From: Bacteroidia bacterium
GTDB taxonomy: Bacteria; Bacteroidota; Bacteroidia; Chitinophagales; Saprospiraceae
NCBI GenBank assembly: GCA_018680005.1
Contig: JAHHJQ010000078.1
Span: 1-50,923 of the forward strand
Reading direction: 5' to 3'
Length of the DNA stretch: 50,923 bases
The notes beneath the pieces were generated by a model. It was not told the origin of the DNA. It saw only the letters and a program-made list of their open reading frames with translations, and ran no database searches. Made by a program: the position numbers and the translations under genes. Position 1 is the first letter of the stretch. Every line of letters starts with the position of its first letter. Positions 1-50,923 of the stretch are shown here, piece by piece.

Positions 1-252
<252 letters not shown>

Positions 253-309
253 TTATATGGATTTATAAATTTTTAAAGTTTTGATTATTCACATTGATTA
301 GCATTATTT

Positions 310-3300
310 CTAATCAAACTTAATATCCAGAGCTAATCCCCTTAATTCATGTATAAGGACGTTGAATGATTCTGGTATATTAGGTTCAGGCAGGATATCT
401 CCTTTTACGATGGCTTCGTATGCCTTAGCTCTACCAATGATGTCATCCGACTTGATCGTAAGCAATTCTCTGAGAATATTGGATGCTCCAAATGCTTCAA
501 GTGCCCATACCTCCATTTCACCAAATCTCTGTCCACCAAATTGTGCTTTACCACCCAATGGCTGCTGGGTAATTAGAGAATAAGGGCCAATAGATCTGGC
601 GTGCATCTTATCATCAATCATATGCGACAATTTCAGCATGTAGATTATTCCAACCGTTGCTTGTTGATGGAATCGGTCACCTGTCTCTCCATCATACAAA
701 TAGGTCTGACCTAACTGAGGTAATCCCGATTGATCAATATACTCGGCTATCTCACCAGTTTTGGCTCCATCGAAAATTGGAGTCGCAAATTTGAGATCCA
801 ATTTCTCTCCTGCCCATCCAAGGACGGTTTCAAATATCTGACCTAGATTCATTCTGGAAGGTACACCCAGTGGATTGAGAATAATATCCACTGGAGTTCC
901 ATTTTCAAGAAATGGCATATCTTCAACCTTAACAATCTTAGAAACAATTCCTTTGTTTCCATGTCGTCCGGCTAATTTGTCTCCAACCTGCAATTTTCTT
1001 TTCTTGGCCATATATACTTTGGCCAATTTCAATACTCCTGCCGGGAGCTCATCACCAATACTGATGTTAAACTTCTCCCGTTTATATCTACCTACTTCTT
1101 CATTTACCTTAATCGAATAATTGTGCAGCAATCTGGCAATTTGCTTATTCGTCTGATCGTTCTTTGTCCAGTTTGAATAATCGATTACACTATAGTCAAT
1201 TCCTTTAAGAACGCCCTGATTTAACTTGGTTCCTTTAGCAACTATTTCTTCACTATAGATACTCTTGATGCCGTCAGTTACCTTATTCTTAACCAGAATA
1301 AGCAGCTTGTCGATGAGTATCGTCTTTAACTCATTCAAAGCAATAGCATGCTGATCGTCCAATTTGGCAAGAAGTTCTTTCTCCTTTTCTTTCTGCACCC
1401 TATCCTTCTTGGCTCTGGCATATAGATGTTTGTCTATAATAACACCTTTTGTGGAAGGTGGAGCCTTGAAAGAAGCATCTTTGACATCTCCTGCTTTATC
1501 TCCAAATATGGCTCGAAGAAGTTTTTCTTCAGGTGTAGGATCGGATTCACCCTTAGGTGTAATCTTTCCAATAATAATATCTCCTTCTTTCACCCAAGCA
1601 CCAACTCGTATGATACCATTTTCGTCAAGATCCTTAGTTGCCTCTTCACTTACATTGGGAATATCATTGGTAAGCTCCTCCTCACCCAATTTGGTATCTC
1701 TGACGTCTAACTCGAAATGCTCTATGTGAAGAGAAGTAAAAATATCTTCGCTGACCACTCTTTCTGATAAGACTATTGCATCCTCAAAATTGTATCCTTT
1801 CCAAGGCATGAAAGCTACCTTAAGATTCTGACCCAACGCTAATTCACCTTTTTCCGTTGCATATCCATCACACAGAATCTGGCCCTTTGTAACACGTTGC
1901 CCTTTACGAACAATCGGTTTGAGGTTGATACAAGTTCCTTGGTTTGTTCTCAAGAATTTGATTAGCTTATATGATTTTCTATTATCCTCAAAAGAAACAA
2001 GTTGTTCTTCTTCGGTACGATCATATCGAATCACAATTTCATTCGCATCAACATATTCCACAACCCCATCACCTTCCGCATTGATCAACATCTTTGAGTC
2101 AATAGCAACTTTGGCTTCCAGACCGGTTCCAACAATTGGAGACTTGGGTCTAACCAAAGGTACGGCCTGACGTTGCATATTAGACCCCATTAAGGCTCTA
2201 TTTGCATCGTCATTTTCAAGGAACGGAATCAATGATGCCGATACTCCTACGATTTGATTTGGCGCGACATCCATGTATTCAATCTCTTCTGGAGTCAATA
2301 CTGGAAAATCACCGTGCTCTCTACATTTCACCCGCTCATTCATAAAGTTTCCTTTATCAGAAATTTGGGCATTCGCCTGTGCAATCCTCTTGAAATCCTC
2401 TCCCTCTGCCGACAAATATTGGGATTTCCCATTGACATCAACAATCCCATTTTCCACCTTTCTATATGGCGTTTCAAGGAAGCCCATCTTATTCACTTTT
2501 GCATGAACACAAAGAGTGGAAATTAGACCAATATTGGGTCCTTCTGGTGTTTCAATTGTACATAATCTACCATAGTGCGAATAATGAACGTCTCTAACTT
2601 CAAAACCTGCTCTTTCTCTTGACAATCCACCCGGCCCAAGAGCCGAAATTCTTCTTTTGTGGGTTATTTCTGAAAGAGGATTGGTTTGATCCAAAAATTG
2701 AGATAATTGGCTAGTACCAAAAAAAGAATTAATTACAGAAGATAATGTCCGGGCATTGATCAAATCAATAGGCGTAAAGACTTCATTGTCTCTGACATTC
2801 ATTCTTTCACGAATGGTCCTTGCCATTCTTGCAAGTCCAACGCCAAACTGAGCATAAAGCTGCTCCCCAACAGTTCTAACCCTTCTATTACTCAGATGAT
2901 CAATATCATCAATATCTGCCTTCTGATTCATCAGACTTACGAGATATTGGACAATTTTGATAATATCCTCTTTCGTAAGCGTCAGCTCATTCTTGTCAAT
3001 ATCGAGTTCAAGTTTTCTATTGATCTTATATCTACCAACCTCGCCAAGGTTGTATCTTTTATCAGAGAAAAACAGTTTATCAATGATACCTCTAGCTGTT
3101 TCGTCATCCGGTGGATCAGATCCTCTGAGCTGACGATAAATATGTTGAACCGCCTCAAGTTCGGAACTTGAAGGATCCTTTTGAAGCGTATTGTAGATGA
3201 TTGAATAATCTTCTTCTATATCTTCCTTTTGAAGTATGATGTTATCTACATCAGCATCTAAAATTAATTGGATATTATCTTCATCCAAGACCACATCCCT

Positions 3301-4131
3301 TTCAAGGATAATCTCGTTTCTTTCTATTGTAACAACCTCTCCCGTGTCTTCATCCACAAAGTCTTCTGCCCATTTTCTTAGTACACGTGCCGCAAGTTTT
3401 CTTCCAATTGCCTTTTTTAATTCCTTCTTGCTAACAGGAATCTCCACAGCCAGATTAAAAATATCAAGAATGGCTTTATCTGTATCAAACCCAATTGCTC
3501 TAAGAAGTGTAGTTACAGGGAACTTTTTCTTACGGTCTATGTAAGCATACATCACCGTATTAATATCTGTAGAGAACTCCATCCATGCCCCTTTGAAAGG
3601 AATGACTCTTGCGGAGTAAATTTTCGTACCATTAGGATGAAAATTTTGTCCAAAAAAGACACCTGGAGATCGATGTAACTGAGAGACAATAACTCTTTCA
3701 GCTCCATTGATTACGAAAGTTCCTTTGGGAGTCATGTATGGTATATTGCCTAAAAATACATCCTGGACAATAGTTTGGAAATCAACATGCTCCTCATCGT
3801 TACATGAAAGTCTAAGTTTTGCCTTGAGAGGAACGCTATACGTTAATCCTCTCTGCATACATTCGCTAATGGAGTACCTTGGCGGATCAATGAAATAATC
3901 CAAAAACTCTAAAACGAATATGTTACGGGCATCGGTAATTGGAAAATTCTCCATGAAAACTCGAAACAGACCTTCGCCTATTCTATTCTCTGGAGTAGTT
4001 TCTAGTTGGAAGAACTCCTGGAAAGATTGTAATTGAATATCCAGTAAATTTGGATTTTCATCAGGTAATCTAATCTTTCCAAAATTTACCCTAGGGTTGT
4101 CAATGACATTTAAAGTTCCTATAGCGGCCAT
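310..4131 (-). CDS. rpoB: DNA-directed RNA polymerase subunit beta
   Basis: 1273 aa ORF with RpoB hallmarks ([16 protein letters not shown]-like, [36 protein letters not shown]). Confidence 0.99.
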
Positions 4132-4226
4132 ATGATGAGTTTTGTTGAGGAGCTTTCCCCTCGAAAGTTATATGATACCCAAGGCAGGGTTAATTATTGT
4201 AAAACGTATAGTGTATAAACAGTTTA

Positions 4227-4256
4227 GGCTCAGTCTATCCAATGATAGACTAAGCC
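4227..4256 (-). promoter_or_regulatory. Intergenic RNA hairpin between rplL and rpoB
   Basis: Minus strand GGCTTAGTCTATC-ATTG-GATAGACTGAGCC: 13 continuous pairs including one U-G wobble; no T-tract follows. Confidence 0.65.
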
Positions 4257-4330
4257 ATAACAATTTATCTCTTAATGATATCCTATGTTGAATTCGGATT
4301 CTAAGTGCATTAAAGGTTGTTGTGAACGAA

Positions 4331-4711
4331 TTACTTGATTTCCACGCTCGCTCCAACAGCTTCTAATGCCGACTTAATAGATTCTGCCTCATCTTTATCC
4401 ACACCCTCTTTTACAGGAGCAGGAGCTGAGTCTACTAAATCCTTAGCATCTTTAAGACCTAAACCTAATAGGTTTTTGACTTCTTTAACAACTTTAAGTT
4501 TCGCGGCACCTGCAGATGCAAGAACAACATCAAACGATGTTTGCTCCGCAGCTCCACCAGCGTCTCCACCAGCTGCAGGACCAGCAGCAACAGCAACAGC
4601 GGCTGCAGCAGGCTCTATACCATATTCTTCTTTAAGGATATCCGCAAGCTCATTCACCTCTTTTACAGTGAGATTAACAAGTTTTTCTGCGAAGTCTTTC
4701 AAATCTGCCAT
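4331..4711 (-). CDS. rplL: 50S ribosomal protein L7/L12
   Basis: 126 aa, [34 protein letters not shown]...Ala-rich hinge...EKTSFDVVL-like C-domain. Confidence 0.99.
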
Positions 4712-4788
4712 TGATTACAGTTTTTTTTAAAATTTTAATAATAGTTACGAGTGCACTATTTCTATGTATATTAACTTGGAAGCTCTAA

Positions 4789-5319
4789 CTAATTTTCACC
4801 CCTTTCTCCTAATGTCTTCAGGATACCACTTAATTTTGACCCTCCTGATTGAAGAGAACTAATAACATTCTTAGCGGGTGATTGCAATATTCCGATGATT
4901 TCACCAATCAACTCTTCTCTGGATTTCAAATTACTCAAAACATCGAGTTGATCGTCTCCTTCATAAATTGCACTATCTATATATGCAGCTTTTATCTCTG
5001 GTTTTTCATTATCTCCCCTGAACTCCTTAATCATTTTTGCAGGAGCGTTACCTGTTTCAGTGAAGAATATAGCCGTAGGTCCTTTTAAGGAATTATAAAG
5101 ACCTTCAAAATTTTTCTCACCATCACATTGTTCAAGGGCCTTCTTTGCAAGGGTATTTTTTACAACCCTCATTTCGATGTTATTGTCATAACAAAGTCCT
5201 CTCAATTTATTGACCTGTTCAACCGTGAGGGTAGATGAATCCGTAATATAGAAATATTGACTTGATCCAAACTTTTCCTTTAAATCTTCTATAACTGCTG
5301 TTTTTTCTGCTCTTGTCAT
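4789..5319 (-). CDS. rplJ: 50S ribosomal protein L10
   Basis: 176 aa, MTRAEKTAVIEDLKEKF...RVVKNTLAKKAL; gene order. Confidence 0.98.
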   Translation of the reverse strand: MTRAEKTAVIEDLKEKFGSSQYFYITDSSTLTVEQVNKLRGLCYDNNIEMRVVKNTLAKKALEQCDGEKNFEGLYNSLKGPTAIFFTETGNAPAKMIKEFRGDNEKPEIKAAYIDSAIYEGDDQLDVLSNLKSREELIGEIIGILQSPAKNVISSLQSGGSKLSGILKTLGERGEN

Positions 5320-5342
5320 TTCTGTAGATTTTAAAATTTGGA

Positions 5343-6035
5343 TTATTTAATTGATCTCGCATCTACCTTAATACCAGGACTCATTGTACTAGCTACAGTC
5401 ACTGATTTCACATATGTACCTTTAGCTGAAGATGGTTTCATCTTCATTAAAGTCGACAATAATTCATTCGCATTTTCGGTTAGTTTATTTGCGTCGAATG
5501 AAATTCTTCCGATAGAAGAATGGATAATTCCATATTTGTCAACTCTAAAGGCAATCTTTCCCCCTTTTACCTCTTTCACTGCAGCAGCAACATCTGCGGT
5601 AACAGTACCAGTCTTAGGATTAGGCATTAGCCCTCTAGGTCCCAAGGTCCTACCAATACGTCCAACTTTCGCCATTACTTGAGGCATTGCAATGACAACA
5701 TCTATATCAGTCCATCCACCTGTAACTTTCTGAATATAATCATCAAGTCCCACATGGTCTGCACCCGCATCCAATGCCTCTTTTTCCTTATCTGGTGTAC
5801 AGAAAACCAATACTCTTTTTGATTTACCAGTCCCATTAGGTAGTGAAACCGTTCCTCTGATCGCCTGATCAGCTTTTCTAGGATCTACCCCTAAAGCTAC
5901 ATGAACGTCTACAGAAGCATCAAATTTGGTAGTTGAGACTTCCTTAATCAATCCCATTGCTTCATCCAAAGAATACAATTTCGTGGGATCTACCTTTTGA
6001 TTTGCAGCTTTTCTTTTTTTCGTAATTCTTGCCAT
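5343..6035 (-). CDS. rplA: 50S ribosomal protein L1
   Basis: L1 signature; probable start [11 protein letters not shown] at 6035 rather than the upstream ATG at 6056. Confidence 0.97.
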
Positions 6036-6106
6036 TTCTATAATTTCTGAGGTCAACGTTCAGGCAATGAACTTCCTCAATGAAAAAATCTAGTTCTACC
6101 CTGTTT

Positions 6107-6550
6107 TTACGCCTCCCAAGGTGCTGTACCACTAACTCGCAAACCCATACTTCTAGCTGTACCGGCAACCATTTTCATTGCTGATTCTACTTTGAAAGCA
6201 TTCAGATCTTCCATCTTATCTTCTGCAATGACTTTAATTTGATCCCAAGTAACGGAACCGACTTTATCCCGATTTGGAACAGCAGATCCACTCTTCAATT
6301 TCGCTGCCTCCAGCAATTGAACTGCTGCCGGAACTGTCTTGGTTACAAAATCAAAAGACTTGTCTTTGTAAACGGTAATGCTAACCGGAATCAATTTTCC
6401 CTGCGAATCCTGAGTCTTCGCATTAAATCGCTTGCAAAATTCCATGATGTTTACACCTTTGGCACCTAATGCAGGTCCAACCGGTGGAGATGGATTTGCC
6501 TGACCTCCTCTCACCTGGAGTTTAATCAGCGCTTCAAATTCTTTGGCCAT
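6107..6550 (-). CDS. rplK: 50S ribosomal protein L11
   Basis: 147 aa, [35 protein letters not shown]. Confidence 0.99.
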
Positions 6551-6576
6551 TTTTCAAAAATTTATTCAGTTTAGGT

Positions 6577-7185
6577 TCAGGAGTTCTTTTCAACCTGCAT
6601 GAAGTTCAATTCTACTTCTGTACCCCTTCCAAATATTTTAACTATTACTTTAAGCTTTTTCTTCTCTTCGTTTACTTCCTGAATTTCGCCGACAAACTCG
6701 TTAAACGGACCATCGGTTATTTTTACTGTCTCTCCAACGATAAATGGCTCTAGGAGAGACTCTCCAATGTTCTGAGATTCATCTACTTTACCTAGTAACC
6801 GATTCGCTTCTGCATCTTGCATGGGGATCGGTTTAGTCTTCCCAAGAAAATGAATGACATTGGGTAAATTGGCAATAGACTGAACAATCTCCCCTTTGAA
6901 TCGCTTGGGATCAGCCTCTACCAATAAGTAACCCGGAAGAATATTTCTTTCCGAGATAACTTTCTTGCCTGCTCTTATCTTATATACTTTTTCCGTAGGA
7001 ACCACTACCTGCTTAATCAAATCACCCCAGTCAGATCTGGAAATTTCCAAATCAATACGTTCCTTGATCTTTTTTTCTTTTCCGCTTATTACACGCAACG
7101 AATACCATTTGGTGCCGCTGTTCTGTATATCCGGAGTAGTTGTGGTTGTTGATTCCAAAATTTTAGAATTAATTAGAAAGTCCAT
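6577..7185 (-). CDS. nusG: Transcription termination/antitermination protein NusG
   Basis: KWYSLRVISGKEKKIKERI N-domain and C-terminal KOW (GETVKITDGPFNEFVGEIQEVNEEKKKLKVIVKIFGRGTEVELNF); 5' end overlaps secE by 17 nt. Confidence 0.97.
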   Translation of the reverse strand: MDFLINSKILESTTTTTPDIQNSGTKWYSLRVISGKEKKIKERIDLEISRSDWGDLIKQVVVPTEKVYKIRAGKKVISERNILPGYLLVEADPKRFKGEIVQSIANLPNVIHFLGKTKPIPMQDAEANRLLGKVDESQNIGESLLEPFIVGETVKITDGPFNEFVGEIQEVNEEKKKLKVIVKIFGRGTEVELNFMQVEKNS

Positions 7186-7363
7186 AAATCAATTCGGTTC
7201 CTTGTTTTGAAAAGAAATCCATAACAAGGATCACTAAAGCAAAAATTACAGAACCAACCACTACAAGGTATGTGCTCTCCAAAAGACTGGCCCATGTCGG
7301 CCAGGTCACTTTGTTGATCAGTTCATTGTAGCTTTCCTTTATGTAAAGAATCAATTTATCCAT
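7169..7363 (-). CDS. secE: Preprotein translocase subunit SecE
   Basis: 64 aa, YIKESYNELINKVTWPTWASLLESTYLVVVGSVIFALVILVMDF; position between tRNA-Trp and nusG. Confidence 0.95.
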   Translation of the reverse strand: MDKLILYIKESYNELINKVTWPTWASLLESTYLVVVGSVIFALVILVMDFFSKQGTELIYGLSN

Positions 7364-7446
7364 ACATGCATCATTTAAAGTCCGAAAAAGATTAGTAGAT
7401 AAAAGCGTTCAGATTGTTACCCTATCTTTCTTTTTGATAAAATTTG

Positions 7447-7519
7447 CAGGGGAGACAGGAATCGAACCCGCAGCCCCCGGTTTTGGAGACCGGTGCTCTA
7501 CCAGTTGAGCTACTCCCCT
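7447..7519 (-). tRNA. tRNA-Trp(CCA)
   Basis: Minus strand AGGGGAGTAGCTCAACTGGTAGAGCACCGGTCTCCAAAACCGGGGGCTGCGGGTTCGATTCCTGTCTCCCCTG; cloverleaf with CCA anticodon. Confidence 0.97.
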
Positions 7520-7559
7520 AAAAAAAAAGCAGTACTTACTTTTAATCCTGCTATATACA

Positions 7560-7603
7560 GCAAAAATTAAGTGTCTCTAAAGACACCTAATTTTGCTTTT
7601 TTT
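7560..7603 (+). terminator. Strong stem-loop between tuf and tRNA-Trp, with T-tract on the + strand
   Basis: GCAAAAATTAAGTGTCTCTAAAGACACCTAATTTTGC followed by TTTTTTT; inner stem GTGTCT/AGACAC with outer A/T-rich arms. Confidence 0.6.
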
Positions 7604-7625
7604 ATCTGTATAGACTAGATTTTAA

Positions 7626-8822
7626 TTAATCTAGAATCTCTGTTACCTGACCAGCACCAACCGTTCTACCACCTTCTCTAATAGCGAATCTCAATCCTTT
7701 CTCCATTGCAATAGAGTTGAGTAGAGAAACTTCAAGAGAAACATTGTCACCAGGCATTACCATTTCTACACCATCTGGAAGCGTGACATCTCCTGTAACA
7801 TCAGTGGTTCTGAAATAAAATTGTGGCCTATATCCATTAAAGAATGGTGTGTGTCTTCCGCCTTCATCTTTACCTAAAACATAAACCTCACACTTAAATT
7901 TCTTATGTGGAGTTACAGATCCTGGCGCACAAATTACCATACCTCTTTTGATATCGTCCTTGTCGATTCCTCGAAGAAGCAATCCAGCATTATCACCAGC
8001 TTCACCCCTTTCTAGAATCTTTCGGAACATCTCAACACCAGTAATTGTAGATGTCAATGGTTTTTCACCTTCAGCCATCATACCGATGATTTCAACACCG
8101 TCTCCCGTATTGATCACACCTCTTTCTATTCTGCCTGTTGCAACTGTACCTCGACCTGTTATGGAGAATACATCTTCTATAGGCATCAAAAATGGTTTGT
8201 CAACATCTCGAACAGGTTCTGGAATATCTGCATCAACAGCTTCCATCAATTCCATGATCTTAGCTGTAGCAGCAGCATCTCCTTCAAGAGCTTTTAAAGC
8301 TGAACCCTGAACAATAGAAGCATTGTCACCATCGAATTCGTACTGATCCAGTAGTTCCCTAACTTCCATCTCAACTAATTCTAACATCTCCTCGTCATCA
8401 ACCAAGTCTACTTTGTTCATGAAAACAACAATCTTTGGAACACCAACCTGTCTTGCAAGAAGTATGTGTTCTCGGGTCTGTGGCATAGGACCATCAGTCG
8501 CTGCCACAACAAGAATAGCACCATCCATTTGAGCCGCACCAGTAACCATATTCTTCACATAATCCGCGTGACCCGGACAGTCAACGTGAGCATAGTGACG
8601 ATTTGCCGTTTCGTATTCAACGTGAGCAGTGTTGATAGTAATACCCCTTTCCTTTTCTTCAGGAGCAGAGTCAATTGAATCATAATCTTTCTTTTCGGAA
8701 AGACCTGCCTCAGCTAATACGTAGGTGATGGCTGCCGTCAGAGTAGTCTTACCATGATCGACGTGACCTATAGTACCGATATTAACGTGAGGTTTCGTCC
8801 TTTGAAAGGTTTCCTTTGCCAT
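7626..8822 (-). CDS. tuf: Elongation factor Tu
   Basis: 398 aa, [49 protein letters not shown]. Confidence 0.99.
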
Positions 8823-8876
8823 CAGTAATAGATTTAAATATTTAGAATTTAGTTAAGTTATTATTTCAATTTCTTG

Positions 8877-8948
<72 letters not shown>

Positions 8949-9020
8949 GTTCCTGCATTCAAATACGCCACACATCATTTTCAGTTACTGCCTCTGCTCA
9001 GATATTGTCAAAAAAAATGG

Positions 9021-9093
9021 AGCGGGCGAAGAGACTCGAACCCTCGACCCTCAGCTTGGAAGGCTGATGCTCTACCAACTGAGCTACGCCCGC
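9021..9093 (-). tRNA. tRNA-Gly(TCC)
   Basis: Minus strand GCGGGCGTAGCTCAGTTGGTAGAGCATCAGCCTTCCAAGCTGAGGGTCGAGGGTTCGAGTCTCTTCGCCCGC. Confidence 0.96.
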
Positions 9094-9133
9094 ATTTTCC
9101 ATTTTTTACTTCCAGCTGACTGAAAGCAATGCG

Positions 9134-9216
9134 TGGGGGTGGTAGGATTCGAACCTACTCAGTCGTAGACAACAGATTTACAGTCTGCCCCGGCTCTCCA
9201 ACTCCGGCGCACCCCC
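9134..9216 (-). tRNA. tRNA-Tyr(GTA)
   Basis: Minus strand class II tRNA with long variable arm, GGGGGTGCGCCGGAGTTGGAGAGCCGGGGCAGACTGTAAATCTGTTGTCTACGACTGAGTAGGTTCGAATCCTACCACCCCCA. Confidence 0.95.
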
Positions 9217-9266
9217 GGCTAGTTCTTCAATGTTTAAGATGATCCTTTGATCACCCCATTAAAAAG

Positions 9267-9340
9267 AGCCGATGGAGGGATTCGAACCCCCGACCCGCTG
9301 ATTACAAATCAGCTGCTCTGGCCAACTGAGCTACATCGGC
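9267..9340 (-). tRNA. tRNA-Thr(TGT)
   Basis: Minus strand GCCGATGTAGCTCAGTTGGCCAGAGCAGCTGATTTGTAATCAGCGGGTCGGGGGTTCGAATCCCTCCATCGGC. Confidence 0.96.
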
Positions 9341-9362
9341 TTTTATATCAAACATCCTTTAT

Positions 9363-9383
9363 TTTGTTCGAATCACGAACAAA
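9363..9383. promoter_or_regulatory. Perfect inverted repeat upstream of the tRNA/tuf operon
   Basis: TTTGTTCG-AATCA-CGAACAAA, 8 bp arms, 5 nt spacer, about 20 nt upstream of tRNA-Thr. Confidence 0.45.
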
Positions 9384-9778
9384 CAATGTCAAATCCGCCC
9401 AAATTTCAACCTAAAGTCGATGACTCTCCAGTATTTGCCAACAAAAACTAAATCGCAAAAAACGACTATAATTCATTGATAATGAAAAGCATATGCACAG
9501 TGCCTTGAAAGCATTCCTTCAAAAGCGAACGCAAAGATAGTACTTTTGCATATAAAGAGAAACATGCATTTGAAAAAAATATGGTTGTTTTTCAACTTTT
9601 CCCATTCAAGGATTATGTTGGCTTTTAAAGCCTCTCTATTCAAAGGTTTAATTGAATTATTTGATGTCTCCCTCGAAACAACTAATTTTTGGCCATGTGA
9701 AGGCAAGAATGAATTTTTCACTTTATTGCTAACTTCGTTCTCGATAAGCTTGCCCATCCTAAATTAAAGACTTACTGT

Positions 9779-11686
9779 ATGGCTAATCAATCTCAGGTAC
9801 AATATGATGAGAGCAATGTGCGCTCTCTTGATTGGAAGGAACATATCCAACTGCGACCAGGAATGTATATCGGAAAGTTGGGTGATGGTTCTACCCCAGA
9901 TGATGGTATATACGTTCTTATCAAAGAGGTTATCGACAATTCTATTGATGAATATGTAATGGGCCATGGAAAAAAAATCGATGTTCAGATTTCCGAGCAA
10001 CAAGTTACTATTCGAGATTTTGGGCGAGGTATTCCTCTAGGAAAAGTTATCGATTGTGTTTCCAAAATCAATACTGGGGCAAAATACGATAGTAAAGCTT
10101 TTAAGAAATCTGTTGGATTGAACGGTGTCGGAACCAAAGCTGTAAATGCATTGTCCGAACATTTCGAGGTCTCATCTGTAAGAGACGGAAAAATTAAAAC
10201 GGCCATATTCCGACTTGGTGAATTAAAAGAAGACAACAAAATCACCAAAACTGCTGATGCCAATGGTACTACGATTGTTTTTCGACCAAGTAAAACTTAC
10301 TTCAAGAACTTCAAATTCAATAAAGAATACATCGAGAATCAACTTTGGAATTACGCTTTTCTAAATGCAGGTCTTCGCATAAATTTCAATAACAAGTCAA
10401 TGTATTCCAAGAATGGATTGCTGGACCTATTGAACAAGAAGACCGTTAATGACCCTAAAAGATATGATATTATACACCTGAATGGACCGGATATTGAATT
10501 AGCATTAACACATGGTGATCAATATGGTGAGCAATATCACACTTTCGTTAATGGTCAAAATACAACTCAGGGTGGAACACATCTAGCTGCTTTTAAAGAA
10601 GCTATAGTGAATACTGTAAGGAAACACTGGCCAAAGAAAAACTTCGATCCCAGAGATATTCGTGCTTCGATTATTGCCGCAATAAGTGTCCGCGTAGAAG
10701 AACCCGTTTTCGAATCTCAAACAAAGACCAAATTAGGTTCTATAAATATTTACCCCAATGGGCCAACTATGAGATCATTTGTCAATGATTTCTTGACAAC
10801 ACAACTGGATAATTATCTCCATCAGCATACAGAAATCGCAGATGCTTTGCTCAAAAGAATTGCCCAATCTGAAAGAGAACGAACAGAAATGGCGGGTATC
10901 AAGAAGCTTGCAAATCAACGGGCGAAAAAGGCCAACCTTCACAACAAAAAACTTCGCGATTGCCGCAGACATTTTAATGAAAAGAAAATTACAGAAGAGA
11001 TTAAGCTAAGTACTACGATATTTATAACCGAGGGGGACAGTGCTAGCGGATCCATAACAAAAGCCAGAGACGTCCAAACTCAGGCCGTTTTTTCCTTAAG
11101 GGGTAAACCACTTAACACTTTTGGACTCACCAAAAAAGTTGTTTACGAAAATGAAGAGTTCAATCTTCTCCAGCATGCACTAAACATAGAGGATGGTCTG
11201 GACGACCTAAGGTATAATCAGGTCGTTATATCAACTGATGCAGATGTAGATGGTATGCACATACGTCTGTTATTGCTTACCTTTTTCCTAAGATTTTTTC
11301 CTGACTTGGTAAGGGCTGGTCATCTCTATATCCTGGAAACTCCGTTGTTTAGAGTTCGTGACAAACAAAAAACATTTTATTGTTACTCTGAAAAGGAGAG
11401 GAGTAGTGCTATTCAAGAATTGAGAGGTAAACCAGAAATTACTCGGTTTAAAGGGCTCGGGGAAATTTCACCAAATGAATTTGCTGGACTGATTGGCGAA
11501 GATATGCGATTGGAGCCTGTAATTCTCTCTGATGATGCTAAAATTGATGAAATCCTTAAATATTATATGGGAAAGAATACACCTCAGCGACAAGAATTCA
11601 TCATCCAAAATCTTAAAATCGAACTTGACACCTTGGATCAAAAAGAATCTGTTGAAGTTGTGGAGGAGACATCAGAAAGCATGTAG
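9779..11686 (+). CDS. parE: DNA topoisomerase IV subunit B
   Basis: 635 aa GHKL/TOPRIM protein ([35 protein letters not shown]). Confidence 0.9.
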
Positions 11687-11847
11687 CTGACTTTTTGACG
11701 TACTTGAGTTTCGAACGATACCATATATGACTGAATCATAACTTCCGAAACCTACATAATGTCAGATTTAGTCCCATGGCATGGAAGTTGGCAATCTGGA
11801 ACTGTTATCACTTTAGATTGATTTTATAAAATATAATCCAAAACTAG

Positions 11848-14259
11848 ATGTCATTGTTTGAAGACATGTTCGCGATACAAGCTATTGATGATGAAAAAGA
11901 TTTCATGTCGATTGAGATCATGGATATGGAGGATGAATCAAGGCAATCATCGGATATTCCAGAAGAACTTCCGATTCTTGTTCTCAAGAATACAGTATTG
12001 TTTCCTGGTATTGTAATTCCTATAACTGTCGGAAGGGACAAATCAATTAAGGCTATACAAGACGCACACAGCGCCAACAAACTCGTTGCTGTAATATCAC
12101 AAAAGAATCCATCCGTTGAGGACCCAGGTGAAGAAGATATGTATAATATTGGAACTGTTGCAAGGATTCTTAAATTGCTCAAAATGCCAGATGGAACGAC
12201 AACGGCCATTTTGAAAGGAAGAACAAGATTTGCTTTGAGAGGGATTAATCAATCTATTCCATATTTAAAAGGAAATATTACCACATTAAATTATGATCCT
12301 CTTGATGACCAAATCAAGTTTAGAGCCATAATCAATTCTGTAAAAGATATTGCCAATCAGATTATAGAATTATCTCCTCAAATTCCATCCGATGCCGCAT
12401 TGATGTTGAAGAATATTGACAATGATCCTTTTCTCCTCAACTTCATCGCTTCTAATCTCGGTTCTAAGGTCAAAGTAAAGCAAACTATTCTGGCCCAGAA
12501 TAACCTTATGCAGAAAGCGGAGCAAGTTCTTGAGCAAATGGATAGTGAACTTCAGCTTCTTGAATTAAAAGATCAAATACAAAGCAAAGTCCGAGGAGAT
12601 ATAGAGAAGCAACAACGAGATTATTTTCTTAATCAACAGCTCAAAACAATACAGGAAGAGCTTGGCCAAAGTCCTCAACAAGAGGACTTAAAAGAACTTA
12701 AAGCAAGAGCTGATAAGAAAAAATGGCCTATTGAAATCAAAGAAGCCTTTGATAAGGAATTTGGGAAACTTCAGAGAGCGAATCCTCAAGTCGCGGAGTT
12801 CAATGTATTACTAACTTATTTGGAGTTCATGGTCGATTTGCCTTGGGAGAAATACACCAAGGACAATTTTGACCTTCAAAAGGTTCAAAAAATTCTGGAT
12901 AGGGATCATTTTGGCTTGAAGAAGGTAAAAGAAAGAATACTTGAACATCTGGCCGTACTCAAATTAAAGGGAGATATGAAAGCTCCTATCATATGTCTTG
13001 TTGGCCCTCCCGGTGTAGGTAAGACTTCCCTGGGTAGAAGCATTGCAAGAGCATTGAAACGTAAGTTTGTCAGAATGTCTCTTGGAGGCCTTCACGATGA
13101 AAGCGAGATTAGAGGCCATCGAAAAACCTATATTGGAGCCATGCCTGGACGAATTCTTCAAGGCTTAAAAAAGTCCAAATCATCAAATCCGGTATTTATC
13201 CTGGACGAAATCGACAAAGTAGGCAAGGATTTCAGAGGCGACCCATCTTCTGCACTTCTCGAAGTTTTGGATCCGGAGCAAAACACAACATTCCATGATA
13301 ATTATCTGGATCTTGAATATGACTTGTCTAAAGTATTATTCATTGCAACGGCCAATAATCTGAGTACAATACAACCTGCATTGCTCGACCGTATGGAAAT
13401 CATTGACGTTAGTGGCTATTCAACAGAGGAAAAGATGGAGATTGCAAAAAAACATCTCATTCCTAAGCAAAGAGAAGCTCATGGACTAACTGGCAAACAG
13501 GTGAAATTTGATCAGAAATCCATTGAATCTATCATTCAAAACTATACCAGAGAATCAGGAGTCCGATCTTTGGACCGTACTCTCGGAAAAGTAATGCGGC
13601 ATACAGCCAAAAAGATTGCCATGAATCAAGCGGACAAACTTAATGTCAAAAGCGGTTTATTAAAGGAAATTCTTGGCCCCGCAAGATATACCAAAGATCA
13701 GTATAGTGTGGAGCAAACTTCTGGTGTAGCTGTAGGACTTGCCTGGACCCGGGTCGGTGGTGACATTTTGTTTATCGAAGCCAGCCTCAGTGATGGTAAA
13801 GGAAAATTAACACTCACAGGAAATCTTGGGGATGTAATGAAGGAATCTGCAACGACGGCCCTTAGTTATGTCAAGGCCAATGCAGGAAAAATGGGTATAG
13901 ACAAAGAAGTATTTTCGTCAAAAGACATTCATATCCACGTACCAGAAGGTGCTATACCTAAGGATGGGCCCTCTGCAGGAATTACAATGTTATCAGCTTT
14001 AGTATCAGCTCTCAATAAGAGTCCCGTGAAACCTTACCTGGCTATGACAGGAGAGATTACTTTAAGGGGCAAGGTCCTCCCGGTTGGTGGAATTAAAGAG
14101 AAAATTCTTGCGGCAAAAAGAGCAGGTATTAACGAAATTATCCTTTGTGATCAGAACAAAAAAGATGTGGAACAAATTGACCCACATTATATAGATGGGC
14201 TTAAGTTTCACTATGTTCATACTATGGGTGAAGTGCTGGAAATTGCTATTGGCTTCTAA
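11848..14259 (+). CDS. lon: ATP-dependent Lon protease
   Basis: 803 aa; Walker [25 protein letters not shown] catalytic Ser region. Confidence 0.98.
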
Positions 14260-14269
14260 TACCCACCTT

Positions 14270-15301
14270 TTACAAGTTTGTTTGATTCGGTTTGAATCTA
14301 CCTTTGCCAAATTTGGTTCCATTGAATTTGATTTGATCCTTTAAGGGTTTTTGCTCTTCTACAGTCAGAGTGATAAAATCTTTGCATTGATCAGAACATG
14401 TATGATTATAGAGCTCTGCACATGTTTCACATTGAATAAAGAGGATATGGCAAGCTTCATTGGAGCAATTGATATGCCTGGCAGATGGATTTCCACACTG
14501 GTGGCAATTACTTATAATTTCGCTACTTATGGTTTCTCCAAGTCGATCGTCGAATACAAAGTTTATACCCTTAAATTTATTCTCTAATTCTTGTTCTTGC
14601 ACCTGTCTGGCATATTCTATAATACCACCATCCAACTGATACACTTTTTCAAATCCCTTGTGTTTATAATAGGCGCTAGCTTTTTCACAACGGATACCCC
14701 CTGTACAATACATGATGATATTCTTCTCTTTGTGATTATCAAGGATGTTTTCTACAACCGGAAGCGCTTCTCTAAATGTTTCAACATCAGGACAAATTGC
14801 ACTTTCAAAATGCCCTACCTCACTTTCATAATGATTTCGCATATCCACCACAATGGTTTGATCCGAATCTGCCAGGTTATTAAATGTGGCAGCATCAATG
14901 TGCTCTCCACCATTCCCTGCATCAAAGGTAGAATCGTCTAGCCCGTCAGCTACTATTTTGGCTCTTATTTTAATTTTGAGAACATAGAAGGATTTCCCAT
15001 CATCTTCTATCGCATAGTTTAATCTAATACCGTTCAAAAAGTTGATTTCATTCAGGAATTCAATAAAGGCTCCCATTTGAAAATCTGGTACGGAAACTTG
15101 AGCATTGATGCCCTCTTCTGCAACATAGACTCTCCCACAAACGTCCAATAAATCAAGATGGTAATATAGATAGTTTCGAAAAAATGCGACGTTCTTAATC
15201 TTGTAATATTTGTAAAATGAAAGGGTGAAGCGCTTTTCCTCAGACTGTAACAATCGATTTTTGAGTTGTTCTTTATTGATTTTATTGTATAATTCCTTCA
15301 T
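14270..15301 (-). CDS. trhO: Rhodanese-type tRNA uridine(34) hydroxylase
   Basis: 343 aa, rhodanese loop CTGGIRCEKASAY, N-terminal GRVYVAEEGINAQ, C-terminal Cys-rich segment typical of TrhO/YceA. Confidence 0.9.
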   Translation of the reverse strand: MKELYNKINKEQLKNRLLQSEEKRFTLSFYKYYKIKNVAFFRNYLYYHLDLLDVCGRVYVAEEGINAQVSVPDFQMGAFIEFLNEINFLNGIRLNYAIEDDGKSFYVLKIKIRAKIVADGLDDSTFDAGNGGEHIDAATFNNLADSDQTIVVDMRNHYESEVGHFESAICPDVETFREALPVVENILDNHKEKNIIMYCTGGIRCEKASAYYKHKGFEKVYQLDGGIIEYARQVQEQELENKFKGINFVFDDRLGETISSEIISNCHQCGNPSARHINCSNEACHILFIQCETCAELYNHTCSDQCKDFITLTVEEQKPLKDQIKFNGTKFGKGRFKPNQTNL

Positions 15302-15362
15302 TGATAATCATTCTAAATTTGAGCTGCAAAATTACACGGTTGCTTTTCATTTGTCAAAGTAG

Positions 15363-16004
15363 ATGCTGATGAGTCCAGAGATAATTGCTTTAGCTAGAAA
15401 ACATTTTCAGGAAAATGATCGACACTTTTATCGACATATTGCTGGGATCCAGATCAAAGATTTTGAAAAGCCTCAGAAAACTGATCTTTATCATTCGATT
15501 GTTCGGGTAATTCTTGGACAGCAGCTTTCCACAAAAGCCGCCCATACCATATATCAACGTTTTCTAACTTTGTTTAAAGATTCCTACCCATGGCCGACAC
15601 GTCTTATAAAGATATCCAATGAAGCGCTCCGAGCTCAAGGTGTAAGTCGTCAAAAAGCCGGATACCTGCGGAATGTTGCGCAATTCTTTTTGGAAAGACA
15701 ATGGACTACGGAAGATGTAATTCAAATGGAAGATGATTACCTAATAGAACAACTTACGTCTATAAAGGGAGTGGGAACATGGACGGTTCAAATGCTGTTA
15801 ATGTTTACTCTGGGTAGACAGGATATCTTGCCTGTTGATGACCTGGGAATTCAAAAAGGCATTAAGAAAATTTATTCAATTGAGTTTACAGGAAAGCAGT
15901 TAAAAAATGAAATGATTCGCATTGCATCCTCCTGGTCGCCATATAGAACCATTGGATGTATGTATCTTTGGAGGTTTGCTGATGGAGGAGAACCAATCAA
16001 ATAG
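15363..16004 (+). CDS. HhH-GPD DNA-3-methyladenine glycosylase II (AlkA-like)
   Basis: 213 aa; helix-hairpin-helix IKGVGTWTVQMLLMFTLGRQDILPVDDLGIQKGI. Confidence 0.88.
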   Translation: MLMSPEIIALARKHFQENDRHFYRHIAGIQIKDFEKPQKTDLYHSIVRVILGQQLSTKAAHTIYQRFLTLFKDSYPWPTRLIKISNEALRAQGVSRQKAGYLRNVAQFFLERQWTTEDVIQMEDDYLIEQLTSIKGVGTWTVQMLLMFTLGRQDILPVDDLGIQKGIKKIYSIEFTGKQLKNEMIRIASSWSPYRTIGCMYLWRFADGGEPIK

Positions 16005-16929
16005 AATAATCGGACGGTACAAAGGGGAGAAATTTGGCCCTCTAATGATTTGTTTCGCCGGAATGCATGGAAATGAAACAGCTGGAATTCGTGCTCTGGA
16101 ACTCCTATTCAAAATGCTAGAGGTTGAGCCTATTACTAACGAATCTTTTAACTATCGCGGACAGGTGGTTGGTATAAAAGGCAATCTTCAAGCAATTGAC
16201 CAAGGTGTTAGATTTGTTAAAAAGGATTTGAACCGGCAGTGGATCAAATCAAATGTTGATAGGATATGCAGTAAGGATCCAACCACCTTAGAAGATGAAG
16301 ATTTAGAGTTGTTTGAACTTCATACTTTGGTTCAAAATGAAATTGAACAGTACAAGCCAAAATCAATTATTTTTCTTGATTTGCACACAACAACTGCAGA
16401 AGGCGGCATTTTCACAATTCCACATAGCGATGAACTGAGCGTATCCATAGCAAAAGATCTTTTTGCACCCGTATTACTTGGTTTTCTCGAAGGTGTATCT
16501 GGTACAGTACTGCATTATTTCAATAAACACAATTTCGTGTTTTCTAAAACTGTTTCTCTGTGCTTTGAATCCGGTCAACACGAGGATCCTCTTTCTGTCA
16601 ATCGAGCGATTGCTGCACTTACCAATTGCATGAGAGCTATAGGGAGTGTTCAACAAAGTGATGTTGCCCATCGTCATAATTTCCTTCTTCAAACTTATTC
16701 AAAAGGATTACCACCAATATCGAATTTGATCCAAAGACACATCGTCAGAAATGGGGACGGATTTCAAATGCTTCCTGGATATCAAAATTTCCAAATGGTA
16801 AAGAATGGAGAGCATCTGGCTACAGACAAGAATGGAAATATTATAAGTCCACAGGATTGCAGAATTCTAATGCCATTATATCAGCAACAAGGGGAAGATG
16901 GATTCTTCCTGATTAAAGATGGAATCTAA
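15982..16929 (+). CDS. Succinylglutamate desuccinylase/aspartoacylase-family metal hydrolase
   Basis: GMHGNETAG zinc motif, LDLHTT, FESGQHEDP; likely start MEENQSN at 15982, overlapping the upstream gene by 23 nt. Confidence 0.8.
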   Translation: MEENQSNRIIGRYKGEKFGPLMICFAGMHGNETAGIRALELLFKMLEVEPITNESFNYRGQVVGIKGNLQAIDQGVRFVKKDLNRQWIKSNVDRICSKDPTTLEDEDLELFELHTLVQNEIEQYKPKSIIFLDLHTTTAEGGIFTIPHSDELSVSIAKDLFAPVLLGFLEGVSGTVLHYFNKHNFVFSKTVSLCFESGQHEDPLSVNRAIAALTNCMRAIGSVQQSDVAHRHNFLLQTYSKGLPPISNLIQRHIVRNGDGFQMLPGYQNFQMVKNGEHLATDKNGNIISPQDCRILMPLYQQQGEDGFFLIKDGI

Positions 16930-19442
16930 AAAGCCCCTCTCATTGATATGATGAAATTACGCCCGGCTGCGCTAATTCCTGAAGAGAATGGTCGATAATG
17001 AATATCTCCGATATTTTCTACCCCAAAATTAAAACTGATCTGATCGTTTAACTGATACTTGCTGTAGAAATTAAAAGTCGTCCAAGCCGGAGTTCCTGTG
17101 GGAAGAGCTTCAGATTCATTATCTGATTCACCTAAAGCATAATCTTCAATTGGTTTTTCGGCATTGAATCGGATATTACCCTCAAAACGCCAGGGTGCCT
17201 TCTGATAAGTAATTGCAATCCCCCCATATTTCGGTGGGATATGCGCCAATGGTGCATTTTCACCCTCGGAACGTTCCGCTTCTCCTTGTATCCAATTATA
17301 AGAAGCCTGTGCAGACCAGTTTTCGTCAAACTTTGCTAAAAGATTGCCACTTAATCCCATAATATAGGCTTTAAGGGCATTAACGTTAGCCTGAACTGTT
17401 AATTGCTCATCATCTAGCGACAAAGTAGTACTCCCGTCCGGAAGAACAAAATTTTGCCTAACTATGGCATCATCGAGTGCAGTATAGAAAGAGGTACCGC
17501 TCAACTTCAATCCAGCACCCGGTGTGCCTGTCTTGATATTCCCAAACTCCTTTGCAATTGTTAATTCTAAATTCATTGGGGAAAGCTCGGGTTTCAACCT
17601 TGGATTAGGTACTGTAACATAGCCATTCTTTTCTCTGATTTTAGCAAAATCATCAATATTGGGAGATCGAAATGCACTTGAGTATATCAGTCGTGCCTGA
17701 AGTTTATTCCTCGAATTGTAAGTGATAGCAGCTGCATAGGAGAGATTATCATTGCTCGATGTGATGCCAGTATAATATTCAGCAGGCCAGATTATTATGT
17801 CAGAATCTGTATACAATACATCAAGGGTTACATTAGAATATCTCAATCCTGCTCTTACATTAATCAAAGAATCCTGGCTTCTCCAACGATAGTCCATATA
17901 GGCCCCTATTTGATCCATACTGCTTCCGCCACTTGGATACCGGGTCAATTGCCCCCCGGAAATTCCCTGCGAGATAATATTCTTATTGCCAGCAATTGAT
18001 GTAACTGAATTCCTATTAACATCGACACCAAAAGTCAGTTGGTTTGAACCGGAAGAGTTTAATGCCTTCTCGAAATCTAGTGTCAAACTATTAATGTGCA
18101 CTTCTTCCAGCTGAAATGAACGTCTCAGGTTCCCAAATTTTCTTTGAAATCTATCTTCATCGGCCCTCTGATAAGCATAGATGATAGTTCCATTATCATA
18201 CAACCAGGTAGGTTTTAACAACCTAGCTTTCAAAGAACCCATAAGTCTTTGTTGTCCATATTCCCATTCCGCAAATTTTAACTTACTGGCTGAGGAGAGT
18301 GTGTCCGTCAGGCGATCATACCTTGGAATATCACTATTTGCGGAATATTGAAAATTGGCAATTACGTAGAAATTGTCATTGGGTTGATATCGAAATTTTT
18401 GAAGAATATCTAACTGACCATAGGCAGATCCTGCCTGTATTGTTGGGTCTGTGTTCTCTATAATCTGATCTATTCCTCCAATTCGTTGAAAGAAGAATTG
18501 TCGTAATCCCCAATCCGGATTACCTTCAGTTCTTTTACTACCGGATTTGAGATCATCAAAACTGGAGTAAGTTACCGCTGTAAGAGACCCAAATTTTCTC
18601 ATCCCAAAATTCATATCAAAATGAAATGTCTTTTCCAAATTCGCAGATGAAAATCGGCCGTAAACATTGGTATTTACCTTATTGGGTGATTCATTCTGTC
18701 CAAACAATAATTGGGGATCTTTCGTCCGGAAATGTACGACACCTCCAAGGGCATCACTACCATATATCAATGATCCCGGTCCATATATGACTTCTATCTG
18801 ATCCATAACCGAATTATCAACAGTAATGGCATTCTGTAGGTGACCATTCCTATAAATAGCATTATTCATTCTCACTCCATCCAAGACAAGCAATACCTTA
18901 TTGGCTTCGAATCCACGGATCACCGGGCTGCCACCTCCAAGTTGTGATTTTTGCAAATAGATTTCTGAGTGTGCCGATAATGCATCAGCCGCAGTCTGTG
19001 AATTCTTGAATTGAATTTCTTCACTTTTTATACGACTGACTACATAAGGGATTTCTTCAATTTTTTTGTCTGCTCTGCCAATTACAACCACTTCTTCGAA
19101 AGTCATGGCATCAGGAAATAATGCTATTCGTCCTTGAAGTTTTCGAATCTCGTAGACAGGTAGGTTTAGTGTTTCGTATCCGATATAAGAAATTGTAATT
19201 ATATCCCGAAAATTAAGATTTGGCATTTCTGAATTACCATCGAGATCCGTAATGTCCTGATAAAGGCCACTTTCCGAAACAATTGTTGCTCCAATTAGAG
19301 GCTCTCCTGTCTCTCCATCAAAAATATGCAATTGGTATCCGCTAGGCACATTCAATGCATTCAAGGATAAGTTGAAACCCATCCCAAAAATGAAGATGAA
19401 AACTGGTAGAAAAGTGCGAACGAATTGAATTCTGTTGTTCAC
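16926..19442 (-). CDS. TonB-dependent receptor with N-terminal carboxypeptidase-like regulatory domain
   Basis: 838 aa; signal peptide, GATIVSE...LPNLNF CarboxypepD_reg-like, plug (GGGSPVIRGFEANKVLLVLDGVRMNNAIYR), C-terminal aromatic beta-barrel end. Confidence 0.93.
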   Translation of the reverse strand: MNNRIQFVRTFLPVFIFIFGMGFNLSLNALNVPSGYQLHIFDGETGEPLIGATIVSESGLYQDITDLDGNSEMPNLNFRDIITISYIGYETLNLPVYEIRKLQGRIALFPDAMTFEEVVVIGRADKKIEEIPYVVSRIKSEEIQFKNSQTAADALSAHSEIYLQKSQLGGGSPVIRGFEANKVLLVLDGVRMNNAIYRNGHLQNAITVDNSVMDQIEVIYGPGSLIYGSDALGGVVHFRTKDPQLLFGQNESPNKVNTNVYGRFSSANLEKTFHFDMNFGMRKFGSLTAVTYSSFDDLKSGSKRTEGNPDWGLRQFFFQRIGGIDQIIENTDPTIQAGSAYGQLDILQKFRYQPNDNFYVIANFQYSANSDIPRYDRLTDTLSSASKLKFAEWEYGQQRLMGSLKARLLKPTWLYDNGTIIYAYQRADEDRFQRKFGNLRRSFQLEEVHINSLTLDFEKALNSSGSNQLTFGVDVNRNSVTSIAGNKNIISQGISGGQLTRYPSGGSSMDQIGAYMDYRWRSQDSLINVRAGLRYSNVTLDVLYTDSDIIIWPAEYYTGITSSNDNLSYAAAITYNSRNKLQARLIYSSAFRSPNIDDFAKIREKNGYVTVPNPRLKPELSPMNLELTIAKEFGNIKTGTPGAGLKLSGTSFYTALDDAIVRQNFVLPDGSTTLSLDDEQLTVQANVNALKAYIMGLSGNLLAKFDENWSAQASYNWIQGEAERSEGENAPLAHIPPKYGGIAITYQKAPWRFEGNIRFNAEKPIEDYALGESDNESEALPTGTPAWTTFNFYSKYQLNDQISFNFGVENIGDIHYRPFSSGISAAGRNFIISMRGAF

Positions 19443-19478
19443 TATTTTTGAGGAGTTATTATTCTAGACAATAAGTCT

Positions 19479-20699
19479 TTATGCTTTAGGCAATTTTATT
19501 GAGAAAATTGTTCCTTGATTAGCTACTGAAGATTTTACAAATATCCTGCCAGAGTGATAGCTTTCAATGATCCTTTTGGCCAGAGATAAACCCAGCCCCC
19601 AACCTCTTTTTTTCGTGGTATATCCAGGTTCAAAAACAGTTTTGAATTTGCTTGATGCAATGCCTTTACCGGTATCTGAAATCAGGATTTGAACATCCTT
19701 TTCATTTTCTTCGATTGATCCCGTAATAGTGCCTTCGCCATCCATTGAATCCAAAGCATTACGAAGGAGATTTTCTATTACCCACTCAAACAAATGTTCG
19801 TTGACATTAACCATGATCGGAAATTCAGATCTAGGATATTCAAAAGTGACCTTCCTGGGTGCTCTGCGTTTCATATACTCAAATACCCGAGATAGGATTT
19901 CATATATATTTTGCTTCTTCAAATCAGGATCCGACCCGATCTTTGAAAATCTATCAGCAATCAGTTCAAGGCGAGTCACATCTTTTCTGAATTCACCCAA
20001 GACTTCCTGGGATTGTTCATCTTGCAGATGCAAAGCCTTCAAGTGTTCGATCCAGGCAATGATAGCTGATATTGGCGTGCCTAATTGATGGGCTGTTTCC
20101 TTTGCCATTCCTACCCAAACACGATTCTGTTCTGAACGTCGAGCAGAACTAAAGCCAAAATAGCCCAAACCAATAAATGCCGCGATTAATCCGAATTGAA
20201 TAAAAGGAAAAAATCTTAACCTCCTAAGATTAGCAGAATTAGTATACCATAACTTATACTCCCCCACGCCGAAGTTAATTTTTAGAGGGGTACCTCCATC
20301 ATTAATTATTTTTTGAATTTGTGACCTAAAATAGAGGGTATCCTTATCGTATTTGTTAGGGAAATTGCGCCATATTTCAATAACTCCAGCATCATTTTCG
20401 AGAATTAAGGGAATGCTAGTATTTCCGCTGATGATATCAGAAGCCAACTTGGTATCGCAGTCCAAAATTTTTTGAACCGGAGTTTGCTCTTCTTCGTTTT
20501 GACTTTGAATATTGGAAAGGTCAATAGTTTCGAGTTCCAGGCTCCTGTATGCTTCTTTCAATTCCTCCGCTCTTTTTCTTTCCTCGTCAGCTAGTTTGCC
20601 GGCTAAATCATTAGTATAAACAAATGAAGCTACAACGATGCCAATACCTATTATGGTTAACCAAATCTTTAAACTTGACCTTTTTTGATAAATATCCAT
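19479..20699 (-). CDS. Membrane sensor histidine kinase
   Basis: 406 aa; two TM segments, H-box KETAHQLGTPISAI, N-box NLLRNALDSM, G-boxes DTGKGI / GWGLGLSLAKRI. Confidence 0.92.
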   Translation of the reverse strand: MDIYQKRSSLKIWLTIIGIGIVVASFVYTNDLAGKLADEERKRAEELKEAYRSLELETIDLSNIQSQNEEEQTPVQKILDCDTKLASDIISGNTSIPLILENDAGVIEIWRNFPNKYDKDTLYFRSQIQKIINDGGTPLKINFGVGEYKLWYTNSANLRRLRFFPFIQFGLIAAFIGLGYFGFSSARRSEQNRVWVGMAKETAHQLGTPISAIIAWIEHLKALHLQDEQSQEVLGEFRKDVTRLELIADRFSKIGSDPDLKKQNIYEILSRVFEYMKRRAPRKVTFEYPRSEFPIMVNVNEHLFEWVIENLLRNALDSMDGEGTITGSIEENEKDVQILISDTGKGIASSKFKTVFEPGYTTKKRGWGLGLSLAKRIIESYHSGRIFVKSSVANQGTIFSIKLPKA

Positions 20700-20726
20700 T
20701 ATAGGCAGGGGTGTAATCGTAGGTAA

Positions 20727-21731
20727 TTAGGACTTTCCAAGATAGGAATTTACCCTGGTCCTGACATTGTCACGTATATCCATCCAAAATAAATTATAAT
20801 CGGCGCCATGATAATTTTTAGTTGTTATTAGAAAACTACCTGGAAACGTTGGCTTGGTAATCCATAAAACATTGTTCGCAATTTGTGCCTTAGATTTATA
20901 AGGATAAACAGCATTGTATTTTCTCAAAACAATGCCTTTGTGTTCGTTTGGATTGGTAATGGATGTATCAGTGGTCCATGAAATCGGATTGACGACAGCT
21001 ATATTGTTACCGGTACCCCAGTTGCGTTTGGGTAGATGTCCAAACTTATAGGTTCTCCATGAAACAAAACAGCTATTATCTTCAGGTGAATTGCAGATAG
21101 GAATAGATAAAAAAGCATCTTTTGTTACCGGCATTCCTATTAAATAAGCAACAACCATACTTTCCTGCAGATCAGAACCATCTATTAATTCCTTTATCAG
21201 TTGTTCGGCATGTCTAGTCCCTTGAGAATGAGAGGCTATGATAAACGGTCTTCCTAAATTCCACTTTTCCATATATAGGAGAAAAGCTTTTTTAACGTCT
21301 GAATAGGCCAGTTTGAAAGCAGATACTTCATTGCCCTTGGCTTTACGTGGATAAAAGGAATTCAAGTGAGCTTGCCGGTATCTTGGCGCATACACTCTTG
21401 CTACTCCATTGAAAATACTGGCTTGATGCTTTATGGTTCCGTTATCCGTCTTTTCATTGATCTTGATATCATTAATAGGGGCATTCCATGATTTATCCAC
21501 CATCTTTCCGGTATAAGTAGTCGGATGGACAAAAAACACGTCTACCTGGGCAGTTATTTGTCGGTTTTCAAGAGATGGAACGGGAACACCATCAGCAAAA
21601 TCTGTCTTCTCGGGATGGGCCGCCCAAAGACTCAAACTTTGATAATTCATATCTGACTGTGCTCTCAAGTTCGTTTTCAAAACAAAAGATATGATTATCA
21701 AAAAATATGGCATTCGAAGAAATTCAGTCAT
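20727..21731 (-). CDS. DUF3089-like (alpha/beta hydrolase-type) exported protein
   Basis: VDVFFVHPTTY, ASHSQGTRHAEQLIKELID nucleophile elbow-like, N-terminal signal. Confidence 0.75.
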   Translation of the reverse strand: MTEFLRMPYFLIIISFVLKTNLRAQSDMNYQSLSLWAAHPEKTDFADGVPVPSLENRQITAQVDVFFVHPTTYTGKMVDKSWNAPINDIKINEKTDNGTIKHQASIFNGVARVYAPRYRQAHLNSFYPRKAKGNEVSAFKLAYSDVKKAFLLYMEKWNLGRPFIIASHSQGTRHAEQLIKELIDGSDLQESMVVAYLIGMPVTKDAFLSIPICNSPEDNSCFVSWRTYKFGHLPKRNWGTGNNIAVVNPISWTTDTSITNPNEHKGIVLRKYNAVYPYKSKAQIANNVLWITKPTFPGSFLITTKNYHGADYNLFWMDIRDNVRTRVNSYLGKS

Positions 21732-21865
21732 TGGATAAACTGGTCAATTTTAGGAACTGAAATTTTAAAATTGGGGCAATTGCATTTGCCTGTTCTACAT
21801 CCTGAAATAATAAACGCTAACAAGAGACAAGTAAATAATAAGGATAATTTCTTTCTATTTTGCAT
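21728..21865 (-). CDS. Tiny lipoprotein (45 aa)
   Basis: MQNRKKLSLLFTCLLLAFIISGCRTGKCNCPNFKISVPKIDQFIQ: lipobox ISGC; ATGA overlap with the DUF3089 gene; the ORF-track start at 22009 is over-extended. Confidence 0.7.
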   Translation of the reverse strand: MQNRKKLSLLFTCLLLAFIISGCRTGKCNCPNFKISVPKIDQFIQ

Positions 21866-21936
21866 TCCGTAGTTTTTCTCTGTTGTTGGATTTAGACTAA
21901 ACGAAACATGACTTTCACTAAGTATAACACCTGCTT

Positions 21937-22980
21937 GTGATACGAGATAAGCGAATTCTCGTTGCAGTTTTGAATTGGGGTTTAGGACATGCAACACGAA
22001 GTATCCCAATTATTCGCCATTTGCTAGAGCAAAATAATACAATTGACTTGGCTTCCGACGGGGACGCTCTGGATCTTTTGAAAGATGAATTTGAAGATCT
22101 GAAATCTATAATGCTTCCATCTTATTCCATCCAGTATTCTAGTCGTAACATGCATTGGAATATGGCTTCTCAATTTCCACATGTCCGATCGACCATACGC
22201 TTAGAACATCAAAAGATCTTACAGAATCACAGAGAAAGAAAATATGAAATAATCATATCGGATAATCGATACGGATGTCATCTTCCGCAATGTCATAACA
22301 TTTTCATATCTCATCAATTAAATCTGAAAGTAGGGATTCTAGGTGGCTTAATAAATCACATTCATAGGAAAAAGATCCAAAATTTTCAGGAAGTCTGGGT
22401 TCCAGACTATGAAGATCGTCGACTTTCAGGGGATCTATCTAATCCAAAATGGTTGAAGCACCTGACTGTACGTTGGATTGGCCCACAATCTCGTTTAAAG
22501 CAAATAGGGTCGCCGAACTCTGATATTGACATCGCTATTGTGCTCAGTGGTCCAGAGCCACAAAGATCAAATTTTGAACAAAAATTGATTAAGCAATTCT
22601 CTTCGCTGCCTCATAAAATCATTTTAGTAAGAGGTTTAAGAAATCCCACAACAAACCTGGACTTACCAGGAAATACCACAATTCTAAACTATGCTGATGC
22701 AGAAATACTAAGTCGAGTGATTAACCAAAGTAAATTTATTATTTGTAGATCTGGTTACTCTACAATTATGGATTTGGACAACCTTGGCGGAAAGGTATTA
22801 TTTGTTCCCACCCCAGGCCAACCTGAGCAGATGTACCTAGCAGAATATTTTGAACAAAAAAATATTGCTGAAATGCAATCCCAATTGAATCTCGATATTA
22901 CTTCCGCTTGGAGTCGAAGAAATGATTATTCAGGATTCCCTATTCGTGCAATACTTACTTCCTGTTGTACTGATTCATAG
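21937..22980 (+). CDS. MurG-like glycosyltransferase family protein
   Basis: ILVAVLNWGLGHATRSIPIIRHLLE; C-terminal RSGYSTIMDL...FVPTPGQPEQMYLAEYF; GTG start. Confidence 0.8.
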   Translation: MIRDKRILVAVLNWGLGHATRSIPIIRHLLEQNNTIDLASDGDALDLLKDEFEDLKSIMLPSYSIQYSSRNMHWNMASQFPHVRSTIRLEHQKILQNHRERKYEIIISDNRYGCHLPQCHNIFISHQLNLKVGILGGLINHIHRKKIQNFQEVWVPDYEDRRLSGDLSNPKWLKHLTVRWIGPQSRLKQIGSPNSDIDIAIVLSGPEPQRSNFEQKLIKQFSSLPHKIILVRGLRNPTTNLDLPGNTTILNYADAEILSRVINQSKFIICRSGYSTIMDLDNLGGKVLFVPTPGQPEQMYLAEYFEQKNIAEMQSQLNLDITSAWSRRNDYSGFPIRAILTSCCTDS

Positions 22981-23518
22981 CCCTGGATAGCCCTAAGAAT
23001 CCGAAGGCTAAAATTGTTTCACTTGCATATTCGATAAATTTAGGCAAGACATCCATCTCTTCTTGAGTCCACTTTCCCAAAACAAAATCTACTTGTTGGC
23101 CACAGTGAAACTCCGAACCGATACCAAATCGTAATCTTGGATATTGACTAGTTGCCAGCATTTGCTGTATATCTTTGAGTCCGTTATGTCCTCCGTCAGA
23201 ACCTTTTCCTCGCATTCTTTGCTTGCCAAATGGAAGATTCTTATCGTCTGTCACAATAAGAACATTGTTTATTTTGATTTTCAATTTAGTCATCCAGTGT
23301 CGGACAGCCTTTCCACTCCTGTTCATATAGGTGGAGGGCTTCAAAAGATAATAGGTTCGACCTTTGGATTTTATTGAGGCTAGTTGTCCTAAAGTCTCAG
23401 TTTCCCATTTTGCGCCAAACTTATCGACAATTTGATCTACTATAGTGAACCCAATATTGTGTCGAGTATCCACATATTCTTCACCTATATTGCCCAAACC
23501 TACTATTAAATACTTCAT
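22955..23518 (-). CDS. pth: Peptidyl-tRNA hydrolase
   Basis: MKYLIVGLGNIGEEYVDTRHNIGF, KPSTYMNRSGKAV, GSDGGHNGLKDI; start at 23518 rather than 23581. Confidence 0.95.
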   Translation of the reverse strand: MKYLIVGLGNIGEEYVDTRHNIGFTIVDQIVDKFGAKWETETLGQLASIKSKGRTYYLLKPSTYMNRSGKAVRHWMTKLKIKINNVLIVTDDKNLPFGKQRMRGKGSDGGHNGLKDIQQMLATSQYPRLRFGIGSEFHCGQQVDFVLGKWTQEEMDVLPKFIEYASETILAFGFLGLSRAMNQYNRK

Positions 23519-23699
23519 CGGATCAGGGTCACTGATTTTCTGATTAAATCTTTTAAATAATTTGCAAAATCTCATTTGCATCCCTTGTTATCTTATTCAT
23601 AAAGGTACCATAATGGATATTTTGAATTGAACTGCGGGATACTAATCGTAACTTGCGATGACCATGTTCAGTTCATAATCTATCATAATCTATTCAAAT

Positions 23700-24209
23700 A
23701 TGGCTATATCCTCAACTGACGTTTATCCTGAATACTACGAAACATATATATCCAAAGTTCAAGAGCAAGATCTTTTAATGGCTCTGTTGAAGAATAAAGG
23801 TGATACAATAGATCTTTTCAGGAATGTAACCGCTGATAAAGAAGACTACAAATATGAAAAAGGGAAATGGTCCATCAAGGAAGTTTTGCAACACCTGATG
23901 GATACAGAAAGGGTCATGGCATATAGAGCACTAAGATTTAGCAGGGGTGACGATACCGAATTACCTGGTTTTGACCAAGATGTATTTACAAAAGAGTATC
24001 ACCTCGACTCCATTAATCTAGACCAATTGATTGAAGAATTTATATCAATTCGAAATTCTACAATTCTATTTTATAGACATCTGAGCGATAAGCATTTAGA
24101 CTATCGGGGTATAGCCTCAGGTTGGCCTATGTCTGTTAATGCCTTATTGCATGTAATTGTAGGGCACGCAGAACATCACAATAGAATTATCAATGAAAGA
24201 TATTTATGA
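23700..24209 (+). CDS. DinB-family protein
   Basis: 169 aa; KWSIKEVLQHLMDTERVMAYRALRF ... HVIVGHAEHHNRIINERYL metal-His pattern. Confidence 0.85.
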   Translation: MAISSTDVYPEYYETYISKVQEQDLLMALLKNKGDTIDLFRNVTADKEDYKYEKGKWSIKEVLQHLMDTERVMAYRALRFSRGDDTELPGFDQDVFTKEYHLDSINLDQLIEEFISIRNSTILFYRHLSDKHLDYRGIASGWPMSVNALLHVIVGHAEHHNRIINERYL

Positions 24210-24314
24210 ATTTTGATGTTTAGAAATAAGATTGACAAAGCAATCTGTGCTCTTCCATTTATCTGAATAGAGTAAAGAATACAAAGGATATCTCTAATTA
24301 GAACTATCGATTCA

Positions 24315-24345
24315 TTTGATTTCTAAGGATTTATTGTCATCTTTG
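24315..24345 (+). promoter_or_regulatory. Bacteroidota-type promoter-like element
   Basis: TTTG - 19 nt - CATCTTTG, close to the TTTG/TAnnTTTG consensus (one mismatch). Confidence 0.4.
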
Positions 24346-24347
24346 TA

Positions 24348-24517
24348 GCTCGCTTTGGCTTAAATTGGGCGGTTAAGAGTTCCGCGAATAGACATATATG
24401 GAATTTCTCCACTATTATTGAACGTACTTAAGCCAATAGCTCCGAGCACATTCACTTGACGTTACAATTACCTTTTCCGCATTTCCCGTGAACCTACGAT
24501 GTAGAGGTTATGTTTTT
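24348..24517 (+). ncRNA. Candidate structured RNA or 5' leader upstream of the TPR gene
   Basis: Nested pairing: GCTCG/CGAGC, TTGGCTTAA/TTAAGCCAA, GCGG/CCGC, AATAG/CTATT + TGGA/TCCA, then hairpin AACCTACGATGTAGAGGTT and TTTTT. Confidence 0.4.
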
Positions 24518-24542
24518 AGATTTTAGATTGATAACTATATAA

Positions 24543-25565
24543 ATGTTACCAACATTTAAAACAATTGTAGAAGGCCGTTTAGAATTCGGAAACGAGCGCG
24601 CTTATGAACAGGTGTTCAAGATGTTTTTGCACCGTTTGGAAAATTATTACAAGCATGATATTTTTCTTGATGAAGAGGAAATATTTAATGAAGATGTGCT
24701 TGCTCTGATAATTCCTCGTACAGTGGTTCAAAGTTCTGACAAAAGTTGGAAAAACACTGTCAGCCTATTAGAATATATCGCTCAATTTGCGATAGAAGGA
24801 AAAGTGCATGCCTGGGTAGTTGAGAGTGGAACTATAATCAAAAAGGTAAAGATCGAACCGTCTGGTGACAAAGCGGCGGTAATTGAGTTCAAACGTGGGT
24901 TTGAACTCATGAAAGACAAAGGCAAAGAGGAAGAGGCCATTGAAGCAATGGATGCAGCTATCAAAAAATACGAGAAGCATGCTCGTGCTTATGAAATCAG
25001 AGGGTTTATGAATATTCGTCTACAAAATTATTCAGATGCACTTAGGGATTTCACTAAGAGCATTAAACTCAATCCCAATTCACCATGGCCATATTACGGC
25101 AAGGCCAAGGTCAAAAAACATAACGGAGACTTTGAAGGAGCCATTGAGGAATTAGAATTTGGAGTTAAAAAATGTATCCCCCTGCAATCAATTCATTGGA
25201 GGATCCGAAGAATGAAAGCAGACTGTCTTCTTGAACTCAAGGATTATAAAGGGGCATTGTTAGATCTTAAACTTTATACCAATAGACGTATTAAACAAGA
25301 CGACCTAAATTATTTATGGAAAAAAGATGTTTTCTATAAGTATGGTCTTGCTTTATCCAATATTGGGGATTATAAAGAAGCGATTTCCGCATTCGATAAG
25401 GCTTTGGATTTTGCAGATCAAAAAGCTACTGTAAATGACGCTGAAATATACTTTCAAAAAGGTCTTGCCGCTAAAAAAGCAGGCGTCACAGGATATAAAA
25501 AAGACTTTACCAAAGCCAAGGATCTTGGCTACGACGAAACCAGATTAAGTGCGGTCTTAACTTAG
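24543..25565 (+). CDS. Tetratricopeptide-repeat protein
   Basis: 340 aa with TPR repeats (HARAYEIRGFMNIRLQNYSDALRDFTKSIKLNPNSPWPYYGKAKVKKHNGDFEGAIEEL). Confidence 0.88.
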   Translation: MLPTFKTIVEGRLEFGNERAYEQVFKMFLHRLENYYKHDIFLDEEEIFNEDVLALIIPRTVVQSSDKSWKNTVSLLEYIAQFAIEGKVHAWVVESGTIIKKVKIEPSGDKAAVIEFKRGFELMKDKGKEEEAIEAMDAAIKKYEKHARAYEIRGFMNIRLQNYSDALRDFTKSIKLNPNSPWPYYGKAKVKKHNGDFEGAIEELEFGVKKCIPLQSIHWRIRRMKADCLLELKDYKGALLDLKLYTNRRIKQDDLNYLWKKDVFYKYGLALSNIGDYKEAISAFDKALDFADQKATVNDAEIYFQKGLAAKKAGVTGYKKDFTKAKDLGYDETRLSAVLT

Positions 25566-26959
25566 TTCAAAATTACCTGGCCCACTGTATCCAAAAGAGC
25601 TCTTGTTGCAGCTTTATCCACATCTTGTGCATATACCCTCAATACAGGTTCCGTGCCCGACGGTCTAATCATTACCCATTGGGAATCGGCAAGCCAAAAC
25701 TTAAACCCATCAATCTTTTCAATCTTTTGAACCTCGTATTTCCCAAAGTTTGAATAGTGAGCATTGCTACATTTTTCAACAACCGATTCTTTTAGTTCCT
25801 GACTGATATGCAAGTCATCTCTATCGCAATGAAACGACCCCACTAACTGATACACTTCTTGAATAAGTTGCTTTAATGATTTTCCGGTTTTCGCCATAAA
25901 TTCAAGGATTACAAGCCCGATCCAAATTCCATCTCTCTCAGGTATATGCCCTTTAACCGCCAATCCACCAGATTCTTCACCACCAACAAGGACATCCTCA
26001 TTCAACATAATCTCAGCGATATACTTGAAGCCAATTTTAGTCACTTCAATTTCAAGGTCAAAATGTTTAGCAAGTTTCTCCATTTTATCTGTTACAGAAA
26101 AAGTAACAATTACTTTTCCATCCATCCCCTTATAAGCTTTCATGTAATATAATAGTAGTAACAAGATATGGTGGGAGTCTACAAACTTACCGTTCTCATC
26201 ATATAGCCCTATTCTATCTGCATCTCCATCATTTGCCAGACCCATTCTAAGATCCTCATTCTTAGACATTTTTTCTGACAATTCACCAAGGTTTCGATGA
26301 ATAGGTTCTGGTGCCTGGCCCAGAAAAGATGGGTTGAATTCGCAATGTAGAAACGTGGCATTTTTAAAAATCTTTTTTGCAACAGACTGTCCTGCACCAT
26401 ACATAGCATCGTAAGCTATGCGTATTCCAGATTCATTAATGGCTTCCATGTCAAAGGACTTATATACATGCATGAGGTACATATCTTCCATGTCCACATA
26501 TTCTATAAGCCCCTTATCTTTGAGTTCAGTGATGGTAGGTAAAACATTGATTGCCTTTTCTGGTATCAATTGTTCTACTTCCTCAATTTGCTTTGGTATC
26601 ATTGGTCCTCCTTCAGCAGATTTTAATTTGTAACCATTATATGAAGGTGGGTTATGACTAGCAGTGATTACTACACCAGCAGATGATCCGGTTTTGATGG
26701 TAGCTAATGAAACCATCGGAGTAGTAACAAAGTCAGTTGAAATCAATGATTTAATTCCAAAGTGGCCCATGACCTTTGCCGTACACTCAGAAAACATTCT
26801 ACCTCCAAATCTGCAATCATAGCCGATGACTATTTTTCTGCTATTTTTGTTTAGAAGCCATTTGGCTGTTGCTTCTGCAACACGTTTTACATTTTCTATG
26901 GTATAGTCATCCGCAATAATTGCTCTCCAACCATCTGTTCCAAATTTGATTTCTGCCAT
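25562..26959 (-). CDS. Phosphoglucomutase/phosphomannomutase family protein
   Basis: 465 aa; FGTDGWRAII, ITASHNPPSYNGYK, LANDGDADRIG, RPSGTEPVLRVYAQ. Confidence 0.95.
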   Translation of the reverse strand: MAEIKFGTDGWRAIIADDYTIENVKRVAEATAKWLLNKNSRKIVIGYDCRFGGRMFSECTAKVMGHFGIKSLISTDFVTTPMVSLATIKTGSSAGVVITASHNPPSYNGYKLKSAEGGPMIPKQIEEVEQLIPEKAINVLPTITELKDKGLIEYVDMEDMYLMHVYKSFDMEAINESGIRIAYDAMYGAGQSVAKKIFKNATFLHCEFNPSFLGQAPEPIHRNLGELSEKMSKNEDLRMGLANDGDADRIGLYDENGKFVDSHHILLLLLYYMKAYKGMDGKVIVTFSVTDKMEKLAKHFDLEIEVTKIGFKYIAEIMLNEDVLVGGEESGGLAVKGHIPERDGIWIGLVILEFMAKTGKSLKQLIQEVYQLVGSFHCDRDDLHISQELKESVVEKCSNAHYSNFGKYEVQKIEKIDGFKFWLADSQWVMIRPSGTEPVLRVYAQDVDKAATRALLDTVGQVILN

Positions 26960-27111
26960 AACCAGTTTTTAAATTATTGTAAAGATTCAAAAGTATTAAA
27001 GTCAAGCGTCTCTTGTAATAAAGTCCAAGTGAAATCTGACATATTTCTATTTTAGCTCTGAAGAAGCAAAATAGAAAGATTCTTTTCATTCCAAAAGATT
27101 TATCATGTGAT

Positions 27112-27756
27112 ATGAAAGATACCTACAGACATAAAGGATTGAGAAAGAATCTCGTAAATACCTTAAGCAGCAAAGGGATTCAAAATCAAAAGGTATTAGA
27201 CGCTATTGCATCGATTCCAAGACACTTTTTTTTTGATAAGGAATTTGAAGATTGGGCTTATGAAGATAAAGCATTCCCAATAGGCTGTGATCAAACCATC
27301 TCACAGCCTTTTACAGTGGCATATCAAACACAGCTTTTAAATGTTGAAAAGCGGGACAAAGTGCTTGAAATCGGTACCGGTTCCGGTTATCAGGCTGCAA
27401 TATTGGCGTATATGGGCGCAAGGGTTTTCTCTATCGAACGACAAAAAGTCTTATTTGATAGAACCAAAGCTTTTTTGGGTAAAAATGATTTTGGAAATAT
27501 TCGGATGTTTTACAAAGATGGTTTTGAGGGACTGCCGGAATTCGCACCTTTTGACCACATTTTGCTAACTGCAGGTGCCACCAAATTTCCGGATACATTG
27601 GGATCTCAACTTAGGATTGGAGGGAACATGGTCATTCCAATCGGTAAACATATACAAACTATGTATCGATACACGCGTGTAAGCGAAGTTGACTTTGATG
27701 AAGAGATATTTGCTGAATTTCGATTTGTCCCAATGCTCCCGGGAGTAAATCCCTAG
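27112..27756 (+). CDS. pcm: Protein-L-isoaspartate O-methyltransferase
   Basis: 214 aa; VLEIGTGSGYQAAILAYMGARVFSIER, IPRHFF, DQTISQPFTVA. Confidence 0.95.
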   Translation: MKDTYRHKGLRKNLVNTLSSKGIQNQKVLDAIASIPRHFFFDKEFEDWAYEDKAFPIGCDQTISQPFTVAYQTQLLNVEKRDKVLEIGTGSGYQAAILAYMGARVFSIERQKVLFDRTKAFLGKNDFGNIRMFYKDGFEGLPEFAPFDHILLTAGATKFPDTLGSQLRIGGNMVIPIGKHIQTMYRYTRVSEVDFDEEIFAEFRFVPMLPGVNP

Positions 27757-28298
27757 TTTACAGTTCTACCCCGGACTACTGAAGAACGTATTCCAATTTT
27801 ATGTGCTTTTTTAACATTCACTAGAAGATGTGAAAAAGATGCACCAAGCTCAGTAATATACGTTTCACTATCATAGGTGATCTTCCCTTTTCGGTTCTTC
27901 CATTCTTGAGCCAGAAGAACATATTTACCACCAGATTTTGGATTTGGTCCAAACATTAAAAATTTTTGGTTTCCTGATTGCTCAAAACTGATTCCAAATC
28001 GATTTGATTTTGGCAAAAAAACGAGAACGCCTGGAGTCTTGGCAGGAATAATTACCTCTTGAACTTTTCTATCTCTCAAGTCTTTGATTTTACCGTCGAC
28101 TATTTCACTTGCCCCCCTGGACTTTGACCTTCTCAAAACAACTTCTCTGGACAGATAAAACTGTATCGATTTAAGGTCGTCTTCATTCCAGGCATAGCGA
28201 TCATACATATCCTGCGTAAAAGGATGCATTTTAGGACTACAGGATGTTATAATGACTACAAGAAAACAACTCAAAATAAGCTTAAAGGATATAGACAT
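27753..28298 (-). CDS. Hypothetical lipoprotein
   Basis: 181 aa with lipobox VIITSCSPKMHPFTQDMYDRYAWNEDDLKSIQFYLS. Confidence 0.65.
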   Translation of the reverse strand: MSISFKLILSCFLVVIITSCSPKMHPFTQDMYDRYAWNEDDLKSIQFYLSREVVLRRSKSRGASEIVDGKIKDLRDRKVQEVIIPAKTPGVLVFLPKSNRFGISFEQSGNQKFLMFGPNPKSGGKYVLLAQEWKNRKGKITYDSETYITELGASFSHLLVNVKKAHKIGIRSSVVRGRTVN

Positions 28299-28493
28299 TT
28301 TGATTCTTTTTATGCCTTCACTCTAATTCCAAATTAAGGTCAATTTCGAAGGCACGCTGGGCTTCAATGTTGGTTTAACTAATAATTAACCAGATTGCAT
28401 GTCACATTTTTACCAATGCACATATTAGCAGAAAATGTCATCTGGTACAATGTTGGAGACATTGTAGTCAAGAACGCACAAAAGCAAGACGTT

Positions 28494-29162
28494 ATGAAAA
28501 AATATATGAAACCATTCACTACGCTATTCTTACTACTTTCTCTAATAATTTCATCGGTTAAAGCCGAAGTAGGATATTCCATTGAACTCAAAGCTCAAGG
28601 GCTGGAAATTGGTAATTTGTTAGAATGGGCCACTGATGCTGAAGTGAATACGTTGATGTTCGTAATTGAAAAATCTGAGAATGGTTTAGATTTTGAAAAT
28701 GTAGGAGTCGTTAATGCAGAAGGAGGAAATGAAGAAAAAATTTATAGGTTCTTTGATACAGAGGCCAGTGGCGAGACTGTATTCTATAGATTGAAAGAAA
28801 TTGATATCGACGATAACTTTAGTTTTTCTAGAACTGTAGTTGTAAAAAGGAATTCTCCTAACTACTTTAAAGTTACGGGCATGAGTAACACTGTAACTGA
28901 TAAGGAGTTTTCCGTAACCTTAGAAACGGTAGTAGAAAAGGAATTAAACTATGCTCTTTTGGATATCAAAGGTGAGGAGTTGTTTACAGCATCAATACAA
29001 TTAGATCCACTGGAAGAAAACAAAATTAAGCTCGACTTGGTGAATTTGGAAGAAGGAATCTACAAAGTTATTATGCAGTTGGACAAAGAAAGAGAATCCT
29101 TAATCATCTTGAAAACTAAAGGTGAGTTCGACAGAGACACTAATGTAGCAAGCAAGAAATAA
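28494..29162 (+). CDS. Small exported protein with FnIII-like module and a C-terminal region resembling a T9SS sorting domain
   Basis: Signal peptide MKKYMKPFTTLFLLLSLIISSVKA; LEWATDAEVNTLMFVIEKSENGLDFENVGVVNAEG..VFYRLKEIDIDDNFSFSRTVVV; EEGIYKVIMQLDKERESLIILK; start 28494 preferred to 28395. Confidence 0.65.
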   Translation: MKKYMKPFTTLFLLLSLIISSVKAEVGYSIELKAQGLEIGNLLEWATDAEVNTLMFVIEKSENGLDFENVGVVNAEGGNEEKIYRFFDTEASGETVFYRLKEIDIDDNFSFSRTVVVKRNSPNYFKVTGMSNTVTDKEFSVTLETVVEKELNYALLDIKGEELFTASIQLDPLEENKIKLDLVNLEEGIYKVIMQLDKERESLIILKTKGEFDRDTNVASKK

Positions 29163-29194
29163 TTAAGATATTACTGATACTAATATTCATTTTT

Positions 29195-29224
29195 AGCCTG
29201 GGTCCCAAGATTCAGGCTTTTTTA
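29195..29224 (+). terminator. Rho-independent terminator
   Basis: AGCCTG-GGTCCCAAGATT-CAGGCT followed by a T-tract. Confidence 0.75.
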
Positions 29225-29237
29225 TATGGAATATAAC

Positions 29238-29693
29238 TCAAATAAGAGAAGAGAATCTTTTGCTTTTGAAAAATGATGTCAACAGCTTGCTACAATCATT
29301 TTCCAACACGCCATATGACAACTTGGTTTGGGGATGAAGTATTGATTTGCCTACCGTCATGAATCCATTCTTTTCATCTACGGCTCCATATACAATCTTA
29401 CCGATTTGTGCCCATTTAAGAGCACCTGCACACATTATACACGGTTCTAGCGTCACATAAAGTGTACATTGCTTTAGATACTTGGATTGGAGATAATTTG
29501 CCGCGGCAGTGATGGCTATAATTTCTGCATGAGCCGTCACATCATGCAATTGTTCGGTGCTGTTATGCGCTTTGGCAACAATGTACTCATTGCATACAAC
29601 TATTGCTCCTACCGGCACTTCTCCAAGTTCGAATGCCTTCTTGGCTTCATCAAGCGCTTTGGTCATGAAATACTCTTCAGAGAATAACTCCAT
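29238..29693 (-). CDS. tadA: tRNA-specific adenosine deaminase
   Basis: 151 aa; DVTAHAEIIAI, TLEPCIMCAGAL. Confidence 0.93.
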   Translation of the reverse strand: MELFSEEYFMTKALDEAKKAFELGEVPVGAIVVCNEYIVAKAHNSTEQLHDVTAHAEIIAITAAANYLQSKYLKQCTLYVTLEPCIMCAGALKWAQIGKIVYGAVDEKNGFMTVGKSILHPQTKLSYGVLENDCSKLLTSFFKSKRFSSLI

Positions 29694-29739
29694 TGCTTAT
29701 AGAAAAATATTGATTGCTAGTTGTGCAAATTAAGTAATT

Positions 29740-31233
29740 TTGCAAATGGAATTAATAAACTCATCCAACAAGAATCTTTTAGTACAAGGTCTTACCTTTG
29801 ACGATGTACTTCTTATTCCGGCATATTCTGAAGTCGTTCCACGTGATGTTGATACATCAACCCAATTGACGCGAGAATTAAAATTAAATGTACCTATAGT
29901 TTCCGCAGCTATGGATACCGTATCTGAGAAGACTTTAGCCATAGCTATTGCTCGACAAGGTGGATTAGCATTTATTCATAAAAACATGCCCATCGAACAT
30001 CAGTCTGATCAAGTCAGAAGTGTGAAAAGATCAGAAAGTGGCATGATCATCGATCCTGTCACTTTGACCAAGAATGCTACAATTGGTGATGCACAGGAAT
30101 TAATGAAAAGATACAAGATAGGTGGAATCCCCATTATAGATAAAAATGACAAACTTATTGGAATTCTGACCAATAGAGATTTGAGATTTGAGACAGATCG
30201 AACTCAATTGGTTAGCAATTTAATGACTACCGAAAATTTGATTACTACTAATGAAGGCACTACTCTGGAAGCTGCCAAAACCATACTTCAAAAATATAAA
30301 GTTGAAAAATTACCTGTTGTCGATGATTATGGTAAACTAGTTGGTCTAATCACCTACAAGGATATTATGAAGGTTCAGGACTATCCTAATTCCAGTAAAG
30401 ATAAGTATGGAAGGCTAATGGTTGGTGCTGCTGTTGGTGTCGGCGGCGACACCTATGAAAGAGTTGATGCACTTGTAAATGCTTATGTTGATGTCATATG
30501 TGTGGATACTGCTCACGGACATTCCAAAGGAGTACTGGATACCGTGAAACATATAAAAAAGACATATCCCAACCTTCAAGTAGTTGGGGGTAACGTGGCT
30601 ACTGGAGCAGGTGCTGCTGCACTGGCAGAAGTAGGTGCGGATGCGGTGAAGGTTGGTGTAGGCCCGGGAAGCATTTGTACTACCAGAATAGTGGCTGGAG
30701 TAGGAGTTCCACAATTAACCGCAATATTCAATGCAAGCCAGGCCTTAAAAGGTACCGACATACCTGTTATCGCCGATGGTGGCATAAGATATACAGGTGA
30801 TATTGCTAAAGCTCTTGTGGCTGGTGCAAATACTATAATGGCAGGTTCTCTTTTCGCCGGTGTCGAAGAGGCTCCAGGAGAAACAATTATATACCAGGGA
30901 AGGAAATTTAAAATTTATAGAGGCATGGGATCTATAAGTGCTATGCAACTTGGTTCAAAAGACAGATATTTCCAGGGGGAAGAAACTGATGCAAATAAAC
31001 TTGTTCCGGAGGGAATCGAAGGAAGAGTTCCATACAAAGGAAATCTCGCTGAGGTGATGGTTCAGTATGTAGGAGGTTTAAAATCAGGTATGGGCTATTG
31101 CGGAGCAGCCGACATTGTTGCACTTCAAAATGCTAAGATGATCAAAATAACAAGTTCAGGAATTCTAGAAAGTCACCCTCACAATATCAATATAACAAAG
31201 GAAGCTCCCAATTATTCCGTACGTAGTAATTAA
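29740..31233 (+). CDS. guaB: IMP dehydrogenase
   Basis: 497 aa; [18 protein letters not shown] domains, [17 protein letters not shown]; start may be the second Met at 29746. Confidence 0.98.
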
Positions 31234-31841
31234 TGAGCACATTATTACCCGAGTCTTTCTACTTATCAAAAGATGTTTTGCATATTGCTAAATCACTAAT
31301 AGGCAAAGTTATCAATACCAATATTGAAGGCAAATTTACTTCAGGAATGATTGTAGAGACAGAGGCATACCGGGCACCTGATGATAAGGCATGTCACGCT
31401 TACAATAATCGTCTCACGAATCGAACAAAAGTGATGTTCGAAAAAGGAGGAATCGCTTATATCTACCTTTGTTATGGAATTCATCATTTATTCAATGTAG
31501 TTACAGCTGATGCCGGGTTGGCACATGCAATCCTAATCAGAGGAATTGAACCCCTAGACGGTATATCAACAATGTGTGACCGCAGAAGAAAAAGCAAAAT
31601 TGATTATTCACTAACATCGGGACCAGGAACAGCTTCCCTGGCGTTAGGCATTACTTCTAAGCTATCGGGAATATCTATAACGAAAACAAATAGCCCTATA
31701 TATCTTACCGATTATAAAACTTTCCACAAGGAACGCATATTTGCCTCACCGAGGGTTGGAATAGACTATGCTGAGGAATGTGCCAAGTGGCCGTGGAGAT
31801 TCAGACTGAAAGAATCACCATGGACAAGTAAGCCAAACTAA
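31233..31841 (+). CDS. DNA-3-methyladenine glycosylase (AAG/MPG family)
   Basis: 202 aa; VETEAYRAPDDKACHAYNNRLTNRTKVMFEKGGIAYIYLCYGIHHLFNVV; TAATG coupling to guaB. Confidence 0.93.
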   Translation: MSTLLPESFYLSKDVLHIAKSLIGKVINTNIEGKFTSGMIVETEAYRAPDDKACHAYNNRLTNRTKVMFEKGGIAYIYLCYGIHHLFNVVTADAGLAHAILIRGIEPLDGISTMCDRRRKSKIDYSLTSGPGTASLALGITSKLSGISITKTNSPIYLTDYKTFHKERIFASPRVGIDYAEECAKWPWRFRLKESPWTSKPN

Positions 31842-31914
31842 ATTTTTAGGAAATCTAATTTTAACTTTTTCGAAATGTATTATCAACTTGTGTTGACGTC
31901 ATTTATATAGAATA

Positions 31915-33195
31915 TTGGATGATATGAGATTTTTAGTTTTGACCATTTTGTTATTATTGCCTTCATTCCTAAGCCAAGGTCAACCCACCTCAGGTTATAT
32001 TGCTGAAGATGATGTTTATGTTGACTATGTCAAATCAATAAAATTTCACATCGTAGGATTACCGCTTAGTATGCCCATAATTGATTTGAGTTCCTCTTCA
32101 TTTCTAGAATTTTCATTTGATGATCTAAGTGATAATGTTAACGACTACTCATATACAATAATCCATTGTGACTCGGATTGGCAACCTTCTAATCTGAACG
32201 AAATGGAGTACATAGATGGGTTTACAGAAGCAGACATAGAAAATTATGAATTTGGATACAATACCTTTACACCTTTCACACATTACAATTTATATCTCCC
32301 TAATGAAGATTTGAGATTCACAAAATCAGGTAACTATGTTTTACTAGTATATGATGATGACACGGATGCACCTATCATAACAAGAAGATTTTGTGTTGTG
32401 GAACCTCAAATGTCGATCAATAGCATCATGACACCTACGTCAAATGTGTCAAAGTCCAGAACTCATCAAGAATTGGATTTCACTGTTATACACAGGGGCA
32501 TCAATGTAAGAAATCCGCAATCTGAGATCAAAGCAACTGTGGTACAAAACGGGAATTGGCAAACAGCTAAAACAGGTTTGTCTCCACTTTTCACTCGTCC
32601 AGAGGAAATGAGATTCGACTATCAAGATAAAATAGTTTTCCCTGCTCTGAATGAATATAGAAACCTGGACTTGAGATCATTTCAATATAGAACTGAAAAC
32701 GTACTTGAAATTCAGGATGAAGGAAGGTCTTATAACATCATTCTAAAACTGGATGGGAAACGCGAATTTGAGCCTTATTCTTTTATCAAGGACTTGAATG
32801 GTGGATTCGTCATAGAAAACAATCATTTTGATGACTTCGACTTGGAGAGTGATTATGGAAACATCGTATTCACCTTGGATTGTATCAGACCTTTCAGAAA
32901 TGCTGAAGTCTATATCGTTGGTGGAATGACAGATTGGAAATTGCGCGAAGAAAATCGGATGACTTTCAACGAGACATATTATGCATATATGGGAGATATA
33001 TTTCTGAAACAAGGATTCTATAATTATCTATATGCAGTAGTTGATAAAACAACGGGGCATATTGCCTATAAGAACACCGAGGGATCTTGGTTTAACACGG
33101 AAAACAATTATACCATCTTGGTTTACTATCGCCCATTTGGTGAAAGATATGATCGGTTGGTGGCCGTTTCCACTATCAACTCTTTTCAAAACTAA
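31915..33195 (+). CDS. DUF5103 / type IX secretion system plug-like protein
   Basis: 426 aa with N-terminal signal; two-domain architecture (DNVNDYSYTIIHCDSDWQPSNLNEMEYIDGF; VYIVGGMTDWKLREENRMTFNETYYAYMGDIFLKQGFYNYLYAV) matching DUF5103 as I recall it. Confidence 0.75.
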   Translation: MDDMRFLVLTILLLLPSFLSQGQPTSGYIAEDDVYVDYVKSIKFHIVGLPLSMPIIDLSSSSFLEFSFDDLSDNVNDYSYTIIHCDSDWQPSNLNEMEYIDGFTEADIENYEFGYNTFTPFTHYNLYLPNEDLRFTKSGNYVLLVYDDDTDAPIITRRFCVVEPQMSINSIMTPTSNVSKSRTHQELDFTVIHRGINVRNPQSEIKATVVQNGNWQTAKTGLSPLFTRPEEMRFDYQDKIVFPALNEYRNLDLRSFQYRTENVLEIQDEGRSYNIILKLDGKREFEPYSFIKDLNGGFVIENNHFDDFDLESDYGNIVFTLDCIRPFRNAEVYIVGGMTDWKLREENRMTFNETYYAYMGDIFLKQGFYNYLYAVVDKTTGHIAYKNTEGSWFNTENNYTILVYYRPFGERYDRLVAVSTINSFQN

Positions 33196-33387
33196 TTTAC
33201 ATCTTCTTCATTTAGGAATTGGTCATTGGACTTGAAGAATCGGATAAGGATAATGATTTCAAATACCTTTAATCCCACATTCTTATGGATTAATATAAAA
33301 AGTTTATTCTTTCGTATTCCCTATTGATAATATTGTATTCTGTTGAAAATGAGCTAGTCTATTTTCTGTTTTAAACACACTTTAAAC

Positions 33388-34815
33388 ATGTCACGAAGAT
33401 TATTAATACTTGCTTTTCTTCTTACATCTGCGTTGTCAATCCAAGCTCAATCGATTTGGAGTTTGGAGAAATGCATATCTCATGCACTGGATAACAGTAT
33501 AGATGTAAAACTGGCAAAGCTCGGTTTGGAAAATGCGCAGCTCGTACATAAGCAATCTAAACTTGAAAGATTGCCATCTTTGAATATAAATACAGGTTAT
33601 GGATGGAACTTTGGACGTCAAATTGATCCAGCAACCAATGATTTTTTTGATCAGCGATTCAACTTCACTTCTGGATCCGCCAGTTCATTTGTAACTCTAT
33701 TTGCAGGAAGGGGTATTAGCAATACCATAAAAAGAAACAATGTAGACGAAGATATAGCCAATCTCGATTCAAAGGCAACCATCGAAAATCTTAAAATTTC
33801 AATAGTTGGTTTTTATGTATCCATTTTACTCGCTGAAGAGCAAGTAGAAAACAGTAAAACTCGTGTTAAGTCTATTCAAGATCAATTGGAAAATACTGAC
33901 AAGTTAATCAAAGCAGGAAGCTTGCCAGTAAATGATAGATTGCAGGTTTTAGCAGACCTGGCCAATGAGGAACAGAATCTTATATCGGCTCAAAATAATG
34001 TCGACATTAATTATAATCTGCTAAAACAAGTTCTTTTTTTGGATCCTGATGTTGAAATAAGAATAGCAAAACCTTCTACTGTAATACCAATTGAAACTGC
34101 TCCAGACAAAATTTCATTTTCATCTTTATACAAATCGGCCATTAACACATTGCCAGAAATCCGAGCTAATGAACTTAGATTGAGATCCGCAGAATTAGAC
34201 GTCGATATTGCTAAGGGTAATCTTTACCCGACTTTATCTTTATCCGGTTCTATAAATTCGAATTATTCTAGTTTGGGAAAGACATTCGAAAATACCAATC
34301 AAACGATTAGAATACCACAGAATGTCTTCATAGACGGTAATCCTGCCCTCTTAGAAACAGAGACTTTCAGCTTCATTGTAAAAGATAATCCCTTTTGGGA
34401 TCAGTTCAATGAAAACATTGGTAGGGGGTTTAATTTAAACCTGAATATTCCAATTTTCAATGCGAGAAGATCGAAGGTAAATGTGGAAAGATTGCAAATG
34501 CAAATCGAAAATGTAAAACTTCAAAATGAACAGGCACTCAATACGGTTAAATCCAATGTTCAGCAAGCCTTAAGTGATGCGAGAGCAGCACAGAAACAAT
34601 TAGATGCTTCACAGAAATCACTAGCAGCTCAATCTGCGAACTATGAAAATGTGGAAAAGCGATACCAACTTGGAGCAGTTAGCACATTCGAATATATAAC
34701 AGCAAGAAATAATCTTGATGCGGCCAAAGTAAATGAAACCATATCCAAATTTGACTATATCTTCAAGGTCAAAATCCTTGATTTCTATATGGGTAAACGA
34801 TTGACCATTAATTAA
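33388..34815 (+). CDS. TolC-family outer membrane efflux protein
   Basis: 475 aa; signal peptide, paired coiled-coil/outer membrane efflux repeats. Confidence 0.88.
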   Translation: MSRRLLILAFLLTSALSIQAQSIWSLEKCISHALDNSIDVKLAKLGLENAQLVHKQSKLERLPSLNINTGYGWNFGRQIDPATNDFFDQRFNFTSGSASSFVTLFAGRGISNTIKRNNVDEDIANLDSKATIENLKISIVGFYVSILLAEEQVENSKTRVKSIQDQLENTDKLIKAGSLPVNDRLQVLADLANEEQNLISAQNNVDINYNLLKQVLFLDPDVEIRIAKPSTVIPIETAPDKISFSSLYKSAINTLPEIRANELRLRSAELDVDIAKGNLYPTLSLSGSINSNYSSLGKTFENTNQTIRIPQNVFIDGNPALLETETFSFIVKDNPFWDQFNENIGRGFNLNLNIPIFNARRSKVNVERLQMQIENVKLQNEQALNTVKSNVQQALSDARAAQKQLDASQKSLAAQSANYENVEKRYQLGAVSTFEYITARNNLDAAKVNETISKFDYIFKVKILDFYMGKRLTIN

Positions 34816-34831
34816 GAAAACAAAAAAACGG

Positions 34832-36277
34832 ATGGCTATACCGACAAAAAAGAAAAAGAACAGAAGATTATTATGGATTCTTCTTGGATTAGTAGGGATA
34901 TTGCTGGTGGCAGCGATATTTGTACGTAACAGTCGACCAAAAGGCGAAAAAGTCACAGTCATGGACGTTGAACTTCGCACGATTACCGAGACAGTAAGCG
35001 CGAGCGGGAAAGTATTTCCAGAAACAGAAGTCAACATTAGTTCCGATGTTTCTGGAGAAATTGTTGAGCTCTATGTTGAAGAGGGTGATTCTGTTTTGAA
35101 AGGAGAAATTTTATTGCGTGTGGACCCTGATAGTTATGAATCTGCAGTCGAGCGAGGAGAAGCCAGTGTCAATAATGCTAAGGCTCAGTTGGCCAATTCT
35201 GTGTCAGGAATAAAAAGAAGTGAAGCCGGGGTATATCAGGCCGAGGCCCAAGTCCAACAAATCGAAGCTCAGCTAGAGAATGCCCGCAATATCCATGAAA
35301 GGAACATTCAATTGCTTCAACAAGGTGTAATATCTCAGGCAGATTTTGATGCTTCACTTTCAACATTGAAATCCACAGAAGCCAATCTCACATCGTCTAA
35401 AGCAAATCTTAATTCTACCAAAGCAACTTTGGAGTCTTCAAAGGAGTCTTCAAATGCTTCAAGATTTAATGTTAAGAGCGCAGAAGCATCCCTAAAAGAG
35501 CTAAAAACCAGTCTAAGAAGAACAACCATTTATGCTCCAATGTCAGGAGTTGTCTCAAGTCTTTCCGTTGAACTCGGCGAACGCGTTGTTGGAACGATTC
35601 AGATGACAGGAACAGAAATAATGCGTATTGCAAACCTTGACCTAATGGAAGTTCAAGTTGATGTCAGTGAAAATGATGTCCTCCGTGTTTCTATTGAAGA
35701 TGAAGTCGATATTGAAATCGATGCTTATCTTGATAAAAAGTTTTCTGGTAGAGTAAGTCAGATTGCAAATTCCGCAACGGGTTCAGGTACTGCAGCCGCT
35801 CTTAGTACGGATCAGGTTACCAATTTTATAGTCAAGATTTTAATTGATCGAGAGTCGTATAAGAATTTAGTAGTACCCGGAAAACCGTTCCCATTCAGGC
35901 CCGGCATGTCTGCCTCAGTTGATATAAAGACAAAAGTGGCAGCTGATGTTATCAGTGTTCCAATTCAGGCAGTTGCATCAAGAGTCCCTAAAAAGGAAAA
36001 ATCTGATGATGAAGACAAGGATGCAGAGGTACAAACCGTTAGTGATACGAATGAAGATGAAGACAAGGAGGTGGTTTTCATAGTTGATGGGGACAAAGCC
36101 AAAATGGTCATAGTAACCACAGGTATTCAAGATGATGAATACATCGAAATCACCTCAGGCTTGAGCAAAGATGATCAAATCATATCAGGTCCCTATGCGG
36201 CAGTCGCAAGAAAACTTGAGGATGGAAAAATTATCCAAATTGTAGACGAAGATAAACTCTATAGTTCTGAAGACTAA
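34832..36277 (+). CDS. Periplasmic adaptor (HlyD/MacA-like membrane fusion protein)
   Basis: 481 aa; N-terminal TM, SSDVSGEIVELYVEEGDSVLKGEILLRVDP, long coiled coil, IYAPMSGVVSSLSVELGERV. Confidence 0.9.
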   Translation: MAIPTKKKKNRRLLWILLGLVGILLVAAIFVRNSRPKGEKVTVMDVELRTITETVSASGKVFPETEVNISSDVSGEIVELYVEEGDSVLKGEILLRVDPDSYESAVERGEASVNNAKAQLANSVSGIKRSEAGVYQAEAQVQQIEAQLENARNIHERNIQLLQQGVISQADFDASLSTLKSTEANLTSSKANLNSTKATLESSKESSNASRFNVKSAEASLKELKTSLRRTTIYAPMSGVVSSLSVELGERVVGTIQMTGTEIMRIANLDLMEVQVDVSENDVLRVSIEDEVDIEIDAYLDKKFSGRVSQIANSATGSGTAAALSTDQVTNFIVKILIDRESYKNLVVPGKPFPFRPGMSASVDIKTKVAADVISVPIQAVASRVPKKEKSDDEDKDAEVQTVSDTNEDEDKEVVFIVDGDKAKMVIVTTGIQDDEYIEITSGLSKDDQIISGPYAAVARKLEDGKIIQIVDEDKLYSSED

Positions 36278-36869
36278 TGCAGTTATCATCTTTACCAAAA
36301 ACCCTCAGCTTGGTAAGGTAAAAACAAGGTTGGCTGCCACTATGGGCGATATTCAGGCCTTAGATATCTATCGCGAGTTACTGTCTATCACCAATAAAAT
36401 TGTTAGTAGCCTCGATGATTCTATCGAAAGATTGGTATTCTACAGTGATTCCATTGCCTATGAAGACTTATGGTCTGAGAATAGATTTGTAAAAAAGCTT
36501 CAGTATGGAAACGATCTTGGCCAAAGGATGGAACAAGCATTCCAAATAGCTCTGGAACACCATGATCATGTTATTATTATTGGATCAGACTGTCCATATA
36601 TTACAAAAAATATCATTGAGACGTGTTTCTTTAGATTAGAAGATAATGACGTCGTTATTGGACCTACAAATGATGGAGGATACTACTTGTTAGGGATGAA
36701 TAATCTGCACAAAAATCTATTTCGAGGAATCGAGTGGAGTACTGAATTTGTCTTTAAACAAACCAAATCAATACTGGCTGAACACGGGTTAAAATACTGG
36801 CAAGCACCAATGTTGAGCGATATAGACTTTGAGCAGGACTGGCTGACATATCTTCAAAAGAAAGAGTAA
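36267..36869 (+). CDS. TIGR04282/DUF2064-type glycosyltransferase, probable non-canonical start
   Basis: In-frame upstream of the called TTG start (36330): LKTNAVIIFTKNPQLGKVKTRLAATMG; then IIGSDCPYI, VVIGPTNDGGYYLLGM. Confidence 0.75.
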   Translation: MKTNAVIIFTKNPQLGKVKTRLAATMGDIQALDIYRELLSITNKIVSSLDDSIERLVFYSDSIAYEDLWSENRFVKKLQYGNDLGQRMEQAFQIALEHHDHVIIIGSDCPYITKNIIETCFFRLEDNDVVIGPTNDGGYYLLGMNNLHKNLFRGIEWSTEFVFKQTKSILAEHGLKYWQAPMLSDIDFEQDWLTYLQKKE

Positions 36870-36871
36870 TC

Positions 36872-37915
36872 TTATTCAGCCATTTTGTCGATATAGGCCC
36901 TCAAATCCTCCAGTTGTTGATCACTCATTTTTTCCTTAGTATATTGAGGCATATAGGCTTTTTTTCCAGGCCTTGGCTGTGTACCATATCTTGATACCCA
37001 ATAGAATGAAAAGCGATTGTGGCGTTTTAGATGCTTGCGTAAATACTTAAAAGTGAAATTGCTATTGTCTAATTCCAAAAATGAATACCGTTGCCCTTGG
37101 TGACAATGTAAACACCCAAGTTCAAAAATCATTTTGCCATTATCCGGATTTCCTTTTAGATCATATCCCTTGCGTAAATCTGGAGGAGGAGTACCAAAAG
37201 TAGCAGGACTGTCTTTTCTATAACGCGACTCTATAAGAGCAATAGCCTCTTCTATGTTTTCTTTATCATTAATGGCTTTGCCTATTTCTCTCAACTCGTC
37301 TTCTGATAGATTAAGATCTTCAATCTTTAACTGTAAAGTCCATAGATAGGCAAGTATTGATTCTATTTCCCAAGGTCTTAATCTTCTACCTTGAGAACAT
37401 TCAATGGCGCAAAGTTGGATTGATTCTCGAATGCTATTATGCGCTTTTGATGCCAGGTCTCCGTATTTCTTGATATAGTCCCCATTGTAAAAAGTTGTTC
37501 TATTTACTAATCCATACAAAGGTGATCCTTGTAAAAACGGCAAATTTTGGCGAACTGCATATTCCAATCGCACCTTTGGATCAATATTGTTGAGGTCATC
37601 TGATTCTTTAACAATGTTATGACAAGACGTGCAAACAAAATGGTTTCCTAATTTGGGATACCTTTTTCCTTTGCCATCTATAGAGATACCTTCCAGCGCC
37701 ATTTTTCTTCCCGCATCAATTGATACATTGGATAGAGAGGTTCCGGCAAGGTTAGCCGTTTCCTTTTTTCCTAATTGTGCCAATACATCATGGACGTTGT
37801 CAGACCCGGATATCGAGACTGGTGGCTTGACCATAGCACTTATCAGAAACAACCCGAATAATGCTATTCCCCCTAGTATAATCAACCATTTATTCGCCTT
37901 AGCAAAGTATCTCAT
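36872..37915 (-). CDS. Diheme c-type cytochrome
   Basis: 347 aa; N-terminal TM/signal anchor, CTSCH and CLHCH heme motifs. Confidence 0.85.
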   Translation of the reverse strand: MRYFAKANKWLIILGGIALFGLFLISAMVKPPVSISGSDNVHDVLAQLGKKETANLAGTSLSNVSIDAGRKMALEGISIDGKGKRYPKLGNHFVCTSCHNIVKESDDLNNIDPKVRLEYAVRQNLPFLQGSPLYGLVNRTTFYNGDYIKKYGDLASKAHNSIRESIQLCAIECSQGRRLRPWEIESILAYLWTLQLKIEDLNLSEDELREIGKAINDKENIEEAIALIESRYRKDSPATFGTPPPDLRKGYDLKGNPDNGKMIFELGCLHCHQGQRYSFLELDNSNFTFKYLRKHLKRHNRFSFYWVSRYGTQPRPGKKAYMPQYTKEKMSDQQLEDLRAYIDKMAE

Positions 37916-37917
37916 CT

Positions 37918-38790
37918 CTATAGATTGAAAAGTCTGGAAATTGTAAATCCTAATCTAAATTCGCCATCACTCCAATTTGACCTGGTATATGGAATGTAAT
38001 CTGTTTCCATCATTCCTGTACTATTTGTAAAATTGACTTGAAAGATGTGACCACCTGTGTCTATTTCAAATCCAATACCCAGAGGTACGTGATAATCATT
38101 GTCGCTCGTTCTCAATTCAGAAAAGGGTATTGTTGTATCTATAATTAACCCTAGAACTTTGGATAGTTGAATTCTACATGCTGCGCCCAAAGCAAATAAT
38201 CCATTTTCATCCTCAATATCAACAATGTTTCGATGGGTATAAGACGGAGAAACCTGAAGAGAAAAGCCATCACTAAATTTACTAGAAATCAACAATTGTC
38301 CATTGTAACTGAGTCGATGAGCAAATTGCTCAAAATTGTTAATCGCTCCTTGCGTGTCACTGGATTTCATAGTCGAAACCGTTCCCGTAAATGACAATGC
38401 CATAGAAATGGGCGTATTCGATTCAGAATTTTGTGACAACAATTTATACTTGCCCGTAAGATTGACCAATTGTTTCAGTGGACCTGATCCTTTTGTACGG
38501 AATAGTCCAACCATTAGATTATTCGTAAATCCATACTCCGCTCCAATCAGAACATCAGATGCATTCTCAAGTCCATAGAAAGTCGACCACCCTCCATTGT
38601 CTCCACCGATGTCACCGAATCTGTGCCCGATTCGAATATCCATATAACCTTTCTTCAAGGTTTCAGTAGATTGCGTATTAATAATTCTCGTGTCTTTAAA
38701 GGTACGAACAGCCTCCTGGGCTATACACAAGAAGGGTATTAACAAAAACAAGGATATTAAAAGTAATCGCATAGGGTTTTGGAATTTCAT
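37918..38790 (-). CDS. DUF5777-like outer-membrane beta-barrel protein
   Basis: Signal peptide MKFQNPMRLLLISLFLLIPFLCIAQ at 38790; alternating beta-barrel strands, IGHRFGDIGG; ends FRLGFTISRLFNL. Confidence 0.7.
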   Translation of the reverse strand: MKFQNPMRLLLISLFLLIPFLCIAQEAVRTFKDTRIINTQSTETLKKGYMDIRIGHRFGDIGGDNGGWSTFYGLENASDVLIGAEYGFTNNLMVGLFRTKGSGPLKQLVNLTGKYKLLSQNSESNTPISMALSFTGTVSTMKSSDTQGAINNFEQFAHRLSYNGQLLISSKFSDGFSLQVSPSYTHRNIVDIEDENGLFALGAACRIQLSKVLGLIIDTTIPFSELRTSDNDYHVPLGIGFEIDTGGHIFQVNFTNSTGMMETDYIPYTRSNWSDGEFRLGFTISRLFNL

Positions 38791-38806
38791 AATAGGATTT
38801 GACACA

Positions 38807-39190
38807 CTAATTTTCCGCATAACCATTTTCCATCCAACATCTGAGTAATTCCAGTTCTCCGGATGATAAATCCTTAGGTCCTGGTGAATTATCTGGTGGC
38901 ATGCCCAGAACAGGGTCATCTTTTATATTGAAAATTCGATCCTCAAATAATCCATTGGTCAATGTTCTTGATATTCCTCCATAAGTAGAATAATTGCCAG
39001 GGGCAGATGAACCGCTTACATGACAACCGCTATATGCACAAGACAAATCAATGATGGCTTTCACATCCGCATCATATGTTGGGGTAATATTGTTGCAGTT
39101 GGTAATTGGTTCAACCAACTTATCATTTGTGCAGGATAAATTGCTTATAATCAGTATTGCAACAATAGGGAATAGAAACTTTAATTGCAT
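38807..39190 (-). CDS. Small lipoprotein with cytochrome c-like CX4CH motif
   Basis: Lipobox ISNLSC; CAYSGCHVSGSSAPGNYSTYGGI; LGMPPDNS; 127 aa. Confidence 0.7.
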   Translation of the reverse strand: MQLKFLFPIVAILIISNLSCTNDKLVEPITNCNNITPTYDADVKAIIDLSCAYSGCHVSGSSAPGNYSTYGGISRTLTNGLFEDRIFNIKDDPVLGMPPDNSPGPKDLSSGELELLRCWMENGYAEN

Positions 39191-39299
39191 TCTCGGTAAT
39201 TTGAGATGTTCTGATAAACGATTTTTTAGGCCAGGGGTTCTATTTTTGTATATAAATAATCAACTACTATCTATCCATAACGAAATAAACTTAGCGTAA

Positions 39300-39713
39300 A
39301 TGTATCCAGCTGAATTAGTAGCTCCAATGAGCAAAGAATTAACCGAGAATGGTTTTACGGGATTAAAGACTTCTAATGAAGTCAAAGATGTAATAGAAAA
39401 TATGAATGGAACAGCCTTATTGGTAATCAACTCTGTGTGCGGATGTGCTGCGGCCAACGCTCGCCCGGGAGCCAGAATTGCAATAATGAATGACAAAAAG
39501 CCGGACACTCTATATACTGTATTTGCAGGTGTAGATAAAGAAGCCACAGATATGGCAAGAGAATTTCTACTCCCATATCCTCCTTCATCACCAGCCATTG
39601 CCTTATTCAAAGATGGAAAATTAGTTCATTTTCTCGAAAGACATCATATCGAAGGAAGATCTGCCGGGTTGATTGCGGAAAATCTAAAGGAAGCATTCAA
39701 TCACTTTTGCTAA
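39300..39713 (+). CDS. Bacilliredoxin (BrxA/BrxB, YphP/YqiW family)
   Basis: 137 aa; NSVCGCAAANARPGA, SPAIALFKDGKLVHFLERHHIEG. Confidence 0.92.
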   Translation: MYPAELVAPMSKELTENGFTGLKTSNEVKDVIENMNGTALLVINSVCGCAAANARPGARIAIMNDKKPDTLYTVFAGVDKEATDMAREFLLPYPPSSPAIALFKDGKLVHFLERHHIEGRSAGLIAENLKEAFNHFC

Positions 39714-39734
39714 CCTTTATTATATAATAGTATT

Positions 39735-40298
39735 CTAATTGGATACCAGGGTATCTTTCAATAGTTTTTGTTGAATATTAAGTGAATTGACTATAGAGTG
39801 GACCGATATGGTCGCTCCAGAAATTCCGTCGATCTCTTTGCCAACACGCAGCTGACCGGCTTTATAACCGATGAATTGCTTGAGCCAACTTTTCGCGGTT
39901 ATCTCATATCCGTATTGAGAAGTATACTCCAATACTTTAACTCCTTTGATATGCCCTGACTTGTCATATAGTACTGAAAAGTAAAATTGCTCGTGTTCAG
40001 TTTCAGGGTCGATGTCACCAGGATTGATACACCCTCCAAGTTTACACCCATTTGCCAAAGTGACAATTCCATAACCTAAATGCTCATTATCGCTCCCATA
40101 GATACTGAAGACCTCTGAATTTATCATTAGGTCTTGTTCTATAGGCTGTGTTTCAAATTTTGCAACTTGAAAAGATTTGTTGATTTGTTTAATTATCTTC
40201 TTATGAAGATAATCTGGAAAATAAAACTGCATCAATCCGTTGTGATTCTGTTGGATCAAAAACGTGAATAAGAAACTATAGAAAACAATTCCCTTCAT
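39735..40298 (-). CDS. FMN-binding domain protein (RnfG/NqrC-like)
   Basis: 187 aa; signal segment, GHIKGVKVLEYTSQYGYEITAKSWLKQFIG, DGISGATISVHSIV flavinylation-like motif. Confidence 0.8.
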   Translation of the reverse strand: MKGIVFYSFLFTFLIQQNHNGLMQFYFPDYLHKKIIKQINKSFQVAKFETQPIEQDLMINSEVFSIYGSDNEHLGYGIVTLANGCKLGGCINPGDIDPETEHEQFYFSVLYDKSGHIKGVKVLEYTSQYGYEITAKSWLKQFIGYKAGQLRVGKEIDGISGATISVHSIVNSLNIQQKLLKDTLVSN

Positions 40299-40300
40299 AT

Positions 40301-41518
40301 TTATCTAAACCAAACTCCTACACCTAAATTCAATTGATTGGTTCCTGAATTCTGGCCTTTATTTTTTAAAAATTGATAGTCTGCTTTGAATGCAACTCCG
40401 TTACTCAATACCCAATCGATACCAATCGTTGTCGTTGTCAGGTGATATGCTTTATTTGCTTGAAGTTCTCCTTCAGTGGATGCATGGGTATTCAAATGTT
40501 CATATCGCACAAAAGGGAATAATTGAGAATTGGCATTTACTGCTCTCAATAGGTCATAAGCTGCTTCAAAATAATAACCAGAAATCCTACTTCCCATATC
40601 TGCCGAGGTGAAGGAATTATATTCAAGCGTATTTCCAAGACGAGCTGAATTGAATTGTCCTCTAAGTTTCAATCCTTTATAAGTATATCTCACATCCAGA
40701 CCTAGCATGGTAGTTTGAATTCTGGAACTATCCGCTCGATTTACCTCCAAAGGATTAGATTGATCCATTCCGTCATAAAGAGATGTTTGAGAATTACCAG
40801 TATATAATGATAACCCTAAGTTGAGTCCTCTTATTCCATAATATGAGATCTTACCTGTAAAATTCGGAGAAGTCATTATTGCTTCTGCACCTTTTTGTCT
40901 ACCGCCTCTAAGTCCGGAAGATCCTTTAAGCTTTCCTTGTCCATCATAGGAAGCGAATCCATTGACTAGATAAAATTGATAACTCAACGAAGCATCGATG
41001 ATATTTCCCTGCAAACCAAGCCCTATTTCCCTCCAGGTTGAAGGAACGATATATTTATCCAGTGTGGGCCTTTCTACGCCTAAAAATGTGGTTGGTTCAT
41101 GAAACTCGTTGACTATACCCATTGGAATCAACAAAAGCCCTGCCCTGAAATTCATCCATGGTTTGATCCTGTAATTGACGAAGGCTTGTTCTACAAAGAC
41201 CTCCTTGACATGCTCAAATTCAATCTCAGTTATAAAAGAAAGATTAGGATCAAAATTATAACCGAATAGCATGACCAACCTATGAACATCAACTGTTCCG
41301 TTTTGTCTAAGATCACCATTTAATGGTTGATTGAAATGAATGCCAGCATAACCTCCAATATTTAACTTTCCAGATTTATTTAGCAATTGAGTTGCCGTAT
41401 TACCAAGACTATCTGGATTCTGACTATATGATATATTGATTGAAAACGATATAAAGAATAAAAGAAGGAATCTACGACCAATATATTCCACTTCAAGCAG
41501 GTTTTTCAGGTTAATCAA
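40301..41518 (-). CDS. Porin-like outer membrane beta-barrel
   Basis: 405 aa; signal peptide, GGYAGIHFNQPLNGDLRQNGTVDVHRLVMLFGYNFD, C-terminal LGVGVWFR. Confidence 0.78.
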   Translation of the reverse strand: MINLKNLLEVEYIGRRFLLLFFISFSINISYSQNPDSLGNTATQLLNKSGKLNIGGYAGIHFNQPLNGDLRQNGTVDVHRLVMLFGYNFDPNLSFITEIEFEHVKEVFVEQAFVNYRIKPWMNFRAGLLLIPMGIVNEFHEPTTFLGVERPTLDKYIVPSTWREIGLGLQGNIIDASLSYQFYLVNGFASYDGQGKLKGSSGLRGGRQKGAEAIMTSPNFTGKISYYGIRGLNLGLSLYTGNSQTSLYDGMDQSNPLEVNRADSSRIQTTMLGLDVRYTYKGLKLRGQFNSARLGNTLEYNSFTSADMGSRISGYYFEAAYDLLRAVNANSQLFPFVRYEHLNTHASTEGELQANKAYHLTTTTIGIDWVLSNGVAFKADYQFLKNKGQNSGTNQLNLGVGVWFR

Positions 41519-41540
41519 TTGAGCAACAAATGTAAATAAC

Positions 41541-41592
41541 TACTTAGACCAAATCCAAATAAGGAGGGCGCTATTTGTATTTAGTCCAAATA
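41541..41592 (-). promoter_or_regulatory. Two direct-repeat candidate operator sites upstream of the porin/FMN-binding operon
   Basis: TACTTAGACCAAATC (41541-41555) and TATTTAGTCCAAATA (41578-41592); 12/15 identical, 37 nt period. Confidence 0.35.
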
Positions 41593-41781
41593 ATTTTGTT
41601 TTGTCCGTATTATATGATTTCTATTCAGGAACGATTTCAAATGTAGCGCTGATCTTAACGAATGCTTTATTCAATCATGCCCTTGTCAACTGCTACACCG
41701 AAGGAAGTTAATTACACATTTGATGTATGTAATTGAAGAAGATAGGTAGTAAAATTTAAAGGTTTTTTGTTTGATAGGCAT

Positions 41782-41843
41782 AAAAAACCCTCGGCACTTG
41801 CCGAGGGATAAAAACAAAAAACAAACACTATGAACAAACACTA
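41782..41843. repeat. Tandem hairpin/A-rich repeat, unit A
   Basis: CCCTCGGC-ACTT-GCCGAGGG (41788-41807) then ATAAAAACAAAAAACAAACACTATGAACAAACACT; minus strand hairpin is followed by TTTTTT. Confidence 0.75.
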
Positions 41844-41933
41844 TTTCTTGTACAGATGCGCATAGGTATTTAGCGAGGAAGTAGGAGAGGTGTACCGACT
41901 TGATGTTTAGTAATAATTGAACTTGATTTTGGA

Positions 41934-41997
41934 AAAATCCCCTCGACACGTGTCGAGGGGAGTAAAACAAAAAACAAAAACTATGAACAAACACTCA
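41934..41997. repeat. Tandem hairpin/A-rich repeat, unit B
   Basis: CCCCTCGAC-ACGT-GTCGAGGGG (41939-41960) then AGTAAAACAAAAAACAAAAACTATGAACAAACACT; minus strand hairpin is followed by ATTTTT. Confidence 0.75.
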
Positions 41998-42268
41998 CCC
42001 TGTTCAAAATTCTTCTGTCTCTTCGTGGGGGAAAAGTATCTTTATTCAATAATGATTTGTAGGTATTAGCTAGTCTTGACAAGGCTATCAAGAATGGAAG
42101 GTGGTGTTTGAAAGCCTTTGTGTTTTGCTCATCTAATCAACAAAAACCAAGCCACCGGAGCATCAAGTTTTAAAGAAAAGTCAAAGAAAAAAACATATTT
42201 TTTTAGCTAATGCGTAATTCGCACAAGGTCTTCGAAATATGTCTGAATCCGCTTTAGATATATAATGT

Positions 42269-45200
42269 TCATCTATTTCTTACCAACATAACTTTGAGAC
42301 GATAAGAAAGCCAATACATTACCGGAACTACTACCAAAGTCAGAATCGTGGCGAACACGAGTCCGTAGATCACCGTCCACGCCATGGTTTGCCAAAATTG
42401 TGCAACATCTCCACCTATGTAAATATTCGGATCGAAATCACTGATCAGTGTCTTGAAATTGAAATTGAATGCCGTAGCCATCGGTAGTAATCCAAGAACT
42501 GTGGTCACGGCAGTTAAGATCACCGGCCGCAGTCGTGTTGCACCTCCTTTGATGATGGCTTCCTTGATATGCTCTTTTGACATTTTCATCATATTCGGAA
42601 TTCCAAGAGATATTCTTTTTCGTCGCATCATAAGATTGATATAATCCACCATGACTATCGCATTATTTACAACAATACCTGCCAAGGAAATAATACCTAT
42701 TCCGGACATAACAATTTCTATATCGCGACCAGAAGCAACATAACCCAAAAGTACACCGATCGTACTAAAGAGAACGGATAAAATAATGATGAATGGAGAT
42801 ATGACTGAGTTAAACTGGGCAACAAGAATGATAAATATCACAAAGATTGCCACCATAAATGCTGATGTAAGATATTCCATATTCTCCTTTTGTTCGAGCT
42901 GCTCGCCTCCAAAAGAATAGGTATATCCATCCGGCATATCATATTTGGATAGACTTCCCATTACGTTGGACACTACTTCATTGGCATTATAATTCTGAAG
43001 TACATTTGAGGACAACGATATGATTCGTTTTTGATCCTTACGCTTGATTTGAGAATATGTACTGGAATACTTAAAACTTGCAGCCGTAGATAAAGGAACA
43101 CTGCTAATTTTACCAGTTGCAGGAGATCGAAACACAGCCTTTTGATTTAGTAAATAGTCAATATCATTGCGATATTTCTTATCCATTCTTACCTGGATTG
43201 GATATTCATCCTCCCCTACTTTATACTGGGAAAGCTCTTTACCAAAAAGAGCCGTTCTGATGGCATCTGAAATCATGTAAGTTGAAAGCTCATATTTTCG
43301 CGCTGCTTCACGATCGATATCTATTAATAGTTCTGGTTTGCTTATGGATACATCTGCCTTTAGCTCTTCAATGCCTGGAATCTTTTGTTCCTCCAGATAT
43401 CTTTTCATATCATCAGCAAGTAAGGCGAGTTCATTTATTTCATCACCTGTAATCTCAATAAATATGGGTTTTCCAGTTGGGGGTCCTGAAGCATTCTTGT
43501 CCACTGTAATTTCCGCACCTGGAATTGAAGTGATAGAATTTCTTACAACACTGAGTACTTCTGTGGTATTGATACCTCCTCGTTCTTCAAAAGGTAGAAA
43601 TGAAATCGTAATCCTCGATTTATGTGGGGAGGATCCAAATTCCGGGTCACTGTTCGGATCTCCCGTGTTTTCACCAATTTGTGTTAGCACAGCTTCAACC
43701 CCATGTCTATAAGGTTCAAGTGACGCTTCAATTTCTGTTTCTAAAGAGGTCACCAGATGATTAGTGGCTTCAATATCCATCCCAATTGGTAATTCAATGA
43801 AGACATTGATATATGTAGGATCCGTATCCGGAAATAGTTTCTGTTTTGGCGGATTAGAAGCAAGAAGCATAGCTGAGAGTATCAGAATAACAAATGTCCC
43901 GGTGAATACTAATACCGGATTCCACCCTTTCAAAGCGACTGCAATAATACGGTTATACCCCCTTTCCATAGCTGGTACTATCTTTTGCTGAAAGAAAAGG
44001 GTAGCCTTTCTTAATATGAAAAAATTAACCAAAGTGATTGCGATAGTAATGACTAGAATATTTCGTAACCATAGAATGCCACCAAAATGAGAAGCAATAG
44101 CAATCAACATCATCATAGCAACACCCAGCAATATATTTTGACGTCTGCGCCTTTTCTCAGATTCTATTTCCACTCCGGTCTCTACTTTCATATATACCGC
44201 AGTGATCACAGGATTGATAACCAGGGCCACGAATAATGAAGAAGTAAGGACGACAACAAGTGTAATCGGCAAATAACGCATAAAGCTTCCCATAATACCC
44301 GGCCAAAAAACCAATGGTATAAAAGCTGCAAGTGTTGTTGCCGTGGAAGCAATAATCGGCATGGCTACCTCCCCTACCCCATATTTAGAAGCTTCGATAG
44401 CAGAATACCCTTCCGCCCTATATCTGTAAATATTTTCAACCACCACAATGCCATTATCGACCAGTAGCCCCAAAGCCAGTATGAGACCGAAAAGTATCAT
44501 GATATTAAGTGTGTAGCCAACAAGGCTCAATATTAAAATGCCCATTAACATTGAAAGCGGAATTGCCAGTCCGACAAATGAAGCATTGCGAATACCTAAA
44601 AAGAAAAGCAGTACAAGAATGACAAGTATGACACCAGAAATAATGCTGTTCTCTAATGTCGCTACAGAAGCTCGTGTCATGACCGAACCGTCATTGAAAG
44701 TGGTCACTTTAAGATCATCCGGCAAATCTGAAGCTTTCATCCTCGAGATTACCTCCTTTACCGCATCGGAAGCAGCTAAAAGATTGGCTCCATCTCTTTT
44801 TATGATATCAAGTGAGATTACCGGTTTCTGATCTGCTCTTGCAATACTTGTTTTGTCAGCATAAGTGAATTCAACTAAGGCTACATCCCGGAGATAGATG
44901 GGCTTTTGGTTTTCACTTTTGATAATAACATTTTGGATATCCTTTATCGATTTAAACTCTCCGAGAATTCTGACTGTTCTTCTGAAATCGTTATTGAGTA
45001 GTTCGCCTCCTGACATGGTGATATTCTCGGCGCTTATAGCATTTTCAATATCACCAAAGCTCAATCCAAAAGCCTGCATTTTAGCGAAATCAACATTGAT
45101 CTGAACCTCCTTATCCAGATCACCTTTGATCTGAACCTCAGATATTTCTCTAACCCGATTCTCTATTTCATCTGAGATATCCTCGGCATATTCTTTGAGT

Positions 45201-45688
45201 TGATCAATCGAATAGTCGCCCGCAACATTAATAACCATTATCGGAAATTCAGAAACATCTACATCCAAGATTTCAGGATCTTGTGTCAAATCTGTAGGTA
45301 ATTCTTGCATCGCCCGATCCACCGCATCTTTTACCGACCTTTTGGCTGATTCTATTACAACATCTGATTCGAATTCAGCGATGATTAATGAATAATCTTG
45401 TAAAGAAGATGACTTAACACTTTTAAGACCAGAGATTGAAGCAATCTCTTTTTCCAGGGGTCTAGAAATCAGATTTTCTATATCCCGAGGTGAATTACCA
45501 AAATAGACGGTATTCACGAATATCTGAGGAAAAGACACCTCCGGATATTGCTCTTTCGGCATTGTATTATAGCTCCTTAGACCAAAAAGGATGATCATAA
45601 AGGCAAGTATGAAAATACTTGTTCGATTGTCTACTGCGAACGAGGACAACCCAAAAGTTCTATGATGTTTCAGAGCTGGGTCTTTCAT
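42269..45688 (-). CDS. RND-family efflux transporter permease
   Basis: 1139 aa AcrB/CusA superfamily; LGLLVDNGIVVVENIYR, GGEQLEQKENM, IVVNNAIVMVDYIN. Confidence 0.95.
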   Translation of the reverse strand: MKDPALKHHRTFGLSSFAVDNRTSIFILAFMIILFGLRSYNTMPKEQYPEVSFPQIFVNTVYFGNSPRDIENLISRPLEKEIASISGLKSVKSSSLQDYSLIIAEFESDVVIESAKRSVKDAVDRAMQELPTDLTQDPEILDVDVSEFPIMVINVAGDYSIDQLKEYAEDISDEIENRVREISEVQIKGDLDKEVQINVDFAKMQAFGLSFGDIENAISAENITMSGGELLNNDFRRTVRILGEFKSIKDIQNVIIKSENQKPIYLRDVALVEFTYADKTSIARADQKPVISLDIIKRDGANLLAASDAVKEVISRMKASDLPDDLKVTTFNDGSVMTRASVATLENSIISGVILVILVLLFFLGIRNASFVGLAIPLSMLMGILILSLVGYTLNIMILFGLILALGLLVDNGIVVVENIYRYRAEGYSAIEASKYGVGEVAMPIIASTATTLAAFIPLVFWPGIMGSFMRYLPITLVVVLTSSLFVALVINPVITAVYMKVETGVEIESEKRRRRQNILLGVAMMMLIAIASHFGGILWLRNILVITIAITLVNFFILRKATLFFQQKIVPAMERGYNRIIAVALKGWNPVLVFTGTFVILILSAMLLASNPPKQKLFPDTDPTYINVFIELPIGMDIEATNHLVTSLETEIEASLEPYRHGVEAVLTQIGENTGDPNSDPEFGSSPHKSRITISFLPFEERGGINTTEVLSVVRNSITSIPGAEITVDKNASGPPTGKPIFIEITGDEINELALLADDMKRYLEEQKIPGIEELKADVSISKPELLIDIDREAARKYELSTYMISDAIRTALFGKELSQYKVGEDEYPIQVRMDKKYRNDIDYLLNQKAVFRSPATGKISSVPLSTAASFKYSSTYSQIKRKDQKRIISLSSNVLQNYNANEVVSNVMGSLSKYDMPDGYTYSFGGEQLEQKENMEYLTSAFMVAIFVIFIILVAQFNSVISPFIIILSVLFSTIGVLLGYVASGRDIEIVMSGIGIISLAGIVVNNAIVMVDYINLMMRRKRISLGIPNMMKMSKEHIKEAIIKGGATRLRPVILTAVTTVLGLLPMATAFNFNFKTLISDFDPNIYIGGDVAQFWQTMAWTVIYGLVFATILTLVVVPVMYWLSYRLKVMLVRNR

Positions 45689-46851
45689 CCGTCGATATTT
45701 TCATTCATGATCTCTACTTCCTGTTGATCATTTACCATTCTTGATCCGTCAATTATGAGTTCATCACCATCTGCAAGACCTTCGGTTATTACCAATTCAT
45801 TTTCTACACTTTCACCGATTTGGATATACCTTTTTTGAGCAATCATTTTTCCGCTTGAATCCTGGTCCACCACGAAAACATAGTTGGAACCATTGATCTC
45901 CTGTTGTACCAATTCACTTGAAATTGCTATGACATCCTTTGCCTCATAATCTGGTAAGTATGCAATGACCATCAGATTCGGCTTTATTCTTCCACCCTCA
46001 TTTGAAATAGCAGCTTCAACATTAAATGTTCTATTTCCCGGATCTATCATTCTTCCGATATCTGTGATTCTTACATCTTTTTCATATTCCAAAGTTGGAA
46101 TTTCAATATGTATCTTGTTTCCTTTCTTCACAGCCTTTAAGTACTTCTCAGGTACATCGATAGACACTTTTACTTTGCTGGTATTTAGTATTTGAACAAT
46201 TGGTGCACCTGGCGAAGCCATCTCGCCAGATTTAAGAAAGGATTGATCGACCACACCTGAAATTGGCGCATAAATGTTTGCTTTGGTTAGGTTAAATCCA
46301 AGGGTTTCCAAAGACTTTTCAAGACGCTCCTTATCGTTTTTTGATTGTAAATACTGTATCTCCGATCCTATGTTTTGTTTCCAAAGTCGTTCCTGTCTGG
46401 TAAACACTTCTACAGCCAATTCCAATGACTTTTCAACCTCTTCAACTTGTTTTCGCATAGATTGCATATCTACTATGGCGATTCGGGATCCGCGTCGTAC
46501 ATAGTCACCTTCCTTCACATAAACACGAGTGATCCGACCTCCGATCTCCGAAGAAGCCATGACAATGTCATCGGCTGCGATTGAACCTTGAATTTCAACA
46601 AATCGCTTTATATCTTGTGGTAGAATGCGGCTTGTAGTAATCTTCTTTAGTTCCTGAACTTTGGGTTCACTTTCAGAAATATCCTCTTCCAGTCTGAGAA
46701 TCAATTCTTCCAATGATTTCATTTCTTGTTTCTTCTCCGCCAGCAATTGCTTCTTTTCAGGTAATCCAGGAGGATATTCGGTATTTAATGATTTACGATC
46801 CGAACAAGACCAGAATGAAATGAATATTATATAAGCTATGATTGGTTTCAT
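45685..46851 (-). CDS. RND efflux periplasmic adaptor subunit
   Basis: 388 aa; lipobox ISFWSC, VYVKEGDYVRRGSRIAIVD, IYAPISGVVDQSFLKSGEM; ATGA overlap with the permease. Confidence 0.93.
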   Translation of the reverse strand: MKPIIAYIIFISFWSCSDRKSLNTEYPPGLPEKKQLLAEKKQEMKSLEELILRLEEDISESEPKVQELKKITTSRILPQDIKRFVEIQGSIAADDIVMASSEIGGRITRVYVKEGDYVRRGSRIAIVDMQSMRKQVEEVEKSLELAVEVFTRQERLWKQNIGSEIQYLQSKNDKERLEKSLETLGFNLTKANIYAPISGVVDQSFLKSGEMASPGAPIVQILNTSKVKVSIDVPEKYLKAVKKGNKIHIEIPTLEYEKDVRITDIGRMIDPGNRTFNVEAAISNEGGRIKPNLMVIAYLPDYEAKDVIAISSELVQQEINGSNYVFVVDQDSSGKMIAQKRYIQIGESVENELVITEGLADGDELIIDGSRMVNDQQEVEIMNENIDG

Positions 46852-46890
46852 TGTAATAATTGAAATTTTAGGGTAGTCAATAATTGGTAT

Positions 46891-48210
46891 CTATATGCCA
46901 AGCGCTGTATTCAAATCCAATCTTGCTTTTAGTAAATCATATTTGGCTAAAAGATGATTTTGCTGTGCTTGATATAGGCTTTGCTCAGCCTGATTGATTT
47001 CAATACTACTCCCTACACCTTCGCGATATTTGATTTGAGTTGTTCTATAAATTCTTTCTGCCAAAACAAGATTCTTGTTTCTTTCTGCAAGATTATTTAA
47101 AGCTGTATTCACTTCATTTTGAGCATTGGTGATTTCCAGATTGATACCATCGATAAGTTGCTGTTGTTGGATCTTCTGGATTTCCAAATCCAACTTGGCT
47201 CTTTCCAAGTCTGCCTTTTTGCCTAAACCGGAAAATATTGGAACATTTATGCTGATCCCGGCGGCTGAGGTTGGATTCCAAATTGCCGAACGTAAATTGT
47301 CCCCCTGACCAATTTCCTGTAAATTGACAAATGCCCGAACACTTGGCAGAAATGCCGTTTTCTTGGATTGCACATTTAATTCTGCAAGTGAAACTCCCAA
47401 TTCCGAAACGCGATATTCTGACCGGCCCAGATGCAATTGATCGGTGTGAACACGTAAATTAGCATATCGCTCAAGTAAGTTTTCCAGATTGTCCGAAAAC
47501 TCTATTTCAGTATTTGCTTGTAAGCCCATTTGATACTTCAAAACCAGTTTGGTTTGAACCTGTCGCTGTTCCAGATTGGTCATTTCGGCTTTCAGATTTG
47601 AAAGAGACAATTCCAAACGGTCTACATCCAATTTTTCCACAAAACCTCCCTTGTATAGAGCTGATGTTTCCCGGTAAAGATTCTGAAGATTATCTATATT
47701 CTTACTCAGTATTTGGATATTCTCCTGAATAATCAAATTTGGCAAATAGGCATCAACAATATTGTTAGTTACATTGGTCTGGATTTGTTCAAATTCCTTT
47801 TCTGTAAACTCTTTAAATTTCCTTGACGCTCGGAGAGCAACGAGGTAGTTGGCATCAAAAAGAAGGGTATTTAGATCCAAGGCACCTAACATATTGTTCT
47901 TTGTCCCAAATTGTAGCTCGGCAAATTCGCCTTCCATAGCATCATCGTCGATAAATTGAGCCGGAACCAATGATACTGGCAAATACAGATTTCGGGTATA
48001 ATTGAAATTCGCCTCGAGGGTGGGCAATCCGATGGCTCGATTCTGGTAAATTTGTTGCTGCGCATCCAATATTTTGAGTTGTCCCCTGCGGATCTCTGTA
48101 TGATTTTCTAACCCATAAGCTATAGCTTCTTCCAAAGTAAATGAACGACTCTGAGAATTGATATCTCCTATGAATAGAAGCAATACTAGTAAGATCATGT
48201 ATGCTCTCAT
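46891..48210 (-). CDS. TolC-family outer membrane protein
   Basis: 439 aa; signal peptide, efflux-protein coiled-coil repeats; TAATG coupling to tetR. Confidence 0.92.
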   Translation of the reverse strand: MRAYMILLVLLLFIGDINSQSRSFTLEEAIAYGLENHTEIRRGQLKILDAQQQIYQNRAIGLPTLEANFNYTRNLYLPVSLVPAQFIDDDAMEGEFAELQFGTKNNMLGALDLNTLLFDANYLVALRASRKFKEFTEKEFEQIQTNVTNNIVDAYLPNLIIQENIQILSKNIDNLQNLYRETSALYKGGFVEKLDVDRLELSLSNLKAEMTNLEQRQVQTKLVLKYQMGLQANTEIEFSDNLENLLERYANLRVHTDQLHLGRSEYRVSELGVSLAELNVQSKKTAFLPSVRAFVNLQEIGQGDNLRSAIWNPTSAAGISINVPIFSGLGKKADLERAKLDLEIQKIQQQQLIDGINLEITNAQNEVNTALNNLAERNKNLVLAERIYRTTQIKYREGVGSSIEINQAEQSLYQAQQNHLLAKYDLLKARLDLNTALGI

Positions 48211-48815
48211 TAGTCTTCGATTTTTTTAAACCTTTGAATTCCGGTAGGGTTCATCATGCCCAACATGTGGTGCGTGATAAACTGTTCGTAGAGTTCAGCT
48301 CTCGGAAATTCTTCAATTGGAAAAAGCTCATTATCAATAAGTACTGAAATTCTAGCTACATAAAGTCTTGCAATGATCCTGGCATCCATGTCCAGTCTAT
48401 AGTGTCCTTCATTCTGTCCCCTCAAAACATTCTCAAAAGCAAATTCATGGATGAATCCATTGTTAAATTCTTGAATAAGGTTCCAGATATCCGGATAATA
48501 TTTTTGCACTTCATAAATCAGAGACGGCTTGTGTTTCCGTAAAATGCTAATTATGAATTTTGAATTAGTGACCATTTCCTCCACAGCGTCATTAGTTTCG
48601 GCCCTTGCACGATTGATAAAAGATTTCTGTTCATCAAGATGATGCATTAGCGCTGCCCTAAGTAGCTCCTGTTTGCTATCTACAGAATTGTAGAGTGTTT
48701 TTTTAGATATTCCCAAAGCACTGGATATATCATCCATACTCACGCTTTTGACACCATATTTCATGAAAAAGTCCACCGCTTTTGCTATGATCTTTTGCTC
48801 CAAGGAAGTTGCCAT
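48210..48815 (-). CDS. TetR/AcrR-family transcriptional regulator
   Basis: HTH: MATSLEQKIIAKAVDFFMKYGVKSVSMDDISSALGISKKTLYNSVDSKQELL; start 48815 preferred to 48851. Confidence 0.93.
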   Translation of the reverse strand: MATSLEQKIIAKAVDFFMKYGVKSVSMDDISSALGISKKTLYNSVDSKQELLRAALMHHLDEQKSFINRARAETNDAVEEMVTNSKFIISILRKHKPSLIYEVQKYYPDIWNLIQEFNNGFIHEFAFENVLRGQNEGHYRLDMDARIIARLYVARISVLIDNELFPIEEFPRAELYEQFITHHMLGMMNPTGIQRFKKIED

Positions 48816-48831
48816 AATTGTAAAGAACGAT

Positions 48832-48859
48832 GGAAACTTTACAAGTATCAATAGTTTCC
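48832..48859. promoter_or_regulatory. Candidate TetR operator
   Basis: GGAAACT-N14-AGTTTCC perfect inverted repeat just upstream of tetR. Confidence 0.5.
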
Positions 48860-48942
48860 GACATTTATAATTTAATTATCGACCAGAGGCTGAAAATTTA
48901 GATCGATGAATTTGACCGTCAATTTGTTTATATCTTTCAGAC

Positions 48943-50382
48943 ATGCAGAAAGAGTTCATCTCGAATCTAGTATTATTGGTTTTGGCTAATCTTTTAATCA
49001 AGCCTTTTTACATTTTTGGAATCGATAGAACTGTACAAAATCTAGTAGGCCCTGAGGACTATGGTTTATACTTTGCTCTTTTCAATTTTGCTTTAATATT
49101 TCAAATTGTAACTGACCTGGGTCTCCAGAATTATAACAACAGAAGTGTCAGTCAGTATCCGGATATAAGACATGACCAATTTCCATCAATTCTTGTTGTC
49201 AAAACAATATTTGCAATAGTATTTCTTGGGATAATTTGGATTGCAGCAAGGATTCTCAAATATGAGGGTGTAGCCCTAGATTTGCTCTTTTGGATTGGTG
49301 TCAACACAGTTCTCGTTTCGATGATTCTTTATTTGAGAACTAATATTTCCGGTTTGGGCCGGTATCGTTTGGATAGCTTATTCTCTATTCTGGATAAAGT
49401 TTTAATGATCTTAATTATCGGTGGATGGCTTTTGACCAAAGAAGATTTTAGAATACAGCACTTTGTAATTGGTCAGACCCTTGCGCTCATGATCTCTGCA
49501 ATAATCGTTGGTAGTGTAGTATTTATATTATCCAGGCCTCTTATATGGAGAAAACAAATTTCTTTTCATCTTGGAATAATTAGAGAAAGTCTGCCTTATG
49601 CTCTGGTCGTACTTTTTATGACCATCTATACAAGAATTGATGGTGTAATGCTTGAACGAATTCTAGAAGATGGTTCTTATCAGGCTGGAGTATATGCATC
49701 AGGTTATCGATTTTTCGATGCTGCGAATATGTTTGGATTCCTGATAGCAGGTCTTTTACTTCCTATGTTTTCTAAATTGTTGGCCCGAAAACAGAATATA
49801 TTTCCTCTATACCACTTGAGTATGAGATGTGTGTGGTTGTTAGTTGTGTTTATAGCTTCTATGTGTTACGTGTTTAAGAGTGAATTAGTCCATCTCTTAT
49901 ACGTCAATGCCACGGAATACTGGGGTGAAGTATTAGGAATATTAATGGTCAGTTTTGTCTTTGTATCAATTGGATATATCCTGGGTTCGCTTTTAACTGC
50001 TCAGGGTAGCATATACAAATTGAATTGGATTTTCCTGATTGCCATCATTTTGAATGTGGGGTTGAATCTCTTGTTGATCCATCAATTCAAAGCTTATGGA
50101 GCAGCTCTTGCAACCCTCTTTACACAGGGTTTTGTTGTTCTTGCCCAATTATTCTATGTTAATCGCACTTTAGATTTTTCCCTGTACACATATCCTGTTA
50201 AAGAAATGATTTTTAGTGGACTGACAATTGTGTTACTTATAGTCACCCTGCGACATATAACCCAGACATGGGCAGGAATAATTAGTGGTTCTTTTATTAT
50301 CGGAATCATGATCCTTGCCTATTTATACCTTCAGATCAAATCCAGTCTAACGAAAGATCTGATCAATTTGACTAATGAATAG
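48943..50382 (+). CDS. Polysaccharide flippase (Wzx/MATE-like oligosaccharide exporter)
   Basis: 479 aa polytopic membrane protein; IDRTVQNLVGPEDYGLYFALFNFALIFQIVTDLGLQNYNNRSVSQ. Confidence 0.88.
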   Translation: MQKEFISNLVLLVLANLLIKPFYIFGIDRTVQNLVGPEDYGLYFALFNFALIFQIVTDLGLQNYNNRSVSQYPDIRHDQFPSILVVKTIFAIVFLGIIWIAARILKYEGVALDLLFWIGVNTVLVSMILYLRTNISGLGRYRLDSLFSILDKVLMILIIGGWLLTKEDFRIQHFVIGQTLALMISAIIVGSVVFILSRPLIWRKQISFHLGIIRESLPYALVVLFMTIYTRIDGVMLERILEDGSYQAGVYASGYRFFDAANMFGFLIAGLLLPMFSKLLARKQNIFPLYHLSMRCVWLLVVFIASMCYVFKSELVHLLYVNATEYWGEVLGILMVSFVFVSIGYILGSLLTAQGSIYKLNWIFLIAIILNVGLNLLLIHQFKAYGAALATLFTQGFVVLAQLFYVNRTLDFSLYTYPVKEMIFSGLTIVLLIVTLRHITQTWAGIISGSFIIGIMILAYLYLQIKSSLTKDLINLTNE

Positions 50383-50417
50383 CTCATAGACCCAATTAGA
50401 AATTCTACATTTATTCA

Positions 50418-50923
50418 ATGGAAAACAGAGAAGATCTTCTAGGTGTGTTGCAAGTTTTATATCGTTGGCGTAAGCCTATCCTCTTCACAACAATGGCCGC
50501 AGCTCTGCTTAGCATCGTCATTGCTTTGATTCTACCCAAGTATTATCAATCGGCAACAACCTTTTATGCTGCCAGTCCGGACTTGAATAAACCGGACATT
50601 GTATTTGGAGATATCAACACAAACTTTGATTACTATGGTTCTGATGCAGATATAGATAGGATTTTGACAATAGCCCAATCAAATGAATTAGTCGATTATA
50701 TGGTAGATTCATTCAGGCTTTATGAAGCATATGACATAGATCCTGACAATTCTAAAGCACCTCATTATGTAGAGCTCAATTTTCAAAAATTGTACAATGT
50801 AATTCGAACTCCATTTGACGCCATCTTACTTGAAATCGAAGATAAAGATCCCGCCCTGTCCGCTCGAATGGTGGAAGCTGCTCGAGGCAAAATAAACGAA
50901 ATTGCAACAGGCCTGATTCGATC
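50418..50923 (+). CDS. Wzz/chain-length determinant-type protein (truncated by window edge)
   Basis: MENREDLLGVLQVLYRWRKPILFTTMAAALLSIVIALILPKYYQSATTFYAASPD; follows the flippase. Confidence 0.75.
   Translation, partial: MENREDLLGVLQVLYRWRKPILFTTMAAALLSIVIALILPKYYQSATTFYAASPDLNKPDIVFGDINTNFDYYGSDADIDRILTIAQSNELVDYMVDSFRLYEAYDIDPDNSKAPHYVELNFQKLYNVIRTPFDAILLEIEDKDPALSARMVEAARGKINEIATGLIR

Follow-up and report, generated by a model that had tools for sequence, protein, structure and literature searches.

A family-wide pair of predicted tandem small RNA genes with a start-codon-complementary 5' segment in Saprospiraceae

The 50,923-nt stretch of DNA analysed here (the window; contig C11 in a 436-contig, 87% complete draft assembly totalling 3.7 Mb) carries two related units that probably represent tandem sibling sRNA genes on the minus strand, arranged in the order B then A, whose seed would block translation start regions in trans. 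Comparison with their relatives fixes the strand of these units, their architecture and terminator, their conservation and stem pairing, their family-wide distribution and their independence from the neighbouring genes. In minus-strand form they read 5'-(GGGUGA)GUGUUUGUUCAUAGUNUUUGUUUUUUGUUUUG-covarying hairpin-UUUUUU-3'. Judged from sequence, this would be a pair of sRNA genes new to science and spread through the family, belonging to a general kind that is already known but with a seed of unusual design.

An earlier note on this DNA had described two units, each consisting of a GC hairpin followed by an A-rich tract on the plus strand. Both are present as described, with a spacing of 153 nt rather than the 152 nt given previously. 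Read along the plus strand, AAAACAAAAAACAAANACTATGAACAAACACT comes after each hairpin, and the tracts at 41805-41842 and 41958-41995 share 92% identity across 38 nt. The stem difference that had been pointed out, a G-C pair in A as against an A-T pair in B, is real, and both hairpins do run into a T-tract on the minus strand. In both the window and the 3.7 Mb genome there are two occurrences of the 32-nt tract and no more, in the genome even at three mismatches, with zero occurrences expected by chance in the shuffled window. The RNA folding z-scores are -4.4 for B and -5.1 for A. The 5' ends of the predicted genes in Table 1 are putative, having been set at the edge of conservation. A mobile repeat or REP-like element was also considered for this region and ruled out, given a single locus per genome and two copies in 3.7 Mb.

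Table 1. Coordinates of the predicted sRNA genes, their parts and the surrounding features in the window
Feature	Coordinates	Strand	Remarks
Predicted sRNA gene B, upstream copy, ~69 nt	41933..42001	-	5'-AGGGUGAGUGUUUGUUCAUAGUUUUUGUUUUUUGUUUUACUCCCC...; R1 E=3.6e-14, R2 E=2.0e-7; kept across Saprospiraceae
Putative unstructured seed B, complement of ...CAAAAACTATGAACAAACACTCACCC	41964..42000	-	invariant columns; 98 type-B units
Terminator hairpin B, 10 bp, loop ACGT	41938..41961	-	U-run 41937-41933
Predicted sRNA gene A, downstream copy, ~62 nt	41782..41843	-	5'-UAGUGUUUGUUCAUAGUGUUUGUUUUUUGUUUUUAUCCCUCGG...; R1 E=1.3e-12, R2 E=3.3e-7
Putative unstructured seed A, complement of ...CAAACACTATGAACAAACACT	41811..41842	-	invariant alignment columns
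Terminator hairpin A, 8 bp, 4-nt loop ACTT	41788..41807	-	U-run 41787-41782
MNKHYFLYRCA ORF, 11 aa	41830..41865	+	judged an antisense by-product; frame and length not conserved
MNKHSPCSKFFCLFVGEKYLYSIMICRY ORF, 28 aa	41983..42069	+	judged a by-product
RND efflux pump (AcrB type), upstream neighbour	42269..45688	-	
405-aa ORF, downstream neighbour	40301..41518	-	porin-like according to the earlier note; no Pfam match
137-aa gene common to 14 related loci	39300..39713	+	synteny anchor

Inspection of the relatives shows an intrinsic terminator on the minus strand in 200 of 208 distinct units, the remaining eight including ones cut by contig ends. Further, across 135 distinct relatives, the eight bases beyond the hairpin include a mean of 6.6 T for the minus strand versus 0.5 T for the plus strand. 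These minus-only T-runs and terminators point to minus-strand RNAs with a U/G-rich unstructured 5' part followed by a terminator. In the same 135 relatives the hairpin sequence drifts freely while its pairing is kept: standard pairs make up 91-100% at stem positions 5-7 as opposed to the 44-49% expected for independent arms, with GC, CG, TA and AT pairs all in use, though the absolute level of covariation is biased because the stems counted had been chosen for being paired (of 144 units, 9 did not pass the stem criterion). In the MAFFT alignment A1 the stems are out of register with one another, so that RNAalifold returned no hairpin, and per-hairpin counting was used instead, together with a trimmed alignment with shortened loops. 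In the latter, which was likewise built on stems chosen for being paired, each of the six pairs shows changes in both of its arms, and covariation scores 1.04, compared with 0.23 for shuffled and at most 0.25 for slid versions. The unit counts and the fold display a putative 5' unstructured seed succeeded by an intrinsic terminator, as in the Bacteroides sRNAs FopS and GibS (see below), and each unit behaves as a trans-encoded sRNA gene would, being autonomous, intergenic, equipped with its own terminator and conserved whatever its neighbours. The minus-strand option in the earlier note, tandem paralogous small RNAs or terminators, is hence supported by the relatives, the stem covariation, the minus-only T-runs and the conserved U-rich core, with terminators alone kept as a rival reading that is weighed below.

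A check of the host genome and its relatives, which had been suggested along with that proposal, recovered the two host copies and relatives across Saprospiraceae. The 26-nt core pattern is found in at least 118 stretches of the species-representative collection, nearly all of them titled Saprospiraceae; among the matches listed, a few are titled Lewinella, Chitinophagales or Sphingobacteriales MAGs, and the pattern mostly occurs twice per stretch. A first covariance model (R1) detected the units in 64 of 150 Saprospiraceae genomes and a structure-aware second model (R2) in 104 of 248, covering 56 of 112 genera, typically with two and up to five copies per genome at a single locus. Outside Saprospiraceae, about 240 genomes of the class gave only six borderline matches (E 3e-4 to 9e-4). 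On account of this survey inside and outside the family, the core appears to belong essentially to Saprospiraceae. In the other 144 Saprospiraceae genomes it may be truly absent, or it may have been missed owing to divergence and strict filters. In line with the earlier note, which did not recognise the motif as a named family, no family in Rfam 15 reaches its threshold, and curated and permissive settings alike yielded no credible match, the best low-E matches being due to chance. The literature that was searched contained no report of sRNAs in Saprospiraceae.

The units fall into two types, with type B reading GGGUGAGUGUUUGUUCAUAGUUUUUG and type A reading UAGUGUU(U)GUUCAUAGUGUUUG. They are usually paired, the order B then A is seen in 58 loci, and the spacing between adjoining units ranges from 62 to 936 nt. 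Because of this range of spacing, and because the terminators interrupt it, a 102-aa minus-strand ORF with a GTG start that spans both units in the window (41686-41994) was rejected as a coding gene. In some genomes a single locus carries an array of three to five units, such as a BABA array (L158), three type-B copies (L159) or one B with three A copies, the sequence 5' of each A copy being repeated as well (L157). In the nearly complete genome L156, the units lie 62 nt apart, immediately before pdxH. The occurrence of paired copies with unlike 5' ends (GGGUGAGUG in B and UAGUG in A) suggests overlapping, non-identical sets of targets or overlapping, non-identical control.

A third conserved element, consisting of AAGGGTAGAGTGTTTTTTATATGTTTNAAT and a variable hairpin mostly followed by a T-run, was observed in L011, L013, L014, L021, L028, L033, L039, L071, L086, L100 and L102. 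It sits upstream of A, and between B and A where both exist, and is absent from the window. By its sequence it resembles a third member of the sRNA array that has diverged. In L013 and L028, a downstream AAACACTC/AAACTCT could pair with the GAGTGTTT of this element.

Regarding the start of transcription, the canonical TAnnTTTG (-7)/-33 promoter was not found directly upstream of the units; the tRNA-Asn genes in related loci do have a TAnnTTTG promoter. Instead, enrichment was seen for a TAAAGA-like box, at -11 to -8 of the type-A core (61 counts versus about 5 expected, a figure partly inflated by alignment rows) and at -20 to -16 of the type-B core, the window's own copies having degenerate TAAAGA boxes only. 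Either another sigma factor would be used, or the RNAs would be processed from longer transcripts.

The commonest neighbour of the units in related loci is a gene which, from its sequence, we take to be pdxH (pyridoxamine phosphate oxidase). In neighbourhood counts from which short alignment rows had been filtered out, 41 of 94 loci have it as the next gene downstream, in the same orientation and 78-521 nt away; nine have it elsewhere in the locus, and in 44 it is missing. It is probably the ancestral neighbour of the units. In the window, the 405-aa ORF and an FMN-binding-domain gene replace pdxH, standing (40301..41518 and 39735-40298) where related loci carry it; the 137-aa ORF next to them is kept, which establishes synteny between this locus and those linked to pdxH. 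The PdxH C-terminal domain PF10590 was not detected in the 87% complete host genome, for which gene loss or an assembly gap is a possible cause. The RNA locus hence persists where its most frequent neighbour has gone, a point against its being a cis leader. On the other flank, 42269-48210 and 48210-48851 of the window encompass an RND pump operon that is headed by a TetR-type regulator and includes an adaptor and an outer-membrane protein of the OEP type.

The nearly invariant core is the complement of the start region CAAANACUAUGAACAAACAC, and its complement CAAAACAAAAAACAAANACUAUGAACAAACACU comprises an A-rich leader and an AUG. Near-exact complements of the core are found as real gene starts in sister families, namely those of genes that, from their translated starts, are presumably recA (L175) and a YceI-like gene (L174). 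In a target test, 689 start regions were compared with coding interiors, using 50 CAU-fixed shuffles per seed. The difference between start regions and coding interiors was -0.94 for seed A versus -0.18 +/- 0.31 for its shuffles and -0.33 for seed B versus +0.62 +/- 0.30, with 0 of 50 shuffles as low in either case; this is modest evidence because the absolute pairing with start regions is no better than that of the CAU-fixed shuffles, 35 and 26 of 50, respectively, being as good. The preference of both seeds for start regions over coding interiors is accordingly suggestive only. The host genome shows no excess of the exact anti-AUG word AAACTATGAA (18 occurrences versus 26 for the reversed control), and only a few of its sites are gene starts; therefore, no target is named.

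In the mechanism proposed for these genes, each unit would give rise to a transcript of ~60-70 nt, in which a long, unstructured, U/G-rich 5' part that includes GUUCAUAGU precedes a GC-rich terminator hairpin. The 5' part would serve as a seed pairing with translation initiation regions, such that its CAU would pair with the AUG and its U/G-rich flank with the A-rich leader, which would serve these bacteria in place of a Shine-Dalgarno sequence. This pairing would block ribosome binding on several target mRNAs. An RRM-type RNA-binding protein might assist, a helper proposed because the host genome encodes two RRM proteins and no Hfq was detected in it at 87% completeness.

The near-absolute conservation of the core, the arrays of up to five copies at one locus, the want of an evident enriched target word and the two encoded RRM proteins would also be consistent with sRNAs whose core is a protein-binding site, i.e., CsrB-like sponge or protein-sequestering RNAs in which the arrays multiply the sites and the likeness to a start codon is incidental. 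However, the seeds favour start regions over coding interiors, the core complement occurs as real gene starts in sister families, and the terminators stand one to a unit, which is not how a sponge RNA with many sites is built; such a role is hence regarded as unlikely. It is improbable that pdxH is controlled in cis by the units as its leader (attenuator), with tandem terminators in its 5' region. While pdxH is the probable ancestral neighbour and directly follows on the same strand in a good part of the loci, the constant same-strand downstream gene of a leader or riboswitch is not seen, over half of the loci lack pdxH as a neighbour, the units persist in the window with pdxH absent there and undetected genome-wide, and no alternative antiterminator fold was seen. 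The hairpins are good terminators, 28 of 97 related loci have an RND gene upstream in the same orientation, and no standard promoter directly precedes the units, all of which would fit plain terminators of the upstream operon, here that of the RND pump, giving at most 3'-UTR-derived sRNAs. Yet a bare terminator would not hold a core of 26-32 nt near-invariant while its hairpin drifts, and the upstream genes vary and occur on either strand, making this improbable as well.

The earlier note had offered as its other option that the units are attenuator or leader-peptide cassettes of the plus strand, encoding peptides that begin with MNKH. The two ORFs exist in the window (11 and 28 aa), their ATG is well placed for a start in Bacteroidota, and 118 of 140 distinct ORFs share MNKH, but they are not conserved as peptides. 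Across these 140, the frame has a median of 11.5 codons, random lengths ranging from 4 to 161 and no conservation past codon 4-6, and in 22 a 1-nt indel inside the putative ORF shifts the frame to MNN. Neither the in-frame conserved ORF nor the plus-strand terminator of a peptide-leader attenuator was found, there is no plus-strand U-run, and the plus-strand neighbour genes vary among loci. As it is the nucleotide core and not the reading frame that is conserved, a plus-strand coding function is ruled out, and the cassette proposal is scarcely credible.

The preferred reading, sibling sRNA genes acting in trans, has several precedents. In GibS of Bacteroides thetaiotaomicron, 30-50 nt at the unstructured 5' end form an extended seed, which base-pairs over start codons (PMC7366714). 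Repression of susC mRNAs by the FopS paralogs takes place close to the start codon and is antagonised by the RRM protein RbpB, and the tandem sibling sRNAs OmrA/OmrB, LhrC1-7 and Qrr are listed in the same study (PMC11697453). Like the window family, FopS comprises multicopy paralogous Bacteroidota sRNAs with a single-stranded 5' stretch and a Rho-independent terminator, for which pairing close to start codons is proposed; RRM proteins figure in both settings, with no Hfq detected in the window's host. However, FopS is found in Bacteroidaceae with 12-15 copies per genome at multiple loci and canonical promoters, whereas the window family belongs to Saprospiraceae, usually with two copies (up to five) at one tandem locus and no canonical promoter seen. 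GibS shares the extended unstructured 5' seed across start codons but is a single intergenic Bacteroides sRNA with two seed regions. The likeness to FopS and GibS concerns how the units would work, FopS having been compared by its published description. OmrA/OmrB, LhrC1-7 and Qrr are comparable in that paralogs lie side by side or are repeated, have a seed in common and carry their own terminators. The seeds of LhrC are C-rich and aimed at Shine-Dalgarno sequences; unlike these, the core of the present units is rich in U and G, and its aim would be a start region that is A-rich and free of a Shine-Dalgarno sequence.

A broader proposal, put forward tentatively and with more doubt than conviction, is that the seed of this family-wide sRNA pair is a generic anti-start sequence for mRNAs that have an A-rich leader and an AUG in place of a Shine-Dalgarno sequence. 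If true, the pair would be a Bacteroidota counterpart of anti-Shine-Dalgarno sRNAs. Separately, another family of Bacteroidia was observed to have a conserved sRNA-like element, AAGTCGCATTTGTTTCATATGTTTTTGTTTATATCCC-hairpin-T-run, in four of five sampled genomes (L221-L224, at about position 1500, in minus-type orientation), which has the same design as the window units with a CAUAUG core. Should the anti-start reading hold, this UUUGUUUCAUAUGUUUUUGUUU-terminator element would be a second example.

To our knowledge, sRNAs outside Bacteroides are almost unknown in Bacteroidota, a phylum whose mRNAs mostly lack Shine-Dalgarno sequences. The covariance model is ready for use in annotating the abundant, mostly uncultured Saprospiraceae, and a conserved pair with a start-codon-complementary seed would offer a route to asking how antisense regulation finds its targets among Shine-Dalgarno-free mRNAs.
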